From positions 92,878 to 156,877 of the IMG/VR virus record IMGVR_UViG_3300042453_002354: a DNA stretch of 64,000 nucleotides; one strand, written 5' to 3'. Positions 1 through 64,000 of the stretch are shown here, one piece after another; the stretch's first letter is position 1; the number at the start of each line of letters is the position of its first letter. The notes under the pieces were generated by a model. It was given only the letters and a program-made list of their open reading frames with translations, was not told the origin of the DNA and did no database searches. Origin of the DNA: a virus. A program made the position numbers and the translations under genes.

Positions 1-974
1 CCTATGAAATCAATATAACTTTGTCCACTCCCTGTTCTACCATTTCCGATTTGTATTAAACAAGACTGTGTACTTGTATTTGAGTTTCCGACATAAAATT
101 CGGCGCCTTGTTTACTTACTGTAACGTTACCATCTGAACCTATTCTAAATCTTTCAGTAAATCCTGTACCAGTTTTAATTACGAGATTATCCGATGTTCC
201 TATTGTTCTAATGGAATTTGTGATGACATCGCCAGAAGATGAAAATCCGCCTGAGTTTATAATTCCAGTGACATCAATATCAGTTCCCCAGAGTTTTCCT
301 ACTCTACTTCCCGATGCACCAATGTCATAAGTTGAATTTGGTATAAATGCCGCATTTGTTCCATTTGCTATGCGCCATTGATAAGCACCGCCATTTGAAC
401 CAAGATATAATGATTGCCCAGTTCCAGAATTTAATTGATTTCCAAAAATTTGAGATAATGCATTAGTAGTAGCTCCGAAATTTTGACTATTGGCGGTAGA
501 GGGTATTAAGTTTCCTCCGCTATCTAGATTCCATTTTGTTGCGCCACCGGCTGCTAGAGCTAGTGTGGTATCTGAGGTAATCTTTCTAGAAAATGTTTCA
601 GCTAGATTGAAACCAGAGCGTCCTATCTTTAATTGATTGTTGATCAGAGGTAATAAATCGCCAGATGAACCATTGACTCCTTCTATTTTCCAATAGTCAG
701 TTCCTCGTGCTTTAAACTTTATACTGGCATCGTGAGAAGAAACAAACGGTACATCGGTAAAAATTCCTAATCCAGAATCTGTATCAAATTCAATTCTGGA
801 AAAACTAGCTTGGGTTGACGTACCTTGTGATAGAAATAATTTTGAAGGTACTGTGGAATTTGTGCTATGTACGAAAACGCCTAGCGTTTCACTAGCAAGA
901 ACTGGCAATTCTTGTAATGATGGTGTCGTATCATCACTAACTACAAGTTTATTAATCCCTTTATTTCTGGACAT
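1..974 (-). CDS. Tail fibre / virion structural protein (3' end outside window)
   Basis: An open minus-strand frame starts at ATG 974 (MSRNKGINKL) and runs without a stop to the window edge, giving at least 324 residues. The protein is rich in Gly, Ser, Thr and Asn. It contains repeated beta-type phrases such as LGIFTDVPF, KIGRSGFNLAE, LYLGSNGGAYQWRI, ERFRIGSDGNVTV and FYVGNSN, which are typical of trimeric fibre shafts, including those ending in an S74 chaperone. No C-terminal domain is visible because the gene leaves the window. A T4-type late box lies 35 nt upstream of the start. It is the last visible gene of the fibre block. Fibre identity is inferred from composition, repeats and position. 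Confidence 0.75.
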   Translation of the reverse strand, partial: MSRNKGINKLVVSDDTTPSLQELPVLASETLGVFVHSTNSTVPSKLFLSQGTSTQASFSRIEFDTDSGLGIFTDVPFVSSHDASIKFKARGTDYWKIEGVNGSSGDLLPLINNQLKIGRSGFNLAETFSRKITSDTTLALAAGGATKWNLDSGGNLIPSTANSQNFGATTNALSQIFGNQLNSGTGQSLYLGSNGGAYQWRIANGTNAAFIPNSTYDIGASGSRVGKLWGTDIDVTGIINSGGFSSSGDVITNSIRTIGTSDNLVIKTGTGFTERFRIGSDGNVTVSKQGAEFYVGNSNTSTQSCLIQIGNGRTGSGQSYIDFI

Positions 975-1008
975 AGTAATCCCTCTGCTACAATGTTATT
1001 TGCACTTC

Positions 1009-1016
1009 TATTTATA
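1009..1016 (-). promoter_or_regulatory. T4-type late promoter TATAAATA
   Basis: The minus strand reads TATAAATA, the T4 late promoter consensus, 35 nt upstream of the ATG at 974. It overlaps the stop codon of the preceding gene, so the fibre gene can be transcribed on its own late in infection. Confidence 0.75.
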
Positions 1017-2118
1017 GTGCGACAGAAGTGATTGCCTGATATCTAATTGTAGCTGCCCAATGTACTGTGTTGGTTGGATGTCCAACTACCATTACTTGTA
1101 CATTAGTTCCCGATACTTGTACGAATGCATTATAATCAGAACTGTCTGTGCCAGATATGTTTTGTTGTATACCAACTAAAGAGGTCGCAATTACATTCCT
1201 TTTGGCACCGCCTTTTATGTTTATCCAACAATTTTCATCAGCACTTACATTCAATCCTACCATATCAACTTCAAACCAAATTGCTGAATTTGCAACACCA
1301 GATGGAACATTCGGTAATTCAAAGTTCCAAAGTATTGTTGGTGATGAATCGGTAGTCATTACCGCATTAGTTAAAATGTGATGACCAGATTGTGCAAATC
1401 CTGAATGTGTTTTTAATTCTATTTCGGAAGAATTGATATAAGTTATAGGATTATCCGCAACTAAATTTTTTACATATATTGCTTCGCATTTATTTGAAGG
1501 ACTGCCTATGGTTATATTATTTGCTAGTTTATCTCCTGTTATACTAGCTGCATCCACTGTTTTGATATCAGATCTTTCTACTGCGTGTACATAAATGTCA
1601 ACTATAGAAAGTCCACTTGGTGCTGAATTGAATATGATTGTATTCCCTACTTTAAGATCTGGCGAAACATTCAAAGTCCAATCATTTCCAAACTGTAAAG
1701 GTACTTTATTTAAAAATACCGTCATACCTTCTTCTCTTAATAGTCCAAGATCAGGAGGTAAGAATCCTAAACTAGAAAGATCGAATGTTGTTGTACTTCC
1801 ATTCAAAGTTGGTGCTTCTAATCGTATTCGTAAACAATAATTTCCCGAAACAGCAGGAACAGAAATTTCTCTACCCAAATAAACAATATAAATTCTTTCG
1901 CCGAGTAGTGGAGGATATGAAAATGCAATTTTTCTTCCGCCTTCAATTAAACCATATGAAAAGTTTGGTTCTTGTACGACACCATCACTAATAACTAAAA
2001 TGGAAGATGAATGTCCAACTTGATATGTTAGTGTAAATTCAGTCGTAAGACCGTCTGGAGAAATAACTTGTTTCTCAAAAACTCCGTATGCTGCTCCCGA
2101 ACCTAGATACTTTGCCAT
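1012..2118 (-). CDS. Putative tail fibre / structural protein
   Basis: 368 residues. The first 190 residues hold two copies of a beta module (residues 15-65 and 90-180) with hydrophobic beta strands, phrases like ISDGVVQEPNFSY, IAFSYPPLLGERIYIVYLG and TIIFNSAPSGLSIVDIYVHAV. The same module type (VDGV..., FSSAP...IYVLHRG) occurs in the next gene upstream, so the two share an attachment-type domain. The C-terminal half looks like a beta-sandwich tip with no recognised family. It begins 4 nt after the stop of the 858-residue collar protein and ends at a late promoter. The role is inferred from context. Confidence 0.7.
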   Translation of the reverse strand: MAKYLGSGAAYGVFEKQVISPDGLTTEFTLTYQVGHSSSILVISDGVVQEPNFSYGLIEGGRKIAFSYPPLLGERIYIVYLGREISVPAVSGNYCLRIRLEAPTLNGSTTTFDLSSLGFLPPDLGLLREEGMTVFLNKVPLQFGNDWTLNVSPDLKVGNTIIFNSAPSGLSIVDIYVHAVERSDIKTVDAASITGDKLANNITIGSPSNKCEAIYVKNLVADNPITYINSSEIELKTHSGFAQSGHHILTNAVMTTDSSPTILWNFELPNVPSGVANSAIWFEVDMVGLNVSADENCWINIKGGAKRNVIATSLVGIQQNISGTDSSDYNAFVQVSGTNVQVMVVGHPTNTVHWAATIRYQAITSVAL

Positions 2119-2121
2119 ATT

Positions 2122-4698
2122 TTAAATCTTTATAATATAATTTAATACTATGTATGGTGGGTTTGCGGAGAAACTTGTTCCGGGCCCTGGCGCAGAAATC
2201 TGTCCTGTGGTATTTGTAGATCTACCTAAAGATGTGATATTACTATCACCAGAAACGCCTCCTGTAACCTTTCCTATCTTACCAGTGAAAGATCCGGTTG
2301 GATGAGTATGCTCTCCGTTACTTGAGCTATTACCAGTAAATGCAGGAATATTTATTGTATGCTGGTGAGAGGAATTAGTTCCTGGTACAGTACCTCTTAC
2401 AACGTGGTCGTGTGTAGAACCTGTTGTGCTTATTGACACAGAAGACAAATTGTGTGTATGTGTAGCACTTTCTGTTGTAGTTGTTACGGTTAAATCGTGA
2501 TCGTGATCTCCATCATAATTGGCCGAATTCGCTCTTAAATTTTTATCCGAAGACAATCCACTGCTTACAGTTCCAATCACAAAGTGATAATTAGTCGATG
2601 ACCCAATATTTCCAGCACGTTCAATATCAATCGTTGAAACTGAGTGAGTATGATTTGCAAGTCCAGTACCAGTTTCTGTAATTGCATCGGCGGCGTGTGT
2701 GTGATTAACTGAGTTTGCGCTAGTGGTTCCTGATAATTCGTGAGTATGTGCAGGATTTCTAGCTGATAAAACCCCAGAGATTGCCAATTGTTCAGATGAT
2801 GCAAAAACTTGTCTACTCACTGAAGATGTGTCACCTACGCTACCCAGAACGTGTTCGTGTGATCCTTCTGTTAAAGATGTTGAAAATGTGGTATGAGTGT
2901 GTGACGTTGAAGTACTATGAGTACCAGAATTTACAGTAATCGCTAAATTTGATCCATTTGATATGTTATGTTCGTGATGATGAGCAGGGACTAAATGAGT
3001 GTGTGAGTCATCGTGTGTATGATCGGGTAATTCGTGAAAATGATCGAACTGGCCTCCTGTGGCACCCAGAATGTTTGTAGGTGCCGATGCAGATTTACCG
3101 ATAGGAATTCTTTGTCTTAAATCTGGAACATTAAAACTTGTTCCGGCAACGCCTCCATATTTTACTCCTATAACGCTATATAGCGAAGGATACAAGCTAG
3201 AAGAATAACTCGATCCATCACATAATAACCATCCTGGTGGTGCAGTTTCGCCGCCAAATTGTATTATACCACCTATAGGAAACCCAAACTCAAGTAATTG
3301 TACTCTATCTTCTAAATCTGATATGTCAACACCATCTACAACTCCACCAACTGTTATATCGCCAGTAACGTTTAATGTAGGTGTTGATATATTTCCTGAA
3401 TCGATGGTGATCGATTGACCAACAACGGATTCATCAACTTTAATTGGGCCATTTAAATGTAATTCTTTAAATGGGTTTGCAGTAGTACCCAAATCTTTTG
3501 GTGATGCTGGAATGATATCACCATTAATACTAAAGTTTGTTGGTGATGTTAAGACCACAGAATTTGACGTATTCAATTTTACCAAATCAACGGCAGTTCC
3601 AGTGGAATTTTTTGATCTTAATGCTTGATTGTTATTCAGTAAAATTTTACTACCATTTACCGCATCGTCGGCAATTTTAGTTGAAATGACTGCACCATCT
3701 ACTAATTTTGCAGTGCTTACTGAATCATTTTGTAGTTCATAAGAACCTACCGAACTAGGAGGAACTACCAGTGCACTTTGATTTGGCGAGTATAGTGCTC
3801 TTCTGGAAACTGTAGAGAATCCTAAGTGTAAAATTCTTATTATTTTACCAACAGCGGGAGCAACATCAAATGTTATTCTGTCGAAAACTCCAGAACCCGA
3901 TGAAGTTTCTGTCAAAGACCAAGTTCCTGAAGAAAATCCTAAACTATCACCATCTACTATCACACCATCAACGGTAACTAATAATGACTTAGAATCTATT
4001 GCAGGTTGTGAAAGTGAAAAATTAACTTGTGAACCTGTTCCGGTATGTCTATCAACTACAAAATTTCTAAGATTTTGTTGTAATTGATCTGGACCCACAG
4101 AACCGGCAGTAGGAACAAAATTATATGTCGCTTCTCCTCTGTGAAGAACATAAATTTTTTCTTCTTCTTTTGGTGCTGAACTAAATCCAATTTGTTTATT
4201 ATATAAAGATCCTATACCAGAAATTGTGTAATCTGTTCCTGGTTGTAGAACTTCCCAATTGTCATAATATCCGTGAATTATTTCTACGTTTACATCACCG
4301 CTATCTGCTGGTAATATATTTCCATCGACTGTTATAGAAATATCAGTTCCATTATAATCTACCGCTGTGACGGCATAAGTTCCTAAGCTATCAACGGATG
4401 ATGGACCAGCAACTATTAAAAAATCGCCAGGAGCAAATCTTGATAATGCTGCCGCTAAATCTTGATCTGTTGTTGAAATTTGGTCGCCTAAAACAGTATT
4501 TTCAAAAACTAAATTTGTTGTATTTTTTACTACCGATCTGGTAATGTATTTCTGTCTAATTACGGTTATGTTCTCTTCATAACCGCCTGGCACTTCTTGT
4601 GATAAATCAAAAATTGTTTTTGTGCCATCGGGCACAATATCATCTCTGGTATTTGGACCAAAAATTAGAGGCGATTTTGCATTTCCTATGTAACTCAT
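2122..4698 (-). CDS. Short-tail-fibre-like protein with tail collar domain and His-rich tip (gp12-like)
   Basis: 858 residues. Residues about 20-310 hold beta modules shared with the downstream fibre gene, followed by a phase typical of phage fibres (SVSTAKLVDGAVISTKIADD). A phage tail collar domain sits at about 478-530 (GGIIQFGGETAPPGWLLCDG, ending NVPDLRQRIPIGK). Residues 545-850 carry at least 14 HxH clusters (HTH, HEH, HDH, HQH, HHHEH) spaced through Ser/Thr/Gly sequence. T4 gp12 and gp37 use HxH ladders to bind metal ions along a trimer axis, so a long metal-bound receptor-binding needle is likely. The start has a good RBS (AAGGATGAAATAATG). T4 gene order also places a gp12-like protein here. 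Confidence 0.82.
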   Translation of the reverse strand: MSYIGNAKSPLIFGPNTRDDIVPDGTKTIFDLSQEVPGGYEENITVIRQKYITRSVVKNTTNLVFENTVLGDQISTTDQDLAAALSRFAPGDFLIVAGPSSVDSLGTYAVTAVDYNGTDISITVDGNILPADSGDVNVEIIHGYYDNWEVLQPGTDYTISGIGSLYNKQIGFSSAPKEEEKIYVLHRGEATYNFVPTAGSVGPDQLQQNLRNFVVDRHTGTGSQVNFSLSQPAIDSKSLLVTVDGVIVDGDSLGFSSGTWSLTETSSGSGVFDRITFDVAPAVGKIIRILHLGFSTVSRRALYSPNQSALVVPPSSVGSYELQNDSVSTAKLVDGAVISTKIADDAVNGSKILLNNNQALRSKNSTGTAVDLVKLNTSNSVVLTSPTNFSINGDIIPASPKDLGTTANPFKELHLNGPIKVDESVVGQSITIDSGNISTPTLNVTGDITVGGVVDGVDISDLEDRVQLLEFGFPIGGIIQFGGETAPPGWLLCDGSSYSSSLYPSLYSVIGVKYGGVAGTSFNVPDLRQRIPIGKSASAPTNILGATGGQFDHFHELPDHTHDDSHTHLVPAHHHEHNISNGSNLAITVNSGTHSTSTSHTHTTFSTSLTEGSHEHVLGSVGDTSSVSRQVFASSEQLAISGVLSARNPAHTHELSGTTSANSVNHTHAADAITETGTGLANHTHSVSTIDIERAGNIGSSTNYHFVIGTVSSGLSSDKNLRANSANYDGDHDHDLTVTTTTESATHTHNLSSVSISTTGSTHDHVVRGTVPGTNSSHQHTINIPAFTGNSSSNGEHTHPTGSFTGKIGKVTGGVSGDSNITSLGRSTNTTGQISAPGPGTSFSANPPYIVLNYIIKI

Positions 4699-4708
4699 TA
4701 TTTCATCC

Positions 4709-5053
4709 TTATGTGTTTACGTCTTCTATTAAAGAACTTTGCACATCAAATAAAATACCAGCGGATTCGGATTTAACTTCAACATAATCTCCAGGTTCTA
4801 AAACTAATTTATTACCTTCGATCAAACAAGGCAAAGCACTTCCTTCTGGAACTGGTGCGCCCTTTACGGTGTATGTTGACACACTAGCGGAACTATCATA
4901 AACTCTAACAGAAACCTGACCACCACCATTTATGGATGCGACACTAATATGGATAAAATAACTAGTCTTACCACTAGGCGCCGTGTATAACGTTTGCCAA
5001 GAAGCACCAACATCTTTCAAATTTGCATTTTTAAAATTGCTGTTTATTGCCAT
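4709..5053 (-). CDS. Small virion structural protein
   Basis: 114 residues (MAINSNFKNANLKDVG). The predicted strands (SYFIHISVASINGGGQVSVRVYD, DYVEVKSESAG) suggest a compact beta-sandwich. The sequence pattern resembles small phage tail or head decoration proteins in T4-like marine phages, but no named family is recognised. It sits 10 nt downstream of the gene at 5066 and 10 nt before the collar fibre gene, within the late baseplate/fibre transcript. Confidence 0.6.
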   Translation of the reverse strand: MAINSNFKNANLKDVGASWQTLYTAPSGKTSYFIHISVASINGGGQVSVRVYDSSASVSTYTVKGAPVPEGSALPCLIEGNKLVLEPGDYVEVKSESAGILFDVQSSLIEDVNT

Positions 5054-5065
5054 ATATTTTTCCTA

Positions 5066-5293
5066 TTAGCTCATCGCTATTGCTCTAGCAAGTAATAATC
5101 TATCGTTCTCTAGTGAGGAGAAAATTGAATTGATTGCAGAAACTAAGTTTGGTTCCGCTGCTGCAATAAAATTAGGATCAGTTTTAATCCTAATGTCCAA
5201 AAGATCAAGATCGCCTATCGCAACTCCCAATTCATTTGTTTTTTCCCACCATAATTTTACGGTGGCGTAATCGGGAACTTTAATTTCTGCCAT
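5066..5293 (-). CDS. Small structural-region protein, unknown
   Basis: 75 residues, mostly helical and acidic (MAEIKVPDYATVKLWWEKTN). It overlaps the 3' end of the upstream coiled-coil gene by 14 nt, indicating translational coupling. No family is recognised. Its place between the giant baseplate protein and the fibres suggests a virion or fibre-assembly role. Confidence 0.6.
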   Translation of the reverse strand: MAEIKVPDYATVKLWWEKTNELGVAIGDLDLLDIRIKTDPNFIAAAEPNLVSAINSIFSSLENDRLLLARAIAMS

Positions 5294-5540
5294 TTAGTTT
5301 CTCCAAAACTTGTAATAAAAGATCCTTCATACCAAATAATTCTGATTTTATATTTTCAACATCTTGCTGTAGATTATTTATCTTGTCTTTTTGTATTTGT
5401 TTTTCTAAATTTTGTTTATCTCTAATCTTCTTGGCATTTTGATGTGCTTGCCAAGAAGATTCATCCACATTTACAATAGCACCACTTTGCATATCTCTGA
5501 CGAGACCTTCTCTATCTTTAACCTTATAGTATCTAGTCAT
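5280..5540 (-). CDS. Small coiled-coil protein of the tail cluster
   Basis: 86 residues. The N-terminal 35 residues form a small domain (YYKVKDREGLVRDMQSGAIV). Residues 36-84 form a heptad-rich coiled coil (KIRDKQNLEKQIQKDKINNL). The start codon overlaps the last base of the 2476-residue gene's stop, so it is coupled to it. Similar short coiled-coil proteins follow the large DUF4815-type protein in marine T4-like phages. The function is unknown. Confidence 0.6.
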   Translation of the reverse strand: MTRYYKVKDREGLVRDMQSGAIVNVDESSWQAHQNAKKIRDKQNLEKQIQKDKINNLQQDVENIKSELFGMKDLLLQVLEKLNGRN

Positions 5541-8500
5541 TATGAATCCAGTGCGATAACTTGAAGATCTTTGACTCTTATTGGTTTAGTAGAATCATTA
5601 CCAGTTAATACTAGTTTAACTGCAACTTCACTAAATGGTGCCAATAGAGTTTCTTCATATTCAAAATCATTAAATGTATTACTATCTATCGAATTGCCTG
5701 GAAGTTTGTTTCCTACAGGAGTCAATTTGATGTAACGTACATTATCGAATTTTTCATTTTCATCCGAACCTGACATTTTTGCAAATGCTTCTACAGATTG
5801 ACCTTCTTGAACATTTGCCAAGAATCTAACTTTAAGAGCCGTGGCAGGATGTCTTAGGATCATTCTTTTTGTTACATACTTACAAGGTGCGGTGTGTCCA
5901 GTCGGTGATTCTGAACTATAGAAATCTTCTATACCCAAAACCGTCACATTAGATGATGTGGATGCCGGATCGTAATCTGAATCATATTTTACTTCAATTC
6001 TCAATTTGTAATCTGGTGAAGAATCTATAATTTCACTTATTTTTGTAATTTCATAAGTCGCATCATTTTTATTATCGGTAGAATTCATAACTTTAACATA
6101 TTGTCCAGATCTCATAGAAGAGAGAACAGATTTACCAATTTCTCTTGCTTGTGCATATGTTGCCAATCCATCACTCGAACAGGTTATTACATCTCTATAG
6201 TAAGAAATATCTACGGAAGTACCTATTCCTGTAAGATCTGCATCAACCCTGACGGTCATACTAGTTGAATCCGGTCTAGTAACACTGATTAATCTTACCG
6301 TCTTCTTTGACGTTCCGTTAATTCCTAACAACATACCAGGAAACAATTCACTCAAGGTCGATATTACTGCATAATTGCTTGTCGAGAACGAGTCGCCAGA
6401 AATTGAAACGGTTGCATTTTCTGCTACCATAACTTCTTCATCACCAAAAGACCAAACATCCAATCCCGAACTTGAACAAGTTGCAGTCGATGATGTGATT
6501 GTGAATTTTTTATCCACAGTCAACTGACTAGAAACAATGCTTGTAATTTTCCTTAAATTCTTACTGGTTCCACTCTGTACTAATACATAACCACCAACGT
6601 GATAGATTGAGGGTGTTGGTACGGATATTGTATTTGTATTTGCGGTCACACTACAAGTCGCCGAATCTTGTTTCCATCCAAAGAATACATAATCTGTTGG
6701 ATCGGCAATGGTTCTATACTCATCTATTAGTCCTGGATCAGAAACTTTATTTCCGATAATACCAAAATTCGATCTAGAAATGTCCAGAATAGGTGTAATG
6801 TTTGGATTATCACTAGACAACGTTGCTTGTACAAATAAACTCTTTGATGAACCTTCTATATTTCCTGGCGTTGTGATTATTCCAGCTATCGTAGGTTCAT
6901 CTAGAGTCCATTCTCCTTCGTTTGCAACACTTGCAATCAATTTAGGTTCCTCGAATATTACATTTTCGCCTGGTTGCACATCTTCAAAATCTGCAACGTC
7001 TGGCAAAACATAAGGATTTACATCACTGCCGTGCACACCCGAACCAGAAGTAATTCTATAATTATAATTAATTTCAGTTCCTTCTAGCTTCATATCAACT
7101 AAATTTGCGGTTATCTCATCAGCTTGAATGTCTGCTGTTGCGAATATCGTAGAACCACCTGCCGAATAATTAGTTTCTGATGCATCTTTTGGATTTCCAT
7201 TTTCATCAAAAATTTCTATTGAATACGAATCATAGTCCAAAACTGTTACATCGTGATACAATCTAACGGAATCTGAAGACTCGGTATTAATGTATTTTGT
7301 ATCTATACCGCCGACAGATTCGACCAAACCACTAATTTTTACTCTAGGTTTTCTATTGTCTTCCACTCGGTTTCTCATTCCGTGATTTTTGTGGAAAACT
7401 TTCAGTACATTACATCCTGCTTCAACCTTGAATGGATTATTTTTTAATTTGTCGAACGACAAGTTCTCGTTCACCAAAGTTACAATAGGATTTTTACTTA
7501 TATCAAATTCTGCTTTATGTAATTTGAACATTAAATCTGCTTGTTGATCTGGTGTCCAAGTAGAAGAGTTGGCGGACTTCAAAAACACACCATTGTATGA
7601 TGCGGTATTTTGTATAATGTCGGCCTTTCCTACAATCGACTGTCCGATTCTGGCATACCAAACTTCATAGTCTTGAGTATTTGCCATAACTACTATAGCA
7701 TATTCAGATTTTTCTTGTAGATATACGGGATAATCAAATTCAAAATAAGTTCCTACAAAACCGGCTTCAAAGTTTGAACTTTGTGGACCATATCCATTCA
7801 CAAATGATCTAGTTTTAGTATTCCATTTTGCTTCTGTATCAGGATCTGAAGAGAATGTTTCAAATGGTCCATAGTGATAATGATCTGTTGTTGTCCAAAA
7901 TGATGGATCACTTTCACTAACCGTAGGATGTACAGGTACACTAATATACAATCTTCCTACATTTCTACCACTCGGATCGTCTATCGGAGTATCACCATCT
8001 ATATCGTTTATAACTATTTGGTTTGGATACAAGTAAGTTTTCGATCCAGGAACTAATTTTGGTCCAGGAACGCCTGCAACGGTTTCTCTAATCTCAACAC
8101 TAACGGGAATGACAGGATTCGCAGAGCCTGATCTATCTTTAAATTGAATCGATCTACTTCCAGAACCAACGTGCGGTTTATTTCTAAAATATAAAGTTAC
8201 ACCAGTTATGAATGCACCACCTTCATCAGTTATGTTTATTGTTTCTGCTATCGGATCGACCCAACAGACTTTGTTCAACTTATAACTATTTTCTGTGCTA
8301 GTGCTTATGGTTTTCTCAAAATTGTCATATTCTGTCGACAATTTGGCACCACGTGTTGAGAGTATAGTTTCTTGTCTCTTTTCTATTAATCCTTTACATT
8401 CAAATCTGGCAGAACCTGAGGACTCTGAATCAGCTTGAATGTTTTGTGCGCTGTCTATAAATTTTATTACTTTAGTTCCTGTCTTAAAGCTAGGATTATC

Positions 8501-11500
8501 GGAAGAATCCTCCAAAACTTTACCCGTAGATGTGTAGATTGGTTTACCATCAGGAATGTGCAGATAACCCGTTATTGCACCTGTGCTATCGGCAATTAAT
8601 GGAAAATCGCCTGATGCATTTTTACTTCCAATCACTGGGTTAAAATAAACAACATTAGTCGAAGAGCTTGCACTTCCGGAAACCACCGGAAAACTATTCT
8701 TCACACTTTCAATTAATTCATCTCTAACTTTAAATGAAACAGGTCTTTCGACCTTAGACATTACAATTTCTTTACCGGCAGATGAAGGTATACAGAAATG
8801 TGTTACTGGAATGTTATCAATAAAAGCATATACTCTGACATTTGGCTTAAATCCATTTAATGTAAATTTAACAATTTGACTTCTACAAAATTCTGCAAAA
8901 TTAATTTCTTTAACAGATTCGCCAATTGACTGATTAATCACGCTAGGTGTGACCTTTAGTTTAACGCCACCTCTTGCTGTCGTTTCTTTACTAGTAATAG
9001 TTCTTTCGCCCTGAACTTGTAATCTTGGATACTTGTTCTGTGGCGGTGTAGTTCTACCATTAATATATTTTTTTAATTTTTTAATCTCAGTTTCAATTCC
9101 CTTTATCTTATTTGATAATCCTTTCTTTTCTTTCTGATCTTTAGAACTTGCGAGTTTACCTCTAAGCTGTTCTAGATCTCTTTCTCTTCTTTGTAGATCC
9201 GACTGCTTCTTCATTCTATTATTCAGCCATTGCATCTGCTGATTTGGTCTCATTCCATTACCAAATGCAGGTCCAGGAAGAGGTGGTGAAGTTATGGAGT
9301 CTATTTCGGTTTTTGTTCCAACTACATTAGTACTGAATTGCGTAGCATCTTTAGTGTATACAGTTCCCAATCCTTCGGAGAGATTAGTCAATGCATCGGC
9401 CAATCCATTATCAAAGTTTACGGATAAAGGTTCTGACTTTTCTGTATTTTTAAATTCATCCGATTCTGGTTCTAATTTTACCTGTCCAACAAATGTAACT
9501 ACATCGAATGGATTAATATTAATAAAATCGGAAGCAATTCTTTGTGATACGGACTCGACACTTTCATATGGTAACATAATCAAATCGTTTTTCATCGTGT
9601 ATCCGATTTGATTTCTTTCCACATTTCCTGCATTTCCGCTAGAAATTTCAGTAAATCCTAGAGGATTGGTTTCATATGACTGAACTTCTTTCAATTCAAT
9701 CATTCTTTCTACAAATGCAGGTCTCAACTCACCTTCTTTAGGATCTACTGCACAACTATAATCTTCATTCTGTACATCGCCTACGGCATGTCCTCTGAAG
9801 TTATCTACTAAAAATCCATTTTTAAATCTATCGTTGCCGTCTGCATCTTTTATTACTAGAGTTTCTGTATTTTTCTCTAAAAGCGAAAGTGAAGTGTAGT
9901 ATTCAATTTGTGTTATTCTATCTTCAATTTTGCCAATATCTCGCATTGTATATCTGCGATTATTTCTGTGTGTTAGAACAACTTTCTTTAGATCTGAGGT
10001 CAAGGCAGGCAATTCTACCTCGGCTACAACCATACCATCAAGAGGATCGTCGGGCATAACAGGTTTCAAAGATGAAACACCTTCGACAATGCCAAATGAA
10101 CCGTCAGTTCTTATATAAATTTTATCATTTCTATGTAAAAAGTGTTCAAACTGTATGAATATATCACTTTCTGGTACATAGCAAATTTTGCTATTAAAGG
10201 TTCCGGTATTTGATTTCGTGGATCTAAAATCCAAAACATCTGCTAATGGATATGAAGTTCCCGAATCGGTTGATGTATATTTTGGTATATCCGATATTGA
10301 AAACCCTGCACCCACTGGATAAGATTCGATTGAAAAGTAGTTACCATCGACCGAGTGTTCAAAATAATCAAAAACAATAGCAAGTCTTCCGGTAGGAGGT
10401 TGTGCACCTCTTTTCAATTTGATCGATGCGATATCATAAAAGGAGTCTCTTTGTCCATCATCCAATTCATATCTATCAACAATGTCTATATTGGATGCCG
10501 ATGGTGCTGTCGTAAAATCAGAGGACATGTAAATATGTTTTACTCTAATTACATCCTCAACACCTAATGATATACTTTGTAGATCGGTTTTTAATGCATC
10601 AGTTAAGACATAGTATTGACCACTAGGAGTACCAGTATTCTGATACGTACCCGTTCTTAGTGTTTTTTGCTTAGGTGAAGCATTGTTCTCGCCTGATATT
10701 CTACAAGGTACAATAGCTGTTATGTTTCCAGCAGTAACCAAAGAGCTAAATGTTACTACAACTTCAGTTGAACTATTAAAAGTCACATTTTCTGCCTTTA
10801 GCGTATTGCCTGCGCTATCGGAAAAGAACCATTCAGTTGGCGAATAGGAAGGAAATGCACCCTGATCTGCACTTAAAATGATTGTTATTGTGTTAGATGA
10901 TAACGTTCTAACAAAAAGTTTTTGTGCAGTATAATCAAACTTATCTTCGTCTATAGATCTAATGAATCCTTTAGGAATCACATATAATAGAACACTAGCA
11001 TCTTGATCTTCCAGATCGGTATAGACTCTACTTATTGTTATATTTGTCTTTGCGTCCGATTTGGCCGCATCTAATTGAACCTTTTGATTGTCCAATGGTG
11101 CATTTACCACATAATAATGATATTTAACTTGATTAGAATCTTCGTGTATGATGCAATCATTTTTGGATAGCTGTTGATACTCCGTAGTTCTCCAATATGT
11201 CCCATTACCAGTCGCTACGCCTCTAAAATTTGAAGCAGGTGTTATAGTTATATCGGCACCCTCAAATGGTTCTGAAAATTGAATTACATCACAAGAAAAT
11301 CCAGCAGTACCATCTGCGCCGCCCTGAAAAATAGATTGAACGTGTTCAAATGAATGATCATCTTTTGTTATTTGTATATCTGTTAGATGCAATCTGTATG
11401 CGGCTGCGGAAGTACCAGGAGTTCCATCATCGAAATCGAAATACAAAACTCTAGCGGTTCCTATACAATATGCAGAGTCTATAGTTTTTGTCGGTCCAGT

Positions 11501-12970
11501 TAGAAATGAACCGTCTGCCGCTGGTGGTGCTTTTGGCGAACTTGTATTTTCCATAAATTCTCTTGTTCTACTAAAAAGTAGAACTTGTCTCATGGATTGC
11601 TTCGTTGTTGTAGATTCACCCCATAATGTGATCGGTAGACCTTTAATGTTTGTTACTCTAATGAATGGACCCTTCATTGTTCTAACAATTTCTGGTTTTG
11701 ATGTAACAAAATCCAAAGCCTTTTTACCTACAAGTCTGGATCTGTCAAGTTTTTCCAATTCATAACCCTTAACATATGCCTTGCCAGGATCTATTTGATA
11801 CACCATTCTGGTGTCGGCGGCCGCAAGAAATGCTTCTTCATTGACTCCAGGTAAATATCCATCATTATATACGTGATAACCTGATATTCCCAAAAATTGC
11901 TGTCCTATTAATTCAGCCGCATTTGGTGTGCTTCTCTTGAGCATATCCTTGGTATAATGACCACTATTAGTTCCATCATTGAAAAATTCACTAGGAACTA
12001 CAACGAAAGGTTTTATAGTGTAATTGCCAGATTCATCAAACGTTCTTCTGGCCAATTCGTCTTGAATTAAATTATAATTTGTTTTGTTAGGAGGCGTTGC
12101 GGGAATACCATCAATCAGTCTAATCAATTCTATGAAATTTTTATCAGTTACGGACGTAGTTGTTAATTTATCAATCGCCCTTGTCGATAATACTAGATCT
12201 ATTTTTAATCTATGTGCTCCTGGCGCCGCATAGTTTGGAGAACCTTGAGCATTATCCAATAAACTCTCATCTTCTTCTGGTGTAACTATAGATTGAACTA
12301 TTGACAATCCTATGCTTCCAGTATGTCTATCATTTTCAGGATCGACAACAATCGATTGTTGTTTTACTACTGCAAAAAATCCATTAGTAAAATAAACACC
12401 TTCTTTAATGTTGGCACCTGTTCCTGTACCAATTACCGAATTTGAATTGTTTAAGGTTTCTAATTGTATTCCAGAATCTTCTACACTTAATATTTCATTT
12501 GCAAGAAATGTTTTTAATGCACCTTGCAATCCACCACTAGACTCTGTTCCGGCAGTTAAATATTTGACATATAATCTTATTACACCAGCTCCATCAATTG
12601 GTGTATAATTAACGATTCTTGCTTTTACGCCGGTCGTACTTGATATAACTTTATTTAAAAAATTAGTTTGAATTGCAACATCATCTACAAAATAAATCGA
12701 ATTGTCAATTCCGCCTGTCTTGTTTACATATATTTTAACGTAGGTGTAATTTGAATCAAAAGTTGTGATGCCAGGAATGACCATAGCACCTTCTTTGAAG
12801 AAGTGTTGTCCCATTCTATCGATTTGGGACTGGAACATAGTTTGTAATTGCGTCAGCTCTCTGGCCTGTACCGCAAACCTTGGTCTGAAAAGCATCCTAT
12901 AGAATTGCTTATCCGAATCATAATCATCAAAGTAAGGAGCACTTTTTAATTGATCTTTTATATCGGTCAT
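5540..12970 (-). CDS. Giant DUF4815-type baseplate/tail structural protein
   Basis: 2476 residues. The N terminus (KSAPYFDDYDSDKQFYRMLF, then RPRFAVQARELTQLQTMFQS) is the hallmark of the DUF4815 family of marine T4-like phages. A conserved continuation follows (YQIDPGKAYVKGYELEKLDR). A lysine-rich coiled coil lies at about 1245-1305 (NNRMKKQSDLQRRERDLEQL). The C-terminal half is a long series of beta domains. In T4 order (6-7-8-9-10-11-12) it occupies the gp9/gp10 place after gp8, so a peripheral baseplate or fibre-attachment role is likely. A late box (ACTAAATA) is 32 nt upstream of the ATG. It is much longer than T4 gp10 (about 600 residues). Confidence 0.8.
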   Translation of the reverse strand: MTDIKDQLKSAPYFDDYDSDKQFYRMLFRPRFAVQARELTQLQTMFQSQIDRMGQHFFKEGAMVIPGITTFDSNYTYVKIYVNKTGGIDNSIYFVDDVAIQTNFLNKVISSTTGVKARIVNYTPIDGAGVIRLYVKYLTAGTESSGGLQGALKTFLANEILSVEDSGIQLETLNNSNSVIGTGTGANIKEGVYFTNGFFAVVKQQSIVVDPENDRHTGSIGLSIVQSIVTPEEDESLLDNAQGSPNYAAPGAHRLKIDLVLSTRAIDKLTTTSVTDKNFIELIRLIDGIPATPPNKTNYNLIQDELARRTFDESGNYTIKPFVVVPSEFFNDGTNSGHYTKDMLKRSTPNAAELIGQQFLGISGYHVYNDGYLPGVNEEAFLAAADTRMVYQIDPGKAYVKGYELEKLDRSRLVGKKALDFVTSKPEIVRTMKGPFIRVTNIKGLPITLWGESTTTKQSMRQVLLFSRTREFMENTSSPKAPPAADGSFLTGPTKTIDSAYCIGTARVLYFDFDDGTPGTSAAAYRLHLTDIQITKDDHSFEHVQSIFQGGADGTAGFSCDVIQFSEPFEGADITITPASNFRGVATGNGTYWRTTEYQQLSKNDCIIHEDSNQVKYHYYVVNAPLDNQKVQLDAAKSDAKTNITISRVYTDLEDQDASVLLYVIPKGFIRSIDEDKFDYTAQKLFVRTLSSNTITIILSADQGAFPSYSPTEWFFSDSAGNTLKAENVTFNSSTEVVVTFSSLVTAGNITAIVPCRISGENNASPKQKTLRTGTYQNTGTPSGQYYVLTDALKTDLQSISLGVEDVIRVKHIYMSSDFTTAPSASNIDIVDRYELDDGQRDSFYDIASIKLKRGAQPPTGRLAIVFDYFEHSVDGNYFSIESYPVGAGFSISDIPKYTSTDSGTSYPLADVLDFRSTKSNTGTFNSKICYVPESDIFIQFEHFLHRNDKIYIRTDGSFGIVEGVSSLKPVMPDDPLDGMVVAEVELPALTSDLKKVVLTHRNNRRYTMRDIGKIEDRITQIEYYTSLSLLEKNTETLVIKDADGNDRFKNGFLVDNFRGHAVGDVQNEDYSCAVDPKEGELRPAFVERMIELKEVQSYETNPLGFTEISSGNAGNVERNQIGYTMKNDLIMLPYESVESVSQRIASDFININPFDVVTFVGQVKLEPESDEFKNTEKSEPLSVNFDNGLADALTNLSEGLGTVYTKDATQFSTNVVGTKTEIDSITSPPLPGPAFGNGMRPNQQMQWLNNRMKKQSDLQRRERDLEQLRGKLASSKDQKEKKGLSNKIKGIETEIKKLKKYINGRTTPPQNKYPRLQVQGERTITSKETTARGGVKLKVTPSVINQSIGESVKEINFAEFCRSQIVKFTLNGFKPNVRVYAFIDNIPVTHFCIPSSAGKEIVMSKVERPVSFKVRDELIESVKNSFPVVSGSASSSTNVVYFNPVIGSKNASGDFPLIADSTGAITGYLHIPDGKPIYTSTGKVLEDSSDNPSFKTGTKVIKFIDSAQNIQADSESSGSARFECKGLIEKRQETILSTRGAKLSTEYDNFEKTISTSTENSYKLNKVCWVDPIAETINITDEGGAFITGVTLYFRNKPHVGSGSRSIQFKDRSGSANPVIPVSVEIRETVAGVPGPKLVPGSKTYLYPNQIVINDIDGDTPIDDPSGRNVGRLYISVPVHPTVSESDPSFWTTTDHYHYGPFETFSSDPDTEAKWNTKTRSFVNGYGPQSSNFEAGFVGTYFEFDYPVYLQEKSEYAIVVMANTQDYEVWYARIGQSIVGKADIIQNTASYNGVFLKSANSSTWTPDQQADLMFKLHKAEFDISKNPIVTLVNENLSFDKLKNNPFKVEAGCNVLKVFHKNHGMRNRVEDNRKPRVKISGLVESVGGIDTKYINTESSDSVRLYHDVTVLDYDSYSIEIFDENGNPKDASETNYSAGGSTIFATADIQADEITANLVDMKLEGTEINYNYRITSGSGVHGSDVNPYVLPDVADFEDVQPGENVIFEEPKLIASVANEGEWTLDEPTIAGIITTPGNIEGSSKSLFVQATLSSDNPNITPILDISRSNFGIIGNKVSDPGLIDEYRTIADPTDYVFFGWKQDSATCSVTANTNTISVPTPSIYHVGGYVLVQSGTSKNLRKITSIVSSQLTVDKKFTITSSTATCSSSGLDVWSFGDEEVMVAENATVSISGDSFSTSNYAVISTLSELFPGMLLGINGTSKKTVRLISVTRPDSTSMTVRVDADLTGIGTSVDISYYRDVITCSSDGLATYAQAREIGKSVLSSMRSGQYVKVMNSTDNKNDATYEITKISEIIDSSPDYKLRIEVKYDSDYDPASTSSNVTVLGIEDFYSSESPTGHTAPCKYVTKRMILRHPATALKVRFLANVQEGQSVEAFAKMSGSDENEKFDNVRYIKLTPVGNKLPGNSIDSNTFNDFEYEETLLAPFSEVAVKLVLTGNDSTKPIRVKDLQVIALDS

Positions 12971-13001
12971 AATGAAATTCCGCTAAAGTGTGATTTTGTT
13001 A

Positions 13002-13009
13002 TATTTAGT
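13002..13009 (-). promoter_or_regulatory. Probable late promoter ACTAAATA
   Basis: The minus strand reads ACTAAATA, one mismatch from NATAAATA, 32 nt before the ATG of the giant structural gene. The same variant at the same distance precedes gp8. It lies in the 113-bp gap 12971-13083, which holds nothing else. Confidence 0.55.
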
Positions 13010-13083
13010 CGATAATAACCGAGATTATTTTTAGTAGATTTTTATGTTCTAGAATATTATTTGTATAGTGTATCATATACAAA

Positions 13084-14736
13084 TTAAAATTCTATGATAA
13101 CTTTTATGGTTTCAGTTTGATCTGGCGATCTTAAAATAGGTCTACGATTTTCAAAATAAATTATGTCGCCACTATATTTTTGGACTTCTGGATTCACTAT
13201 TGCGCTAATTGTGGCAGAAGCACTTCCAGAAATTACCGAGTTTCCTACATTAAAGGTTTCGTAACCAGTTTCTGGTATTTGCACAAATACTAAATCTTTA
13301 TTAGTACCGTTATCTAATACCTCTATCAAGAACCCCTGTGCGACTCCAGGCGTTTGTTCTACCAATGTACTATCAAGAGCAAAGGTACCTACTATCGAGC
13401 TAACAGTGAGTCTCGAACTGGCACTTGCTGTCAATCCTGAAAAAATTGTTCCAGAAGATCCGAATGTTTCTGGATTTCTAATAATGCCAATTTGTCTATA
13501 ATCATTTGATATTGGAAAATCGCCAGAACCTTCTGAGTAAGTTAAATCGACATTGAGCATAACATAGTGTCCGCCCAATTCTTCGACGGGATCTGCGCCG
13601 TGACCTTGACTTGGTGGTAAAACAACAACGACCTGTGCCAAATTACTTCCGCTATTTGCTCCGGTAACAGTTGCGGTTGCGTAAGAATAACCAGTTCCTG
13701 CATTAATTAATGATACAGACGTTATTCCATTTGGTGATGAAAAATTTATATTTGCCTTTGCTCTAGCACCCGTACCATCGCCGGTGATATTTACTGTAGG
13801 CAAAACTTGAAATTGAGAAGTTAAATCTATAGATAATGTAGATTCTAGAACGAATTCTTTAGTAGATCCTAGATAACTTATAACCTTGGAAGAACTTCCT
13901 GCTCCGGTCCCCGATACTATCCACACAGTAGCTCCTGCATACCATCCATTGTTGGTAACGGCAGAAGAGCTAGGTGCTGAAATGGATTGATTTGGTCCTA
14001 CTAATCCTATACTCTCCACAGGAGTTGTATTTAAAACTCTATCATATAGAGTTCCAGCATTAATCACTTGAATGGAATCTATTACTCCAGTATTTTCTGC
14101 ACCTTGTTGTACATCCCATTGTGTCGAACCATCATCAGACTCTAGAGTTTTGACTGGCATCCAATGATCGGTTAAATATTTTAATGCATCGCCGGTTTGT
14201 ACGGTGTACATATATTTCCACCTATAACCATCAGCTAAACTTATAACCAGCAAAGGATTACTTTCATCCGCTACGGGTTCTATTGTAGATTTAACGCCGC
14301 CATTGTTGGACAAACATTTAAAAACTTGAAAATATTGATTCATTGCATAAATGTTTCCTGGTGTGTAACCATTGGCATTTCCGCTCGTAACTTCACTGGA
14401 AGTCGGATGCTCGAATATGTGCGGATCTTGGTCAGAATATGCAACATAAACTGTATTTCCTGTTGCGTCCCAATTCCATCTAGGAATAACAAAAGAAGAA
14501 TTATTAGGTGTAATTTTTTTGAGACCCATCATTCCGTCCCAAATTCTTCTTTCACTGTATAGTGTATCTTTCGGAACATCGGGTATTAAATCGGCGTTGG
14601 TGGTTGCTGTGTTCCACGCCTGTGGTCTGCTTACAAACAAATAATGCGTATCTGCACCCACGGAAGAGTCTTCTATCGCATCTTTAAATATGCGAGCCTG
14701 CATGAATCGAAATTTATTAGTTATTATTGCAACCAT
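13084..14736 (-). CDS. 8: Baseplate wedge protein gp8
   Basis: 550 residues against 334 in T4. T4 gp8 signatures are present: the N-terminal VAIITNKFR, the WDGMMGLKKI...FVIPRWNWD block (T4 has WTHMMGTVKVLP...VIPRRDW), DGYRWKYMYTV, and a C terminus GDIIYFENRRPILRSPDQTE that mirrors T4 gp8. The extra length is an internal beta-rich insertion at about residues 215-380. gp8 bridges gp7 and gp10 in the wedge. It follows gp6 and the gp7-position gene, as in T4. Confidence 0.92.
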   Translation of the reverse strand: MVAIITNKFRFMQARIFKDAIEDSSVGADTHYLFVSRPQAWNTATTNADLIPDVPKDTLYSERRIWDGMMGLKKITPNNSSFVIPRWNWDATGNTVYVAYSDQDPHIFEHPTSSEVTSGNANGYTPGNIYAMNQYFQVFKCLSNNGGVKSTIEPVADESNPLLVISLADGYRWKYMYTVQTGDALKYLTDHWMPVKTLESDDGSTQWDVQQGAENTGVIDSIQVINAGTLYDRVLNTTPVESIGLVGPNQSISAPSSSAVTNNGWYAGATVWIVSGTGAGSSSKVISYLGSTKEFVLESTLSIDLTSQFQVLPTVNITGDGTGARAKANINFSSPNGITSVSLINAGTGYSYATATVTGANSGSNLAQVVVVLPPSQGHGADPVEELGGHYVMLNVDLTYSEGSGDFPISNDYRQIGIIRNPETFGSSGTIFSGLTASASSRLTVSSIVGTFALDSTLVEQTPGVAQGFLIEVLDNGTNKDLVFVQIPETGYETFNVGNSVISGSASATISAIVNPEVQKYSGDIIYFENRRPILRSPDQTETIKVIIEF

Positions 14737-14767
14737 CGAACATTTCCTTAAAATGTTATTATGTCAT

Positions 14768-14775
14768 TATTTAGT
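14768..14775 (-). promoter_or_regulatory. Probable late promoter ACTAAATA
   Basis: The minus strand reads ACTAAATA 32 nt upstream of the gp8 ATG, in the 44-bp gap after the RCC1 fusion gene. It is the same variant box and spacing as before the 2476-residue gene. Confidence 0.55.
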
Positions 14776-14780
14776 ATTGT

Positions 14781-17700
14781 TTAATTACGTTTAATTGCGG
14801 CCGCTTGTCCTTGTCCACCGCCTGATATTAATAACCAATCGGTATCGGTTCCTATTTGAGTAAATGTTAATACGCTAGTATTTTGAAGTACACCAAGTCC
14901 TAGAGGAGCCTCCATATTGTCGGTTCCGGCTGCCCATAGCGTGCCGTCCGTTTTAATGGCAAATGTAGATAAATCCCTACCTTCAATTAATCTCCAGTTA
15001 GTATCAGAACCTATTTGTATAGGAACGAGTGAATCGGTAGTTGTTCCGTTTCCAAACACTCTGTAGTTATTCCATCCCCAAGCCCATAATGTTCCATTAT
15101 TTTTAATCGCAAATGTATATTGATATCCTGCATATATTTCTTTCCAATCCGTATCGGTTCCTATTTGTATTGGAGATGTTTTTTGTATTGTTGTACCATC
15201 ACCAAGTTGGCCGTAAGCGTTATATCCCCAAGCCCAAAGAGTTCCATTATTTTTTAGTGCTATAGTGTGTGAATTTCCTGCGGAAACTTTCATCCAATTC
15301 GTATCACTTCCTATTTGAACTGGCGAATTTCTTTGAGTGGTAGTACCGTCTCCAAGACGACCATTTACGTTATATCCCCAAGCCCAGAGGGTACCATTGC
15401 TCTTGATTGCAACTGTGTGGAATTGTCCTCCCGACACACTACTCCAATTCGTATCACTTCCTATTTGAGTAGGTGAAGTTCTTCCGGTTGTATCTCCCAC
15501 TCCCAATCGACCATATAAACCAGCACCCCAAGTCCAGAGGGTACCATTGCTTTTAATTGCAAGACTATGATAGTTGCCCGCCGAGATGTAAGTCCAGTCA
15601 CTATCACTTCCTATTTGTGCAGGAGTTCCATTTGCATTATTGTTTGTGGTTGTGCCTTTTCCTAACTGTCCGTTGGTGTTTAATCCCCAAGACCATATTG
15701 TTCCGTCCAATTTTAGTGCAATCATATGCTGATAGCCTACGGAAATATCTTTCCATTTTACTCCACTACTAATCAAAGTGGGACTTGATTTGTCAGAATC
15801 TAACGCATCAGTTTGATATGAACCATTTCCAAGCACACCATAAAGTGCATCGCCCCAAGTGTATAATAAACCATTAGAACCTAATAATTCAGTTTGTCCA
15901 AAAGATTCTCCTGTACTTATACCACCACAGAAAATCGGTTCAGGAGAACTTGCGTCAAGTAATGCACCAACATGCCATCCATTTGCTTCAATTTTGTTCC
16001 ATGTTAAATATGTTGTAATTTTTTCTGGTGTTGTAACAAATTCAGTAAAACTTGATGTGATTGGTAGTCGGTAGTTACTACCCCAAGCCCATAAAGAGCC
16101 ATCAACTTTTAATGCAAATGAATATGCTGCATTATTAAATATAACGTAAGCACCTGCAACATCATCCCAGTCTGTTTCTGTGCCCACCTGAATTGGTTCA
16201 AGAACTGTGCTAGTAATACTACCTATTCCTAATTCGCCAGTATATTGAGTACCCCAAGACCAAAGTGTTCCGTTAGTTTTAACTCCTAATGTATGCCAAC
16301 CACCCGATGCGACAGTTTTCCAATCCGTATCAGTGCCCACTTGAGTTGGTGTTGTTCTATCTACGGTCGTTCCATCACCAAGCTGACCGGAGGCATTGTG
16401 ACCCCAAGCCCACAGCGTTCCGTCTACTTTTATTGCAAACGATCTGAGGTGGATTGCGAATATAGATGACCAATTCGAGTCTGTTCCGATTTGTACAGGA
16501 GTTAATCTATCTACATTTGTACCATCGCCTAATTGACCTTCGGCATTTCTACCCCAAGCCCATAAAGTTCCATCAGATTTCAATCCAAGGAAATGATTAA
16601 CGCCCGCATCTATATCAGTCCAGATATTTGAATCAAATAACGTAGGATTTGGCGATGGGTTAAGTGCGCCGTTGTAAAATTGTCCGTTATACGTATTTGA
16701 CCATAGGGTTCCATCATTTCTAATTGATATTATAGTTGCACCATCGTTCCACGGTGCGCCACTATTCGTTATTGATGTTTTTATCCAAGCCGATCCTAAG
16801 ACATCCATTGAGCCGTCAAATCTTCCAGCCCAATTTGTCTGATCTGATTTAATGGCGGAAAACATTCTACCAAAAAGATTAAAATCGGACCAAGTGTTGT
16901 CACGTTGCTCTACCGGAACTCCATACGACACATCACTTCTTCCTGTTACTTTTTTTATAAAATTATCCCTATGCCATCCCCATAACGTATTTGTCGGAGT
17001 TAAATTTGTCTCTTCGGGTGTTGCAATAGTATTACCAAATGCTTCTCCTGTACTTATACCATTACAAAAAATAGGTTTAGGTGATGTTACATCTAAAATT
17101 CCACCACTTTGAAATGCGTGTGTTTGTATTCTATTCCATTTTAAATACGTTGTCAGTTTTTGTGGTGTCGTGCTAATATCTGTACCAGAAGAATCGCTCA
17201 ATAGTCTAGATCCCCATCCCCAACTCCACAATGACTTGTCTGATTTTATTGCATATGAATATCCACCACCGTAAATAAATCCTGTAGCAATTTCCGTCCA
17301 ATCATCATCGGTGTCAATTTGAATTGGTTGAGCCTTTGAAATTGTAGTACCATCACCTAATTGACCTGTGGTGTTATCTCCCCATGCCCACAGAGTTCCG
17401 TTCGATTTTATAGCTAAATGGTGTCCACCTGAAGTTGAGACATTAATGCAATTAAAACCTTGTTGTTCGTTTAGATAGTCAAGAGTTGTCCAAATTACAT
17501 TATTAGATTCGTCTGTTATTTTTATTGCTATTCCACTCGGATTGTCGGGATTCGGGTGTGGTTCATTGATATAAGAAGCTACAAGTACATGTGTTCCGGC
17601 GGTTAAAGTGATAGATATGTTTGAACTTGAACCGAAATTATTTGAAGAAGTCCAAGTCTGTCCTGCTATGCTATAAGATCCGAGATTATCGGCAGCATAT

Positions 17701-20399
17701 TGAAAGTTATATGTTCCACTGATCGGTATATGTATGGAAGTTGTAAATTCAAATGTTCCTACAGTATTAATATTTCCATAATTAATGGACCAATCATTCA
17801 TGAATTGACCCCACGCATAGTGAGATGACTTAAACCAAGTAGGATCGATTAAAACCTTTGTTATGGTCGTTCCGATTTTCCAAAGTGTTCCATCATTTTT
17901 AATTGCAAATGACGCATATCCACCTGCCGCTATAAAAGACCAATCTGTATCAGTGCCCACTTGAATCGGGGTTATTGAATCTACAGTTGTTCCATCGCCA
18001 AGCTGACCTTCAACGTTTCGTCCCCACGACCACAAGGTTCCATCAGACTTTAGTGCTAAAAAGTGGTTAATTCCGCTGTCAAGACTTACCCAATCAGTAT
18101 CGGCGTTCAATAAGGTTGGTGCTGTGTGTGTAGAAGATTCGTACCAAAGATAGTGTGGCCAAGTCCAGAGCGTACCGTCATCTTTAATTCCGGCATTTCC
18201 GTAATTTCCTCCCCCAACGTACTGAACGCCTGTAATTTTGACAAAATTTGAATCTCTATTAAATGTTAAACCGGCAAATATATTATCTTCCCATAGTTGT
18301 CCATCTTGCTTGAGTGCCATCAACAATTCGCCACTACCAAATCCTCCTTTTAGTATAACATCTGAGTATGGTATTAAATTGTCTTCATTTATTGGAGTCG
18401 ATTGTAATTTTGGTAAAGTTCCATTTCCAACGTATCCCCAAGTGTACAAAGTTTCTTCGGGAGGCAAAACTATCGGAGATAGACCAAGATCTATATTGAC
18501 ACTACCAAACTGTTCATTAGAATTTATAGATGAAGTTAAGATCGATGTCGCACCACTCAATATTGAAGGAGTTCCAAATATTTCTTGTGTGTGAATGTTG
18601 ATAGTAAATAACTGTTTTGATCCGCTAGGAAAGGGTGATGCAGTATCGCATAAAGGATCTTTTAAAATTGGTTCTGGTTGTATCTTGGTTCTTAACCAAG
18701 GTTTCATCCAAAAATCACCAACAATGATATCAAAGAAATCTTTTATTTGATAATTTGCAAAATCGGTTTTCCAATAATTTGAATTACCCGAATATAACAA
18801 TCTATCTTCATCATTTCCACCATTTGGTTTATATGTAAATTTAAATCTATCGATGCTGTTTAATGATGCACCATTTCTGTATCTGACTAGACTTTCTAGT
18901 TGATATTCATCGAGTTCAGGTTGTATGTTAGGATCGACTTCTAATTTTAATTCTACATCTAACGGCTTAAATGAAATATCATTATACTCAACTTCGTTGT
19001 GCCAAGTAATCTGTAAATTATTTTGTACTTTCGTCTCACTTGAAATAAAGTTTTCACTTAAAAAGTTTCCAAATAATTTTAAACCCGATGGATGAATTAA
19101 ATCTTTAACAAAAGATTCATAAAAGTCAAAAGATTCACTAACCTTGATTACATAAGAAAATTGTTGATAGTAAAAACTATCTTGTATAAATTTTGCATCA
19201 CTTAATTTTCCATCATCATTTAAGAAATATCCTTTATATTTTATTATTGTACCAACTTGAGGAATTATGTGTAATTGATTATCACCATCCGGTTCGTAAA
19301 CTAATATATTGTTGTAAGTTCTTTCACCAATTTTTACTTCACTAAATGCTGTTGGTGGTATTTTAAATCCTGGAGAAACAATATCAACTTTTGTTACATT
19401 GCCTAAAGTATTTACGGTAGATACAGTGGCCTTAAAATCTTGAATATTAAAGTTTTGAAAATTACTGACTATCTCAGTTCCTATGGAATAGTTTGAACCT
19501 TTGTCGAATAATTTAAAACCAGTTACGCAAGTTACAGGATTTGCGAAAACGTTTGGAGCCTCATCGGAGTATAGAGTCTCGCCAGGATAGAATTCTCCTG
19601 TTATTGAACTTCTATTTAAAAATAACTCGTATACTACATTTAAACCTATCTCAAGTTTTATGGCATATTCAACAAATGCGGAACTTTGACTATTTTGCCC
19701 AATTATTTTTTTATTGATGAATGCAAATGGAGTATCTGCCGAATTGGTTGGCATCTCAACTCTAACAGAATAGTTTTGAATCCATTTTCCATCAGATGGT
19801 CGGAGCATATCCACACGAGGATAATAGAAATCAATTTCAGCACCTAATATTAATCTAAACAAATATTTGTATGCTCTTTCTGTTCCTTTTGCACCATAAA
19901 ATTGCACAATGTTTTTTATGGCATTTTGTATCTTAACTCTATTGTTTGGATTTGCAGGATCTACGTATAATTCTTTAGGAAATCTAGACATCACTTCTTT
20001 TTGAAGTGAATGTAAAAATGGGTCTTCAGTTGTGTCAAGATCTTGCAATCTAGGTAGATCTTTACTTAATCCTAAAGCATTGCCTCTGATTTCCATCCAT
20101 TCGTAATATTTTTCTAGAAAATCTATAAATCTAGGAAAATCAGATTGAACATATTGTGGCAATCTATGCTTAACTATTTTTGCTATGCTTTGAATTTGTC
20201 TCGGTTGTTTTATGACGGTAGGAGATCCGTGAACTTCTCCGGAAGCAATTGAAGAAGGAACTAAATTTTGTAAATTAACCTTTGGTGAGCTAACGATAGA
20301 AGCTGTCGAAATTGAGGATGGTTTAACGACACCAACCATCACATGGTTTGATGATGAAAATCCAGAACTTATGCCAGTACATGTTATAGATTGTGACAT
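14781..20399 (-). CDS. gp7-position baseplate wedge protein fused to RCC1 propellers and a PA14-like domain
   Basis: 1872 residues. Residues about 65-200 (QSIAKIVKHRLPQYVQSDFP, FLEKYYEWME, FYGAKGTERAYKYLFRLILG) match the N-terminal wedge module found in this position in marine T4-like phages. Residues about 600-1872 consist of more than 20 RCC1-type repeats with the signature LWAWGxNxxGQLGDGTT, grouped in three blocks (about 650-1110, 1138-1490, 1510-1872). A PA14/GLEYA-like beta domain interrupts the first block at about 875-985 (ISGTYNFQYAADNLGSYSI). A short IxTGExFG motif precedes each block. The start overlaps the gp6 stop (TAATG). RCC1 propellers usually mediate binding, so surface recognition is inferred. 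T4 gp7 has no such domain. Confidence 0.85.
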   Translation of the reverse strand: MSQSITCTGISSGFSSSNHVMVGVVKPSSISTASIVSSPKVNLQNLVPSSIASGEVHGSPTVIKQPRQIQSIAKIVKHRLPQYVQSDFPRFIDFLEKYYEWMEIRGNALGLSKDLPRLQDLDTTEDPFLHSLQKEVMSRFPKELYVDPANPNNRVKIQNAIKNIVQFYGAKGTERAYKYLFRLILGAEIDFYYPRVDMLRPSDGKWIQNYSVRVEMPTNSADTPFAFINKKIIGQNSQSSAFVEYAIKLEIGLNVVYELFLNRSSITGEFYPGETLYSDEAPNVFANPVTCVTGFKLFDKGSNYSIGTEIVSNFQNFNIQDFKATVSTVNTLGNVTKVDIVSPGFKIPPTAFSEVKIGERTYNNILVYEPDGDNQLHIIPQVGTIIKYKGYFLNDDGKLSDAKFIQDSFYYQQFSYVIKVSESFDFYESFVKDLIHPSGLKLFGNFLSENFISSETKVQNNLQITWHNEVEYNDISFKPLDVELKLEVDPNIQPELDEYQLESLVRYRNGASLNSIDRFKFTYKPNGGNDEDRLLYSGNSNYWKTDFANYQIKDFFDIIVGDFWMKPWLRTKIQPEPILKDPLCDTASPFPSGSKQLFTINIHTQEIFGTPSILSGATSILTSSINSNEQFGSVNIDLGLSPIVLPPEETLYTWGYVGNGTLPKLQSTPINEDNLIPYSDVILKGGFGSGELLMALKQDGQLWEDNIFAGLTFNRDSNFVKITGVQYVGGGNYGNAGIKDDGTLWTWPHYLWYESSTHTAPTLLNADTDWVSLDSGINHFLALKSDGTLWSWGRNVEGQLGDGTTVDSITPIQVGTDTDWSFIAAGGYASFAIKNDGTLWKIGTTITKVLIDPTWFKSSHYAWGQFMNDWSINYGNINTVGTFEFTTSIHIPISGTYNFQYAADNLGSYSIAGQTWTSSNNFGSSSNISITLTAGTHVLVASYINEPHPNPDNPSGIAIKITDESNNVIWTTLDYLNEQQGFNCINVSTSGGHHLAIKSNGTLWAWGDNTTGQLGDGTTISKAQPIQIDTDDDWTEIATGFIYGGGYSYAIKSDKSLWSWGWGSRLLSDSSGTDISTTPQKLTTYLKWNRIQTHAFQSGGILDVTSPKPIFCNGISTGEAFGNTIATPEETNLTPTNTLWGWHRDNFIKKVTGRSDVSYGVPVEQRDNTWSDFNLFGRMFSAIKSDQTNWAGRFDGSMDVLGSAWIKTSITNSGAPWNDGATIISIRNDGTLWSNTYNGQFYNGALNPSPNPTLFDSNIWTDIDAGVNHFLGLKSDGTLWAWGRNAEGQLGDGTNVDRLTPVQIGTDSNWSSIFAIHLRSFAIKVDGTLWAWGHNASGQLGDGTTVDRTTPTQVGTDTDWKTVASGGWHTLGVKTNGTLWSWGTQYTGELGIGSITSTVLEPIQVGTETDWDDVAGAYVIFNNAAYSFALKVDGSLWAWGSNYRLPITSSFTEFVTTPEKITTYLTWNKIEANGWHVGALLDASSPEPIFCGGISTGESFGQTELLGSNGLLYTWGDALYGVLGNGSYQTDALDSDKSSPTLISSGVKWKDISVGYQHMIALKLDGTIWSWGLNTNGQLGKGTTTNNNANGTPAQIGSDSDWTYISAGNYHSLAIKSNGTLWTWGAGLYGRLGVGDTTGRTSPTQIGSDTNWSSVSGGQFHTVAIKSNGTLWAWGYNVNGRLGDGTTTQRNSPVQIGSDTNWMKVSAGNSHTIALKNNGTLWAWGYNAYGQLGDGTTIQKTSPIQIGTDTDWKEIYAGYQYTFAIKNNGTLWAWGWNNYRVFGNGTTTDSLVPIQIGSDTNWRLIEGRDLSTFAIKTDGTLWAAGTDNMEAPLGLGVLQNTSVLTFTQIGTDTDWLLISGGGQGQAAAIKRN

Positions 20400-22222
20400 T
20401 ATCTATTCTCATTAATAACTGTAACTTTTACATCCGTCTGTTGAATTAATAACATTCTATTTCTACTTGCGAAAAAATCACCATTCGATGGCGTAGCATA
20501 GAAATATAGTTTATTACCGCCATCACTTAATCCTTGTATACTTAGGCTAGATATTTGAATCGCACCAGTTTCATAATTTACAGAACCTATATTGTCATTT
20601 ACTATAATTTTATTTGAGCCGAATGGTCTGTATGCAAATAGTTTTCCATTACCATCATCAGTTATAAATGTTTCAAAACCGTTGAATATAAATCCAGAAC
20701 TTTTTATTGTTCTTATATCATGTAGTACATCGCCCAAATCAAGAGAAGATTGAAACGAAAAATTATATTGAACTGGTACATTAAACGGTGGCGTTACGGC
20801 ATATTTCAAGTAGACTGAAGTGATATTACCAGTTATTGAATCATCAGCTTGATCGATATATCTCAAAAGCGTACTGTATCTAAAGGTAGTATCAAATCCA
20901 CTCAACTTCTCTGCCGCAAATTTATTTATCGACTCTCTAACAGAGTTTTCTATCTGACCTGAAGATTTGCTATTTTTCCTGCCTTCAAATCTAACCGTAG
21001 TTTCTATGCCAATATTCATATACTCTGGATCTACCATTTCAACTTCAATGGCGACCATATTTCTAGGTCTAATAATTGTATTAATAATAGATTCTTTTTC
21101 TATTGTATTAAAGGTCAATCCATTCTTTGGTTTGGCAGAAACGAAAACAACACCATACTTTGGTGGTGAATTGTCTTCACCTCCCCAGACTCTAACGTGT
21201 TCTATTTGTGGATAGTCTTTAATCAATAAAGTTTCGTAATCCGATTTTGTCACCGCTCTAGCTTGTGTGTCATAATATAATGGTGCTTTAAATTTTACAC
21301 TCTCTATAGTTTCTTTATCTGAACCATTTCTCAAAGATTCTAGTGTGGTTATCGATATGTATTGTGGTGGAATCGTAACGCTATTTGGTGCAGTCAAGCT
21401 GGTAGTAGTAAACTTACTCAATCCGTGATATAATGGACCGTCAGTTACAAAATATGTTGCAGAGATTTGATTGCCATCTACTAATTTTTTTCCTATAAAC
21501 CCATCACCAAAGTAGAGTTCCAAAAATTCATTATCTGCTTCTTGTAGAAAGTAAACATTGTCATTAGGACCAACTTCAGTTACATCCTTTGCTAAAGTCC
21601 AAGTGTCTCCTTGTGCAACACCTGAGTTTTGTAATATAGTAACAAAAAGTTTTGTACTGTCTATATTAGCATTTGGCAAAATGAATCTTTGGGTTGAATT
21701 TAATTCATTGTCTACAGTAAATTTGTGAGTTATTTTTTTGCCTTGATAGATGTCTATATCAGCGGAATATTGCTGTACACCCCCAACTAGGGTTGTTTTT
21801 GGAAGAACAACCCTATCCATCGTATAAAGTTGTATTGGCTGATTAGAAGATCTAGAGGTAAATTCGTGGTGTAATGGAACTATTATGTACTCAGGAAATT
21901 CGGGAAAGGCTGAACTAGGCAATTTAACTGTTAAGTTAAGTTTTGCATAAGGTGCCCTAATACTAGTAGGAACATAACCCAAAGATTTAGCTCTTGAGAT
22001 TACATTATTTCTCAATATGGCACTATCCAGAAATGATTCGTTCGCAATCATATTTGAATAAAATGCATTGTAACCTGTATTATATGCAAGAACATCTAAT
22101 AGCAAGTTTATTCCAGAACCTTCAAAATTGTAATCCTGAAACTCTGGTTGATTTCTTAAAAAATCTTTGAGATTTTGTTTAATCTGCTGAAAATCCAATT
22201 CAGTGAACTTTTTGATTGTCAT
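20399..22222 (-). CDS. 6: Baseplate wedge protein gp6
   Basis: 607 residues, close to T4 gp6 (660). The N terminus FTELDFQQIKQNLKDFLRNQ, the following GSGINLLLDVLAYNTGYNAF motif and NESFLDSAILRNNVISRAKS are diagnostic of gp6 in T4-like phages. The middle carries the baseplate J-like part (TKSDYETLLIKDYPQIEHVR). gp6 forms the inner wedge ring with gp7 and gp25/gp53. It lies immediately after gp25 (adjacent coordinates) and overlaps the next start by one base. Confidence 0.94.
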   Translation of the reverse strand: MTIKKFTELDFQQIKQNLKDFLRNQPEFQDYNFEGSGINLLLDVLAYNTGYNAFYSNMIANESFLDSAILRNNVISRAKSLGYVPTSIRAPYAKLNLTVKLPSSAFPEFPEYIIVPLHHEFTSRSSNQPIQLYTMDRVVLPKTTLVGGVQQYSADIDIYQGKKITHKFTVDNELNSTQRFILPNANIDSTKLFVTILQNSGVAQGDTWTLAKDVTEVGPNDNVYFLQEADNEFLELYFGDGFIGKKLVDGNQISATYFVTDGPLYHGLSKFTTTSLTAPNSVTIPPQYISITTLESLRNGSDKETIESVKFKAPLYYDTQARAVTKSDYETLLIKDYPQIEHVRVWGGEDNSPPKYGVVFVSAKPKNGLTFNTIEKESIINTIIRPRNMVAIEVEMVDPEYMNIGIETTVRFEGRKNSKSSGQIENSVRESINKFAAEKLSGFDTTFRYSTLLRYIDQADDSITGNITSVYLKYAVTPPFNVPVQYNFSFQSSLDLGDVLHDIRTIKSSGFIFNGFETFITDDGNGKLFAYRPFGSNKIIVNDNIGSVNYETGAIQISSLSIQGLSDGGNKLYFYATPSNGDFFASRNRMLLIQQTDVKVTVINENR

Positions 22223-22630
22223 TTATCGGACCCTTTTTAGTGAAAATGTAATCTGCTTCGATTCGGTTTCTCCAACTATGTAGAACTGAATTTGTAACAC
22301 CAAAGTATTTTGATTTAGTAGATTTTTTGATGGTGGAGACATAACCTGTATTGATTGTATTCTAACTCTAGGCTCATAATCACGAATGGCCTCTTGAATC
22401 TTAGTTTTTATGATGTGTTCTGTCTGTGAATCGTACTGTTCAAACAATTGAGAAATTACATTTCCACCGAAAGATGGATTATAAAACTTTTCATAAAAAT
22501 TAGTCGATACAATTTGTCGAACGGCTCTTGCGATGGCCCTATCACCTCTAAGTGGTATCAAATCGCCTGTGTCTGGATGTGGAGTGAAAGATAGATCTAA
22601 ATCGCTATATCTTCTTTTTTCTAGAGCCAT
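22223..22630 (-). CDS. 25: Baseplate wedge protein gp25
   Basis: 135 residues, the usual gp25 length (T4: 132). Motifs seen: YSDLDLSFTPHPDTGDLIPL, RAVRQIVSTNFYEKFYNPSF and the acidic/hydrophobic C-terminal beta strands. It belongs to the GPW/gp25 family that initiates sheath assembly on the wedge. It directly precedes gp6 and has its own late promoter at 22668-22675. Confidence 0.94.
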   Translation of the reverse strand: MALEKRRYSDLDLSFTPHPDTGDLIPLRGDRAIARAVRQIVSTNFYEKFYNPSFGGNVISQLFEQYDSQTEHIIKTKIQEAIRDYEPRVRIQSIQVMSPPSKNLLNQNTLVLQIQFYIVGETESKQITFSLKRVR

Positions 22631-22649
22631 AAACTATTGATGCCTAAAC

Positions 22650-22669
22650 TAAAAGTCTTACGACTTTTA
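22650..22669 (-). other. 8-bp stem-loop ahead of gp25
   Basis: A perfect inverted repeat (TAAAAGTC, loop TTAC, GACTTTTA on the plus strand) lies between the stop of the small membrane gene and gp25, overlapping the late box at 22668-22675. Only read-through RNA from gp5 contains the whole hairpin, because late-promoter transcripts would start inside it. It may attenuate or process the upstream message. There is no U tract, so it is not a classical terminator. Confidence 0.4.
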
Positions 22670-22675
22670 TTTATA
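22668..22675 (-). promoter_or_regulatory. T4-type late promoter TATAAATA
   Basis: The minus strand reads GTATAAATAAAAG, an exact late consensus, 37 nt upstream of the gp25 ATG. It overlaps the last codons and stop of the upstream membrane-protein gene. Confidence 0.78.
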
Positions 22676-22994
22676 CTAGGATCAAAAAATAGTATGACCA
22701 ACAGAACATTACATAAACATAGAAAGAATTCACTGTAAAAAGTGATGTAAGTAAAAATTTACTGTTCAATATCGATTCTGTATGATATGCATAAGACAAT
22801 ACGAATAGTGCTAATGACTTTACCAAAGATAATCCAAACATTGCGCCAAGGTGATAACAAAGCCATTTCACCAATGGATTACCTTCAATTTCCACAGAAC
22901 CGTGATTTAATATACCAAAATATGTAAAATTCATGTCCAAAAATTGAACAATTAGTAGCGATACGATAAGTACTTTGTTTAATTTTTTAATCAT
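22671..22994 (-). CDS. Small integral membrane protein between gp5 and gp25
   Basis: From ATG 22994 this is a 107-residue protein. Two further ATGs at 23009 and 23012 would add residues and deepen the overlap with gp5, and none has a clear RBS. Three to four hydrophobic segments are visible (VLIVSLLIVQFLDMNFTYFG, LGAMFGLSLVKSLALFVLSY, FYVYVMFCWSYYFLILV). Its size and the spacing of ...FLDMNFTYFG...EGNPLVKWL recall DUF5658-type membrane proteins. A membrane gene between gp5 and gp25 is not part of the T4 order. A holin-like role is possible but unsupported. Confidence 0.6.
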   Translation of the reverse strand: MIKKLNKVLIVSLLIVQFLDMNFTYFGILNHGSVEIEGNPLVKWLCYHLGAMFGLSLVKSLALFVLSYAYHTESILNSKFLLTSLFTVNSFYVYVMFCWSYYFLILV

Positions 22995-25620
22995 GTCTAA
23001 ATTTACCATCATATACTAAGAATTCACGAGTGTTGTCGGATATAATAAATTGTTTTGGATAATCTTTGGCATATTTTGAAAATCTATAGTGATCTCTACC
23101 ACCATTTGCATTACCAGCAAATCTAGGCCTTTCAATCACATTACCTTTTCTGTGTTTCGGTGCGGTGACTTGCCATTTAGAAAAATCTCCTGGTCCGTGA
23201 TCGTAATAGATGAAAAACGTTTCCAATTCACCTGTCGGCAATGCTTCATACATCACTATTGGTCCACTGCCCGGCGGAACTAGAACGACTGGTTTACCAT
23301 CACTATCTGCTTTTGGTTTGTAGAGATAGTTGCTTTGACTCGGATCGTATGAACCATTAGAAAATCTAATTCTAAATCCAGGCTTGAAGTTGGAAGAGGT
23401 TTGTTCGGTAGTACTTTCAGCTTCTGGTATGAATGGAGGTTCTAAGTTTGGTGTATAAATGGGCGAGAATGTCGGAAACAAATTAGCAACACCTGCCACA
23501 TTAAATGAGGCGGTATTGTTTCCGATAGTAGGAGATTCAAATATGATAGATGAAGCAGCTCTCATTGAAATATAACTCAAAGATTCAAATGCTATCGTAT
23601 CTGCGATTATTTTAACTTTACCGTCAACCTTTAATACGTAATCGCCACCTACTTCTACTTCTTTATTATCTGCGATCTTTTGTGCGTGACCACCTTCCAT
23701 TTCTTGAAAGGTTGTGCCAGATTTAATAGATAAACCACCTGTACTTATTGTAGTTGAACCAGATTCGATTGTCAATTCGGTTTCTGATTTTATTTTTGTG
23801 GATTCATCGGAAGTTAAGTTTATATTTTTATTGCTTGCTATGTACATATCGGCCACCGATATTGTGTACAGTTTATTCAAGCACTTATCGACCAGTGTAC
23901 CATCAGGATGAATTTCTCTAAATGTGCCAGAACGATGATACCAATGCAATCTTTCTGCCTTTGGTGTATCATCTATTTCTATGTAATGTCCAGATTCGGA
24001 TTGATATACGTGATTGTATGGCCATTTTGCAGCATAAGGCGTTGCAGGTTCTTCAAAGGGTTCGCCTTCGACTGGTAGTTGATCTTTTGTTTCGCCCTTT
24101 GTCTCTGTTTTTTGTGGATTAACAATCCTCGGTAAAGATGGACTTAATTTCATTCCTTTTACTGGTTCATATGCGGCCGCCGAAAAGGAGGAAACATTTG
24201 AATTCTTTTTACCTACGATGGTATCTTCTATTTTTTGATTTCTGGCAAGTCTTGGTGTTACTGGTTCATTTAAGTATGGTTCAAGTGGATATCTACTAGC
24301 AGAATAAACTGGCGTGTTGTATGTCGCTGAAGACTGTTCTTCGGCGGTGCTTGTTGCCGATGGTCTTAGTAACTCCGCATCTGCTTCATCGTAAACACCA
24401 TCATTGTTTACGTCATACGGAAAGTTTTGTATATCAAAATCTTTTTGTAAAACACCAACTGCGGTTCCTTGTGTGAATAGTTTATTTTCATTCCTAAGAG
24501 GATCATTACTTTCTCTTTCATTTTCAAATTCTATCGGAACCAATTCTTCATCATTTGCACCAAAATCTAGTCCCAAAAATTCTGAGATTTTTTGTGCTGT
24601 ACTTCTTCCAAACCTTGATATCATCTCAAGTGGATTGTTAATTGGAATCAAGGCAGTTATGACGGAAGAAACATTACTTACAACATCGCCATTAAACAAT
24701 TGAGTAACTTCAAATGTTCCACCATTTTGTATGTTCGATAAAATCAAATTAATAGGACTAGAAGGACCAAGAGTGGAAAGAGATTGTGATACTTCTGGTG
24801 GTATTATATTATTGACATATGATGTTATTCTATTAGTCACCTCAGATTGTAAGACATCTTTAAAATTCAGCAACAAATCTGGATTAGCTGACATTTGATT
24901 CAATATGACATTTAATCCGTCCGTTACATTTCTTCTGTTTGTGTCTGACAGATTTTTAGCGGAAGAAATTCCCATTCCATTGATCAAGTTATCAAAACTA
25001 TTTGCACTCAAATCTTCAGATAATAGCGATAGACCATTTGAAGGATTTAAAAATGTTTGAGCCAAATTTAATGTCGATTGTGAATTAAACTTTGGCAATT
25101 GCTGTACTAGATTGTCTATTTTCGTTCTATCATTTACTGGTACTTGATAACGCACATCAGTTAAAAACTTATTGACTGAAGTTTTGGATGCATCTTGCAT
25201 TCCAGTTACAAAATTGGAGCCAAAATCATACGAACCACCGAACTCTGGAGGTCTAGGTACTTCACCATTGCTTAATTGTTCGGGTGTGGTAGGATCGTTA
25301 AATCCTACGTCAGGTACAGAGGTTTGTGTCGGTATGCCTGGTATCATACCTATCACACAAGGCATTTGGCATATGGTAGAATCCATAAAAAAGCCAAAAA
25401 CCCAGTCACCTTCCCTGAGTCCTACGACATTGTTTCCGTGATCGATTGGTAAACAAACCTGAGCCCAAGGTAGAGTATCAGTCGGTATTTGACTCTTATC
25501 TTCGGTGTGTAGTCCAAAAATGCGTACACGAACACGACCTAGCATTAGAGGGTCCATTCGATCCTCTACTACGCCTTTCCACCACACGAAACCGTCTAAG
25601 CCTTCAAAGTTTTTTAACAT
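22987..25620 (-). CDS. 5: Baseplate hub / spike protein gp5-like
   Basis: 877 residues. Residues about 10-105 form the gp5 OB-fold domain (FVWWKGVVEDRMDPLMLGRV, then RVRIFGLHTED and GDWVFGFFMD). Residues about 540-690 form the triple beta-helix spike (GHYIEIDDTP, HWYHRSGTFREIHPDGTLVD, then repeating short strands VEVGGDYVLKVDGKVKI). T4 gp5's lysozyme domain is absent; residues 105-530 are helical and low-complexity linker instead. The C-terminal 125 residues after the helix (RFSNGSYDPSQSNYLY onward) form an extra unrecognised domain at the spike end. It is followed by the gp25-6-7-8 order of T4. Confidence 0.88.
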   Translation of the reverse strand: MLKNFEGLDGFVWWKGVVEDRMDPLMLGRVRVRIFGLHTEDKSQIPTDTLPWAQVCLPIDHGNNVVGLREGDWVFGFFMDSTICQMPCVIGMIPGIPTQTSVPDVGFNDPTTPEQLSNGEVPRPPEFGGSYDFGSNFVTGMQDASKTSVNKFLTDVRYQVPVNDRTKIDNLVQQLPKFNSQSTLNLAQTFLNPSNGLSLLSEDLSANSFDNLINGMGISSAKNLSDTNRRNVTDGLNVILNQMSANPDLLLNFKDVLQSEVTNRITSYVNNIIPPEVSQSLSTLGPSSPINLILSNIQNGGTFEVTQLFNGDVVSNVSSVITALIPINNPLEMISRFGRSTAQKISEFLGLDFGANDEELVPIEFENERESNDPLRNENKLFTQGTAVGVLQKDFDIQNFPYDVNNDGVYDEADAELLRPSATSTAEEQSSATYNTPVYSASRYPLEPYLNEPVTPRLARNQKIEDTIVGKKNSNVSSFSAAAYEPVKGMKLSPSLPRIVNPQKTETKGETKDQLPVEGEPFEEPATPYAAKWPYNHVYQSESGHYIEIDDTPKAERLHWYHRSGTFREIHPDGTLVDKCLNKLYTISVADMYIASNKNINLTSDESTKIKSETELTIESGSTTISTGGLSIKSGTTFQEMEGGHAQKIADNKEVEVGGDYVLKVDGKVKIIADTIAFESLSYISMRAASSIIFESPTIGNNTASFNVAGVANLFPTFSPIYTPNLEPPFIPEAESTTEQTSSNFKPGFRIRFSNGSYDPSQSNYLYKPKADSDGKPVVLVPPGSGPIVMYEALPTGELETFFIYYDHGPGDFSKWQVTAPKHRKGNVIERPRFAGNANGGRDHYRFSKYAKDYPKQFIISDNTREFLVYDGKFRHD

Positions 25621-25647
25621 AGTGCGTTTATGAAAAATGATCTCTAG

Positions 25648-25875
25648 TTATGTATCTTTCAAACATTTATCATCTAGCGTCTTTTTCGCTAAAGAGACCA
25701 TTTTTATGTAATCCATCACTATTAAAAAGTCTTCTACGATTTCATCTTCTATTCTGTACATCTCCTCAATACTTAGATCACTGTGCATATTAAAATCGAT
25801 AGAATCTCTGAATAATCTAATCAGAGATTTTCTTGCAGTATTATAGAGATATCGATCATTTACTGGTCTAGTCAT
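25648..25875 (-). CDS. Small acidic hypothetical protein
   Basis: From ATG 25875 (MTRPVNDRYLYNTARKSLIR) it is 75 residues, mostly helical and acidic. GGA lies 9 nt upstream of this ATG. An in-frame ATG at 25905 would overlap the upstream gene more deeply. It lies between that 217-residue protein and gp5. No family is recognised. Confidence 0.55.
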   Translation of the reverse strand: MTRPVNDRYLYNTARKSLIRLFRDSIDFNMHSDLSIEEMYRIEDEIVEDFLIVMDYIKMVSLAKKTLDDKCLKDT

Positions 25876-25876
25876 T

Positions 25877-26530
25877 TTAAGTCCAAAGAAAAAATCTGAT
25901 ATCAATCAGACGATGTAACATTTCTTGATCTTCTTTATCCCAATATTGTTCTAGTTCAAATGAGTTCTGCCGAAGTTCCTTTCTCAACTCTCTCTCACTT
26001 TCAGTAAGTTCATCTTCCATCGTAAGAAATTTAGAACCTTCGATTTCTACAAACTTGTACCATTTTCTACCATCATTGTTTACCTGCTTTATTAATTCTT
26101 CAATCTGAATTAGATTTATATCTACTCTGCCAGGTCTAGCATCTTTCCACCAAAGATAAAGCTCCCTAACTTCTTTAGCGAAATTTCTGTGACCTTCATT
26201 TAAATCTTCACCATCCCTCGATAGTTCTGGACTCATATTTAACCAAAGTTCTAGATATGATAATCCAAGTTCTCGATTAGATAATCCCTTGTAACTAATC
26301 TTTTTAAATCTTCGATGACCTATTTCCATTTTAGCCAATTCGTTCTCGACAAAGTGTGTCAATACTGCAAAATTGGCATATAATAACATCTCACGAGAAT
26401 CTGAAAAGCCAGGTTTAGTTCCTAAGTGTACTACGTGATACTTGTCGTATGTTCTGTGTGCAATCCACGATTTTATTCGGTAAAACTTATGGACAATATC
26501 ATTCAGTATAAGTTTTTGCATCGTCTTCAT
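25877..26530 (-). CDS. Hypothetical protein, charged helical
   Basis: From ATG 26530 (MKTMQKLILNDIVHKFYRIK) it is 217 residues; ATG 26521 is an alternative. Tryptophan-rich helices are seen (WIAHRTYDKYHVVHLG, LSYLELWLNMSPELSRDGED, LYLWWKDARPGRVDINLIQI). The C terminus is strongly charged (ESERELRKELRQNSFELEQY). No catalytic motif is recognised. Its start overlaps nothing, and its end is 1 nt before the next gene. Confidence 0.6.
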   Translation of the reverse strand: MKTMQKLILNDIVHKFYRIKSWIAHRTYDKYHVVHLGTKPGFSDSREMLLYANFAVLTHFVENELAKMEIGHRRFKKISYKGLSNRELGLSYLELWLNMSPELSRDGEDLNEGHRNFAKEVRELYLWWKDARPGRVDINLIQIEELIKQVNNDGRKWYKFVEIEGSKFLTMEDELTESERELRKELRQNSFELEQYWDKEDQEMLHRLIDIRFFLWT

Positions 26531-26555
26531 AATATTATACCAAAAAAATACACAC

Positions 26556-26867
26556 TTATTCTTTGTTGTTTTGTTCGTGTAATTGTTTAAGTGTCTCGCC
26601 GAGAAATACACACTCCATATAAGATTCTGAACAAGGTCTCCATTTTTGCACTTTCTTATACTCTATTCTATTTTGTTTTGCATCTACCCAAAACGGTTCA
26701 TCTTCATCTATGTCCAGATATGCAAGCACATTATCATTTTCTTGTTCAACCCATACCAACATATTCAAACAAGGTCTAACCTTGTGCATAAAATTCCAAT
26801 CATTAAAATTTATGTAGGCAAGTTCAAACTCAAAATCAAAGTCAACCACATCATCAAAGTATATCAT
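26556..26867 (-). CDS. Hypothetical acidic protein
   Basis: 103 residues with an acidic aromatic N terminus (MIYFDDVVDFDFEFELAYIN) and a mixed alpha/beta pattern. Its ATG overlaps the TGA of the preceding 59-residue gene (ATGA), a coupling signature. The function is not recognised. Confidence 0.55.
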   Translation of the reverse strand: MIYFDDVVDFDFEFELAYINFNDWNFMHKVRPCLNMLVWVEQENDNVLAYLDIDEDEPFWVDAKQNRIEYKKVQKWRPCSESYMECVFLGETLKQLHEQNNKE

Positions 26868-27043
26868 TGTAATAATTCCTCTACAAGTTTTTTATAAACG
26901 TCATATGCCTCTAGCAATTCTGAGAGCATCGGTGTTATCTCTTCTTCTTTTAATTCATAAAAGCCGCCTAATAAGATGTCTTCAACATCCTTTATAAGTT
27001 CTTTAAGAATTTCTAACTTTTCTATGGCGATGTCAATTTCCAT
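26864..27043 (-). CDS. Very small acidic helical protein (59 aa)
   Basis: A short frame from ATG 27043 reads MEIDIAIEKLEILKELIKDV and ends ...YKKLVEELLQ with TGA overlapping the next ATG. It is almost wholly helical with heptad-like Leu/Ile spacing. It fills the gap between two small genes exactly and has the same coding style. It may act as a small binding partner or modulator. No family is known. Confidence 0.6.
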   Translation of the reverse strand: MEIDIAIEKLEILKELIKDVEDILLGGFYELKEEEITPMLSELLEAYDVYKKLVEELLQ

Positions 27044-27046
27044 TTT

Positions 27047-27304
27047 TTAGTCTTCATATAAAAATGCTTCGATTCTTTTTAGTTTTTCTTGTAGCGTTTT
27101 CAATCTTGCTTGCAGCTTCCATCTTTTTGTTGGATTTTTTCTTACCTGAAGTCTACCAAAAACATCCATATATTTTTGTTGATATTTCTGATATGATTTA
27201 AGTGCTTCGGCATTTAACTTTCTAGTAACCGAAGTCTGGTTCGGTTCCGCTGTGCTCAATTCTTGATTGCTCTCCTCTTCCTTTGGTGATAATGTTTCTG
27301 TCAT
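27047..27304 (-). CDS. Lys/Gln-rich helical hypothetical protein
   Basis: From ATG 27304 (MTETLSPKEEESNQEL) with a strong RBS (AAGGAG, 7 nt spacing) it has 85 residues. The first 30 are polar and disordered, and the rest is a basic helix (LKSYQKYQQKYMDVFGRLQV, RKNPTKRWKLQARLKTLQEK). It overlaps the last 83 nt of the UDG gene in another frame. It may bind nucleic acid, judged by charge only. Confidence 0.55.
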   Translation of the reverse strand: MTETLSPKEEESNQELSTAEPNQTSVTRKLNAEALKSYQKYQQKYMDVFGRLQVRKNPTKRWKLQARLKTLQEKLKRIEAFLYED

Positions 27305-27968
27305 TTTTTTCTCCTTCAACTTTAATCGGATTCCAATCTATAATATCTATTTTATGCTTTTTTAGAAACTCATTGCAAGCAGAAAAATGCTTACAATTAA
27401 AAAAACCTCTGTGTGCTGAAAGTGGCGATGGATGTGCAGCTTTCAGTATCAGGTGCTTTTTCTTGTCTATGAATGCAGAACATTTGGCAGATTTCTGACC
27501 CCACAACATAAAAACCACATTTGGCAAAGAATCCGAAATGTGCTTTATAACTCTTTCGGTAAAAATCTCCCACCCCAATCCATAATGAGAACCTGGTCTT
27601 CCGTTCTCTACTGTTAAAACTCTATTCAGTAAAAATACACCCTGATCAATCCAATTTGACAGTCTACCTTGAATTTGGATATCTCCGATGTCTGACTGTA
27701 TTTCCTTAAATATATTGTTCAGAGAAGCGGGTACAGTCTCTTCCGTAGACTCGAATGCAACACCAGTAGCAGCACCATTGTGATAAGGATCTTGTCCTAT
27801 TATAACCACTTTGATTTTGGCTAGTGGCACACTCGCAAAAATTTTAAACGTATTTTCTGGATCTGGATATACTAGCGTCCGTTTTCTCTCATTGGTCACA
27901 CGTAATGCCAAATCCTGAAAATATTGTTCGTGCGATTGTAATGTTAAAAATTCTCTCCACTCTTGCAT
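27222..27968 (-). CDS. ung: Family 1 uracil-DNA glycosylase
   Basis: 248 residues. The water-activating motif GQDPYH is at about 57-62, the HPSPLSAHRGFF DNA-intercalation loop at about 181, and the uracil pocket includes ALLNRVLTVE-like (VFLLNRVLTVENGRPGSH) and VFMLWGQKSA segments. All catalytic residues of the Ung family are present. Ung removes uracil from DNA in base excision repair. A 25-residue charged tail after IDIIDWNPIKV extends beyond the usual family end and overlaps the next gene. A phage copy suggests repair of deaminated cytosine or of host-derived dUMP and argues against uracil-substituted DNA in this phage. Confidence 0.93.
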   Translation of the reverse strand: MQEWREFLTLQSHEQYFQDLALRVTNERKRTLVYPDPENTFKIFASVPLAKIKVVIIGQDPYHNGAATGVAFESTEETVPASLNNIFKEIQSDIGDIQIQGRLSNWIDQGVFLLNRVLTVENGRPGSHYGLGWEIFTERVIKHISDSLPNVVFMLWGQKSAKCSAFIDKKKHLILKAAHPSPLSAHRGFFNCKHFSACNEFLKKHKIDIIDWNPIKVEGEKNDRNIITKGRGEQSRIEHSGTEPDFGY

Positions 27969-28141
27969 AAATTATTCAATTGCTCCTGTAAAAGTTTCTT
28001 CTTGAGATACAGCTCTTCAAGTTCTCTGAAAAGATTTATGCAACCTATACCAACGCACGAATGTATTGTTCTGTATACATACTGAATTTGGCATTCGGTC
28101 TTTTCAATTTCTTCTCTAATTTCTTTAATCAAGGTCGTCAT
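27944..28141 (-). CDS. Small helical hypothetical protein
   Basis: From ATG 28141 (MTTLIKEIREEIEKTECQIQ) it has 65 residues and forms an amphipathic helical hairpin with three Cys. It overlaps both the upstream membrane gene (17 nt) and ung (25 nt), pointing to a compact operon. No family is recognised. Confidence 0.5.
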   Translation of the reverse strand: MTTLIKEIREEIEKTECQIQYVYRTIHSCVGIGCINLFRELEELYLKKKLLQEQLNNLCKSGENF

Positions 28142-28433
28142 TTTCTGTATTCCCATTTTGTAAATTTTCGCAACGCAAAACATAGTCTTCTGTAACTAAT
28201 TCACAAAATTGCTTTTCGCTAATGTTATTTAAGTCTGATCCTTTTAACTTTAAAATTTTCAACGTCTTTGTAATTGATAATATCATAGTTGAATAGACAG
28301 TGCAATTACTTGCAAAAATTTTATTTGCCACTTCCAAATCAGATAAGGTTGATGATTTTACACTTCTTGCGGTGCCAAATCCTATAACCCAAAATATCAA
28401 AGCAAATACAATATCCACAAAAGTCAAATTCAT
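28125..28433 (-). CDS. Single-pass membrane protein, unknown
   Basis: 102 residues. A hydrophobic N-terminal segment at residues 4-22 (TFVDIVFALIFWVIGFGTA) is followed by a soluble helical domain, so it is probably anchored in the inner membrane. RBS AGGA lies 7 nt before ATG. It belongs to the small-gene run upstream of ung. Confidence 0.55.
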   Translation of the reverse strand: MNLTFVDIVFALIFWVIGFGTARSVKSSTLSDLEVANKIFASNCTVYSTMILSITKTLKILKLKGSDLNNISEKQFCELVTEDYVLRCENLQNGNTENDDLD

Positions 28434-28447
28434 TATTTTTCCTATGT

Positions 28448-28729
28448 TTAACGTTTTTGATTATAACCGGATGAAAAACTACTTGATGCGTATGCTTCTT
28501 TTCTTGCATATTGAATTAATTCATTAACTCTAATTTCCAAATTTGTATATCTTTCTCGTCTATACTTTCGACTCTCTTCTTCAATCTTCTGTCTCGAAAT
28601 GCAAGTATACTTTTGGTGCAAAATTACAGATACTTCATAACTAGTGTATACAGAATGTCTTGCCAGATCATAAAACTCGTGGATTAATTCTTCTTGTTTT
28701 ATTAGAAGGTGACTTGTAATTTGAGTCAT
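28448..28729 (-). CDS. Hypothetical charged helical protein
   Basis: From ATG 28729 (MTQITSHLLIKQEELIHEFY) with RBS AAGGTGG it has 93 residues. The C-terminal half is rich in Arg/Glu (SRQKIEEESRKYRRERYTNL). Its start overlaps the end of the upstream 199-residue gene. No family is recognised. Confidence 0.5.
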   Translation of the reverse strand: MTQITSHLLIKQEELIHEFYDLARHSVYTSYEVSVILHQKYTCISRQKIEEESRKYRRERYTNLEIRVNELIQYARKEAYASSSFSSGYNQKR

Positions 28730-29325
28730 ATTATCCACCTTAAAAATAATTTTTTAGAATCTGGTCTGTTCATTATATAATCGCAAGTTTCGGCTATAAT
28801 GTCAAGACCGTTTGTTATGAAGTCGGCCTCAGCTTCAGAATATTTTTTAATGTGCTGTAAATACAATTCTTTATAGTGCATTGCATTGTAATAAGATAAC
28901 AACCAATCGTGTTGTTGATATCTATCGATCTTTAATGAATTGATTTTAAGGTTGAAAATATTAAATAGATTTTTCCCTATTGATTTTGTCAATCTAGTAT
29001 CAAATGAATTTTGATTATATTCTGATATGAAATGCCCTATTTTAAATTTGTGATTCTTGTGTATAGAAGATGTAAACTTATATGTTATGGGTGCATACAA
29101 ATTACCGCCCAATGAAGATACCAAACCCTTTTCTGATAAGAACTTCCACTTCTTATAAGAATATTCATTTATACCTTTTTTATTTTCATCTCTCCAAAAA
29201 TCAACTTCTTCACTCTGCGGACAAATTTCTTTGTTGAACATATCGGTAAACTTTTCGATATGCTCTTCGTATTCAAGAAATTTGGCATAGTCCTCAAAGC
29301 GAACTAAAGTGACTTCAGTTGTCAT
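28726..29325 (-). CDS. Hypothetical protein (199 aa)
   Basis: Starts MTTEVTLVRFEDYAKFLEYE; mixed charge, with many Lys, Phe and Tyr residues and a Trp-containing C terminus. No catalytic motif is recognised. It overlaps the preceding 47-residue gene by 11 nt and the next by 4 nt, so it belongs to the same transcript. Confidence 0.55.
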   Translation of the reverse strand: MTTEVTLVRFEDYAKFLEYEEHIEKFTDMFNKEICPQSEEVDFWRDENKKGINEYSYKKWKFLSEKGLVSSLGGNLYAPITYKFTSSIHKNHKFKIGHFISEYNQNSFDTRLTKSIGKNLFNIFNLKINSLKIDRYQQHDWLLSYYNAMHYKELYLQHIKKYSEAEADFITNGLDIIAETCDYIMNRPDSKKLFLRWII

Positions 29326-29458
29326 TTATTTCCCTCTGAGATATTTGTGTTCTATTTCCTTTTTTCTTTTTCTTTTTGTTTGCGTGTACAAACACAGAAA
29401 GAAATTTGAAATCAATAAAATGTCTAGTCTTTGTTCTTTTTTTCTTTTTGTTTGCCAT
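29315..29458 (-). CDS. Tiny lysine-rich protein (47 aa)
   Basis: From ATG 29458 with RBS GGGAGAAGCAATATG it reads MANKKKKRTKTRHFIDFKFL and has a second poly-Lys run (NKKKKKKGNR). It is extremely basic, so it may bind nucleic acid or be a spurious low-complexity frame. It is supported by the RBS and by the sigma70-like promoter just upstream. Confidence 0.45.
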   Translation of the reverse strand: MANKKKKRTKTRHFIDFKFLSVFVHANKKKKKKGNRTQISQREINDN

Positions 29459-29479
29459 ATTGCTTCTCCCTATTTTTAT

Positions 29480-29509
29480 ATTATAACAAAAAGGATCATA
29501 ACATAGCAA
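29480..29509 (-). promoter_or_regulatory. Sigma70-type promoter TTGCTA-N18-TATAAT
   Basis: The minus strand carries a perfect TATAAT (29480-29485) with TTGCTA 18 bp upstream. It would drive the run of small genes from 29458 down through ung. Confidence 0.5.
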
Positions 29510-29516
29510 ATGTTTA

Positions 29517-30641
29517 CTATCTAAAAGTTCCGTGTCGAAATGCTGGATTTACTTTGCCATAAATTTTACCATCAGAACCTCTTAATTTACAAACTCCCGT
29601 ATTTTGGTCTTTTATTGCTTCTTGAGATAATTTATATCCAAATTGATTAAAATAATATCTCCATCTTCCGTCAACGAATGCCAAAGGTGAACTAGATCTG
29701 GCAATAACCTTTCCGCTTTTTGTTACTAACTCAAAATACTTTAATCTGACTGGTGCAATTAGAACCGGCTTATATGCTCTTGGTTCTGGTGGTGTATAGT
29801 GTCTGTCTGAATGTGATTTCCACAACCAATTTGTAGGTAACGATATTCCTTTGCCAGAATCGTTGCGTAAATATTTAATAGATTCTATCAAACTTTTCGT
29901 CGGCCACGATCTTCTTTGTGGTCTCGGCGTTTCATCTGTGACCTTCAATCTGCCATTCATTGCTGGATGCCAAAGAAAAAAGATCTCAGCACCTTTTAAT
30001 GACTCCTTTCTAGTTTGTACATCATCATCAACGGAACTACTACCATCGTGCGAAAAAAGATATGCACCTCTTCTTGGACTTGCTTTTGATCCGTGTACTT
30101 CATTGACTATTCTATCGCCCGTTATGAACGAACCAAAAGGAACCCAAGGATTGTTTACATAGAAACAATTATCACGTTTTGGCAAAACTTTTAAAACTTC
30201 ATCCGCCAGTTCTTTTGCAAGTTCTTTATTGAGAACGTGTTCAGTGGCGCCAGAAAAATACCATATGACATTTTTATATCTTTTAGGAAATTCAGCAAAT
30301 CTTTTTGCTTCTGCTATAATTTTAGGAAAATCATTTCTAGTAAAATTGTGATCGTCTCTCCAAGCCAAGTTCAGTCTTATAGCCGGAGTTCTTCCTCTTC
30401 TAGCAAGGTGTTTTATGACATTTGTTGGATCATCAAATAAATCCTTTTGTGTAAAAAAACCGGCGGCCCAACCACGAGGATGTGAATCTATTATAACTTG
30501 TGGATACTTACCGCCACCAAGATAATCCATACCGAATAGTCTTGGTCTTTTGACTTCTGGTGTTAGCGCAACAGATTGAAATTGGAATGGTAGGCATAAT
30601 AAAAGCAATACGACTAATACCTTGATTCTATGAAAATTCAT
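29517..30641 (-). CDS. Exported protein of unknown fold, possibly a glycoside-hydrolase-like barrel
   Basis: From ATG 30641 (MNFHRIKV) it has 374 residues. A signal peptide is clear (residues 1-25, KVLVVLLLLCLPFQFQSVAL). A longer in-frame start at 30704 would put the signal 20 residues in and is less likely. The mature part begins PRLFGMDYLGGGKYPQVIID and contains segments such as TPAIRLNLAWRDDHN, KNVIWYFSGATEHVLN and LPKRDNCFYVNNPWVP, an alternating alpha/beta pattern that could be a TIM-barrel hydrolase. No family is recognised and no catalytic pair can be assigned. A late-type box (CATAAATA) precedes it, so it may be exported late in infection. Confidence 0.6.
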   Translation of the reverse strand: MNFHRIKVLVVLLLLCLPFQFQSVALTPEVKRPRLFGMDYLGGGKYPQVIIDSHPRGWAAGFFTQKDLFDDPTNVIKHLARRGRTPAIRLNLAWRDDHNFTRNDFPKIIAEAKRFAEFPKRYKNVIWYFSGATEHVLNKELAKELADEVLKVLPKRDNCFYVNNPWVPFGSFITGDRIVNEVHGSKASPRRGAYLFSHDGSSSVDDDVQTRKESLKGAEIFFLWHPAMNGRLKVTDETPRPQRRSWPTKSLIESIKYLRNDSGKGISLPTNWLWKSHSDRHYTPPEPRAYKPVLIAPVRLKYFELVTKSGKVIARSSSPLAFVDGRWRYYFNQFGYKLSQEAIKDQNTGVCKLRGSDGKIYGKVNPAFRHGTFR

Positions 30642-30685
30642 TTTGAGTATGAACACCTCTCGATTTAGTATACTCGGTGTATTTT

Positions 30686-30693
30686 TATTTATG
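30686..30693 (-). promoter_or_regulatory. Late promoter box CATAAATA
   Basis: The minus strand reads CATAAATA (fits NATAAATA) 44 nt upstream of the signal-peptide gene's ATG at 30641. It is divergent from the plus-strand box at 30715-30722. Confidence 0.55.
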
Positions 30694-30714
30694 TCGATTC
30701 GCAAAATCCAAAAT

Positions 30715-30722
30715 AATAAATA
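30715..30722 (+). promoter_or_regulatory. Late promoter box AATAAATA
   Basis: The plus strand reads AATAAATA 45 nt before the ATG at 30768. It forms a divergent late promoter pair with 30686-30693 and starts the only long plus-strand transcript in the first 55 kb. Confidence 0.6.
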
Positions 30723-30767
30723 GTATGTAATTAAAAATGAATATTGTGATCATTCCAAGAATAGAAA

Positions 30768-32060
30768 ATGGCACAATACAGCAAGAGAACAAATAATTAC
30801 CTAACACACGCAAAAACATTGTTTGAAGTTGTGATGATTGCCGACCAAAATGGCAATCCAACTTCCGTCAATAACCCTACGGGCACTGCCGTAGATGCAT
30901 TTGGCAGAATGCGTGTATCAAATCCTGTCACACTATTCGATAGTTTTAACAGATATCAAATCAATTCTCATTTCTCCACTTTAACGTCAGTTTCTGGTGG
31001 TTCAATTTCTTATAATGAATTTGATAGCTCAATTTTATTAAATGTAGACACATCTTCAGGTTCTTTTGTAAAAAGAGAGACGACAAGAGTATTTGCATAT
31101 CAACCAGGTAAGTCATTACAAATTTTAGCAACATTTTGTTTTGATGTGGCACAAAGTGGACTCAGACAAAGAGTTGGATACTTTAATGATAATAACGGAG
31201 TTTTCTTAGAGCAAGATAATAGCGTAATTAGTTTTGTGATAAGATCTAGCGTATCCGGTTCTGTGAGCGATCTGAATCGTGTTGCTAAAACCGATTGGAA
31301 TATAGACAAATTAGACGGTACTGGACCATCCGGAAAAACTTTAGATTTAACCACAGCACAAATATTTTGGACAGATATTGAATGGTTGGGTGTCGGATCT
31401 GTTCGTTGTGGTTTTGTAATAGATGGGCAATTCGTACACTGTCATACATTTCATCACGCAAATCATATAGAAAGCACCTATATGACAACAGCTTGCTTGC
31501 CAATAAGATATGAAATACAAAACACGGCAAACACTTCGGTATCAAGCTCGTTAAGACAAATTTGCTGTAGTGTGATATCTGAAGGTGGTTATGAACTGAG
31601 AGGAAGAAATAAAAGCGCAGGAAGTTCCTCTTTAATAAATTTACCAACAGCAGGAACGTTTTACAATTTAATGTCAATAAGATTGAAAGTAGATAGATTG
31701 GATGCTATCGTAGTGCCAAAAAACATAAGCGTTTTTGGCAAAGGTAATAATACCAGAATACATTGGAAAATATTATCAGGTGGTACGATTACTGGTGGAT
31801 CTTGGAATTCTGCTGGTAGCGATTCTGCCGTTGAGTATAACAACACGGGTACTCTAACTGGTGGTTCGTCTTTAGTCGAAGGTTATATTGGCATAGATGC
31901 ACAAAGCTCACAAACCGCCAGTTTAGATTCAGGAATGTTCAAATTTCAATTAGAAAGAAATGGATTAACAGGCCAGTCTGTAATTTTTACTCTAGCCGCA
32001 ACGGGTGGAGTGGATGACGACAAAGCACTGGGTGCAATGGTTTGGGAAGAAATAACATAA
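30768..32060 (+). CDS. Virion structural protein, probable fibre/adhesin
   Basis: 430 residues. The N terminus includes DAFGRMRVSNPVTLFDSFNR, a phrase recurrent in phage structural proteins of this size. The body is beta-rich with conserved-looking segments (TTRVFAYQPGKSLQILATFC, VGYFNDNNGVFLEQ, RCGFVIDGQFVHCHTFHHAN). No enzymatic motif is seen. It is late-promoter driven, on the opposite strand to the baseplate genes, and paired with a second structural-type gene. The family is familiar from T4-like marine phages but its exact virion location is uncertain. Confidence 0.65.
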   Translation: MAQYSKRTNNYLTHAKTLFEVVMIADQNGNPTSVNNPTGTAVDAFGRMRVSNPVTLFDSFNRYQINSHFSTLTSVSGGSISYNEFDSSILLNVDTSSGSFVKRETTRVFAYQPGKSLQILATFCFDVAQSGLRQRVGYFNDNNGVFLEQDNSVISFVIRSSVSGSVSDLNRVAKTDWNIDKLDGTGPSGKTLDLTTAQIFWTDIEWLGVGSVRCGFVIDGQFVHCHTFHHANHIESTYMTTACLPIRYEIQNTANTSVSSSLRQICCSVISEGGYELRGRNKSAGSSSLINLPTAGTFYNLMSIRLKVDRLDAIVVPKNISVFGKGNNTRIHWKILSGGTITGGSWNSAGSDSAVEYNNTGTLTGGSSLVEGYIGIDAQSSQTASLDSGMFKFQLERNGLTGQSVIFTLAATGGVDDDKALGAMVWEEIT

Positions 32061-32097
32061 GTTTAAAACACACACATACAAAAAAAAAGGAAGAAAA

Positions 32098-33159
32098 ATG
32101 ACAGACTTTTTACCCCCAATTGAAATATTCGAGGATGTTGCCGCAGTTTATTCCAATGGACGACCTGGCAGTATCGATCCATCAGTTCCAACGAGAAATG
32201 GTTGGTATTTTAGAAATGCATTAGCAGGACAAAAAATAAATTGGTATTTCTTTGATGGATATGTTAATAACATTACTGTGCAAAATTTCTCTGCATACGC
32301 CGTAGTTACTCTAGATTCTACTGTATCTAAACCGTATCTAGCCGTTTATACCAAACCAACAGGATCTGGGGATTTTGCGCCTTGGTATAAATCTAGCAAA
32401 GTGTTTTTGATGTCTTCTGGTGTTGTTGGTACAAAATATTTGGTATATTTTGGACAAGATCCACAAGTTCATCTAGATTTACCTAGAATTCAACTAACAC
32501 CTGGATTGACAAATGGTTCGTTTGGCAATAGTGAAGAAATATTAACCATTGCATTCAGCACCGACTCGGGTGCGGCTGTAAATTCAGTTAAATTGTTGAC
32601 AGAAAGTTTAGGAATTAATGCCACAACATTCAAGCAAGAATACGAACTTGAAATAAGAAATCCAGCAGGACTTTGGAGTTTGAATAATCCTCCTTTATGG
32701 CCAAAGAAGTGTAAAGAATATAAAAACGATTCTATAGTACTGACTCAATCCGGATGGACCGTTTTGAGAACAGGCGAAGTTCTAGTCGCAATGGGCGGAA
32801 GACTGATCGATGCAGGAGTGTCGGATGTTGTTGATATTAAATTTACAGAAGAATCATATGAAAGGGGCGATCCTTTAACCGTTAAAGTTGTATTCAACGA
32901 AAAGGTTGATGTCACGGCCGGTGCTACGGTATCAGTTTCTTGGACTGGTGGTAATTTTAACTGCTCAGTTCCTTCAAACTTGACCGGAGTATATGAAGTT
33001 TTATTTCAGGGTGTAGTTCCTTCTGCCGCTGGTACGTTGAGTTTGTCACCTGAAACAAAAATTACGGGAACTATTAGAGATACTGGTACAGTAAATGCAT
33101 CGAACTTGAACGTTCCTGTATTCTTGAATCCGTTCTTTAAATCTGCAACGGTTGCATAA
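32098..33159 (+). CDS. Virion structural protein with C-terminal Ig-like domain
   Basis: 353 residues with a strong RBS (AAAGGAAGAAAAATG). Residues 1-150 are beta-rich with Trp/Tyr (NGWYFRNALAGQKINWYFFD). Residues about 245-345 read like a bacterial Ig-like fold (VDIKFTEESYERGDPLTVKV, VFNEKVDVTAGATVSVSWTG), a common carbohydrate-sticking add-on of phage virion proteins. It lies 37 nt after the preceding gene and is followed by a strong terminator. Confidence 0.62.
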   Translation: MTDFLPPIEIFEDVAAVYSNGRPGSIDPSVPTRNGWYFRNALAGQKINWYFFDGYVNNITVQNFSAYAVVTLDSTVSKPYLAVYTKPTGSGDFAPWYKSSKVFLMSSGVVGTKYLVYFGQDPQVHLDLPRIQLTPGLTNGSFGNSEEILTIAFSTDSGAAVNSVKLLTESLGINATTFKQEYELEIRNPAGLWSLNNPPLWPKKCKEYKNDSIVLTQSGWTVLRTGEVLVAMGGRLIDAGVSDVVDIKFTEESYERGDPLTVKVVFNEKVDVTAGATVSVSWTGGNFNCSVPSNLTGVYEVLFQGVVPSAAGTLSLSPETKITGTIRDTGTVNASNLNVPVFLNPFFKSATVA

Positions 33160-33175
33160 TTACTGCAATGAATTG

Positions 33176-33249
33176 TGGAGCCCTCACCTAGAATCGAACT
33201 AGGAATTGATGATTACAAATCAACTGTTATACCTTTTAACTATAAGGGC
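33176..33249 (-). tRNA. tRNA-Thr (UGU)
   Basis: The minus strand folds as a tRNA: acceptor GCCCTTA/TGAGGGC, D-arm around AGTTAAAAGGTATAAC, anticodon loop TTTGTAA (anticodon TGT), T-arm with GTTCGATTC, discriminator T, and CCA encoded at 33176-33178. The anticodon stem has one T-T mismatch. It reads Thr ACA/ACG codons, which are favoured in AT-rich genes. Confidence 0.9.
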
Positions 33250-33250
33250 G

Positions 33251-33285
33251 AAGGTGCTAGATTGAATAAATCTAGCACCTTTATT
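33251..33285 (+). terminator. Strong rho-independent terminator
   Basis: A 13-bp perfect stem (AAGGTGCTAGATT / AATCTAGCACCTT) with a 5-nt loop GAATA is followed on the plus strand by TTATTAATTT. It ends the plus-strand two-gene transcript and may also shield the tRNA 5' end from minus-strand read-through. Confidence 0.8.
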
Positions 33286-33293
33286 AATTTATA

Positions 33294-34064
33294 TCAAGAA
33301 TTATTTTTAATAGTTTCAAGAATCCAATTTCTACCGGCGGGTACACTAGCATAAACGCCAGGATAAACACTACTTGCACACTCAAATCCCCACGATGTAA
33401 TACCGTAGAGAACCCTTCGGTTCAATGAGGTAATTGGTCCACCACTGTCACCATTACAAGTATCACCACCATCCAGCACTTCATTAGACGAAGACAATTT
33501 GGCCCCACAAATCATTGTTTTGTCGTCAAATTGATCACCCAAAACAGTACTGCATTGACTCTGTTGCCAAATTGGAAACTTTAACTCTTTCAATTGAGAT
33601 GATATTGCACCCGATTCGGTAATACCCCAACCAAAAGCTCTATGACTTCCCACGACATTCTTTGTTGCCAGTTTTGGATACAATCTTGATTTTAATTTTC
33701 TCTTTAATTTAAAGAGTGCCCAGTCCCGTTTATATGTAAAACCACTCCAATTATCAAAAAATACAGATTCTACTCCGGATCTTGCCTTTGGATGAGAAAG
33801 ACTCTTACCACCAACACCTACCTTGAAGAAAGATAGGTCATAATTCCTTGTCAATTCAGCACAGTGTGCCGCCGTCAGCACCCAACCAGGTCTGATGAGC
33901 GTTCCACCACAAAAGAATTCACCATCGAGGTATAGTGCAGTCATATATGGTACAGCACGATTGACCGTTATACCATTAATAATTCTTTCAGTAGTTTGTG
34001 CGTGTGACTTTACACACACAAACAAAGATAATGCCAATAGTCCAATTTTTGTTTTAATTTTCAT
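33294..34064 (-). CDS. Secreted trypsin-like serine protease (S1 family)
   Basis: 256 residues. A signal peptide is at 1-22 (IGLLALSLFVCVKSHAQ). The activation-type junction RIINGITV gives the S1 N terminus. The catalytic triad is intact: His in LTAAHC (about 64), Asp in KRDWALFKL (about 114), Ser in GDTCNGDSGGP (about 205). Paired Cys residues (FFCGGTL/AAHC, the C..S region) fit chymotrypsin disulphides. S1 proteases are unusual in tailed phages; some marine vibriophages encode them. Its export implies action in the periplasm or outside the cell, perhaps on host envelope proteins or during release. No late box was found upstream. Confidence 0.9.
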   Translation of the reverse strand: MKIKTKIGLLALSLFVCVKSHAQTTERIINGITVNRAVPYMTALYLDGEFFCGGTLIRPGWVLTAAHCAELTRNYDLSFFKVGVGGKSLSHPKARSGVESVFFDNWSGFTYKRDWALFKLKRKLKSRLYPKLATKNVVGSHRAFGWGITESGAISSQLKELKFPIWQQSQCSTVLGDQFDDKTMICGAKLSSSNEVLDGGDTCNGDSGGPITSLNRRVLYGITSWGFECASSVYPGVYASVPAGRNWILETIKNNS

Positions 34065-34078
34065 ATATTCTCACAGTT

Positions 34079-34174
34079 TTATTTCATTTCATCAAATTCA
34101 TCCAAGATCATTTGCACTAGAATGACCACGAAAATGATAATCGCAAATACAAGTATAAAGTAAAGTTCCATCAT
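34079..34174 (-). CDS. Micro membrane protein (31 aa)
   Basis: A very short frame from ATG 34174 (MMELYFILVFAIIIFVVILV) has one transmembrane helix and an acidic tail (LDEFDEMK). It starts 3 nt after the AAA+ ATPase stop, so it is the last member of that operon. The length rules out homology-based naming. The clean TM-plus-acidic layout and spacing support it being real. Confidence 0.55.
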   Translation of the reverse strand: MMELYFILVFAIIIFVVILVQMILDEFDEMK

Positions 34175-34176
34175 AG

Positions 34177-35064
34177 TTAAAACAGTTCAATTTCAGTGTC
34201 TTCTTTTTTCAATTCTTCTATATCGGTTTGTCCATCTAAGATTTTTATCTCCTCTAGATTATACATTTTATCCCACAGTGTGTAAAAGGTTTCTTGGGTA
34301 GACTTATCGAATCGACTTAAACATAGTTTTACTGAATCATTAATATTTCCTATAATGTTATTGGTTTGTAATATATGAACCAAACGACGAGTGGTTACTA
34401 CTTCATTCGATCCACCATCATCAAATGTATCACGAATTGATTCCGACCACGAGAGTAGAGTATTGACAATTTTTTCATCGCCTCTAGTCATTATCTTGGT
34501 AAGAATCTTTTTCTCATTCGCTTTACTTGGATATTTTTGTTCCAGTGTGATTGCAAACCTTTCCAGAAATGCTTCATTCAAAAAGTTAGTACCGATAAAC
34601 TTACCAGTTTCATCACCTTGACCTTTCGTATTGGCGGTAGCGATTATGGTAAAGCCAGGTGCTGGCGTTACGACCTCATTTATTTTCTTTATGTACAACG
34701 AATTACCTTCAAGTACAGGTTGTAGACACATAATTCTGTTAGATGCCAAATCAACCTCGTCTAGCAAAAGAACAGCACCTTCCCGCATTGCTTCAACGAC
34801 CGGACCATAATGCCATACGGTGTCGCCATCCTTTAATCTAAAACCACCGATCAAATCATCTTCATCCGTTTCAATGGTTACGTTTATTCTGATCAATTTT
34901 CTTTTCAGATCGGCGCATACTTGTTCTACCATCATAGTTTTACCGTTACCGGACAAACCAGTAATAAAGACAGGAAAGAAATTTTGACTACCAACAATCT
35001 GTGAAAGTAGATTATGATGACCCCATTTTACATAGTTGTTATTTTTGGCCGGTACAATTGACAT
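34177..35064 (-). CDS. MoxR/CobS-type AAA+ ATPase
   Basis: From ATG 35064 (MSIVPAKNNNYVKWGHHNLL) with GGAG upstream it has 295 residues. Walker A GLSGNGKT is at about 38, the DDLIGGFRLKDGDTVWHYGP block characteristic of CobS/MoxR at about 65, Walker B LLLDEVDLA at about 100, sensor 1 IATANTKGQGD, and an arginine-finger region NEAFLERF. MoxR ATPases act as chaperones with VWA partners. CobS is also used as a name in cyanophages without evidence for cobalamin synthesis. The VWA gene lies directly upstream in the same operon. A remodelling or maturation role is inferred. Confidence 0.85.
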   Translation of the reverse strand: MSIVPAKNNNYVKWGHHNLLSQIVGSQNFFPVFITGLSGNGKTMMVEQVCADLKRKLIRINVTIETDEDDLIGGFRLKDGDTVWHYGPVVEAMREGAVLLLDEVDLASNRIMCLQPVLEGNSLYIKKINEVVTPAPGFTIIATANTKGQGDETGKFIGTNFLNEAFLERFAITLEQKYPSKANEKKILTKIMTRGDEKIVNTLLSWSESIRDTFDDGGSNEVVTTRRLVHILQTNNIIGNINDSVKLCLSRFDKSTQETFYTLWDKMYNLEEIKILDGQTDIEELKKEDTEIELF

Positions 35065-35115
35065 AACAATGATCTCCAAGATAAACAATTTTTCTATAAT
35101 TAAATTATCACACAA

Positions 35116-36381
35116 TCAAACTAACAGATCAACAATTTTTTCGGAAATAATTTTTAAAGATTTTGTCTTGACTAAACTTTTGGTCATATCTCTGCCAATT
35201 TTGTTTATTTCTTTTTTTACATTTTCGACTTGTTTTGGTCTTTTGACATAGATATCTTTATCCAAATCATCATCCAGTCCTTCATCATCCAAAGATTCTA
35301 CGTCATTCCAAAAATCACTTCGTTGTATTATATCAAAACATCCGAATACACTTTTATTAAGACAAATAAAAGTATTGAAAGATTGTGGCAAATTATTAAC
35401 TTTAACTTTGATATCATCTGAGGAGAATCTATCACTGTGAATATAGAATTCGTGGCACTTCAATGATTGACCAAAGTGTTTTCTTAATGCAGAAACTAAC
35501 GTATGATATTGAGCCGGTTTCCAATCGATCTGATGATACATCATATTGTCGTTTCTATTTCTAATTAATCCATTTTTCACAAGTGTTTCATAATTAGACA
35601 AAACATCATAAAAGTAACTTTTGTTTTTATACTTTATGTTTAAAGATGTTTGTCCGCTAAGTGAGTCTCTGGAAAATAATTGGTTTCCGTTTTCAATTGT
35701 ATCCGTTGCATCGCCATCGGTTATGACGATTAAGTGAGTTATATCCTTTTTGTGTTTTTGTTGAAAATTATCTACTACCTTAAAACATTCAAACATTGAA
35801 TTATTCAGTGGAGTACCAGAGAGTCCGTATCCGAATGAGTGTGCATAACTCGAATCGGCGGCGGCTCTAGCAAGATAATAAAATGCTCTAGATTGCATTT
35901 GAAAATCTAGCTTCGATGATGAAGATGATAAAAAATTATATAATCTGCATTTGTCCGGAGGTGCATTAAATGGATAATGTTCAGACTCATAACTATGTAC
36001 TCTAAAATCACTAAACCCATAAACATCAAACGGCAAACCGGCCTTTTTACAAAACTTGGCAAACAATAAAATTTGTAGTATGCAAGGCAAATATTCAGAA
36101 CCCATACTACCAGACATATCAAACAATACGACAAAACCGTAACTGTCGCCTTTATAATCGATCTGTTTTCTAATAAAAATATCTTCCGATAGTTTATGTT
36201 TGGATAATGATTGAGTGTCTAGTATACCAGTTTTTTTGAATTGCGTTTTGTGATATTCTCTGGTTTTTTGTTTTCTTAGAAACAATTGCGTCATATGACT
36301 CGAAATCATTTCTAATGCACGATCCATTTTTTCATAATCAGATTTATATCTTGCTGCATTATCTCTGGTATAGTAATTCAT
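35116..36381 (-). CDS. VWA-domain (CobT-like) protein with MIDAS
   Basis: From ATG 36381 (MNYYTRDNAARYKSDYEKMD) with RBS AAGG it has 421 residues. A VWA domain spans about 80-340: MIDAS DMSGSMGS at about 88, Thr in the SGTPLNNS loop, and TDGDATDT at about 222. The C terminus is acidic then basic (DDEGLDDDLDKDIYV...). CobT-like and NorD-like VWA proteins pair with MoxR ATPases to act on a third protein. It lies between the HEVGH protein (5 nt away) and the AAA+ gene. Confidence 0.85.
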   Translation of the reverse strand: MNYYTRDNAARYKSDYEKMDRALEMISSHMTQLFLRKQKTREYHKTQFKKTGILDTQSLSKHKLSEDIFIRKQIDYKGDSYGFVVLFDMSGSMGSEYLPCILQILLFAKFCKKAGLPFDVYGFSDFRVHSYESEHYPFNAPPDKCRLYNFLSSSSSKLDFQMQSRAFYYLARAAADSSYAHSFGYGLSGTPLNNSMFECFKVVDNFQQKHKKDITHLIVITDGDATDTIENGNQLFSRDSLSGQTSLNIKYKNKSYFYDVLSNYETLVKNGLIRNRNDNMMYHQIDWKPAQYHTLVSALRKHFGQSLKCHEFYIHSDRFSSDDIKVKVNNLPQSFNTFICLNKSVFGCFDIIQRSDFWNDVESLDDEGLDDDLDKDIYVKRPKQVENVKKEINKIGRDMTKSLVKTKSLKIISEKIVDLLV

Positions 36382-36386
36382 TTTTA

Positions 36387-37319
36387 TCAACCTTCATAAT
36401 ATGATAAAATTCGATGTAGCACATCAGCAGTGAATAATTTGCTATTACTAATGATATCGCAATTACTAATTTCAATGCAAGTGATATTTTTAGATAATGC
36501 TTCTTGTAAACTTTCATTCATTTTCTGTTCAAAGGTGTTTTGGATTTCAGAAAAGAATTCGCCAGAATCATTCTTCGTTGGTTTCTGTGGTTGAATCTGT
36601 TCGGATTGTTGTTGTGTTTCATTTTGTTCATTTTGACCACCATCAGAAGTCTCAGTGCCAGAAACTTCTACTTTTTGCATTTGGGATTCATTCTCTTGGT
36701 CTTCTTTGTTTTCTTGATCTTTTTCTTTTTCTCTCTTTAGATACTCTAGAATTTCTCTCGATACTGTTATAACACTTTCAAAGTTATAACAAGTTATGCA
36801 TTTCTTAACCAATGAAAGTTCTTCGGTGTTAAAGACTATTCTACCATAGGATTCATAATTGGCTTTTACCTTGAGGTATAATACCAATCTATCCAAAAAT
36901 GTTTTGTAATTAATTTTGTGTAATGAGTGTGATATTTTTTCTTCGTTACCAAAGAAATCATTTTCCAACAACCATTTAATTCCGTTTTTATAATCAGAAA
37001 CCAAGCCAGGATATTTTTGTTTTATCTTTATATCGATTCGATAGTCTTCTACTATATTGATGATTGGTTTTAATTCTTTACCCTCTTCACTCACAAATAT
37101 ATCATCATACGGAGTAAACAATGCGTGGCCAACTTCGTGTCCTATAACGAAATGATATAATTGTTCTTGCTTGAAGTCCCAGAATGGTAAATATAAAGTT
37201 CTGTTCTTTATATCAAAGGCTGCGGTAGTCAAACTCTGATTAAGAACAACGCCGATATTTTCACTAGCAAACAGTTTTGCCAGTAGCTCATAATTCTGTA
37301 TTGCATTGTTTGATTTCAT
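36387..37319 (-). CDS. HEVGH metalloprotease-like partner of the AAA+/VWA pair
   Basis: 310 residues. A zinc-protease-type motif HEVGH sits at about 59-63 (FVIGHEVGHALFTPYDD), with a possible third ligand in NIVEDYRID at about 90. Residues 200-260 are Gln/Glu-rich and disordered, followed by a helical tail. Start ATG 37319 follows a short gap after a 73-residue gene. The pairing of an HExxH domain with a separate VWA protein resembles a split CobT-like or M-type peptidase arrangement. Activity is inferred from the motif only. Confidence 0.7.
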   Translation of the reverse strand: MKSNNAIQNYELLAKLFASENIGVVLNQSLTTAAFDIKNRTLYLPFWDFKQEQLYHFVIGHEVGHALFTPYDDIFVSEEGKELKPIINIVEDYRIDIKIKQKYPGLVSDYKNGIKWLLENDFFGNEEKISHSLHKINYKTFLDRLVLYLKVKANYESYGRIVFNTEELSLVKKCITCYNFESVITVSREILEYLKREKEKDQENKEDQENESQMQKVEVSGTETSDGGQNEQNETQQQSEQIQPQKPTKNDSGEFFSEIQNTFEQKMNESLQEALSKNITCIEISNCDIISNSKLFTADVLHRILSYYEG

Positions 37320-37329
37320 TTTAAAAATC

Positions 37330-37551
37330 TCAGTATACTAAAGATAAATCTTCACAAATAGCAATCACTTCTTCCTCAAAATCTTTGTAGGAAAAGTTAT
37401 CCGGTAATACTTCATAAGCATGTTCAAGTATCTCGGACACTATATCATTTGTTTTAAATCCATACTTATTCGCAATTTCAGTAGCTATCTTTTTACATTG
37501 TATCATTTGTTGCGATGAATTTCTAGGGAATTGATATATTTTAGCAGACAT
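37330..37551 (-). CDS. Small hypothetical protein of the AAA+/VWA operon
   Basis: 73 residues, MSAKIYQFPRNSSQQMIQCK..., with helices and an acidic C terminus. It has a good RBS (GAGG, 7 nt before ATG) and overlaps the previous stop by one base. It is conserved in position as the third gene from the promoter. No family is recognised. Confidence 0.55.
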   Translation of the reverse strand: MSAKIYQFPRNSSQQMIQCKKIATEIANKYGFKTNDIVSEILEHAYEVLPDNFSYKDFEEEVIAICEDLSLVY

Positions 37552-37766
37552 TATTGAACCTCATCCATTTGGTGTTCAGTCAAAAACTTATTAAGAGCTA
37601 CATAATGTAAGTCTATGGCCTTTTTAGTTTCTAGTGCTTTCTCATATTCCTCCTCAGAATAAAATTTAGTGTATAATTGTTGTAGTTGTTTAAGATTGTC
37701 TAAGACCTTTCTTAATACTACAGACAATTCTTCTTTCGTTAATTGTTCTGGATATTTGTATTCCAT
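37551..37766 (-). CDS. Small coiled-coil protein, first gene of the AAA+/VWA operon
   Basis: 71 residues, MEYKYPEQLTKEELSVVLRK..., two charged helices that suit a helical hairpin. It is the first gene after the sigma70-like promoter at 37794-37822. The function is unknown. Confidence 0.55.
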   Translation of the reverse strand: MEYKYPEQLTKEELSVVLRKVLDNLKQLQQLYTKFYSEEEYEKALETKKAIDLHYVALNKFLTEHQMDEVQ

Positions 37767-37793
37767 ACTTATCTCGATTTACCCTACTATTTT

Positions 37794-37822
37794 AGTATAT
37801 CGTATTAGATGCCGAGGTTCAA
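37794..37822 (-). promoter_or_regulatory. Sigma70-type promoter TTGAAC-N17-TATACT
   Basis: TTGAAC (37817-37822) and TATACT (37794-37799) are separated by exactly 17 bp on the minus strand, 28 nt upstream of the first ATG. It drives the seven-gene operon ending at 34079 and does not share the spacer of the repeated early cassettes. Confidence 0.7.
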
Positions 37823-38170
37823 TCATTTTTTATGAAGTTTAAGGCATTCCTTCAGACTGACTATGAGTTTATTTAAGGCATCGGTTTTATTGAAGTTCTT
37901 TTTGCCAAATTGCTCTCGTAGGACAACTTGTGGTGCATCCTTGTTATTTGCTATCTCAAACTGAATCCAAAACTTATCAGCATCGGAATCGTCTTCTTCT
38001 ACGGTGATAATTTTAAGAGCCTTTATCACGCCGTCTCGGTACAATTCGGTAAGTGATTCATATTCATAGCTACTCAAAACATTTGAATCGCCAATTAATA
38101 CAGGACAACCACCATGCGAATCTGGAAGTGTTGATTGTAAATAATTAATGACATCAAGAATCGTTTTCAT
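37823..38170 (-). CDS. Hypothetical protein (115 aa)
   Basis: MKTILDVINYLQSTLPDSHG... with a strong RBS (AAGGAGAAAATG). An alpha/beta pattern is seen, with an acidic loop (VEEDDSDADKFWIQFEIANN) and a basic C terminus. Its ATG lies inside the end of the phosphoesterase gene (17-nt overlap). No family is recognised. Confidence 0.55.
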   Translation of the reverse strand: MKTILDVINYLQSTLPDSHGGCPVLIGDSNVLSSYEYESLTELYRDGVIKALKIITVEEDDSDADKFWIQFEIANNKDAPQVVLREQFGKKNFNKTDALNKLIVSLKECLKLHKK

Positions 38171-38705
38171 TTTCTCCTTGTTTAATTGTTATACCATTTT
38201 CGATAGGATCTATATCTTTCATTTTCTCTATAATTTGATCGATAGAAACTGGCATATAGTTCCAAACATCGACACCTACATCAGTCGATCTACCAAAATC
38301 TGGCAAGTTTCCGTGTGAATGTCCATATAGATGTATGCCACCATGTCGAATCTTGCTCCAGGTTCTGTGTGCGTAGTGTGACAAGAAAAAGTGATAGCCA
38401 TATTTCTTTATGGAGTGTACATCTTTGACAAAATTAAATCTCTTGTGTTTTGTGACAAATTCATTATCGTGATTTCCTTTTATTAGGTTTATGTTGCCGT
38501 GCAACCTTCCTATGATTCTATCGGAATTAATGAATCCAAAATCACCAAGATGATAGATGGTATCACCCCCTTTAACTGTGTTGTTCCAATTTTGCATTAG
38601 AATCTCATCGTGCTCTTCAATTGAAGAGAATGGACGATTACAATATTTTATTATGTTTCTATGTCCGAAGTGTGTGTCGGCTATGAACCAAACGTTGTGT
38701 TTCAT
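38154..38705 (-). CDS. Calcineurin-like metallophosphoesterase
   Basis: 183 residues with the full set of motifs: DTHFGH (about 10), GDFGF region, GNHD (about 79), a central His (FLSHYAHRTW) and GHSHG (about 127). These bind a dinuclear metal centre. Small phage enzymes of this type hydrolyse phosphodiesters or phosphomonoesters, and the substrate cannot be predicted. It is translationally coupled to the genes on both sides. Confidence 0.85.
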   Translation of the reverse strand: MKHNVWFIADTHFGHRNIIKYCNRPFSSIEEHDEILMQNWNNTVKGGDTIYHLGDFGFINSDRIIGRLHGNINLIKGNHDNEFVTKHKRFNFVKDVHSIKKYGYHFFLSHYAHRTWSKIRHGGIHLYGHSHGNLPDFGRSTDVGVDVWNYMPVSIDQIIEKMKDIDPIENGITIKQGENENDS

Positions 38706-38884
38706 TGCTTTAGATTTTCTATCAGTCGATTATACATCTCTACGCCATCTCTCAATTCTTCTAATGCATCTTGTCTTTTTTCTAACGGTAAATTTTCACT
38801 AGAAGATAAAATATCTCTACAAACATCTATAACATTTTTTAAAACACCAATTTCATCTAATTGTATTTTAGTCAGAAAATCCAT
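38702..38884 (-). CDS. Small helical hypothetical protein
   Basis: 60 residues, MDFLTKIQLDEIGVLKNVID..., acidic helical hairpin. Its TGA overlaps the ATG of the phosphoesterase (4 nt). No family is recognised. Confidence 0.5.
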   Translation of the reverse strand: MDFLTKIQLDEIGVLKNVIDVCRDILSSSENLPLEKRQDALEELRDGVEMYNRLIENLKQ

Positions 38885-38892
38885 ATTAACAC

Positions 38893-39171
38893 CTATTCAA
38901 AATAATAGTCATTTTCCGGTCTAATATAGTATTCACTATTCAGATTAACAACTTCTTTCCTTTGTATCATGGATAAAAAATTGTATTTTGTTATTCTTCT
39001 ATTATTAGTATAGATCTCTGCCACACAATTATCAAGAAAAAACTCCCAGTCTTTTACATTTTTGTGCACAAAAGGTTTATTCGATTTTGGATAATCGCCA
39101 AAAACTCGTATAACAAACGATAAGCTATTGGAATTATTTGATACTATTATTTCAGTTGTAACCATTTTCAT
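38893..39171 (-). CDS. Hypothetical protein (92 aa)
   Basis: MKMVTTEIIVSNNSNSLSFV..., a beta strand-rich small protein ending RPENDYYFE. It starts 5 nt after the aminotransferase stop, so it is part of the same transcript. No family is recognised. Confidence 0.5.
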   Translation of the reverse strand: MKMVTTEIIVSNNSNSLSFVIRVFGDYPKSNKPFVHKNVKDWEFFLDNCVAEIYTNNRRITKYNFLSMIQRKEVVNLNSEYYIRPENDYYFE

Positions 39172-39176
39172 TCGTT

Positions 39177-40448
39177 TTACAAACTTTTGGACAATATCTC
39201 AATAAGTAAATCAACCTCTTCCTTTGAGAATGTCAAAGATGGTCTAAGTCTTACTGAATTAAGACCACATCCTAGCAGAAATAATCCGTTTTGTCTACAT
39301 CTTTTTATTAGTGCATCACGTTCTCTTAAATGGTCAAAGGCACACATTAAACCTTTTCCTCTAGGATTTGAAACACCAAGATCAGTCAACTTCTTCAATA
39401 GATAGTCACCAACAACTTTGGCATTTTCAACTAGATTATCTTCTTTTATTATTTCTAGGTATCTCTGAGAGCGAACCATATCGACTAAATTTCCACCCCA
39501 AGTGGAATTGATTCTAGATTTTTCTACAAAAACATTATCTTTAACTTCCTGTACTCTAGGTCCGCTTAGTATACCACACACTTGCATTTTTTTGCCAAAA
39601 CAGATAATATCTGGTACAACCAAATAATGCTGATGGGCCCAAGTTTTACCAGTTAATCCTAAACCAGTTTGAACCTCATCGTATATCAATAGCATATCGA
39701 ATTTATCTGCCAATGCACGAAGATCCTCGTGAAAATTTCCACTGAAATGATTGTCGCCACCTTCGCCTTGTATTGGTTCAATTATGATTGCTGCACAAGT
39801 ATCCTTTAATTTTTCTATTGTTTCCAGTGCAACGTTATAAAAATTACAATCAAGACTCAATTGCTGTTCTGGTGAATTAGACTGGTGTAATACTGGTGCT
39901 TCAAGTCTAGGCCAATCTGGAAATTTTGGAAATAGTTCATACTTTCTAGGATCATTTGTATTAGTTAAGCTGAGGCTGTAGCCAGAGCGACCATGAAATG
40001 AGTTTTTAAAATGCACGATCTTCAATTCGTTTGGATCGACATTCACTCCCTTTTCTTTAAGTCTCCTATATTTCCAGTCAAAGGCAACCTTCAATGCGTT
40101 CTCTACCGCTAGTGTGCCTCCGGCGATGAAAAAGGAATGAGTAAGATATGGTGGCACTGCCACATCAAAAAATGTTTCAACAAATTCCACAAACTCTTCG
40201 GTGAGAATATCAGAGTTTGACGGATTTGTCCTAGCACACCTCAATAGTTTTTCACTAAATCGTTCATCGAACATTTTAGGATGATTGTGTCCTATGGGGT
40301 TGCTGGCAATAAAGCTAAATGCATCAAGATATTCTTTGCCTGTGTTCTTATCTACAAGAAAATTGCCGTGGCTCTTGTCAATATCAAAGACAGTATCAAA
40401 ATGATCTAACAGTATAAACTTTGAAATTCTTTCGTGAAGGTCGGACAT
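39177..40448 (-). CDS. lat: Class III PLP aminotransferase, L-lysine 6-transaminase-like
   Basis: 423 residues, full length for the family. Seen: the GTLAVENALKVAFDWKYRR block used to recognise Lat, SFHGRSGYSLSLTNT, the PLP-contacting DEVQTGLG (about 245), the Schiff-base lysine in CFGKKMQVCG (about 286), and NSTWGGNLVDMVRS. L-lysine 6-transaminase converts lysine and 2-oxoglutarate to 2-aminoadipate semialdehyde and glutamate. The family's usual setting is bacterial lysine catabolism or beta-lactam synthesis, so a phage copy is very unusual. RBS AGAGG lies 6 nt before ATG. Substrate is inferred from motif similarity and could be another omega-amino acid. Confidence 0.85.
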   Translation of the reverse strand: MSDLHERISKFILLDHFDTVFDIDKSHGNFLVDKNTGKEYLDAFSFIASNPIGHNHPKMFDERFSEKLLRCARTNPSNSDILTEEFVEFVETFFDVAVPPYLTHSFFIAGGTLAVENALKVAFDWKYRRLKEKGVNVDPNELKIVHFKNSFHGRSGYSLSLTNTNDPRKYELFPKFPDWPRLEAPVLHQSNSPEQQLSLDCNFYNVALETIEKLKDTCAAIIIEPIQGEGGDNHFSGNFHEDLRALADKFDMLLIYDEVQTGLGLTGKTWAHQHYLVVPDIICFGKKMQVCGILSGPRVQEVKDNVFVEKSRINSTWGGNLVDMVRSQRYLEIIKEDNLVENAKVVGDYLLKKLTDLGVSNPRGKGLMCAFDHLRERDALIKRCRQNGLFLLGCGLNSVRLRPSLTFSKEEVDLLIEILSKSL

Positions 40449-40450
40449 GA

Positions 40451-40648
40451 TTACCTCTTTCTAAGTAACAGAACAACTAACAACAAAGACACCGCAAAAC
40501 TAACACTAATACCTGAATACAACTTGACTCTATTATAGCTAGGCACAAGTTCATAGACAGCGTGACCTGCAATAACAGATCCCACACAAAGAAGAAAACA
40601 AAAAAACAGATTTAAAAAAAACTTCACAAAAGACAATAACTTTGACAT
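40451..40648 (-). CDS. Small two-helix membrane protein
   Basis: 65 residues with two hydrophobic segments (FLNLFFCFLLCVGSVIAGHA and VSFAVSLLLVVLLL) and a basic C terminus RKR. RBS GAGG precedes ATG. It stops 2 nt before the aminotransferase ATG. It has the size and topology of a small holin, but nothing else supports that. Confidence 0.55.
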   Translation of the reverse strand: MSKLLSFVKFFLNLFFCFLLCVGSVIAGHAVYELVPSYNRVKLYSGISVSFAVSLLLVVLLLRKR

Positions 40649-40672
40649 ATTTCCTCACAATTCATACAAGGT

Positions 40673-41110
40673 TCATTTCTTTGAAGAACGAAATCCCGAA
40701 ACAAAGGCCCACTTCACCCAATCACTAAGCATTCTGGTTCTATCTACAGAATCTTCTAGTTTGCAAGTGGAGCGAAACCATTCAGATCTGGTAGAGTACT
40801 CACCATATAAATCATTAAACCACTCGTCAAATTTCTGTAAGGCGAGTTTTTCTTCATCAATCGATTGTTCCTCCTTACTATCATTACTATCACGTTCCTC
40901 ATTCATAGACTCCCACCTCTCTTCACACTGTTGCTCTATGTTCACGCCCAGCATCAAACTGGCATAAGAAATTAAATCATCAGGTGTATGAATTTGAAGT
41001 CCATAGTTAGGATACACATCAATCAGAATCTCTCTAACTCGACTCTTAGTGCATCCAAATTGAACCCTTAGCAATTGAATCCATTTACAATCAACATAAG
41101 AAAGTACCAT
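40673..41110 (-). CDS. Hypothetical protein, template of the duplicated fragment
   Basis: From ATG 41110 (MVLSYVDCKWIQLLRVQFGC) it has 145 residues, overlapping the dam TGA as TGATG. A helical N-terminal part (possibly HTH-like, KSRVREILIDVYPNYGLQIH) is followed by an acidic linker (NEERDSNDSKEEQSIDEEKL) and a Trp-rich C terminus. Two stretches of this gene recur in the pseudogene at 41611-41709. No family is recognised. Confidence 0.55.
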   Translation of the reverse strand: MVLSYVDCKWIQLLRVQFGCTKSRVREILIDVYPNYGLQIHTPDDLISYASLMLGVNIEQQCEERWESMNEERDSNDSKEEQSIDEEKLALQKFDEWFNDLYGEYSTRSEWFRSTCKLEDSVDRTRMLSDWVKWAFVSGFRSSKK

Positions 41111-41610
41111 CACACACCCTCAGACAAAGATTTCATTCTCTTCAAATCAAACACGGAAACTCTTGAGGTACCGTTTTCCGGCCCAAAGACGACAAGCATA
41201 AGCGGTTGAGGAAGACCATGTGGGGCATCTCCGAATTTGGGTCGACCGCATATAAACAAAACCTCTTCGGCTTTCATGCAATAGTCCCGAAACCATGTGG
41301 TATTTGTGCGGGCAGGTATAAGCATAACCACCCGACAACGCCCCGCATTTGACTCGTTATAAGCCTTTACAATCCAATCTTTAAGTTTACTCTTTCGACA
41401 ACCGTAAGGCGGATTTAACCAACATGAGCCATGCCATTCTTGCCTTAACCCATCTGCTTCTTCATCAAAAAACTTTTCACATTTGGTGTTTTCGGCATCT
41501 GCCGCAAGGTCTGTGGCAAAATGGTATCGAGCGTCCAATGCCCTAAAAAGGTCATTGGGAGTTGTCCACTCCTGCTTTGCGGAATCGAATTTGTTTTTGA
41601 ATACTGCCAT
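41110..41610 (-). CDS. dam: Phage DNA N6-adenine methyltransferase (Dam family)
   Basis: From ATG 41610 (MAVFKNKFDSAKQEWTTPND) it has 166 residues. Family signatures: QEWTTPNDLFRALDARYHFATD-type N terminus, the catalytic WLNPPYG (about 66), and PARTNTTWFRDYC. Phage Dam proteins of this class methylate adenine, often in GATC. Its RBS (AGGTGGGAG) lies inside a duplicated piece of the neighbouring gene, and its last codons (KSLSEGV) match the end of the upstream gene (KSLSRSA). It looks like an inserted cassette. Confidence 0.88.
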   Translation of the reverse strand: MAVFKNKFDSAKQEWTTPNDLFRALDARYHFATDLAADAENTKCEKFFDEEADGLRQEWHGSCWLNPPYGCRKSKLKDWIVKAYNESNAGRCRVVMLIPARTNTTWFRDYCMKAEEVLFICGRPKFGDAPHGLPQPLMLVVFGPENGTSRVSVFDLKRMKSLSEGV

Positions 41611-41709
41611 ACTCCCACCTCTCTTCACACTGTTGCTCTATGTTCACGCCCAGCATCAAACTGGCATAAGAAATTAAATCCATTTACAATCAACATAAGA
41701 AAGTACCAT
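41611..41709 (-). pseudogene. Decayed partial copy of the 40673-41110 gene
   Basis: About 100 bp repeats two separate stretches of the neighbouring gene: its start (MVLSYVDCKW) and its internal part (LISYASLMLGVNIEQQCEER). The roughly 100-bp segment between them is deleted and the fusion hits a stop after 11 codons. The junction GGATTTAATT combines GGATTCAATT with TGATTTAATT, so deletion between short direct repeats is likely. The fragment now supplies the dam RBS. Confidence 0.8.
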
Positions 41710-42077
41710 CACGCACTCCTAGACAAAGATTTTTCAGCAAGCCTCACAAAAAAATCATTCAAACTAATATTAACAGATTGAAACAAAGAATTCAAACTTT
41801 CTATTTGATCCAATTTAAGTTCCGCCAACACCACATTGTCCACTTTGAGAATTGCCACTGACTGAGACTCAAGATCGGTACTATTAGAAAGTGAAAACGT
41901 AAAGACAAAATTATTATTAAAACTAAAGTCTCTTACAAACCAAAACTCAATATAAGGATTACCATTTCCATCGTCATCGGGATTTCCATAAGAGAACCTA
42001 CGCTCCCATCCATGAGAAAAAGAAATTTTTGAACAAAGAGTAACATCACCTAATTCATTGATTAAGTTTAAATTCAT
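41709..42077 (-). CDS. Hypothetical protein (122 aa)
   Basis: MNLNLINELGDVTLCSKISF..., beta-rich in the first 90 residues (NPYIEFWFVRDFSFNNNFVF) and helical at the C terminus. It ends SLSRSA followed by TGATGG, the same arrangement as the dam/neighbour junction, so it is the upstream partner in the original gene order. No family is recognised. Confidence 0.55.
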   Translation of the reverse strand: MNLNLINELGDVTLCSKISFSHGWERRFSYGNPDDDGNGNPYIEFWFVRDFSFNNNFVFTFSLSNSTDLESQSVAILKVDNVVLAELKLDQIESLNSLFQSVNISLNDFFVRLAEKSLSRSA

Positions 42078-42153
42078 TTATAGAGTCCCTTACAGTAGTA
42101 GATAGTTTATAATAGTGATTGCCAGATCTAGGATTTTTTTTCCTCGCCAAATT

Positions 42154-42594
42154 CTATTCAACCACATCAAACTTCAAACACGCATCACACGTACCGGCAC
42201 CACACAAAAATGTGGCCACGCCAGCTCTGTGCAATGCGGCCAGCTCTTTCTTCAACTGTCTCGACTGTTCGCTTGTGATCTGAAACAATCCTCTATAGGC
42301 CACAAGATTGCCCTCGACACTACTAAGACAGTATACGAAATGCCTGTGTGCGAGATTTTGCAAGAATTTTTCCTTTGGTAGTAGATTCTTAATAGACTCC
42401 CGATGAGCATTTTGTCTTAGCTTAATGCCATGCTTATCCACTATGGCATTCAATTTTCTACGCACCTTCTTTAGTCTACGAATATGAAGAACGGTTTGTT
42501 GCTGTGTTTTCTTTCTCTTCAATAGTTCTTCCTGTAGTATTCGTCGCCGTCGATGGAATTCTTCTTCGGCCTTCTGCATTTGTTTACAATTCAT
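42154..42594 (-). CDS. Basic helical protein with C-terminal Cys motif
   Basis: 146 residues. The first 80 are highly basic and heptad-like (EEEFHRRRRILQEELLKRKK, RRLKKVRRKLNA). A small alpha/beta part follows (HRHFVYCLSSVEGNLVAYRG). The C terminus CGAGTCDACLKFD could bind a metal. A nucleic-acid-binding role is plausible by charge only. RBS GGGAG precedes ATG. It is driven by the promoter at 42625-42653. Confidence 0.55.
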   Translation of the reverse strand: MNCKQMQKAEEEFHRRRRILQEELLKRKKTQQQTVLHIRRLKKVRRKLNAIVDKHGIKLRQNAHRESIKNLLPKEKFLQNLAHRHFVYCLSSVEGNLVAYRGLFQITSEQSRQLKKELAALHRAGVATFLCGAGTCDACLKFDVVE

Positions 42595-42624
42595 ATGGAC
42601 TCCCTTGTTTGTGATTGTTGTTGA

Positions 42625-42653
42625 ATAATAACATAGTAAAGGATAGTAGTCAA
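42625..42653 (-). promoter_or_regulatory. Sigma70-type promoter TTGACT-N17-TATTAT
   Basis: TTGACT (42648-42653) and TATTAT (42625-42630) on the minus strand are exactly 17 bp apart, 31 nt upstream of the ATG at 42594. The spacer is unlike that of the repeated cassettes. Confidence 0.65.
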
Positions 42654-42672
42654 CTATGTAAGTGAACTGTTT

Positions 42673-43059
42673 CTATTTTTGAAACAGTTCGTTTAAGCTA
42701 TTCAGCATCCAATAGTGCCAAGTATCGACCTCGTAATTATGCTGTACTCCTTGGTCGTTTACAATAAAAAACTTTGCTTCGATGTCTTTATATGGCAAGA
42801 ATTGTGCGTTTAGTGTGTTATTTAAGTGTGTACGAATACGCTCGGCCACACGCTTGGCCGCTTCACCATACGTGTCATTACAGAATGCATCACGATTGTA
42901 TTGTATGCCAGATGGTTTTAGCGTTATCAGTACGGCGTTGTTACTCTCGTCCATAATGTCCAGTCTTGGTTCATCGGGCGTTACTATTTTAATGTCGTCT
43001 TCTGTGAACCATTTTGCTATAGAGCCGTACTGTGCGGCAACGTCGAATAAGTCTGTCAT
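42673..43059 (-). CDS. Hypothetical protein (128 aa)
   Basis: MTDLFDVAAQYGSIAKWFTE..., with segments DAFCNDTYGEAAKRVAERIR and a Trp-rich end (VDTWHYWMLNSLNELFQK). RBS AAAGGAG is 12 nt before ATG. A mixed alpha/beta fold is expected. No family is recognised. Confidence 0.58.
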   Translation of the reverse strand: MTDLFDVAAQYGSIAKWFTEDDIKIVTPDEPRLDIMDESNNAVLITLKPSGIQYNRDAFCNDTYGEAAKRVAERIRTHLNNTLNAQFLPYKDIEAKFFIVNDQGVQHNYEVDTWHYWMLNSLNELFQK

Positions 43060-43083
43060 TTTAGTCTATCTCCTTTGAATAAG

Positions 43084-43326
43084 TTATTTTGGTTGTGGCG
43101 GTTCAGGTGGCCGTGGTGGTTCCATTTTGTTTGGTTGTGGTGTACTGTGGGGCACTATGTAAATGATTTGTATGTCCACGCTTGGTTTTGTTGTTGGTGT
43201 TGGTGTGACTGTGGTCGTGGGGGTCGGGGCCACTATTAGTAGTAATGATAAAAATTCTAACATGGTGAAAAAATTTTGCTGAAAAAAAATTAACATGAGT
43301 GGTTTTTCTGTTAAATAGTCTCGCAC
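43084..43326 (-). CDS. Pro/Thr-rich small exported-type protein
   Basis: The frame opens at GTG 43326 with GGAGG upstream (80 residues); ATG 43263 would give 59 residues without an RBS. A hydrophobic stretch (FTMLEFLSLLLIVAPTP) is followed by a Thr/Pro-rich tail (TPTTTVTPTPTTKPS, then PPRPPEPPQPK). The hydrophobic-plus-proline layout recalls outer-membrane spanin subunits, but no lipobox cysteine is present. A second frame overlaps it antiphase and is taken as a shadow. Start and function are uncertain. Confidence 0.4.
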   Translation of the reverse strand: MRDYLTEKPLMLIFFQQNFFTMLEFLSLLLIVAPTPTTTVTPTPTTKPSVDIQIIYIVPHSTPQPNKMEPPRPPEPPQPK

Positions 43327-43382
43327 GTTTTCGAGGCCCTCCGCAACAAAAAGCCACCTGAAACACGATCACTTTTTTTATA

Positions 43383-43874
43383 TTATTGGCTTTCTCTTTG
43401 TTCCACTTCTTCCATTCTTCTCCATAATCTCTTTATCATATCCTCATCATTCTTAAACACAACCAGCCACATTGCCCAATTCTTGCGGCCCATAGCGGTA
43501 TCCACTATTTGATCACGCATTTCAACGGAATCACTACGGTTCAACCTAGTTTTCGCCAATTTTACTTTGGCCCATTCTGTTTTTATTTTTTTCTTATTTT
43601 CTTCATTCAAATACTCATCAGGCACACTATTAGCACCGGCCCACACTAAGTGATTTTCATAATCAAATATCTGTACCAAAGTGTATATAGATGAAGCAAA
43701 AGAAAAATGCGGCTCCTTCCACACTCCTTTACTGAGTAATCGTTTGCCAAAGTTTATTACCTTTTCCTTTTCCTCATATAGTGGATAGGAATGCGAATCC
43801 TCTACTCCTTTGAATTTTCCCTCTACGTACACCATGGTGGACTTTATGGTGTGCCATTCCTTATTGTTTATCAT
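43383..43874 (-). CDS. Hypothetical early-region protein (163 aa)
   Basis: MINNKEWHTIKSTMVYVEGK..., with Trp-rich mixed alpha/beta segments (VQIFDYENHLVWAGANSVPD, GRKNWAMWLVVFKNDEDMIK) and a charged end. Its start overlaps the previous gene by 14 nt. It lies in the operon begun at the 44901 promoter. No family is recognised. Confidence 0.58.
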   Translation of the reverse strand: MINNKEWHTIKSTMVYVEGKFKGVEDSHSYPLYEEKEKVINFGKRLLSKGVWKEPHFSFASSIYTLVQIFDYENHLVWAGANSVPDEYLNEENKKKIKTEWAKVKLAKTRLNRSDSVEMRDQIVDTAMGRKNWAMWLVVFKNDEDMIKRLWRRMEEVEQRESQ

Positions 43875-44124
43875 AGGCCTCCACTCTTACGGATAGAAAG
43901 TCTTTAACGAATTTGGTTGTTACGGCAGTTACTAGTGAGCATTCTTTTCTGGCCTCTTGGAATTTTTCAAAGGCCTCTCCTATTATTCTTTTTTGTGCTG
44001 GACCTAGTTCTGATAGTTCTTGATCGGTGTATATTACTTTCACGGATGGAAGTGATTGTTTTTCATCGGATAATTGTTCGGTGAATTGATCAATTATCTG
44101 TATGGTAAATTTAAATGATTCCAT
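43861..44124 (-). CDS. Hypothetical early-region protein (87 aa)
   Basis: MESFKFTIQIIDQFTEQLSD... with an excellent RBS (AGGAGG). An amphipathic helical part follows (GPAQKRIIGEAFEKFQEARK). No family is recognised. Confidence 0.58.
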   Translation of the reverse strand: MESFKFTIQIIDQFTEQLSDEKQSLPSVKVIYTDQELSELGPAQKRIIGEAFEKFQEARKECSLVTAVTTKFVKDFLSVRVEAYDKQ

Positions 44125-44133
44125 GGCGGCCTC

Positions 44134-44367
44134 CTATTTTTTAATAATAATATATTTCACTTTATGGTTAGTCAAAAGGTTTTTGTTGTCTTCTTCTGAT
44201 ACTCTTGCTCTATAGTCTGATCGCTTCTCCTGCATGGCGTTATTGTATCGTGTAATTAGTCTAGGAATCATTTCTTGATCTAGTAATATTTTACCGCTTA
44301 CGTGTAAACTAAATTCGTTTGCCGTGAATCGTTTTATCGTTTGTTTTCCTTCGTATATTTCGATCAT
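44134..44367 (-). CDS. Hypothetical early-region protein (77 aa)
   Basis: MIEIYEGKQTIKRFTANEFS..., a small basic alpha/beta protein ending KVKYIIIKK. RBS GAGGAAA precedes ATG. It is part of the 44864-43383 run. Confidence 0.55.
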   Translation of the reverse strand: MIEIYEGKQTIKRFTANEFSLHVSGKILLDQEMIPRLITRYNNAMQEKRSDYRARVSEEDNKNLLTNHKVKYIIIKK

Positions 44368-44380
44368 GGCGTTTCCTCAA

Positions 44381-44677
44381 CTATCTCAAATAGGATGGCC
44401 CGTATGGTGTAAGATATCTCATACCATTATGATCATCAAAGATGTTTCCTCTAGCGTGTTTTGCTGGTGCTGCCCAAGATGCTGGTTTTAGTATGTCGCC
44501 GTTTTCTTTGTCTATGAATGCCCAGGCGGAAGTGCCCACAACGATCTTTATGTATCGCTTGCCTTCGTTTTTCTTGATAGGTCTTATTTGATTGTATTTT
44601 TGATCATGTTCTTTTAGAAAATTTGTTACTAGTGCGAACCATGATTCAAATTTGTTTTGGAATTGTTCTTGTGTCAT
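44381..44677 (-). CDS. Conserved phage protein with W-F-D-KPA-W-P-KHARGN motif
   Basis: From ATG 44677 (MTQEQFQNKFESWFALVTNF) with RBS AAAGGAG it has 98 residues; an earlier in-frame Met at 44740 lies inside the upstream gene and is rejected. The central motif (AWAFIDKENGDILKPASWAA, PAKHARGNIFDD) recurs as a small protein in many large phages. The biochemical role is unknown. Confidence 0.68.
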   Translation of the reverse strand: MTQEQFQNKFESWFALVTNFLKEHDQKYNQIRPIKKNEGKRYIKIVVGTSAWAFIDKENGDILKPASWAAPAKHARGNIFDDHNGMRYLTPYGPSYLR

Positions 44678-44690
44678 GGTATTATCTCCT

Positions 44691-44864
44691 TTAGTCTTCT
44701 GTCTCTTCTTCCTCTTCTTCTTCCTCAATAAATCCAGCACAATGCGCCAGGTCGGCTACATCACGTTCACTCATATACGAAAGACACTCTCTTGCTAGTG
44801 TTTCCCAGTCTAGTACACCTTGTTCACACAATTCGATCAATTCGGTTGTTGCTTCTCTTGCCAT
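44691..44864 (-). CDS. Very small acidic early protein (57 aa)
   Basis: A short frame from ATG 44864 reads MAREATTELIELCEQGVLDW, then SYMSERDVADLAHCAGF and ends in an acidic run of Glu (EEEEEEEETED). A promoter cassette begins 37 nt upstream and RBS AAAGGAAA precedes ATG. The helical domain with acidic tail resembles small phage inhibitors in general style only. It is first in its operon. Confidence 0.65.
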   Translation of the reverse strand: MAREATTELIELCEQGVLDWETLARECLSYMSERDVADLAHCAGFIEEEEEEEETED

Positions 44865-44900
44865 ATCGATTTCCTTTATTTGATCACTATCTCTATTATT

Positions 44901-44929
44901 AGTATCTCAAATTTGGCCCTCCATGTCAA
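44901..44929 (-). promoter_or_regulatory. Repeated early promoter cassette 1
   Basis: TTGACA (44924-44929), 17 bp, GATACT (44901-44906), with conserved spacer GGCCAAATTTGA and leader ATAATAGAGATAGTGATCAA. It drives 44864 and the downstream run. Confidence 0.85.
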
Positions 44930-44991
44930 TGGTTTTTTGGTTATTTTATTTGTCAATTGTGAGTTTACAAATCGTGAATAATTTAAACCAC

Positions 44992-45186
44992 TTACAATCT
45001 ATAAATTTTGTCGTTTAATCTTACGGTACTTAAAACAAGGTCAACGGTTAGTATATCCTTGGCCGATGTTGAGAATACGTGATCGCCACCATGGCGGCCA
45101 AGGTATGTAACTTCCTTCGGTTTGTCAATGATACCTAATTTTTTCAATAGAAGAATAGCGGTAAGTGTTGGTGAATACGCTTTCAT
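44992..45186 (-). CDS. Small hypothetical early protein (64 aa)
   Basis: MKAYSPTLTAILLLKKLGII..., a beta-type small domain with VTYLGRHGGDHVFSTSAKDI. It follows the 197-residue gene and ends before promoter 1. No family is recognised. Confidence 0.52.
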   Translation of the reverse strand: MKAYSPTLTAILLLKKLGIIDKPKEVTYLGRHGGDHVFSTSAKDILTVDLVLSTVRLNDKIYRL

Positions 45187-45207
45187 GATATATCCTATAG
45201 TACTTCA

Positions 45208-45801
45208 TTAAAATTTTTCATTAAAATGAGATTCCCATATACTGTTAAGGTGTGATTCTGATACTATCACACACTCACTCAAGAGAGGCAACCATATATT
45301 AGTGGCCTTGTATGAATCGGCCGTCACTCTGTAACGCTTACCATCGGCCGTTCCCACAATTGTTATAGAGGAATCAAAGGGATCACGTGTAGCAAAAACA
45401 ATTAGATCAGGCGATTTATTTCTTCGCATAGATTCTTCCAGTTTTTGCATTTCATGTTTCCGATATTCTTCGGGATCTGGTTCATACTGCAATTCTATCA
45501 AATAATCAGGATACCATCTAGATAACTTCTTGATTAGATCGGTTTCTGATAGTGGCGATACTAACAATTTTTTGGATTTTGGTACTTCAAAGAATATGAT
45601 GTATGCGGCACAATCTTCCTCATAAGCTAGATGATTGAGCCCCCAGTTTCCGCCACGCTTAATTGCCGATCTAGTGAGATGTTTTTCTGCGTATTTTCTC
45701 GTGACTAGGAATCCACCATGGCCGGCCGTGCTATGAAAGGTCACTCCTCTTTCAATGATTGTTGATTGTTGTGATTTTCCCCAAGGCGTTTGTGTTGACA
45801 T
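45208..45801 (-). CDS. DUF7007-like early phage protein
   Basis: From ATG 45801 (MSTQTPWGKSQQSTIIERGV) it has 197 residues. The N-terminal TPWGKSQ...GVTFHSTAGHGGFLV pattern is a recurring phage module (I associate it with DUF7007, not verified). The middle has AIKRGGNWGLNHLAYEEDCA and the C terminus a second domain (SLSETDLIKK region onward). Spacing from RBS AAAGGA favours the second ATG over 45807. It is the first gene after promoter cassette 2. Confidence 0.62.
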   Translation of the reverse strand: MSTQTPWGKSQQSTIIERGVTFHSTAGHGGFLVTRKYAEKHLTRSAIKRGGNWGLNHLAYEEDCAAYIIFFEVPKSKKLLVSPLSETDLIKKLSRWYPDYLIELQYEPDPEEYRKHEMQKLEESMRRNKSPDLIVFATRDPFDSSITIVGTADGKRYRVTADSYKATNIWLPLLSECVIVSESHLNSIWESHFNEKF

Positions 45802-45837
45802 AATCATTTCCTTTATTTGATCACTATCTCTATTATT

Positions 45838-45866
45838 AGTATCTCAAATTTGGCCCTCCATGTCAA
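45838..45866 (-). promoter_or_regulatory. Repeated early promoter cassette 2
   Basis: TTGACA (45861-45866), 17 bp, GATACT (45838-45843), same spacer and leader as the other cassettes. It drives 45801 and 45186. Confidence 0.85.
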
Positions 45867-45906
45867 TACTTTTTGACAAAAAATTGGCGTTTTATTGAAA
45901 AAAAAA

Positions 45907-45937
45907 GGTGAACAATATCACTAGGATACTGTTCACC
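45907..45937 (-). terminator. Rho-independent terminator with a competing upstream partner
   Basis: On the minus strand an 8-bp stem GGTGAACA/TGTTCACC with a 15-nt loop is followed by nine U. It ends the 47193-45980 transcript. The loop contains CCTAGTGAT, perfectly complementary (9 bp) to ATCACTAGG at 45955-45963, 16 nt after the last stop codon. The two pairings could form a pseudoknot or compete. Confidence 0.85.
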
Positions 45938-45979
45938 AAAACCGGCGACCTGCGCCTAGTGATTTACAACCTTGTTAGT

Positions 45980-46378
45980 TTAACCCTTTCTTTTAAATGG
46001 TACTTTCGCTATTCTCTCAAGGTTATAAACTCCTCTTTTCTGCCCTGTAGTATTTTCGGCACCTGTAACATAACACTCGGTAGCATTAAAGATGAAGGCG
46101 AACGAATTCCAAGGCCTACCACTATCGGGATCAACGAGAGATTTTAGTTCTTGTCTCGTTACAACTACACGGCCAAAGGTATCCACAATTTCTTGCAAGA
46201 ATGCGACTTTTTCGCTGTTTGTTCTGCTATTGTAAATACGCTTCTTTTTCTTGGTTCCCGACAAAACGCCCGTATTCGTAACTTTTGCGGAAACATCGGC
46301 CACAATAGTAGCTTCAGTAGTTTCGCCAAAATTCGTGTTTTCGGTAGTATTTGTCACATTTTCAGTAGTTATGCTCAT
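45980..46378 (-). CDS. Putative small DNA-binding-like early protein (132 aa)
   Basis: The N-terminal 40 residues are Thr/Asn-rich (MSITTENVTNTTENTNFGET). Residues 40-130 hold KKKRIYNSRTNSEKVAFLQE, then VVVTRQELKSLVDPDSGRPW and a basic tail, a pattern that could be a winged helix. RBS AGGAGA precedes ATG. It has an unusual 5' region of phased A-tracts and a structured 3' terminator. The function is inferred weakly. Confidence 0.58.
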   Translation of the reverse strand: MSITTENVTNTTENTNFGETTEATIVADVSAKVTNTGVLSGTKKKKRIYNSRTNSEKVAFLQEIVDTFGRVVVTRQELKSLVDPDSGRPWNSFAFIFNATECYVTGAENTTGQKRGVYNLERIAKVPFKRKG

Positions 46379-46394
46379 AATATTATCTCCTATG

Positions 46395-46469
46395 TTTTTT
46401 CACACTTTTTCACACTTTTTTCGATTTTTTCACACTTTTTTGCGTTTTTTCTCGTTTTTCCTCATTTTT
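46395..46469. other. Phased A-tracts, predicted intrinsically curved DNA
   Basis: Eight T runs of 5-6 on the plus strand have centres near 397.5, 408, 418.5, 427.5, 438.5, 447.5, 457 and 467 (plus 46000), a mean period of about 10 bp. Most are separated by CACAC, CGA or GCG. Helically phased A-tracts bend DNA. It fills the whole gap between two genes. Confidence 0.7.
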
Positions 46470-46701
46470 ATTCATAAAGTTTTAGATCACGGCTATTCAA
46501 AAATTCATTCAATAATTGTCTAGCCTCGAACCAAATTTCATCTTCCGCTATTACTCTAGGTTCTGCAATGTATTTGTGATTAGCACGAAGTTTCTGATCA
46601 AGGTCCCATATCGCATCCTTCCATTTCTGTACGTCTGCCAGGTCTCTGGCAAACTGGTTAAACTCATTTTCATCCTCAAATGTTCGTGTAAATGTTATCA
46701 T
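46468..46701 (-). CDS. Hypothetical early protein (77 aa)
   Basis: MITFTRTFEDENEFNQFARD..., acidic and helical with DVQKWKDAIWDLDQKLRANH. It ends at the start of the phased A-tract region. No family is recognised. Confidence 0.55.
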   Translation of the reverse strand: MITFTRTFEDENEFNQFARDLADVQKWKDAIWDLDQKLRANHKYIAEPRVIAEDEIWFEARQLLNEFLNSRDLKLYE

Positions 46702-46711
46702 AGCATTACCA

Positions 46712-46987
46712 TTAAAACGGATTATTCTCTAGTCTAAACGATCCATTACCTTCTGTCAATACTTTTGACACAATTGCCAAAAATTTATCGTGATCAATCT
46801 TTCTAAGAGTTAGTCCATGCTTTTTTGCGTATTTGTTGATATGTTTTGAAGTGGTTGTACTGTAAAACTGTTCACTAGCAACGGCGCCCTGGCCAGCTTC
46901 ATATACAACCACTGGCGTTTTATATGAAAACAGTATTGAAGCTGCACCAAAATTGAAAACTAGTTCGGTTGCGTTTGCCTTGCTCAT
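46712..46987 (-). CDS. Conserved small phage protein (91 aa)
   Basis: From ATG 46987 (MSKANATELVFNFGAASILF) with RBS AAGGAGA. The core FYSTTTSKHINKYAKKHGLT is a motif seen in small proteins of other phages. A beta start and helical end are expected. No function is known. Confidence 0.6.
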   Translation of the reverse strand: MSKANATELVFNFGAASILFSYKTPVVVYEAGQGAVASEQFYSTTTSKHINKYAKKHGLTLRKIDHDKFLAIVSKVLTEGNGSFRLENNPF

Positions 46988-47019
46988 AATCATTCTCCTT
47001 ATATCAATCACTATCTCTA

Positions 47020-47193
47020 TTATCTGTCTTTCAATCTCTTAAACACATCAGCAGTAGCATCGAGAGTCTGAGAAAGAAACTCAAAGCACAATTCTTTGAA
47101 TTCTTCCATTTCTATATCGGTGTTTCGGCCTTCGGAAACGTTAGCGAAAAGAGTCCAGTAACGAGAAACCTTTTCTTCATCGAATCTTTCCAT
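47020..47193 (-). CDS. Small acidic early protein (57 aa)
   Basis: From ATG 47193 (MERFDEEKVSRYWTLFANVS) with RBS GGAGG, spacing 5. It is helical and acidic, first in the unit run by cassette 3. Its last codons overlap a sequence (ATCACTATCTCTATTAT) resembling the leader of the promoter cassette. Confidence 0.58.
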   Translation of the reverse strand: MERFDEEKVSRYWTLFANVSEGRNTDIEMEEFKELCFEFLSQTLDATADVFKRLKDR

Positions 47194-47228
47194 ATCGCCT
47201 CCATCACTCAATCACTCTCTCTATTATT

Positions 47229-47257
47229 AGTATCTCAAATTTGGCCATCCATGTCAA
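47229..47257 (-). promoter_or_regulatory. Repeated early promoter cassette 3
   Basis: TTGACA (47252-47257), 17 bp, GATACT (47229-47234), standard spacer. It drives 47193, 46987, 46701 and 46378, ending at the 45907 terminator. Confidence 0.85.
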
Positions 47258-47286
47258 TACTTTTTCGCCAAAATAATAAAAATATT

Positions 47287-47481
47287 TTAGTAAAGATACT
47301 CGATCAATTTTTCATAAACAAAATCACGATGTTGCGAATTAAGCTGATCCAGCTCATCTTCAGTCAGGGCGACACCATTTTTCCAAAATGCACCAGAAAT
47401 ATAAGCATCACAATAGTCTGGACAATCGGAATGATCAACGCCATCGAATGTTATATCATCAATTTTCAATATATTAAACAT
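47287..47481 (-). CDS. Small acidic conserved phage protein (64 aa)
   Basis: From ATG 47481 (MFNILKIDDITFDGVDHSDC). The pattern DCPDYCDAYISGAFWKNGVA...LTEDELDQLNSQHRDFVYEK resembles a small protein found in many phages with D.PD(F/Y)CDA and LTEEEL..LN. The function is unknown. Confidence 0.62.
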   Translation of the reverse strand: MFNILKIDDITFDGVDHSDCPDYCDAYISGAFWKNGVALTEDELDQLNSQHRDFVYEKLIEYLY

Positions 47482-47500
47482 AGTACTCACTTTTTTATCT

Positions 47501-47707
47501 TTAATCCTGAAAAGCTACAGCCCAAGTCCGTGCAGAATCTCTAATCGCTTCACCGTTTGGATCATCTATGTAACAATCGTTTCCATCAGGGCCCCATACG
47601 TGAGACTCTGCGGCCTCTAGTGTAGAGTAAACACCTGCCACTGTTACAACTCCGGTAGAATCGGATAACACCACGAAAACTCTTTTCACATCATTCTTTG
47701 TATTCAT
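47501..47707 (-). CDS. Small hypothetical early protein (68 aa)
   Basis: From ATG 47707 (MNTKNDVKRVFVVLSDSTGV), a beta-alpha domain with GVYSTLEAAESHVWGPDGND, typical of small phage proteins that carry a sequence-variable tail. It is first after cassette 4. Confidence 0.58.
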   Translation of the reverse strand: MNTKNDVKRVFVVLSDSTGVVTVAGVYSTLEAAESHVWGPDGNDCYIDDPNGEAIRDSARTWAVAFQD

Positions 47708-47743
47708 AATCATTCTCTTTACTTGATCACTATCTCTATTATT

Positions 47744-47772
47744 AGTATCTCAAATTTGGCCTCCTATGTCAA
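47744..47772 (-). promoter_or_regulatory. Repeated early promoter cassette 4
   Basis: TTGACA (47767-47772), 17 bp, GATACT (47744-47749). It drives 47707 and 47481. Confidence 0.85.
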
Positions 47773-47827
47773 TACTTTTTGGCGAAAATAATGAAAATAT
47801 TTTCGCCAATTAAATCAATCACTTAGA

Positions 47828-48172
47828 TTAATCTGCTAGTGAATCGGGAAATTCATCCTCATACCCTAAAAGTACGTAATCTCCATGTTCCCATAGTGCG
47901 ATGAAATCAAAGGGCATTAGTGCATTATTAATAAGGCCGTCTAGTTCTTCAATCATTTCATCAAATAGTATTAGATCATCTTCATCATATTCATCAAGTT
48001 CCTGTAATAGTGAAACCGTAGGAATGAATAACTCTTCAGCAAGTTCAACCATTTTCAATATAGTTTGCTTTGGTGTTCGTGGTATAGCACCATCAATCCA
48101 ACAACCTTGAAGATTAATCAATTTTTGTGATATTTCACGGGCCGCCGGTGTTTCAAACGATTCTATTGCCAT
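47828..48172 (-). CDS. Acidic early protein, paralogue of the 54808-55146 gene
   Basis: From ATG 48172 (MAIESFETPAAREISQKLIN) with RBS AAAGGAG it has 114 residues, strongly acidic. Shared features with the 112-residue protein at 54808-55146 are a WID segment near residue 25, a central helix, MIEELDGLINNALMPFDFIA (there MIEDIDFLINEKIRPNGLVA) and ALWEHGDYV. The function is unknown. It shares its transcript with tRNA-Asn and the 181-residue gene. Confidence 0.62.
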   Translation of the reverse strand: MAIESFETPAAREISQKLINLQGCWIDGAIPRTPKQTILKMVELAEELFIPTVSLLQELDEYDEDDLILFDEMIEELDGLINNALMPFDFIALWEHGDYVLLGYEDEFPDSLAD

Positions 48173-48182
48173 ATAGTCTCCT

Positions 48183-48728
48183 TTATATGTTAAACCACTC
48201 TGGTTTATGTTCAGGTATTCTCCATGTCGCAAATCTTGCTTTATCGTGTATATAATAGGTACGATATGCATCAACGGCACTCGTAGGGCTTTTGTATGCA
48301 TCAGGCATTGCTTGAGCAAATGTCGTTAAACCTTTACTCTGTAAGGCCGCCGGCGGTTCTCTTAATATGTTCATCAGTTCATCATTTCTTTCGCAAGCGT
48401 GAATTTTACCATATCTCCGTGTATACTCTTTGCACATTTCTACAAAATGACGAAACAACCATTCATAATTTTCGGTTGTTTCTCTTGTCCATATTGTACA
48501 AGGATGGTTTATATGCGTGATCTTGTATAGTATGGATTCTTTGTATGGTGAATGGTGTTTGTATCGCTTCTTCTTGCTACCTTTTGCTGGTGGCAGTTCT
48601 TCACCATCAATTATATGGTGTGTGGTGGACAACAATTGGGCCGATTCCAGAATCATCTTAACCACATGCTTATCACACAATGATCGTGCGGCCAGTTCCG
48701 GATTCTCATCAATCACGAATATATTCAT
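48183..48728 (-). CDS. Conserved phage protein, LCDKHVVKMILESAQLL family
   Basis: 181 residues. The N terminus (MNIFVIDENPELAARSLCDK, then HVVKMILESAQLLSTTHH) and C terminus (AYRTYYIHDKARFATWRIPE) define a family common in large phages, with structural features reminiscent of T4 endonuclease V-type pyrimidine-dimer glycosylases. I cannot place a catalytic residue. Basic patches (KGSKKKRYKHHSPYKESILY) fit DNA binding. Confidence 0.65.
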   Translation of the reverse strand: MNIFVIDENPELAARSLCDKHVVKMILESAQLLSTTHHIIDGEELPPAKGSKKKRYKHHSPYKESILYKITHINHPCTIWTRETTENYEWLFRHFVEMCKEYTRRYGKIHACERNDELMNILREPPAALQSKGLTTFAQAMPDAYKSPTSAVDAYRTYYIHDKARFATWRIPEHKPEWFNI

Positions 48729-48744
48729 AGAATCACATAATAAA

Positions 48745-48819
48745 TGGCTGGCGAGGTTGGGATCGAACCAACGACGAGCTGATTAACAGTCAGCCATTCT
48801 ACCACTGAATTACTCGCCA
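48745..48819 (-). tRNA. tRNA-Asn (GUU)
   Basis: The minus strand gives acceptor TGGCGAG/CTCGCCA, D-arm TTCAGTGGTAGAAT, anticodon stem GCTGA/TCAGC with loop CTGTTAA (anticodon GTT), T-arm GTTGG TTCGATC CCAAC, discriminator G and encoded CCA (48745-48747). It has its own promoter. Confidence 0.95.
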
Positions 48820-48829
48820 ATACTCCTTT

Positions 48830-48858
48830 ATATTAACATACAGAAAGATCTTGGTCAA
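48830..48858 (-). promoter_or_regulatory. Sigma70-type promoter TTGACC-N17-TAATAT
   Basis: TTGACC (48853-48858) and TAATAT (48830-48835) with a 17-bp spacer lie 11 nt upstream of tRNA-Asn. The spacer is unlike that of the cassettes, so it is an independent promoter for the tRNA and the two genes behind it. Confidence 0.7.
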
Positions 48859-48861
48859 TAC

Positions 48862-49095
48862 TTAAAACACATTCTTAAACAGTCCATGCGCCTTTTCTTG
48901 GTGTTCTATTCTAGAGAATTGTAACAGTTCAAAGTTAGTAAGATTACCATAACCATGATGGAATATGCTATCAAGTGCATCAGGATTCTTAGCTAGGGCC
49001 TTAATCAAGGCCTTGTATGCGGTCATCGAATTACGAAAACTTTTAGGAAAACTATTTTTGAATCGTAGGGTCACTCTTGTTGATTTAGTTGCCAT
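48862..49095 (-). CDS. Small basic hypothetical early protein (77 aa)
   Basis: From ATG 49095 (MATKSTRVTLRFKNSFPKSF), a basic N terminus and helical end (RIEHQEKAHGLFKNVF). It is first after cassette 5 and is followed by the tRNA promoter. No family is recognised. Confidence 0.56.
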   Translation of the reverse strand: MATKSTRVTLRFKNSFPKSFRNSMTAYKALIKALAKNPDALDSIFHHGYGNLTNFELLQFSRIEHQEKAHGLFKNVF

Positions 49096-49131
49096 AATCA
49101 TTTCCTTTACTTGATCACTATCTCTATTATT

Positions 49132-49160
49132 AGTATCTCAAATTTGGCCTTCTGTGTCAA
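49132..49160 (-). promoter_or_regulatory. Repeated early promoter cassette 5
   Basis: TTGACA (49155-49160), 17 bp, GATACT (49132-49137). It drives the gene at 48862-49095. Confidence 0.85.
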
Positions 49161-49172
49161 CACTTTTTGTAA

Positions 49173-49442
49173 TTATTGTAAAAATGATTGAACAATCTTT
49201 ACAAGGCCAACGGAATAGTTAGCATCATCAGAAAATTCATCGGCGTATTCTTCAGCGGCATCAAGGTCACTGAATTGTATTATATTGTCTTCACGCACAC
49301 ACCATATTTTATCATTCACTATGGCCACTTTGTATAAATGCTTGCTCAATTCAGAGGCCACAATTGAAAAATCTTTTGCTTCCGTTAAATTAAAGAATTC
49401 GATGATGTTTGATTCTCTTACGCACCACACTTCTGTTTTCAT
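49173..49442 (-). CDS. Early protein with internal tandem repeat
   Basis: 89 residues. The first half (VWCVRESNIIEFFNLTEAKD, residues 5-24) is repeated as IWCVREDNIIQFSDLDAAEE (residues about 46-65). Each half is a strand-turn-helix unit, so the protein is an internal duplication. RBS GGAGG precedes ATG. The function is unknown. Confidence 0.62.
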   Translation of the reverse strand: MKTEVWCVRESNIIEFFNLTEAKDFSIVASELSKHLYKVAIVNDKIWCVREDNIIQFSDLDAAEEYADEFSDDANYSVGLVKIVQSFLQ

Positions 49443-49475
49443 ATCGCCTCCGTATTAATCACTCTCTATAATATT

Positions 49476-49504
49476 ATAATGACACAATTGGCCCGCTATC
49501 GCAA
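49476..49504 (-). promoter_or_regulatory. Degenerate early promoter cassette
   Basis: TTGCGA (49499-49504), 17 bp, CATTAT (49476-49481). Parts of the cassette spacer (GGCCAATTG) and leader (ATAGAGAGTGATTAA) are recognisable, so it is a diverged copy. An overlapping TATAAT lies 2 bp further downstream. It precedes the ATG at 49442. Confidence 0.5.
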
Positions 49505-49601
49505 GCATTTTTATTGTGGTAGGCCATAATAAAAGTACTTGACAATCAAAATTTTTTATGTACGAAGGCCTTGCGGAAAAATTTCTTGACAGCTTAGTGT
49601 A

Positions 49602-49695
49602 TGGCCACCACATCCACCACAACAATACAATGGCCACCACAACCACCACAATACAATGGCCACCACAACCACCACAACAATACAGCGGCCACCAC
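49602..49695. repeat. 3.3 tandem copies of a 29-bp GGCCACCAC repeat
   Basis: Units TGGCCACCACAWCCACCAC followed by AACAATACAA repeat three times (29, 26 and 29 bp; the middle one lacks 3 bp) plus a partial fourth. They lie in the 264-bp gap 49443-49706. Unit lengths are not multiples of three and no RBS-linked frame is kept, so they are not coding. Confidence 0.8.
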
Positions 49696-49706
49696 TATAC
49701 TATTCT

Positions 49707-50069
49707 CTATTCACCTCTACTATAAATCTCCCATACATCGGACAGTGATACATGGAGATTATTTCTAATACCCTTTGGTATAGGTTCCCAGTATTGCTCA
49801 TCATCAGGGAATACACATACAAAACTTTTTACTATCTCGCTCATCAATTCGGCATCTTGTTTGCGATCATTTGTCTTTAACTGATTGAAGAAGAATTGTA
49901 CTAATCTGTCTATTAGATTGGCCGATGGAATTACATCAGGATGGTTTACTAGTCTTGATAATGCGTTCTTGTCACATCCACTCTTTTCTGATATTTCCTT
50001 TAGTGTAATTTTTCGCTTTTCTTTTTGTTCTAGTCTCTGTGTCATTTTTGCAAGATCAAAACGTATCAT
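49707..50069 (-). CDS. XRE-type HTH regulator, paralogue A
   Basis: From ATG 50069 (MIRFDLAKMTQRLEQKEKRK) with RBS GGAGAG it has 120 residues. The HTH is at about 8-45 (ITLKEISEKSGCDKNALSRL). The C-terminal half (FPDDEQYWEPIPKGIRNNLH, VSLSDVWEIYSRGE) is shared with the paralogue at 54418-54786. Cro/CI-type proteins of this kind bind operators as dimers. The early promoter cassettes are obvious candidate targets. Confidence 0.75.
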   Translation of the reverse strand: MIRFDLAKMTQRLEQKEKRKITLKEISEKSGCDKNALSRLVNHPDVIPSANLIDRLVQFFFNQLKTNDRKQDAELMSEIVKSFVCVFPDDEQYWEPIPKGIRNNLHVSLSDVWEIYSRGE

Positions 50070-50207
50070 GGCAATCTCTCCTATCAATGTTTCATAATGT
50101 AATCAAAACCGAACCTATCGATTCGTTTCCTTGAATGGGTATGGCCGTCACGCAATCCATTTTTGAAAACTACCTTCCGACTGGCGGAATCTTATTTTCC
50201 ATTTTAC

Positions 50208-50238
50208 GATACTTGAATATGACGACCACCCAAGTATC
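50208..50238. promoter_or_regulatory. Inverted repeat GATACTTG...CAAGTATC, possible operator or hairpin
   Basis: A perfect 8-bp dyad with a 15-bp centre lies in the 229-bp gap (50070-50298) upstream of HTH paralogue A, which contains no good gene. It could be an operator for the HTH protein or an RNA stem. No clear promoter is seen between it and the HTH gene. Confidence 0.4.
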
Positions 50239-50298
50239 AACCAATCTCTTAACAAGGCTCACTAGATCCGGTTTTCATCACACTATGATTTTTGTTTA

Positions 50299-50496
50299 CT
50301 ACTCGTCAATCTCTTCCCAAACAATGCGCTTGGCTAGCTTCCATCTTATTTTATTAAGTTCATTCAGTATTACATCTTGATTACTTTGTGATTTCAATTC
50401 AAGCTCAATTTTCTCAACCATTTCTAGAACCTCATCTCGGTCTACGATGGCCAATGCTCTCATTTCTGAATTGTTTCTCAAATCAACCATTTTCAT
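50299..50496 (-). CDS. Small helical early protein (65 aa)
   Basis: MKMVDLRNNSEMRALAIVDR..., amphipathic helices with acidic end (LAKRIVWEEIDE). RBS GAGG is 5 nt before ATG. It is the first gene after cassette 6 and lies upstream of the HTH gene in the same direction. Confidence 0.55.
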   Translation of the reverse strand: MKMVDLRNNSEMRALAIVDRDEVLEMVEKIELELKSQSNQDVILNELNKIRWKLAKRIVWEEIDE

Positions 50497-50531
50497 TTGA
50501 CCTCACCATTTTTATCATTCTCTCTATTATT

Positions 50532-50560
50532 AGTATCTCAAATTTGGCCTTCTGTGTCAA
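50532..50560 (-). promoter_or_regulatory. Repeated early promoter cassette 6
   Basis: TTGACA (50555-50560), 17 bp, GATACT (50532-50537). The -35 overlaps the end of the next upstream gene. It drives 50496 and possibly HTH A. Confidence 0.82.
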
Positions 50561-50832
50561 TCGTTTTTTGTCTTTCTATTATTCTTTATAGTCTGTACAA
50601 TCTCATTATAATCTGAACAATCTTCACCACATCCAGCACAAAACAGATTGTCCGGATCAATATCTGCACCACTTATCAGAAACAGTCTATTTCCAAAATC
50701 GGCCATTACTGTGGCACAACTCTCGCAATACGCATCTCCTATCATTTCATCACACAATATGATAGAATATGGAAACTGTTTGTGTTTCACGATGGTTTTA
50801 TATTCTGCTTTGTTTGTAATGAAGTGGCGCAT
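50557..50832 (-). CDS. Small protein with two CxxC zinc-ribbon knuckles
   Basis: From ATG 50832 (MRHFITNKAEYKTIVKHKQF) it has 91 residues; ATG 50838 sits too close to the RBS AGGAG. The pairs CESC (about 36-39) and CAGCGEDC (about 65-72) fit a zinc ribbon. Many small phage regulators have this build. No family is recognised. Confidence 0.6.
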   Translation of the reverse strand: MRHFITNKAEYKTIVKHKQFPYSIILCDEMIGDAYCESCATVMADFGNRLFLISGADIDPDNLFCAGCGEDCSDYNEIVQTIKNNRKTKND

Positions 50833-50868
50833 CGTCATTCTCCTTTGTTGATCACTATCTCTACTATT

Positions 50869-50897
50869 AGTATCTCAAATTGGCCACACTCGATCAA
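50869..50897 (-). promoter_or_regulatory. Repeated early promoter cassette 7 (TTGATC variant)
   Basis: TTGATC (50892-50897), 17 bp, GATACT (50869-50874). One T is missing from the spacer's AAATTT but the 17-bp spacing is kept. It drives 50832. Confidence 0.75.
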
Positions 50898-50905
50898 GTA
50901 TTTTA

Positions 50906-51118
50906 TTAAGATGATCCATATTTTTTGTTGATCGGCGCTCCACTATGCTCATAATGTTTCAATTCATTCAATAACTCTGTTACAGCATTAGTTACTTTAA
51001 AACAGGCAATTCTTAATCTATCTTTTTGGTAGCATTCACCAAAACGCTCTATTTCTTTTCTTATTGTAGATTGAGTTTGTTGTAGAGATTCTAATAATTC
51101 TTTTTGGAATTCGCTCAT
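50906..51118 (-). CDS. Small helical early protein (70 aa)
   Basis: From ATG 51118 (MSEFQKELLESLQQTQSTIR) with RBS AAGGAG. Helical and charged. It is coupled to the preceding gene (1-nt gap). No family is recognised. Confidence 0.55.
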   Translation of the reverse strand: MSEFQKELLESLQQTQSTIRKEIERFGECYQKDRLRIACFKVTNAVTELLNELKHYEHSGAPINKKYGSS

Positions 51119-51119
51119 T

Positions 51120-51314
51120 TTATTCTCCTTCATTCAATTTTTGTGCCGTTATTGTCCAAGATATGGTTGAGATAACATCACCTATTTTCAGCTTAGTTTC
51201 TAGATCATCCACTTTACCCATAATGTCCACTAGATCGATGAATGAATATTCTAGTTGCTTTGATATGCTTTTTTCTGAGAAGTCCTGCCACCATTCTCTA
51301 TCAAATTTTTCCAT
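51120..51314 (-). CDS. Small acidic early protein (64 aa)
   Basis: MEKFDREWWQDFSEKSISKQ..., helical with an acidic centre (VDIMGKVDDLETKLKIGDVI). RBS AGGAG precedes ATG. It is first after cassette 8. Confidence 0.55.
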   Translation of the reverse strand: MEKFDREWWQDFSEKSISKQLEYSFIDLVDIMGKVDDLETKLKIGDVISTISWTITAQKLNEGE

Positions 51315-51350
51315 TTCGTTTCTCCTATTGTTATCTCTTCCTCTATTATT

Positions 51351-51379
51351 AGTATCTCAAAACTGGCGTTCTGTGTCAA
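51351..51379 (-). promoter_or_regulatory. Repeated early promoter cassette 8
   Basis: TTGACA (51374-51379), 17 bp, GATACT (51351-51356). The spacer has CGCCAGTTTTGA rather than GGCCAAATTTGA. It drives 51314 and 51118. Confidence 0.82.
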
Positions 51380-51397
51380 TGCTTTTTATGGACTATT

Positions 51398-51592
51398 TTA
51401 ATTCTCTAGTGTGAAAATATAGGTTTCTCCGTCATCATTGATCACTACTTCATCACCACTAAGAATTTTACTTAGTTCTTTTTCTGATATCTCCCACATG
51501 TCATATCGTTCTGAAAACAGGTCTACCGAAACATGATCAAAATTTAATCCGTCAATTTTCGATTCCATTCTTATCACTACTTGACTGGCCAT
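51398..51592 (-). CDS. Small acidic early protein (64 aa)
   Basis: MASQVVIRMESKIDGLNFDH..., beta start then helix (EISEKELSKILSGDEVVIND). RBS AGGAG precedes ATG. Single-gene unit after cassette 9. Confidence 0.55.
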   Translation of the reverse strand: MASQVVIRMESKIDGLNFDHVSVDLFSERYDMWEISEKELSKILSGDEVVINDDGETYIFTLEN

Positions 51593-51628
51593 TTCGTTTC
51601 TCCTATTGTTATCTCTTCCTCTATTATT

Positions 51629-51657
51629 AGTATCTCAAATTTGGCCATCCATTGCAA
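51629..51657 (-). promoter_or_regulatory. Repeated early promoter cassette 9 (TTGCAA variant)
   Basis: TTGCAA (51652-51657), 17 bp, GATACT (51629-51634). The TTGCAA variant also occurs at 55217-55222. It drives 51592. Confidence 0.78.
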
Positions 51658-51711
51658 CCATTTTTTGGCTTTTTTTATTTTTTGTTGGTGTAGTGATATG
51701 AGGAATTTTGA

Positions 51712-51777
51712 TTCAAAACGTCATTTTTGACGCTATTTTGAACTAAGTGGTTGATTTTACTAGAATCGACCACTTAG
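51712..51777. other. Two consecutive strong stem-loops
   Basis: Stem 1 (51712-51742): TTCAAAA..CGTCA paired with TGACG..TTTTGAA (12 bp with a 3-nt bulge). Stem 2 (51743-51777): CTAAGTGGT / ACCACTTAG with an inner GATT/AATC, 14 bp in all with one G-T pair. They lie downstream of 51801 and upstream of cassette 9. Neither has a U tract, so they may terminate, protect or process RNA. A 13-bp direct repeat TTGATTTTACTAG also occurs at 51751 and 51785. Confidence 0.65.
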
Positions 51778-51800
51778 CTAAGTTATTGATTTTACTAGTG

Positions 51801-52208
51801 TTAGGAATTTAGTAGGGGTCTTGTTACAGTCTCGTAAACATCAGTTACGAACCACTTTCCAGTAAGATCCATCAGGTAAACATACTCTTGACCCGATCCT
51901 ACCGCATCATGCAAGAACGATTCGAGAGTAGATACCTTGGCCTCGGTCTCGGTGTCGCTTCTATCTCTTCCGTATGCTATGCACACACCATCTTGCGGTA
52001 CTGAAAAGTTATGCTGACCTGTGGGATGCATTTCATCAGCAAGTACGGAAAGATCGCCCAGCTCCATCAATTCGAGTACTCGTTCTCTTGTATTGTATGA
52101 TCTTAATAGCGTATCGCCCACACCTTCCGGATAACCGTCCCAGTGACAGTAAATATGCTTTATGCTTTGATCGTTCAATTGAATTGCTATAGTTGATCTA
52201 GTTGACAT
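51801..52208 (-). CDS. Conserved phage protein, MSTRSTIAIQ family
   Basis: 135 residues. The N terminus MSTRSTIAIQLNDQSIKHIY followed by CHWDGYPEGVGDTLL is a widely found phage signature, and GVCIAYGRDRSDTETEA continues it. The function is unknown. It is the last gene of the cassette 10 unit. Confidence 0.68.
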   Translation of the reverse strand: MSTRSTIAIQLNDQSIKHIYCHWDGYPEGVGDTLLRSYNTRERVLELMELGDLSVLADEMHPTGQHNFSVPQDGVCIAYGRDRSDTETEAKVSTLESFLHDAVGSGQEYVYLMDLTGKWFVTDVYETVTRPLLNS

Positions 52209-52210
52209 GA

Positions 52211-52456
52211 TTACTCCTTAATTGTTTCAAGTATGGTTACAATTTTTTGTGCGGCATTTTGTGCATCGGATACTTGATCCACAACGTTATTCACTGCCCA
52301 ATTAAGTCGACTGTATATGTTACAATTCGGAAGACACGGCACAAATTTCCAATCTCTGATATCATTATCAGTGAAAAATTGGAGAATGTCTTCAAGCTCC
52401 TGTACAATCGTTTGGACTGCCTCTATTGCTTCTTGTTTATTATTCACTTTTGTCAT
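52211..52456 (-). CDS. Small helical early protein (81 aa)
   Basis: MTKVNNKQEAIEAVQTIVQE..., helical with acidic bias and a Cys pair in RDWKFVPCLPNC. RBS AAGGAG precedes ATG. It is coupled to the gene at 51801 (2-nt gap). Confidence 0.56.
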   Translation of the reverse strand: MTKVNNKQEAIEAVQTIVQELEDILQFFTDNDIRDWKFVPCLPNCNIYSRLNWAVNNVVDQVSDAQNAAQKIVTILETIKE

Positions 52457-52481
52457 TTCATTCTCCTTATTTCATAAGTTA

Positions 52482-52826
52482 TCAATCATCAGCACCATCA
52501 TAGTATGCGGGTAATCCTAATGCTTGAATTTTTTCTGCAATTGCTTTGGCCTGTGCTAGTGCCCTACCATCAGAGTTATCATATCCTACGTAAATTGCTC
52601 TATCTCCGGCTCCGTATGCTTTTCCTATGTATCTTAATCCTGCCCTTTCGGCACCTTGCTTATATGCATTCAATACCTTTGCTGGTACTTTGGTTAAACA
52701 CACATAAGCTCTACCGCAACCAAAACCACGGCCACTTGATCTTACCTGTAATCCTTCTAGAATTGCTTTGGTGATACTTTCTGATAACTGTTTCACTTGT
52801 GATTTATCGAGATTGTCTAGGTTCAT
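52482..52826 (-). CDS. Hypothetical early protein (114 aa)
   Basis: MNLDNLDKSQVKQLSESITK..., alpha/beta with GRGFGCGRAYVCLTKVPAKV, GLRYIGKAYGAGDRAIYVGY and an amphipathic end (ALAQAKAIAEKIQALGLPAY). The pattern is like small nucleotide- or DNA-binding phage proteins, but nothing specific is recognised. First after cassette 10. Confidence 0.58.
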   Translation of the reverse strand: MNLDNLDKSQVKQLSESITKAILEGLQVRSSGRGFGCGRAYVCLTKVPAKVLNAYKQGAERAGLRYIGKAYGAGDRAIYVGYDNSDGRALAQAKAIAEKIQALGLPAYYDGADD

Positions 52827-52861
52827 ATCGTCTCCATTATTTGATTACTATCTCTATTATT

Positions 52862-52890
52862 AGTATCTCAAATTTGGCCTTCCGTGTCAA
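52862..52890 (-). promoter_or_regulatory. Repeated early promoter cassette 10
   Basis: TTGACA (52885-52890), 17 bp, GATACT (52862-52867). It drives 52826, 52456 and 52208. Confidence 0.85.
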
Positions 52891-52911
52891 TACCTTTTTG
52901 GCTTTTTTTTA

Positions 52912-53181
52912 TTAAAATAATGTCATTTCAATTTTTTCATCATCGAATGTTTTCAACCACTTATCTATGGAATCGATATAATGCGCTCTAAAATTCAATA
53001 ATTCACCGACCACTATTTGATTTTCAAATAATTGTATGATCTTAAATTGATCTTGTCTTTTGTCATCGCCCCAGTATACACACTCGGCGATCAAAACGTG
53101 TTTTCCGTCATTGCTTTTCCACTTGTACGTATCGAGAACGGATTTACATTTACCATAGATCAAATCAGAAAATAGTTTCAT
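52912..53181 (-). CDS. Hypothetical early protein (89 aa)
   Basis: From ATG 53181 (MKLFSDLIYGKCKSVLDTYK) with RBS AAGGAGA. Beta strands with Trp (ECVYWGDDKRQDQFKIIQLF) and helical acidic end. It is coupled to the preceding gene (2-nt gap). No family is recognised. Confidence 0.56.
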   Translation of the reverse strand: MKLFSDLIYGKCKSVLDTYKWKSNDGKHVLIAECVYWGDDKRQDQFKIIQLFENQIVVGELLNFRAHYIDSIDKWLKTFDDEKIEMTLF

Positions 53182-53183
53182 AA

Positions 53184-53414
53184 TCATTCTCCTTTAATAT
53201 CTTTAGGAATGGTGATACCGCCAGCTTGCTTCAATTGTAACACCGATTTACACAAATTTTCATACGCTACCCACATCGTGTCTAATACTGCATGATTAGT
53301 AGGACTAGTTTCGTATAGTCTATGAATATTAAACAAAACCGTTTCTTGTAATTCCTCTAGTGTGTTTATCATATCTCTCTCACTAGAATATGGTATTAAA
53401 AGGTCTTCATACAT
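53184..53414 (-). CDS. Small helical early protein (76 aa)
   Basis: MYEDLLIPYSSERDMINTLE..., helical, ending ITIPKDIKGE. Middle gene of the 53637-52912 unit. No family is recognised. Confidence 0.55.
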   Translation of the reverse strand: MYEDLLIPYSSERDMINTLEELQETVLFNIHRLYETSPTNHAVLDTMWVAYENLCKSVLQLKQAGGITIPKDIKGE

Positions 53415-53424
53415 AGTGAATCCA

Positions 53425-53637
53425 TTATTTCACGTTTGAATAACCAAAACTCTTGTTCACATTTTTTACTGTATAAAACAATCTTGCCAGCTTGATTCTT
53501 TCATCAAGGCCTTTTCGGTCTTCACTGTAATCATATTCATCTATAGCATTAAGAAAGTTTCTTTTGCTTATCTTTTTATCGAATTCTATTTGAAATCTTT
53601 CGCCTTTATGGTTTTCACACTGTAAGAATCTTTTCAT
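53425..53637 (-). CDS. Small charged early protein (70 aa)
   Basis: MKRFLQCENHKGERFQIEFD..., mixed charge with DYSEDRKGLDERIKLARLFY. RBS GGAGACG precedes ATG. First after cassette 11. Confidence 0.55.
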   Translation of the reverse strand: MKRFLQCENHKGERFQIEFDKKISKRNFLNAIDEYDYSEDRKGLDERIKLARLFYTVKNVNKSFGYSNVK

Positions 53638-53672
53638 ATCGTCTCCATTATTTGATCACTATCTCTATTATT

Positions 53673-53701
53673 AGTATCTCAAATTTGGCCTCCCATGTCA
53701 A
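53673..53701 (-). promoter_or_regulatory. Repeated early promoter cassette 11
   Basis: TTGACA (53696-53701), 17 bp, GATACT (53673-53678). It drives 53637, 53414 and 53181. Confidence 0.85.
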
Positions 53702-53733
53702 TACTTTTTTGGTTTTTTTATTCGCCAATCATA

Positions 53734-54030
53734 TCAATCACTTAACCATTCAGACTGATAGCGATCAAAATCTTTTCTAAAGGTTGTTAGTGCATCATCT
53801 ACGGTTGCATAGTAGTATCGAGTTATATGCTCATTATCCAATCTCAAGCACAATCCAAGCCAGAGCCTTACAGAAATTCCATCTTCCGTGTCTATGTTCA
53901 GTGTGTTCAAATCAACTTCCGTTATGTCATAGTTTCCTTTTTCATTCAATTCAATCAAATCATTCTCATCAACATAAAATTGCCGATTCGAGTATCTTGG
54001 TGTAGTCTTCTTTACATAAAAATATTTCAT
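53734..54030 (-). CDS. Hypothetical early protein (98 aa)
   Basis: MKYFYVKKTTPRYSNRQFYV..., alpha/beta, with an Asp/Glu-rich middle and aromatic end (RKDFDRYQSEWLSD). RBS GGGAGAAG precedes ATG. It follows the gene at 54063 in the same unit. Confidence 0.56.
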   Translation of the reverse strand: MKYFYVKKTTPRYSNRQFYVDENDLIELNEKGNYDITEVDLNTLNIDTEDGISVRLWLGLCLRLDNEHITRYYYATVDDALTTFRKDFDRYQSEWLSD

Positions 54031-54062
54031 GATGCTTCTCCCTTAATCACTACAACCACAAA

Positions 54063-54320
54063 TCAATCTTTAAATGTTTTCGGTATATGAGTTATCACTT
54101 TTTGCCCATTCTTCAGTATAGCATCGAATTGTTTCGCATATCGAAACAATGGTTTCCAGCTTTCAAGATCTTCATTGTTGCGAAATATTGTATGAAGTTT
54201 CTTATTACCTTCAATCTGAAAAATGTCACCGAATTCACCGAATGACTGTCTAGTGGTTTTTATATTGAATCCAAGTGCCTTTATCTCTTTTCTGAATTGT
54301 GCAAGCTCAATCGTGTTCAT
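54063..54320 (-). CDS. Hypothetical early protein (85 aa)
   Basis: MNTIELAQFRKEIKALGFNI..., with GDIFQIEGNKKLHTIFRNNE and LFRYAKQFDAILKNGQKVIT. Similar to small phage proteins of the T.R...F..I.....N style, but no family is recognised. First after cassette 12. Confidence 0.56.
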   Translation of the reverse strand: MNTIELAQFRKEIKALGFNIKTTRQSFGEFGDIFQIEGNKKLHTIFRNNEDLESWKPLFRYAKQFDAILKNGQKVITHIPKTFKD

Positions 54321-54356
54321 GATGATTTCCTTTATTTGATCACTATCTCTATTATT

Positions 54357-54385
54357 AGTATCTCAAAATTGGCCTTCCGTGTCAA
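54357..54385 (-). promoter_or_regulatory. Repeated early promoter cassette 12
   Basis: TTGACA (54380-54385), 17 bp, GATACT (54357-54362); the spacer has CCAATTTTGA. It drives 54320 and 54030. Confidence 0.85.
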
Positions 54386-54417
54386 TACCTTTTTGGCTTT
54401 TTTATTCGTCAATCATA

Positions 54418-54786
54418 TCAACTACTTGCTTGATTATTGTAAATGTCCCACACATCATCTAACGAAACACTAGGGTTATCTTGAATACCTTTAGGAATTT
54501 GTTTCCAATACTTTTGATCATCGGGAAATATTGATACAAAATTGTGGATGATTTCTTTGATCAATGCTTCATGCTTTGTTTGATCATCATCTTTTAGTTC
54601 GTTGAACAAGAATTGAACCATCTTATCGATCACTGTTGCTGAGGGTATGACATCCGGCGCACTTCTCATTCTGGAAAGCACATTTCTATCACAACCACTT
54701 CTTTCAGATAATTCTTTTAGTGTAAGACGGCGACCTTCTCTTTCTTCTAGCAATTTTAACACGTATCCAAGATTGAATCGTATCAT
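54418..54786 (-). CDS. XRE-type HTH regulator, paralogue B
   Basis: From ATG 54786 (MIRFNLGYVLKLLEEREGRR) it has 122 residues. HTH at about 8-45 (LTLKELSERSGCDRNVLSRM) and C-terminal FPDDQKYWKQIPKGIQDNPS, both matching paralogue A at roughly half of positions; the HTH differs mainly in the recognition-helix end (SRMRSAPDVIPS against SRLVNHPDVIPS). It probably binds a related operator. It lies 21 nt after the 112-residue acidic gene. Confidence 0.75.
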   Translation of the reverse strand: MIRFNLGYVLKLLEEREGRRLTLKELSERSGCDRNVLSRMRSAPDVIPSATVIDKMVQFLFNELKDDDQTKHEALIKEIIHNFVSIFPDDQKYWKQIPKGIQDNPSVSLDDVWDIYNNQASS

Positions 54787-54807
54787 AGTCACACCATAAC
54801 ATAAAAA

Positions 54808-55146
54808 TTATTGAATTACGTCACTTTGCTCAAACAAGCAATCCACAACATAATAGCCATCTTTCCATAATGCAACTAAACCGTTTGGTCTAATCTTTTC
54901 GTTTATAAGAAAATCAATATCTTCAATCATATCGTTGTAAAATTGTTTTCTGGAAGATCTTTTCAATTTTTTCTTGTTTCTTTCGAGAAAATTGTGTAAT
55001 GTCATTACAAAACCGTACACGTCAATTTCAAAGGAATGTGCCATATCAAGAAATTGAAGCAAAAGATCATAGGCGTTTAGCTTTTCGGTATTGTCAATCC
55101 AACGACCCTTAACGATCTTCACCTTTGTTGATGATGTTTCTTCCAT
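54808..55146 (-). CDS. Early protein, paralogue of the 47828-48172 gene
   Basis: 112 residues, MEETSSTKVKIVKGRWIDNT... Shared pattern with the other copy: W-ID, a central amphipathic helix, MIEDIDFLINEKIRPNGLVA and ALWKDGYYV. This copy is more basic in its middle (LERNKKKLKRSSRKQFYNDM). Its function is unknown; it precedes HTH paralogue B. Confidence 0.6.
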   Translation of the reverse strand: MEETSSTKVKIVKGRWIDNTEKLNAYDLLLQFLDMAHSFEIDVYGFVMTLHNFLERNKKKLKRSSRKQFYNDMIEDIDFLINEKIRPNGLVALWKDGYYVVDCLFEQSDVIQ

Positions 55147-55193
55147 GTTCTACCCCCACATTTTCATGAATAATAGTGTTTATCTCTATTATT

Positions 55194-55222
55194 AGTATCT
55201 CAAAATTGGCCAACCATTGCAA
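55194..55222 (-). promoter_or_regulatory. Repeated early promoter cassette 13 (TTGCAA variant)
   Basis: TTGCAA (55217-55222), 17 bp, GATACT (55194-55199). The leader is shortened to ATAATAGAGATAAACAC. It drives 55146 and 54786. The rest of the 140-bp gap 55147-55286 holds nothing recognisable. Confidence 0.78.
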
Positions 55223-55286
55223 CAAAAAATAAAAAATTATTCTTCAGTGTTATCGAGGGTTTAGTTCACAACATAGTGCTTGACAA

Positions 55287-55547
55287 TTAGCTTTGATTGT
55301 GATCGTGCAATGGTATCTCTTCAATTGGTTGATCGATTCTTTCCTCCACCACGAATACATCAAAATGCTTTTCATCTTCTGGATGACAAATCTGTTCTAC
55401 AAACTTGTGATCGAATTTTGTTCGCCAATAAACAAATCTTTGAATAGTTGCATTCCATCGTGCTTGTGTCGCATTTCTGCATCTGCCACTATAGTATGCA
55501 CCATGTTCTAGGTTCGTTTTGGCTATTTTTGGTGTGTATCTTGACAC
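55287..55547 (-). CDS. Conserved small phage protein (86 aa)
   Basis: MSRYTPKIAKTNLEHGAYYS..., with SGRCRNATQARWNATIQRFV, YWRTKFDHKFVEQICHPEDE and an acidic/His end. The HGAYYSGRCRNATxARW phrase is found in small proteins of other large phages. The function is unknown. It is 1 nt after the upstream gene. Confidence 0.63.
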   Translation of the reverse strand: MSRYTPKIAKTNLEHGAYYSGRCRNATQARWNATIQRFVYWRTKFDHKFVEQICHPEDEKHFDVFVVEERIDQPIEEIPLHDHNQS

Positions 55548-55548
55548 A

Positions 55549-55770
55549 TCATTTCCTACTTTCTGTCATCCATTTCCAATCATCTTTTGCTTCTTGTAGT
55601 TTTTTCTCTAGTTCTCTGATTCTTTCTTTGAGCGTTTCAACTTCTCTCGCACCTGTTTCGTAACCATCGTACCAAGCTATTTCGACATCAGTGGCCGACC
55701 ATTCTGCCTCACGATTGAATTGATTTACATATTCTTCTGCCAATAGTTCTGGTTCTTTTGTCATTTCCAT
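55549..55770 (-). CDS. Small coiled-coil early protein (73 aa)
   Basis: MEMTKEPELLAEEYVNQFNR..., an acidic N terminus, WYDGYETGARE, then a heptad coiled coil (VETLKERIRELEKKLQEAKD). RBS GAGGA precedes ATG. First gene after the promoter at 55803-55831. Confidence 0.56.
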   Translation of the reverse strand: MEMTKEPELLAEEYVNQFNREAEWSATDVEIAWYDGYETGAREVETLKERIRELEKKLQEAKDDWKWMTESRK

Positions 55771-55802
55771 ATTGTTATCCTCGTTGTTGTCTGGTATATT
55801 TT

Positions 55803-55831
55803 ATGTTACTATACTATAGAACACGTTGCAA
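55803..55831 (-). promoter_or_regulatory. Sigma70-type promoter TTGCAA-N17-TAACAT
   Basis: TTGCAA (55826-55831) and TAACAT (55803-55808), 17 bp apart, 33 nt upstream of ATG 55770. The spacer is not that of the cassettes. Confidence 0.55.
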
Positions 55832-55843
55832 TAGAAAAGTAAG

Positions 55844-55851
55844 AATAAATA
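55844..55851 (+). promoter_or_regulatory. Possible late promoter AATAAATA, nearly leaderless
   Basis: The plus strand reads AATAAATA only 6 nt before the ATG at 55858. A transcript from it would start close to the start codon, so the gene may be leaderless or the box may be fortuitous. Confidence 0.4.
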
Positions 55852-55857
55852 TTGTAT

Positions 55858-56367
55858 ATGGTATTACGCTTTAATCAATTCATATCAGAAACATTAGTGG
55901 TATATCGAGGCTCTTTCGGTGTGTCCAATTCTCCTATTCTTTGGGTCAGTACCTCCAAGGAACATGCTGGCATTTATTCGTTTGATAGAAAAACTGGCGC
56001 AAAAGGTGAGGTCACTGAATACCGCATAACCAAAAGAATTGACGATATTGATCTTGGATTTCGTGCAGCAGAGATTTCTGTACCATTTGAAGAAGTTCGT
56101 GGCAGATTAAAAACTGCACTAATGGATCGATATGAAGAAAACAGAGTTACTGAAAAAACAGCAATCGATATCGCAGAAAAGCTAGATTCACTCAAATATT
56201 CAGGTAGCAAGCCTGTTTGGTTTTGGATGTACAAACCTGCTGTTATTCAATCAATTCGTTCAATGGGGTTTAATTGTATCAAACAACGTGAAGGTATACA
56301 ATCACACACTGGTAATGTCATCACTTATGGCATTCTTGATAGATCGATGATTTCTAAGATTTCTTAA
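55858..56367 (+). CDS. Putative packaged effector with capsid-targeting N terminus, ART-like
   Basis: From ATG 55858 it has 169 residues. The N terminus MVLRFNQFISE fits a T4 capsid-targeting sequence ending in IxE (gp21 cleavage consensus L/I-x-E). The next segment YRGSFGVSN...WVSTSKEHAGIYS recalls the R and STS motifs of ADP-ribosyltransferases (T4 Alt, also packaged). A catalytic Glu could lie in EVRGRL or EYRITK. The fold is inferred only. Confidence 0.6.
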   Translation: MVLRFNQFISETLVVYRGSFGVSNSPILWVSTSKEHAGIYSFDRKTGAKGEVTEYRITKRIDDIDLGFRAAEISVPFEEVRGRLKTALMDRYEENRVTEKTAIDIAEKLDSLKYSGSKPVWFWMYKPAVIQSIRSMGFNCIKQREGIQSHTGNVITYGILDRSMISKIS

Positions 56368-56430
56368 TTTTTACTTCTGCTCTCTTAGCTTTCTGAATAT
56401 GAAAATTTTATTCAATTTGGCAATCAAAGA

Positions 56431-56466
56431 TCCTTTCCGGAAACGATAAAAAAGGCTTTTTAAAAG
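56431..56466. repeat. Short dispersed repeat, copy 1
   Basis: TCCTTTCCGGAAACGATAAA followed by AAAGG and a TTTTAAAA end, about 85% identical to 63332-63367. It lies between the convergent 56367 and 56483 gene ends. The 115-bp gap 56368-56482 holds nothing else. Confidence 0.55.
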
Positions 56467-56482
56467 GTTTTTACTTTTGGAT

Positions 56483-57481
56483 TTAGCTCCAAAGCTGTCT
56501 AAAGTGATCCTTAACAGACTCTATCTCTTTTTGTATTTTATTCACATCTTTTAGTTTTTTCAGCTTTCTGATCAATTCTATGGTTTCTGGCACTTCTGGT
56601 GCTCTGAATATTTGTACAGTTTTTTGAAGTGGTACTAGTCTCATAGATCCTGGCTTCACTCTTTGATATAGCTCTATCGAATACGCTGGTGTTCTCATCA
56701 GCACGCTTCTCGTCACCAATATGCCGTTCAGTTCGTCTAGTGGTATGAATACCATTGTACCTAGATTATCCATATCTTGTGCTTGCATTTCTTTGGTGAG
56801 GAATGAACGCATATCAGCTTTTGTGATTTTCTTTTTTGCTGTTTCTTGTTCTAGTTTGTTCTTCGGAAACAGAGACTCCGGCGAGTTCATCGCTTTTGAT
56901 ACGGTCACAGAATTGTACACCTTTTGTGTCATCTTGATTTTCTTGCCATTTTTGTAAGCAAAAGATCTCATAGAGATTTCTTGTTCTGCATCACCACCAC
57001 CAAGTGAGGCAACGGGACGTTCTGAGTTCATAATGCTGAGTTCAAAGTATTTTGTTCTGTCTTTGTTGTGAACAGTTAGTGTGATGTACCAAAACCAAAC
57101 ACCTTTGTTCTTTACGTGTTCTCTATTGGTTTCGATCTTGCTTTCAAAGTTCTCTTTGAATATCGACTCAAAGTGTTTTTCGTATGCGGCTACGTTTAGA
57201 TTTTTGACCATCGCATCGAGCACTTGTAGCACTCTTTCGTTTGTATTGACTGTCGGTGTAGTTTTTGCGGTTCTTGATGAGGATTTCAATAGCTCGTAAG
57301 CCAAATTGATCTTCTGCATCATTTCTTTTGAACCACCCTTGTCTGGATGATTCGCAATGGCGGCAACTTTGTATGCTTTCTTGACATCATCTGACGTATA
57401 GCTAGAGGGCAGTTTGAGAATAGTTTCTGCCTCTCCTCTTGATAGTGTGATTTCAATGAGAAAGTTCTTAAAGTTTTTCAT
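56483..57481 (-). CDS. Packaged DnaJ-like protein with capsid-targeting N terminus
   Basis: 332 residues. N terminus MKNFKNFLIE fits a capsid-targeting sequence (LIE cleavage). A J domain follows at about 13-65 (GEAETILKLPSSYTSDDVKK, AYKVAAIANHPDKGG), with the HPD motif at about 44 that stimulates DnaK-type Hsp70s. Residues 70-330 form an unrecognised C-terminal domain with beta strands (WFWYITLTVHNKDRTKYFEL). A late box lies 33 nt upstream. Delivery of a J protein into a host would be a plausible way to redirect DnaK. Confidence 0.72.
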   Translation of the reverse strand: MKNFKNFLIEITLSRGEAETILKLPSSYTSDDVKKAYKVAAIANHPDKGGSKEMMQKINLAYELLKSSSRTAKTTPTVNTNERVLQVLDAMVKNLNVAAYEKHFESIFKENFESKIETNREHVKNKGVWFWYITLTVHNKDRTKYFELSIMNSERPVASLGGGDAEQEISMRSFAYKNGKKIKMTQKVYNSVTVSKAMNSPESLFPKNKLEQETAKKKITKADMRSFLTKEMQAQDMDNLGTMVFIPLDELNGILVTRSVLMRTPAYSIELYQRVKPGSMRLVPLQKTVQIFRAPEVPETIELIRKLKKLKDVNKIQKEIESVKDHFRQLWS

Positions 57482-57513
57482 AGCTAATAGAAACCTTTGA
57501 TCTTGCTTTCATC

Positions 57514-57521
57514 TATTTATT
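57514..57521 (-). promoter_or_regulatory. Late promoter box AATAAATA
   Basis: The minus strand reads CAATAAATAG, fitting NATAAATA, 33 nt before ATG 57481. It overlaps the 3' side of the DUF2061-like gene. Confidence 0.6.
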
Positions 57522-57527
57522 GTTATT

Positions 57528-57704
57528 TTATAGTGACTTTCCCCATTGCACTCGTAACCAAATCCTTTCGTGTGCATAGTGTGCAAATATCATCAGAACG
57601 TTGATTGCTATTGCACCTTGAAGTCCCGTCCAAAATGCTGTGATTAGTGTTGCAGTTACTCTCCAACTTAAAGCTCTTGTTATTGTTCTTTTGTGAGTTT
57701 CCAT
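57528..57704 (-). CDS. Small DUF2061-like membrane protein
   Basis: From ATG 57704 (METHKRTITRALSWRVTATL) with RBS AAAGGAAA it has 58 residues. The pattern RxxxKALSWR...GLQGAIAINVLMIFAHYAHE followed by RIWLRVQWGK matches DUF2061, a small bacterial membrane protein family with two TM helices. It overlaps the late promoter region of the convergent-divergent cluster. Its role is unknown. Confidence 0.72.
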   Translation of the reverse strand: METHKRTITRALSWRVTATLITAFWTGLQGAIAINVLMIFAHYAHERIWLRVQWGKSL

Positions 57705-57717
57705 TGATTTTCCTTTG

Positions 57718-57725
57718 AATAAATA
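57718..57725 (+). promoter_or_regulatory. Late promoter box AATAAATA
   Basis: The plus strand reads GAATAAATAAT 50 nt before ATG 57776, fitting NATAAATA. It is divergent from the DUF2061-like gene. Confidence 0.55.
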
Positions 57726-57775
57726 ATATAATGGGTGGCATTGTGTCATATAATAATCATAGGATCAAGAACAAA

Positions 57776-58456
57776 ATGAAAAGTTTTCAAGAGTTCTTCA
57801 TATCAGAAGGCGTTAGTGATCAGGGTATCTTTAAAGCGGTATTTCTTGCCGGTGGACCTGGTTCTGGTAAATCTTTTGTTTCTAAAAACACACTGCCAAA
57901 CGCTATTCTTGGATTAAAAGTTATCAATTCGGATGAGGTTTTGGAGTTTCTACTCAAAAAACATAATGTAGGTTCAAATATGAATCTAATGTCACCGGAT
58001 GAATTGAAGAAGTTTGCTGACATAAGAGACAAAGCCAAAAAAATAACAGCAAAAAGAGAAGAAATATATCTCGAAGGTAGATTAGGTCTTGTCATAGATG
58101 GTACTGGAAGAGACTATGACAAAATTGCCAAAAAGAAAGCAGAATTAGAAAAGCTCGGTTATGATACTTATTTGCTGTTTGTGAATACTTCACTTGAAGT
58201 CGCCAGAGAACGTAATCGCAAAAGGGCTCGTAGTGTTTCGGATGATCTTGTAGTTCAGTATTGGAACGATGTTCAAAGCAATATAGGAAGATTTCAAAGT
58301 TTGTTCGGTTCACAAAATTTTACCGTTGTTGACAATAATAATGCAGATGAGGCCATATTGAACGATGTGTTCAAAGGTATTAAAAGGTTTGTAGATAAAC
58401 CACCTCGTTCACAACAAGCTAGACAGTGGATTACAGCTAAATCAGGAAATAAGTGA
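57776..58456 (+). CDS. P-loop kinase (zeta-toxin-like) with capsid-targeting N terminus
   Basis: From ATG 57776 it has 226 residues. N terminus MKSFQEFFISE fits a capsid-targeting sequence ending ISE. Walker A GGPGSGKSF is at about 24, a LID-like helix and KIITAKREEIYLEGRLGLVI-type region carry an Asp in DGTGRDYDKI (about 105), with Arg pairs (ARERNRKRAR) after it. The overall layout fits a zeta-toxin/polynucleotide-kinase-type P-loop enzyme. An earlier in-frame Met (57731) is less likely. The last 15 nt overlap the convergent gene. Confidence 0.72.
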   Translation: MKSFQEFFISEGVSDQGIFKAVFLAGGPGSGKSFVSKNTLPNAILGLKVINSDEVLEFLLKKHNVGSNMNLMSPDELKKFADIRDKAKKITAKREEIYLEGRLGLVIDGTGRDYDKIAKKKAELEKLGYDTYLLFVNTSLEVARERNRKRARSVSDDLVVQYWNDVQSNIGRFQSLFGSQNFTVVDNNNADEAILNDVFKGIKRFVDKPPRSQQARQWITAKSGNK

Positions 58457-58882
58457 ATCTAGTGCTGGTTTTGTCTTCTTAAACCAATCGACTAATTTTT
58501 TGTTTGCATCTTCTATTGAAGTTTTTGATGTGATTTTTCTAAACTTCACAACGTCTCTCTGTTTGTAGTGTGAAGAGACTAACTCCCAAGAAACGGAAGA
58601 AAGATTTACGAGTTTACCGTAATTAGAAGAAAGATGCATCATTAATTTTATGCTTGCTGGTGAATTCTCTGCTATGTTATTATATGGTTTCGTGTCGTGT
58701 ATGTGTAGGTATATGTGATTACCAAGATTTTTTGAAGCCTTTTTGAATACAACATATCTATCACCCAAAACAGACTTCAGATCAGATGATAACTTTTCAG
58801 CTAAATCTACAAAATTGTCGTCGATGTATTTTGCGGTCAGTTTTTCAGACTGTTCAGCTAAAAATGTTTTCAAATCTTTCAT
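58442..58882 (-). CDS. Putative packaged protein with capsid-targeting N terminus
   Basis: 146 residues. N terminus MKDLKTFLAE fits a capsid-targeting sequence ending LAE. The mature part is beta-rich with DRYVVFKKASKNLGNHIYLH and a Trp/Lys end. No family is recognised. It uses an early-type promoter cassette (58930) rather than a late box, unlike the other three, so both timings are possible. Confidence 0.6.
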   Translation of the reverse strand: MKDLKTFLAEQSEKLTAKYIDDNFVDLAEKLSSDLKSVLGDRYVVFKKASKNLGNHIYLHIHDTKPYNNIAENSPASIKLMMHLSSNYGKLVNLSSVSWELVSSHYKQRDVVKFRKITSKTSIEDANKKLVDWFKKTKPALDSLIS

Positions 58883-58929
58883 GACATTTTCCTACAATTT
58901 TCTGTTATTTGATCACTATCTCTATTATT

Positions 58930-58958
58930 AGTATCTCAAATTTGGCCTGCGTTGTCAA
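58930..58958 (-). promoter_or_regulatory. Repeated early promoter cassette 14
   Basis: TTGACA (58953-58958), 17 bp, GATACT (58930-58935), standard spacer and leader. It is the only copy right of 55.3 kb and drives 58882. Confidence 0.85.
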
Positions 58959-58982
58959 TACTTTTTTTTTGATAAAAAGCAC

Positions 58983-60242
58983 CTATAAAACTTTGGAAAA
59001 ATGTATTCCCACCTGTTCGGCGAGATATACAGGAACGGCATTACCGATCTGAGTATATTTTGGCAACTCACGATCAAATATTCCTTGATGAGGATTTCCC
59101 GCCCTTCTCAAACCACCAGTGGTTCTACTTCCGGCAAACTGATACCAGTCTGGGAATCCTTGAAGTCTAGCCCATTCTCTTACCGTTAAAATTCGTGCTT
59201 GCGAAAAATGAACGTAGTCATCGGGTAGAGAAGTTACAGTTATTGATGGACCACTTTTATTCCAACGAGCGGGAAGAAGTCGTTGAGCGAATTTCTTAGT
59301 TTTAAGATGTGGTGGTATCTCTCCATTGTGTTTCAACATATGAGTGAATTTTTCTATCACCTTATCCGAATGATTAGAATACTCTTGTTCAGTTAGTACA
59401 GCACCCTCTGGAGCAACTTTTCCATCTATACCAGTACGAATAAGTTTCTGATATTCGTTCATTGCCTCATTAAGATACTTATCTGTGCTACTACCGTATT
59501 GAAAATTAGGATCAATTAGATCACCAAGTAGATCAATTAAGTCAGGAGCACCATAAGTAGGTTTAGGTAAAAAACCATCGGCCACTTTGCTGTCAATCTT
59601 TTCCCAAATCGATGTATCAACATCATCCCTTACACCAACAACTAGTACTCTTGGTCGATTCTGTGGAGCACCGTAATCTTTAGACAGAACCAAGGCGTGA
59701 CTAACACGATAGCACTTAATTGAATTAAAAGAATGTAAAACATCTTCAAATATTTCACCTTTAGTTCCGTTTGGTGTCCACTTAGCTGAGAGTAGACCTT
59801 TTACATTTTCAAAAAGAAAAATCTTTGGTTTAAGTTTATTAACAACCCAAGCCATATCTTGATATAAATGATTAGATGGTAGTTGTTCTTTATGTACGGA
59901 ATATGAACGTCTATGTCCAATACCGGAGAATCCTTGACATGGCGGACCTCCTACCACCAAATCCAGATCTCCATCCTCAATAGAAATCTTAAATTCTCTT
60001 TTAAGAGAATTCATGATTTTCTTAATTACTCCTTCTTTCGTAACTATATTTTTAATGTCATATTCGTGGAATTCAGGATTAGTCAATCTTGGTTCTATTA
60101 TTTGCCGATTCATCAAATAACTACTCATAGCATTTTTGTTAAGTTCGTTTACGAATACAGGATGAAATCCTGCTTTCTCCAAACCTAATGAAAGACCACC
60201 ACAACCAGCAAATAGATCGACTGCAAATTTTTTAGATTTCAT
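58983..60242 (-). CDS. dcm: DNA cytosine-5 methyltransferase
   Basis: 419 residues. Motif I DLFAGCGGLSLGLEKAGF (9-26), motif IV GGPPCQGFSGIGH (about 100), ENVKG (motif VI, about 144), the QNRPRVLVVGVR block (motif VIII, about 190), and motif X near the C terminus (TQIGNAVPVYLAEQVG). All catalytic motifs are intact. The target-recognition region (about 210-340) is unassigned. A sigma70-type promoter with direct repeats lies upstream. It probably protects phage DNA from host restriction, and no cognate endonuclease is proved. Confidence 0.93.
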   Translation of the reverse strand: MKSKKFAVDLFAGCGGLSLGLEKAGFHPVFVNELNKNAMSSYLMNRQIIEPRLTNPEFHEYDIKNIVTKEGVIKKIMNSLKREFKISIEDGDLDLVVGGPPCQGFSGIGHRRSYSVHKEQLPSNHLYQDMAWVVNKLKPKIFLFENVKGLLSAKWTPNGTKGEIFEDVLHSFNSIKCYRVSHALVLSKDYGAPQNRPRVLVVGVRDDVDTSIWEKIDSKVADGFLPKPTYGAPDLIDLLGDLIDPNFQYGSSTDKYLNEAMNEYQKLIRTGIDGKVAPEGAVLTEQEYSNHSDKVIEKFTHMLKHNGEIPPHLKTKKFAQRLLPARWNKSGPSITVTSLPDDYVHFSQARILTVREWARLQGFPDWYQFAGSRTTGGLRRAGNPHQGIFDRELPKYTQIGNAVPVYLAEQVGIHFSKVL

Positions 60243-60297
60243 GTTTTTGAATTTTGCGAGGACTCAATTATCTTAATATTTAAATATACTATCTATT

Positions 60298-60326
60298 ACT
60301 ATATCACAAATGATACTACATCACAA
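60298..60326 (-). promoter_or_regulatory. Sigma70-type promoter TTGTGA-N17-TATAGT with direct repeats
   Basis: TTGTGA (60321-60326) and TATAGT (60298-60303), 17 bp apart, 56 nt before ATG 60242. The elements lie in two 13-bp direct repeats TTGTGATRTAGTA (60297-60309 and 60314-60326, 12 of 13 identical, 17 bp apart), which could be a regulator site. Confidence 0.65.
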
Positions 60327-60356
60327 CTGATAATTGATCAAAGTCGTTTGCATCTT

Positions 60357-61163
60357 TTATTTCATTTTCTTTTTGAGACGTTCTAAATCGGCGTTAGTGA
60401 GACTACCGAATAATTTTACAAACTGATCGCCATTTTCTAAGCTATATGGCGATTTAGTAGCACCTTGTTTTTTCAATCGACCCTGTACTCGCATGTTACC
60501 ACTGGCCACTTTAATTTTAAGAGTTTGATTCATCTTGCTACCTGCTGCACCCAATCGTAGTTCTAGGTTCATGGCAGTATTTAATTGTGGTATGGGTAAG
60601 TTTAATGGATTTTCCTTCAGATAAAACAAACCATAACCACCTATTTGTATGTAATAACACTTTTTCTTTGCATAATGATCGTGTAAGAAATCTACCCCTA
60701 CTTCTATTTTACCATTTAAGGGTCTTAAAAAGGCCTCGTCTCTTAGTTCATCCCATAGCTCACGTGGTGCAGTGAGTGGTAATCCGTTGATTGATTCGGA
60801 TAATACTTTTGGTGCATTTTTTTTGGCATACAGCAATAGTTTATCTAATGCAGTCTTTTTGCCTTTTAATGTTTTCATGATCATTTCATGAATACCAGAA
60901 TCTATTACAGTTTTCTCGGATGCATAAAACTTACCAGTCTTTTTGTCATAGTTATAGCTACCACCACCCATTTGAGCATCTATGTCCATCTTGATCTCTA
61001 CACGAATCTCGGTGTCGTCATATAGTAAAACCAAATCAGGAAGATTAGATGCAAAACCTGCCGGTAATTCTTTTATTTTTAATTTTGGTAACTTTTTGAT
61101 ATTTCTATTAAGAACGGCCATTACCTTCTTTTCATACTCTTCTCCGCCTTTTCCTACAGTCAT
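60357..61163 (-). CDS. PD-(D/E)XK nuclease-like protein
   Basis: From ATG 61163 (MTVGKGGEEYEKKVMAVLNR) with RBS AGGA it has 268 residues. The start helix with Glu (GGEEYEKK), then LPDLVLLYDDTEIRVEIKMD at about 41-60, supply the E, PD and ExK of the nuclease core. A glycine-rich loop and a C-terminal domain follow (AAGSKMNQTLKIKVASGNMR). It is downstream of a late box. It sits upstream of dcm on the same strand, so a restriction function is possible but not shown. Confidence 0.68.
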   Translation of the reverse strand: MTVGKGGEEYEKKVMAVLNRNIKKLPKLKIKELPAGFASNLPDLVLLYDDTEIRVEIKMDIDAQMGGGSYNYDKKTGKFYASEKTVIDSGIHEMIMKTLKGKKTALDKLLLYAKKNAPKVLSESINGLPLTAPRELWDELRDEAFLRPLNGKIEVGVDFLHDHYAKKKCYYIQIGGYGLFYLKENPLNLPIPQLNTAMNLELRLGAAGSKMNQTLKIKVASGNMRVQGRLKKQGATKSPYSLENGDQFVKLFGSLTNADLERLKKKMK

Positions 61164-61208
61164 TTTATTCCTATAAAAACGTAATGAAGACAACTATTGC
61201 AAGTTTAC

Positions 61209-61216
61209 ATATTTAT
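61209..61216 (-). promoter_or_regulatory. T4-type late promoter TATAAATA
   Basis: The minus strand reads ATATAAATATG, an exact consensus, 46 nt upstream of ATG 61163. Confidence 0.72.
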
Positions 61217-61241
61217 ATTATGATTAAATTATTAGTCCAAT

Positions 61242-61778
61242 TTACGAAAAATACCTGTTCAATGTCATTAAAAGTTCTTCGTGATTATTTGAATTGTTCG
61301 TTATTACTTTTCTCACTTTCAGTTCTTGATGAAAATCTCCACTTTGATCGATTAATACAGTCAATTGTGCTTTCTTTTCTGGATTCGACCAAGACACCTT
61401 CAATCGTTCGTTTTCAATTACAGTGCTCTGTGGCATATAACAAGGGTAGCTAGAGATCAATTCTATAAACGATAGAATGCGTTCGCTATCTATCTCTACA
61501 TCATCGAGCAATGTGGACAATCTATTTTGAATTCTTTCCTCTTCATTCATTATCGACTTCAATGCATCTTTATAATTATCAAATCTTAGTATAGTTTTGG
61601 CTTTTGTGTGATATAAAGTGACTTCAACTTCATTATTCTTTGTTGACATTGCAACTACGTGATCACCCTTTTCAAAAAACTCTCTAGGAAAATATCTATT
61701 CATTTGTGTGTTTACCGACTTCTCACTAAAGCCGAGTTTATTCAATCCCTTTAAAAAGCCACTTCTACTTGTGCTCAT
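61242..61778 (-). CDS. Hypothetical protein (178 aa)
   Basis: MSTSRSGFLKGLNKLGFSEK..., basic N terminus (Arg/Lys and FPREFFEKG), then alpha/beta segments (VVAMSTKNNEVEVTLYHTKA, SERILSFIELISSYPCYMPQ). It lies 3 nt after the methyltransferase stop. No family is recognised. Confidence 0.55.
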   Translation of the reverse strand: MSTSRSGFLKGLNKLGFSEKSVNTQMNRYFPREFFEKGDHVVAMSTKNNEVEVTLYHTKAKTILRFDNYKDALKSIMNEEERIQNRLSTLLDDVEIDSERILSFIELISSYPCYMPQSTVIENERLKVSWSNPEKKAQLTVLIDQSGDFHQELKVRKVITNNSNNHEELLMTLNRYFS

Positions 61779-61781
61779 ATT

Positions 61782-62363
61782 TTACCTATCATTTTTTGAT
61801 AATACATCGCTATTGTTATCAATCCATTTAATTTTCGGATCATCCGAATATCCATTCTCAAAAATGTACCAAGCATACACCATCATACCTGTGTTGTATT
61901 TTCCATCTTCTCTCAAAGACTCGCCCAACATAGGATAGCGTGTAAACACATAGACACACTTTAAACCATAATTTCTATCTGAATAGACTTCATCAAATCT
62001 TTTTTTACCGTGAAGATATGATAAAGGCAAGAGCATAGCAAATTTGTTCTTCGCTACTCTTTTGGCCACTTGTATAAAATCAAAAGCTATGGAAAACGGA
62101 GGGTTTGTTATAATATAATCATACTGTTCGGTTTCGGTTAAAAAGTTCTTTTCAATGTCATAACCTGTTATTTTTGTGTTTTGCCAGTTCTCTGATAGAA
62201 TTTTTACTATAGCACCACTACCTTGTGCCGGTTCAAGTACACTCAAATCGTAATTAAACTTTTCAACATTTAATAAATGTCTAGTTATTGAATATGGCGT
62301 TTCGTAGAAATCCGATGCTTTACGTTTACCGGATGCATTGTTTGTGCTAAAGTTTTTACCCAT
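61782..62363 (-). CDS. N6-adenine-type DNA methyltransferase (NPPF)
   Basis: 193 residues. Motif ETPYSITRHLL, the SAM site VLEPAQGSGAIVKIL (about 45) and catalytic TNPPFSIAFDF (about 87) give a D12/N4-N6 adenine methyltransferase core. It is short for the class, with no obvious target recognition domain. It is the third methyltransferase in the window. The start ATG 62363 is clear. Confidence 0.82.
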   Translation of the reverse strand: MGKNFSTNNASGKRKASDFYETPYSITRHLLNVEKFNYDLSVLEPAQGSGAIVKILSENWQNTKITGYDIEKNFLTETEQYDYIITNPPFSIAFDFIQVAKRVAKNKFAMLLPLSYLHGKKRFDEVYSDRNYGLKCVYVFTRYPMLGESLREDGKYNTGMMVYAWYIFENGYSDDPKIKWIDNNSDVLSKNDR

Positions 62364-62366
62364 AAC

Positions 62367-62807
62367 TTATAGTTTGCTCCCAATAGAATTTGATACATTT
62401 CGCTGAGACAGAAAAAGAACAAACAATAGCTTTTGTAATTTTGATTTATGTTCTTCTAGGTTTTCAAACTTTATAGTGTGACCTGCACTAGTAAATTCGT
62501 ATTGATCGTATACGTGGTCTTTGTTTAGTGACAACAAAATGTTATTAGTTTGCTTCTCATACAAAAATACTTGTGTGTACAAAGGCCTTGACCAGATTCT
62601 AATTGAATGATCTATTCTATTTTTAAAGTCATATCCGTGTGCTGAGTATAATTGTAATTTTTTTGCGTTGTGTGTTGTGGTAAAAGGATTACAATCAATG
62701 AACTCTACATCGAAATTATTTCTAATCGTGGGACAAATAGTTTTATGACCATCGGAATAGTGCCAGTTTCTAATCTCATCTATGATGTTCAGCTTTTTTT
62801 GTTCCAT
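62367..62807 (-). CDS. Hypothetical protein (146 aa)
   Basis: MEQKKLNIIDEIRNWHYSDG..., beta-rich with His and aromatic clusters (DFKNRIDHSIRIWSRPLYTQ). It overlaps the end of the upstream gene by 32 nt and abuts the methyltransferase. N terminus pattern NIIDEIRNW(H) recalls the two neighbours. No family is recognised. Confidence 0.5.
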   Translation of the reverse strand: MEQKKLNIIDEIRNWHYSDGHKTICPTIRNNFDVEFIDCNPFTTTHNAKKLQLYSAHGYDFKNRIDHSIRIWSRPLYTQVFLYEKQTNNILLSLNKDHVYDQYEFTSAGHTIKFENLEEHKSKLQKLLFVLFLSQRNVSNSIGSKL

Positions 62808-63321
62808 ATATTATTCTCACAATAGTATCAATTCTATCTTTTTGTGTAAAAGAAGATATCTCTAGCTTTTCTCCATACTTTCTATGAATGGTAGTTCTGT
62901 CATCGGCGAATACTATGTAAGGACCACTTTTACTACCGGCAACGGCGCAAGGTGGACATTCAACATATATAATTGAATTGTACTTCATTCCTGTATTCTT
63001 AGTCAACACGTAAAATACAATTAATTCAAAATCGACAGGAGAAATTCCAACTATTGCCAAAACTTGATATTTACCTTCTTCAAATACGTAACACATTGAC
63101 AACTTGTGATTTACGTTTAGACAATATGGTACGACACTTTGATTTTTTAGAATGATTTTTTCCATCAATTCCAAATAAGGCAAATGATATTCTCGCTCAC
63201 AATCAACAATAAAGTTTTCTAATATTGGATTATCGTGTTTAAGTAAGTGTGTTCCAATACCATAAGTATTATGATACTGAAGTATCTCTTTGGTGATGTT
63301 TATGGTTTTTTTATCTTCCAT
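62776..63321 (-). CDS. Hypothetical protein (181 aa)
   Basis: From ATG 63321 (MEDKKTINITKEILQYHNTY) it has 181 residues; ATG 63333 sits too close to the AGGA RBS. It contains a Cys/Pro motif (YVECPPCAVAGSKSGPYIVF) and a D-rich C-terminal region. Its RBS overlaps the dispersed repeat at 63332-63367. The function is unknown. Confidence 0.5.
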   Translation of the reverse strand: MEDKKTINITKEILQYHNTYGIGTHLLKHDNPILENFIVDCEREYHLPYLELMEKIILKNQSVVPYCLNVNHKLSMCYVFEEGKYQVLAIVGISPVDFELIVFYVLTKNTGMKYNSIIYVECPPCAVAGSKSGPYIVFADDRTTIHRKYGEKLEISSFTQKDRIDTIVRIIYGTKKAEHHR

Positions 63322-63331
63322 ATTGATTAAC

Positions 63332-63367
63332 ATCCTTTCGGGAAACCATAAAAAAAGGTCTTAAAAA
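63332..63367. repeat. Short dispersed repeat, copy 2
   Basis: TCCTTTCGGGAAACCATAAA followed by AAAAGG and TTAAAAA, matching 56431-56466 at about 85% of positions. It lies directly after the stop of the 63368 gene and includes the RBS of the 63321 gene. Confidence 0.55.
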
Positions 63368-63997
63368 CTATTTGAAATCAGATTTAACGTTTTTAAGCAG
63401 CACATATTTAATGATTTCCTCAAACCATTCATTACATTTTACCGAATTAAAATTAGCACCAAGGTTTCGATATACACGATCACTATGTCTGCGCTCAAAT
63501 GTAAACTCGCCATGCTTCGTCGCATATCTGTTTGGCCCTCTTATTCTATTATTCGATGAACTAGGAACACACACATAAGAAATATTAAAATTTGGATCTA
63601 TTACAGATGGAGTCTTATCGTCACTGTTATTAAATTCTAATACAAAAAATCCTATAGCAATTTCACTCGAATTAGAAACATATGAAGTCAATTCGCCTAT
63701 AATAAACTCAATCGATATATCAGGAAACTCTTCCAAAAAAAATGTATAGCACTGTGAGTTAGAAAGTTTGATATCCCAAAGAAAATTTACTATATGAAAT
63801 ATCTGTGTATGATCTATGCCATAAGACATCGCCTTTGCGAATATTGATTTTGCGGTTTGTAGTACAATGGCCTGTCGAGTAAAACTTCTGCTTGAATTGA
63901 AATTGGTTAATATGGGATCTGTGGCCACACTGTGTGGCGAAACTTCTGCTCGATTTACAGAATTATAATAATCAAAAAGAATTTTAGTAATATTCAT
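63368..63997 (-). CDS. Hypothetical protein (209 aa, start near window edge)
   Basis: From ATG 63997 (MNITKILFDYYNSVNRAEVS) it has 209 residues. The true start may lie beyond the window. A helical N-terminal region is followed by SYVSNSSEIAIGFFVLEFNN and a basic loop (NRYATKHGEFTFERRHSDRV). Its opening pattern NITKILFDYY resembles NITKEILQYH in the next gene, so distant paralogy is possible. Confidence 0.5.
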   Translation of the reverse strand: MNITKILFDYYNSVNRAEVSPHSVATDPILTNFNSSRSFTRQAIVLQTAKSIFAKAMSYGIDHTQIFHIVNFLWDIKLSNSQCYTFFLEEFPDISIEFIIGELTSYVSNSSEIAIGFFVLEFNNSDDKTPSVIDPNFNISYVCVPSSSNNRIRGPNRYATKHGEFTFERRHSDRVYRNLGANFNSVKCNEWFEEIIKYVLLKNVKSDFK

Positions 63998-64000
63998 CAA

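What the first reader, a model, noticed from the sequence alone, without database searches (positions are those of the whole stretch)
39177..40448. Phage-borne L-lysine 6-transaminase-like enzyme
The protein is full length and keeps the PLP lysine and family motifs. Lat enzymes normally serve host lysine catabolism. In a phage it could tune amino-acid pools, feed a base-modification pathway or deplete lysine. It has no other lysine-pathway gene beside it.
Basis: partly seen in the sequence, partly recalled or inferred. Interest (0 to 1): 0.75.

Follow-up and report, generated by a model that had tools for sequence, protein, structure and literature searches.

The report
Phage-borne lysine 6-transaminase (Lat)
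A T4-like phage carries an intact copy of a bacterial lysine-degrading enzyme, and the same gene recurs in dozens of other uncultured phages, some next to further amino-acid-breakdown enzymes, so some phages seem to rewire their host's amino-acid metabolism in a way the papers I could search do not describe.

Summary
The gene is real. The ORF at 39177-40448 (-) encodes a full-length (423 aa) L-lysine 6-transaminase family protein in a 157 kb T4-like phage record. It passes the curated cut-off of TIGR03251, its AlphaFold model matches M. tuberculosis Lat best (TM 0.94), it keeps the lysine-specific active-site residues and is under purifying selection.

Beyond the finding: 43 non-redundant viral Lats form two well-supported phage lineages, T4-like phages (with the window) and huge phages up to 595 kb; one old acquisition is likely, two are possible. 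Twelve of 30 such contigs carry a terminase. The window phage has no second pathway gene. But in 15 marine contigs Lat follows a phage-specific aldehyde dehydrogenase and an overlapping arginine-dihydrolase-like gene, and in ten others a glutamate dehydrogenase lies 1.4-3.3 kb away. This points to amino-acid catabolism (lysine + 2-oxoglutarate to aminoadipate semialdehyde + glutamate), not DNA base modification, for which no gene was seen. Activity and benefit to the phage are inferred. It is a known enzyme in a new phage role: a new auxiliary metabolic gene.

The parts
39177..40448 (-). lat: L-lysine 6-transaminase family ORF, 423 aa, PLP lysine K286
   Evidence: TIGR03251 equivalog 528.1 bits over cut-off 520.8; best solved relative 2cin; model TM 0.94 to 2cin; active-site residues conserved
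40453..40460 (-). ribosome-binding site AAAGAGGT before the lat start codon
   Evidence: sequence read directly
39591..39593 (-). codon of the PLP-binding lysine K286 (Mtb K300)
   Evidence: alignment to Mtb Lat; position computed from the ORF start
40451..40648 (-). 65-aa membrane-protein-like ORF whose stop lies 2 bases upstream of the lat start; same transcription unit likely, no known function
   Evidence: conserved only in near strains L001, L002; no PHROG match
38893..39171 (-). 92-aa ORF starting 5 bases after lat; same transcription unit likely, no known function
   Evidence: conserved only in near strains L001, L002; no PHROG match

Best explanation
The gene is a functional phage auxiliary metabolic gene encoding L-lysine 6-transaminase. 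The PLP enzyme takes the epsilon-amino group of free L-lysine (carboxylate held by R154), carries it on the cofactor bound at K286, and gives it to 2-oxoglutarate (bound by R400 once the E229 switch opens). This yields glutamate and 2-aminoadipate 6-semialdehyde, which cyclises to piperideine-6-carboxylate. During infection this would divert host lysine into glutamate, nitrogen and carbon usable by the phage. In related phages the following steps also look phage-borne: an aldehyde dehydrogenase (semialdehyde to 2-aminoadipate) and a glutamate dehydrogenase (regenerating 2-oxoglutarate with release of ammonium and NAD(P)H). In the window's phage only the first step is encoded and the host would have to finish. 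Shown: family, intact active site, fold, conservation and selection, phage residence, co-occurrence with the other genes. Inferred: catalysis on lysine, expression, direction of flux, benefit to the phage.
For: Curated equivalog cut-off passed. All Mtb Lat active-site residues checked (R170, E243, D271, Q274, K300, N328, T330, R422) are conserved in the window and nearly all viral Lats, and R170, E243 and N328 are absent from the distant viral outgroup; their roles in lysine and 2-oxoglutarate binding are described in PMC9780415. Best fold match is Mtb Lat, TM 0.94. dN/dS 0.05-0.12. Two viral lineages, 31-43 sequences. ALDH next to Lat in 15 viral contigs and GDH in 10; ALDH elsewhere in three further Lat phages; the phage ALDHs are a mutually related family, 54-79% identical.
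Against: No activity data. The window's own record has no ALDH, GDH or second aminotransferase, so a complete pathway is not shown there. The other viral Lats tested score 455-520 bits, just below the equivalog cut-off of 520.8. The ALDHs match no curated subfamily at its cut-off; the best name is ketoglutarate-semialdehyde dehydrogenase, not piperideine-6-carboxylate dehydrogenase. No host is known.
Confidence: 0.6

Rival explanations
1. The phage enzymes now act mainly on ornithine. In the marine operon the arginine-dihydrolase/DDAH-like enzyme makes ornithine, 'Lat' makes glutamate semialdehyde, ALDH makes glutamate and GDH makes 2-oxoglutarate: arginine rather than lysine catabolism.
For: The gene just before Lat (overlapping it) in 15 contigs matches arginine dihydrolase (233.7 bits) and Mtb-type DDAH (202.6) models, though below both cut-offs. 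ALDH also matches glutamate-semialdehyde dehydrogenase models at about the level of the others.
Against: TIGR03251 remains by far the best family for all viral Lats tested, and no ornithine aminotransferase model is listed among the matches at E 1e-60 or better. The residues binding lysine in Mtb Lat are kept. The window phage and its clade have no arginine-dihydrolase-like gene in the regions examined.
Confidence: 0.12
2. The enzyme serves to deplete free lysine or to make piperideine-6-carboxylate (for example toward pipecolate, a compatible solute), weakening host wall or protein synthesis, excluding other phages or easing osmotic stress; feeding the phage is not its point.
For: The window phage encodes only the first step. 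No downstream enzyme is needed for depletion.
Against: Related phages add ALDH or GDH, which suits use of the product rather than mere depletion. No proC-like reductase was noticed near Lat, but none was searched for with a model.
Confidence: 0.17
3. The enzyme feeds a DNA base hypermodification pathway.
For: T4-like and other phages are known for hypermodified bases, and amino acids or polyamines are attached in some of them (general knowledge).
Against: No hydroxymethylase, base kinase or transferase seen by eye in the record; none recurs beside the 44 viral Lat genes. The record has ThyX-like and methyltransferase-like genes only. Not every ORF was scanned with models.
Confidence: 0.03
4. 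A recent, incidental capture of a host gene with no lasting role.
For: Lat is common in some bacteria: 204 of 396 sampled genomes of one phylum have a strong match.
Against: The closest sampled cellular Lat is only 56% identical. The viral lineages stand apart from all sampled cellular Lats. dN/dS is about 0.1 even between near strains.
Confidence: 0.04

Closest known systems
L-lysine 6-transaminase Lat of M. tuberculosis (Rv3290c, PDB 2cin)
   Same: Same family, full length, same active-site residues, TM 0.94, about 46-47% identity in the structural alignment
   Different: Phage-borne; belongs to separate viral lineages in the tree; activity not measured
Lat of uncultured huge phage LR756511.1 (595 kb)
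   Same: Phage-borne Lat, 49% identical to the window; the record also has terminase and ALDH
   Different: Belongs to the other viral Lat lineage; far larger genome; record is unannotated
Cellular Lat of Balneolota (for example Fodinibius salsisoli, L075)
   Same: Same family, 51-56% identical to the window
   Different: Chromosomal; not the sister of the window lineage with any support
Auxiliary metabolic genes of T4-like phages
   Same: Host-type metabolic enzyme kept under purifying selection on a lytic-type phage genome
   Different: Amino-acid catabolism by Lat not found in the papers searched; PHROGs has only a distant aminotransferase family, phrog_2736 at 74 bits

Membership tests
L-lysine 6-transaminase (TIGR03251) | Curated equivalog score cut-off (520.8 bits) | tested here: met
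   528.1 bits for the window protein; other viral Lats 455-520, just below
L-lysine 6-transaminase (TIGR03251) | PLP lysine and the lysine / Glu-switch residues of Mtb Lat | tested here: met
   K286, R154, E229, R400, N314, T316, D257, Q260 (roles in PMC9780415)
L-lysine 6-transaminase (TIGR03251) | Fold closest to Lat rather than other class III aminotransferases | tested here: met
   2jjf/2cin/2jje/2jjh rank first, TM 0.94; GABA transaminase 0.87
L-lysine 6-transaminase (TIGR03251) | Catalysis: lysine + 2-oxoglutarate to aminoadipate semialdehyde + glutamate | not testable with these tools
   needs an enzyme assay
GABA, ornithine or acetylornithine transaminases | Curated cut-off of any such family | tested here: not met
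   GABAtrns_euk 231.5 of 567, argD 201.4 of 410, Orn_aminotrans 149.3 of 378
Phage auxiliary metabolic gene | Lies on a phage genome, not in host or contaminant DNA | tested here: met
   same record as T4-like structural genes; same locus in two other viral contigs
Phage auxiliary metabolic gene | Kept by selection | tested here: met
   dN/dS 0.05-0.12; conserved in two viral lineages
Phage auxiliary metabolic gene | Alters host metabolism to the phage's benefit | not testable with these tools
   needs expression and metabolite data
Phage DNA hypermodification system | Modified-pyrimidine synthase plus base kinase or transferase genes in the phage | tested here: inconclusive
   none seen by eye in the ORF lists of the 157 kb record; not scanned gene by gene with models

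The most novel reading that the evidence does not exclude
Two old phage lineages carry their own Lat, and the huge-phage lineage has assembled a phage-specific catabolic module (aldehyde dehydrogenase, arginine-dihydrolase-like enzyme, Lat, in some also glutamate dehydrogenase) that breaks down basic amino acids during infection: an undescribed phage metabolic pathway, of which the window's T4-like phages keep the first enzyme.
Probability: 0.45. Interest if true: 0.65.

Novelty: new member of a known kind. Interest (0 to 1): 0.48.

Why it matters
Phages are known to take over nucleotide, photosynthetic and sulfur metabolism. A conserved phage-specific enzyme for lysine breakdown, in some phages with the likely following steps, would add amino-acid catabolism as a recurrent target in T4-like and huge phages of uncultured hosts. 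It is directly testable with purified enzymes.

Tried and rejected
(1) Other class III families: rejected by curated cut-offs, residues and fold. (2) Recent host capture: no cellular Lat closer than 56%, and none nests inside the viral lineages after adding sampled genomes of four phyla. (3) A firm claim of a single viral origin: quick trees gave SH-aLRT 96-97, but the careful 70-row tree gave only 85/41, with 90% of bootstrap trees; so 'one or two acquisitions'. (4) ALDH, GDH or class I/II aminotransferase elsewhere in the window's own record: none. (5) Viral hits at 30-34% (L063-L068, L070, L071): a different aminotransferase without the R170, E243 and N328 equivalents, used only as outgroup. 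(6) T4-type late promoter TATAAATA before lat: not found, and the motif is not enriched in the window. (7) Phage-collection hits at 25-31%: records with host-type aminotransferases (argD, astC, GABA transaminase), probably host DNA in phage records. (8) Literature searches for phage Lat or lysine catabolism: nothing relevant.

Full report
Observation. The ORF at 39177-40448 (-) is intact, 423 aa, with a good ribosome-binding site. It belongs to the L-lysine 6-transaminase family: TIGR03251 equivalog at 528.1 bits against a cut-off of 520.8, with the runner-up (eukaryotic GABA transaminase) at 231.5 against 567. The best solved relative is M. tuberculosis Lat. An AlphaFold model built from 30 viral sequences (pLDDT 85, pTM 0.88) matches the Mtb Lat structures first, TM 0.94, ahead of GABA transaminase at 0.87.

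Active site. Mapping Mtb Lat onto the phage protein gives R170->R154, E243->E229, D271->D257, Q274->Q260, K300->K286, N328->N314, T330->T316, R422->R400. These are described as binding lysine (R170), acting as the Glu switch (E243) over R422, holding PLP (K300, D271, T330) and contacting C5 substrates (N328) (PMC9780415). They are invariant or nearly so in all viral Lat groups. More distant viral aminotransferases found in the same scan lack R170, E243 and N328, which marks the edge of the family.

Setting. The window is the last 64 kb of a 156,877-base virus record. Its gp6 baseplate protein is 32-36% identical to those of Pelagibacter, Methylophilales, Caulobacter and cyanobacterial T4-like phages. 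Reading the ORFs of the rest of the record by eye gives a T4-like set, with structural, replication and recombination genes and ribonucleotide-reductase-like, ThyX-like and dUTPase-like genes (not scanned with models). Two other viral contigs hold the same region at about 98%. In the nearest relatives (L015-L018, Lat 68-70% identical) the gene sits at a different place, near T4-like tail genes, while those neighbouring proteins are only about 24-56% identical to the window phage's. Lat is thus better conserved than its phage background, by selection or by transfer between phages. dN/dS is 0.10 between the window and L013 and 0.05-0.12 in other pairs.

Distribution. A profile scan of IMG/VR found 60 viral loci, most of them Lat at 43-98%. 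Among 30 of the records 12 carry a terminase large subunit above cut-off, including records of 341, 343, 381, 533 and 595 kb. In trees with 50-62 cellular Lats from several bacterial and archaeal phyla all 43 viral Lats fall together, SH-aLRT 96-97. A slower 70-row tree keeps the split in 90% of bootstrap trees but with weak branch support (85/41), while the two viral sublineages (T4-like with the window; huge phages) are each 100/100. Cellular sampling was limited to the best matches and four phyla, so a cellular relative inside the viral group cannot be excluded.

Neighbours in other phages. In 15 marine-lineage viral contigs an aldehyde dehydrogenase, an arginine-dihydrolase/DDAH-like gene and Lat follow one another, the last two overlapping, mostly with a nucleotide-sugar-dehydrogenase gene after Lat and in four contigs a saccharopine-dehydrogenase-fold gene. 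'Marine' rests on my recollection of the metagenome numbers and was not checked. In ten others a glutamate dehydrogenase lies 1.4-3.3 kb downstream. Aldehyde dehydrogenases also lie away from Lat in the 595 kb phage and in two of the glutamate-dehydrogenase phages. All these phage ALDHs are 54-79% identical to each other but only about 27-38% to ALDHs next to bacterial Lat. Two near relatives of the window phage (L016, L017) carry a class I aminotransferase about 6 kb from Lat. The window's own record has none of these.

Mechanism. Established chemistry of Lat is L-lysine + 2-oxoglutarate -> 2-aminoadipate 6-semialdehyde (cyclising to piperideine-6-carboxylate) + glutamate. The recurrent partners could oxidise the semialdehyde and regenerate 2-oxoglutarate with release of ammonium and reducing power. 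The simplest reading is amino-acid catabolism during infection. The main alternative for the lineage with the arginine-dihydrolase-like gene is arginine -> ornithine -> glutamate semialdehyde -> glutamate, with a transaminase that uses ornithine; the lysine-pocket residues argue against it but do not exclude it, and the ALDH subfamily cannot be named. In the window's phage Lat acts alone as far as the sequence shows, so lysine depletion stays possible. Nothing points to DNA base modification.

Known or new. Searches of open full-text papers for phage plus Lat or lysine catabolism gave nothing relevant; subscription journals and preprints are not covered. PHROGs has only a distant aminotransferase family, and in the phage collection no record other than LR756511.1 has a match above 31% identity (places shown). 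I therefore file it as a known enzyme in a new phage role: a new auxiliary metabolic gene, not a new kind of system.

Noticed in passing
33294-34064 (-): Trypsin-family serine protease with a signal-peptide-like N-terminus; the residue six before the catalytic Ser is Asp, as in Lys/Arg-specific trypsins. Unrelated proteases also lie near Lat in other phages: an HtrA-like one within 1.3-7 kb in about ten huge-phage contigs and a metalloprotease-like ORF just downstream in L003 and L004. Chance or a link between proteolysis and amino-acid catabolism is not known.
   Followed up: partly
34177-37319 (-): A MoxR/CobS-like AAA ATPase (phrog_249) followed by a CobT/vWA-like protein split in two overlapping ORFs that cover the two halves of phrog_459.
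   Followed up: partly
14781-20399 (-): 1872-aa protein: T4 gp-like N-terminus fused to a long run of RCC1-like repeats (GTLWAWG...GQLGDGTT), several more copies of which occur in tail-fibre-like ORFs of the record.
   Followed up: no
41110-41628 (-); 58983-60242 (-): A Dam-like N6-adenine methyltransferase (absent from the otherwise about 97% identical contig L001) and a C5-cytosine-methyltransferase-like ORF.
   Followed up: no
L016 17754-18938; L017 12460-13635: Class I aminotransferase (NF005744, over cut-off) about 6 kb downstream of Lat in two relatives of the window phage; could act on 2-aminoadipate.
   Followed up: partly
L012 7440-9185 (same record as L059): Lat reading frame of a phage contig fused in frame behind about 190 residues resembling a phage HNH/homing-endonuclease-type protein, with the Lat start missing.
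   Followed up: no
L211 6801-8905; L212 1172-3316: Lat-bearing huge phages also carry a translation initiation factor IF-3 (over cut-off) next to an indolepyruvate/phenylpyruvate-decarboxylase-like enzyme and the ALDH.
   Followed up: partly
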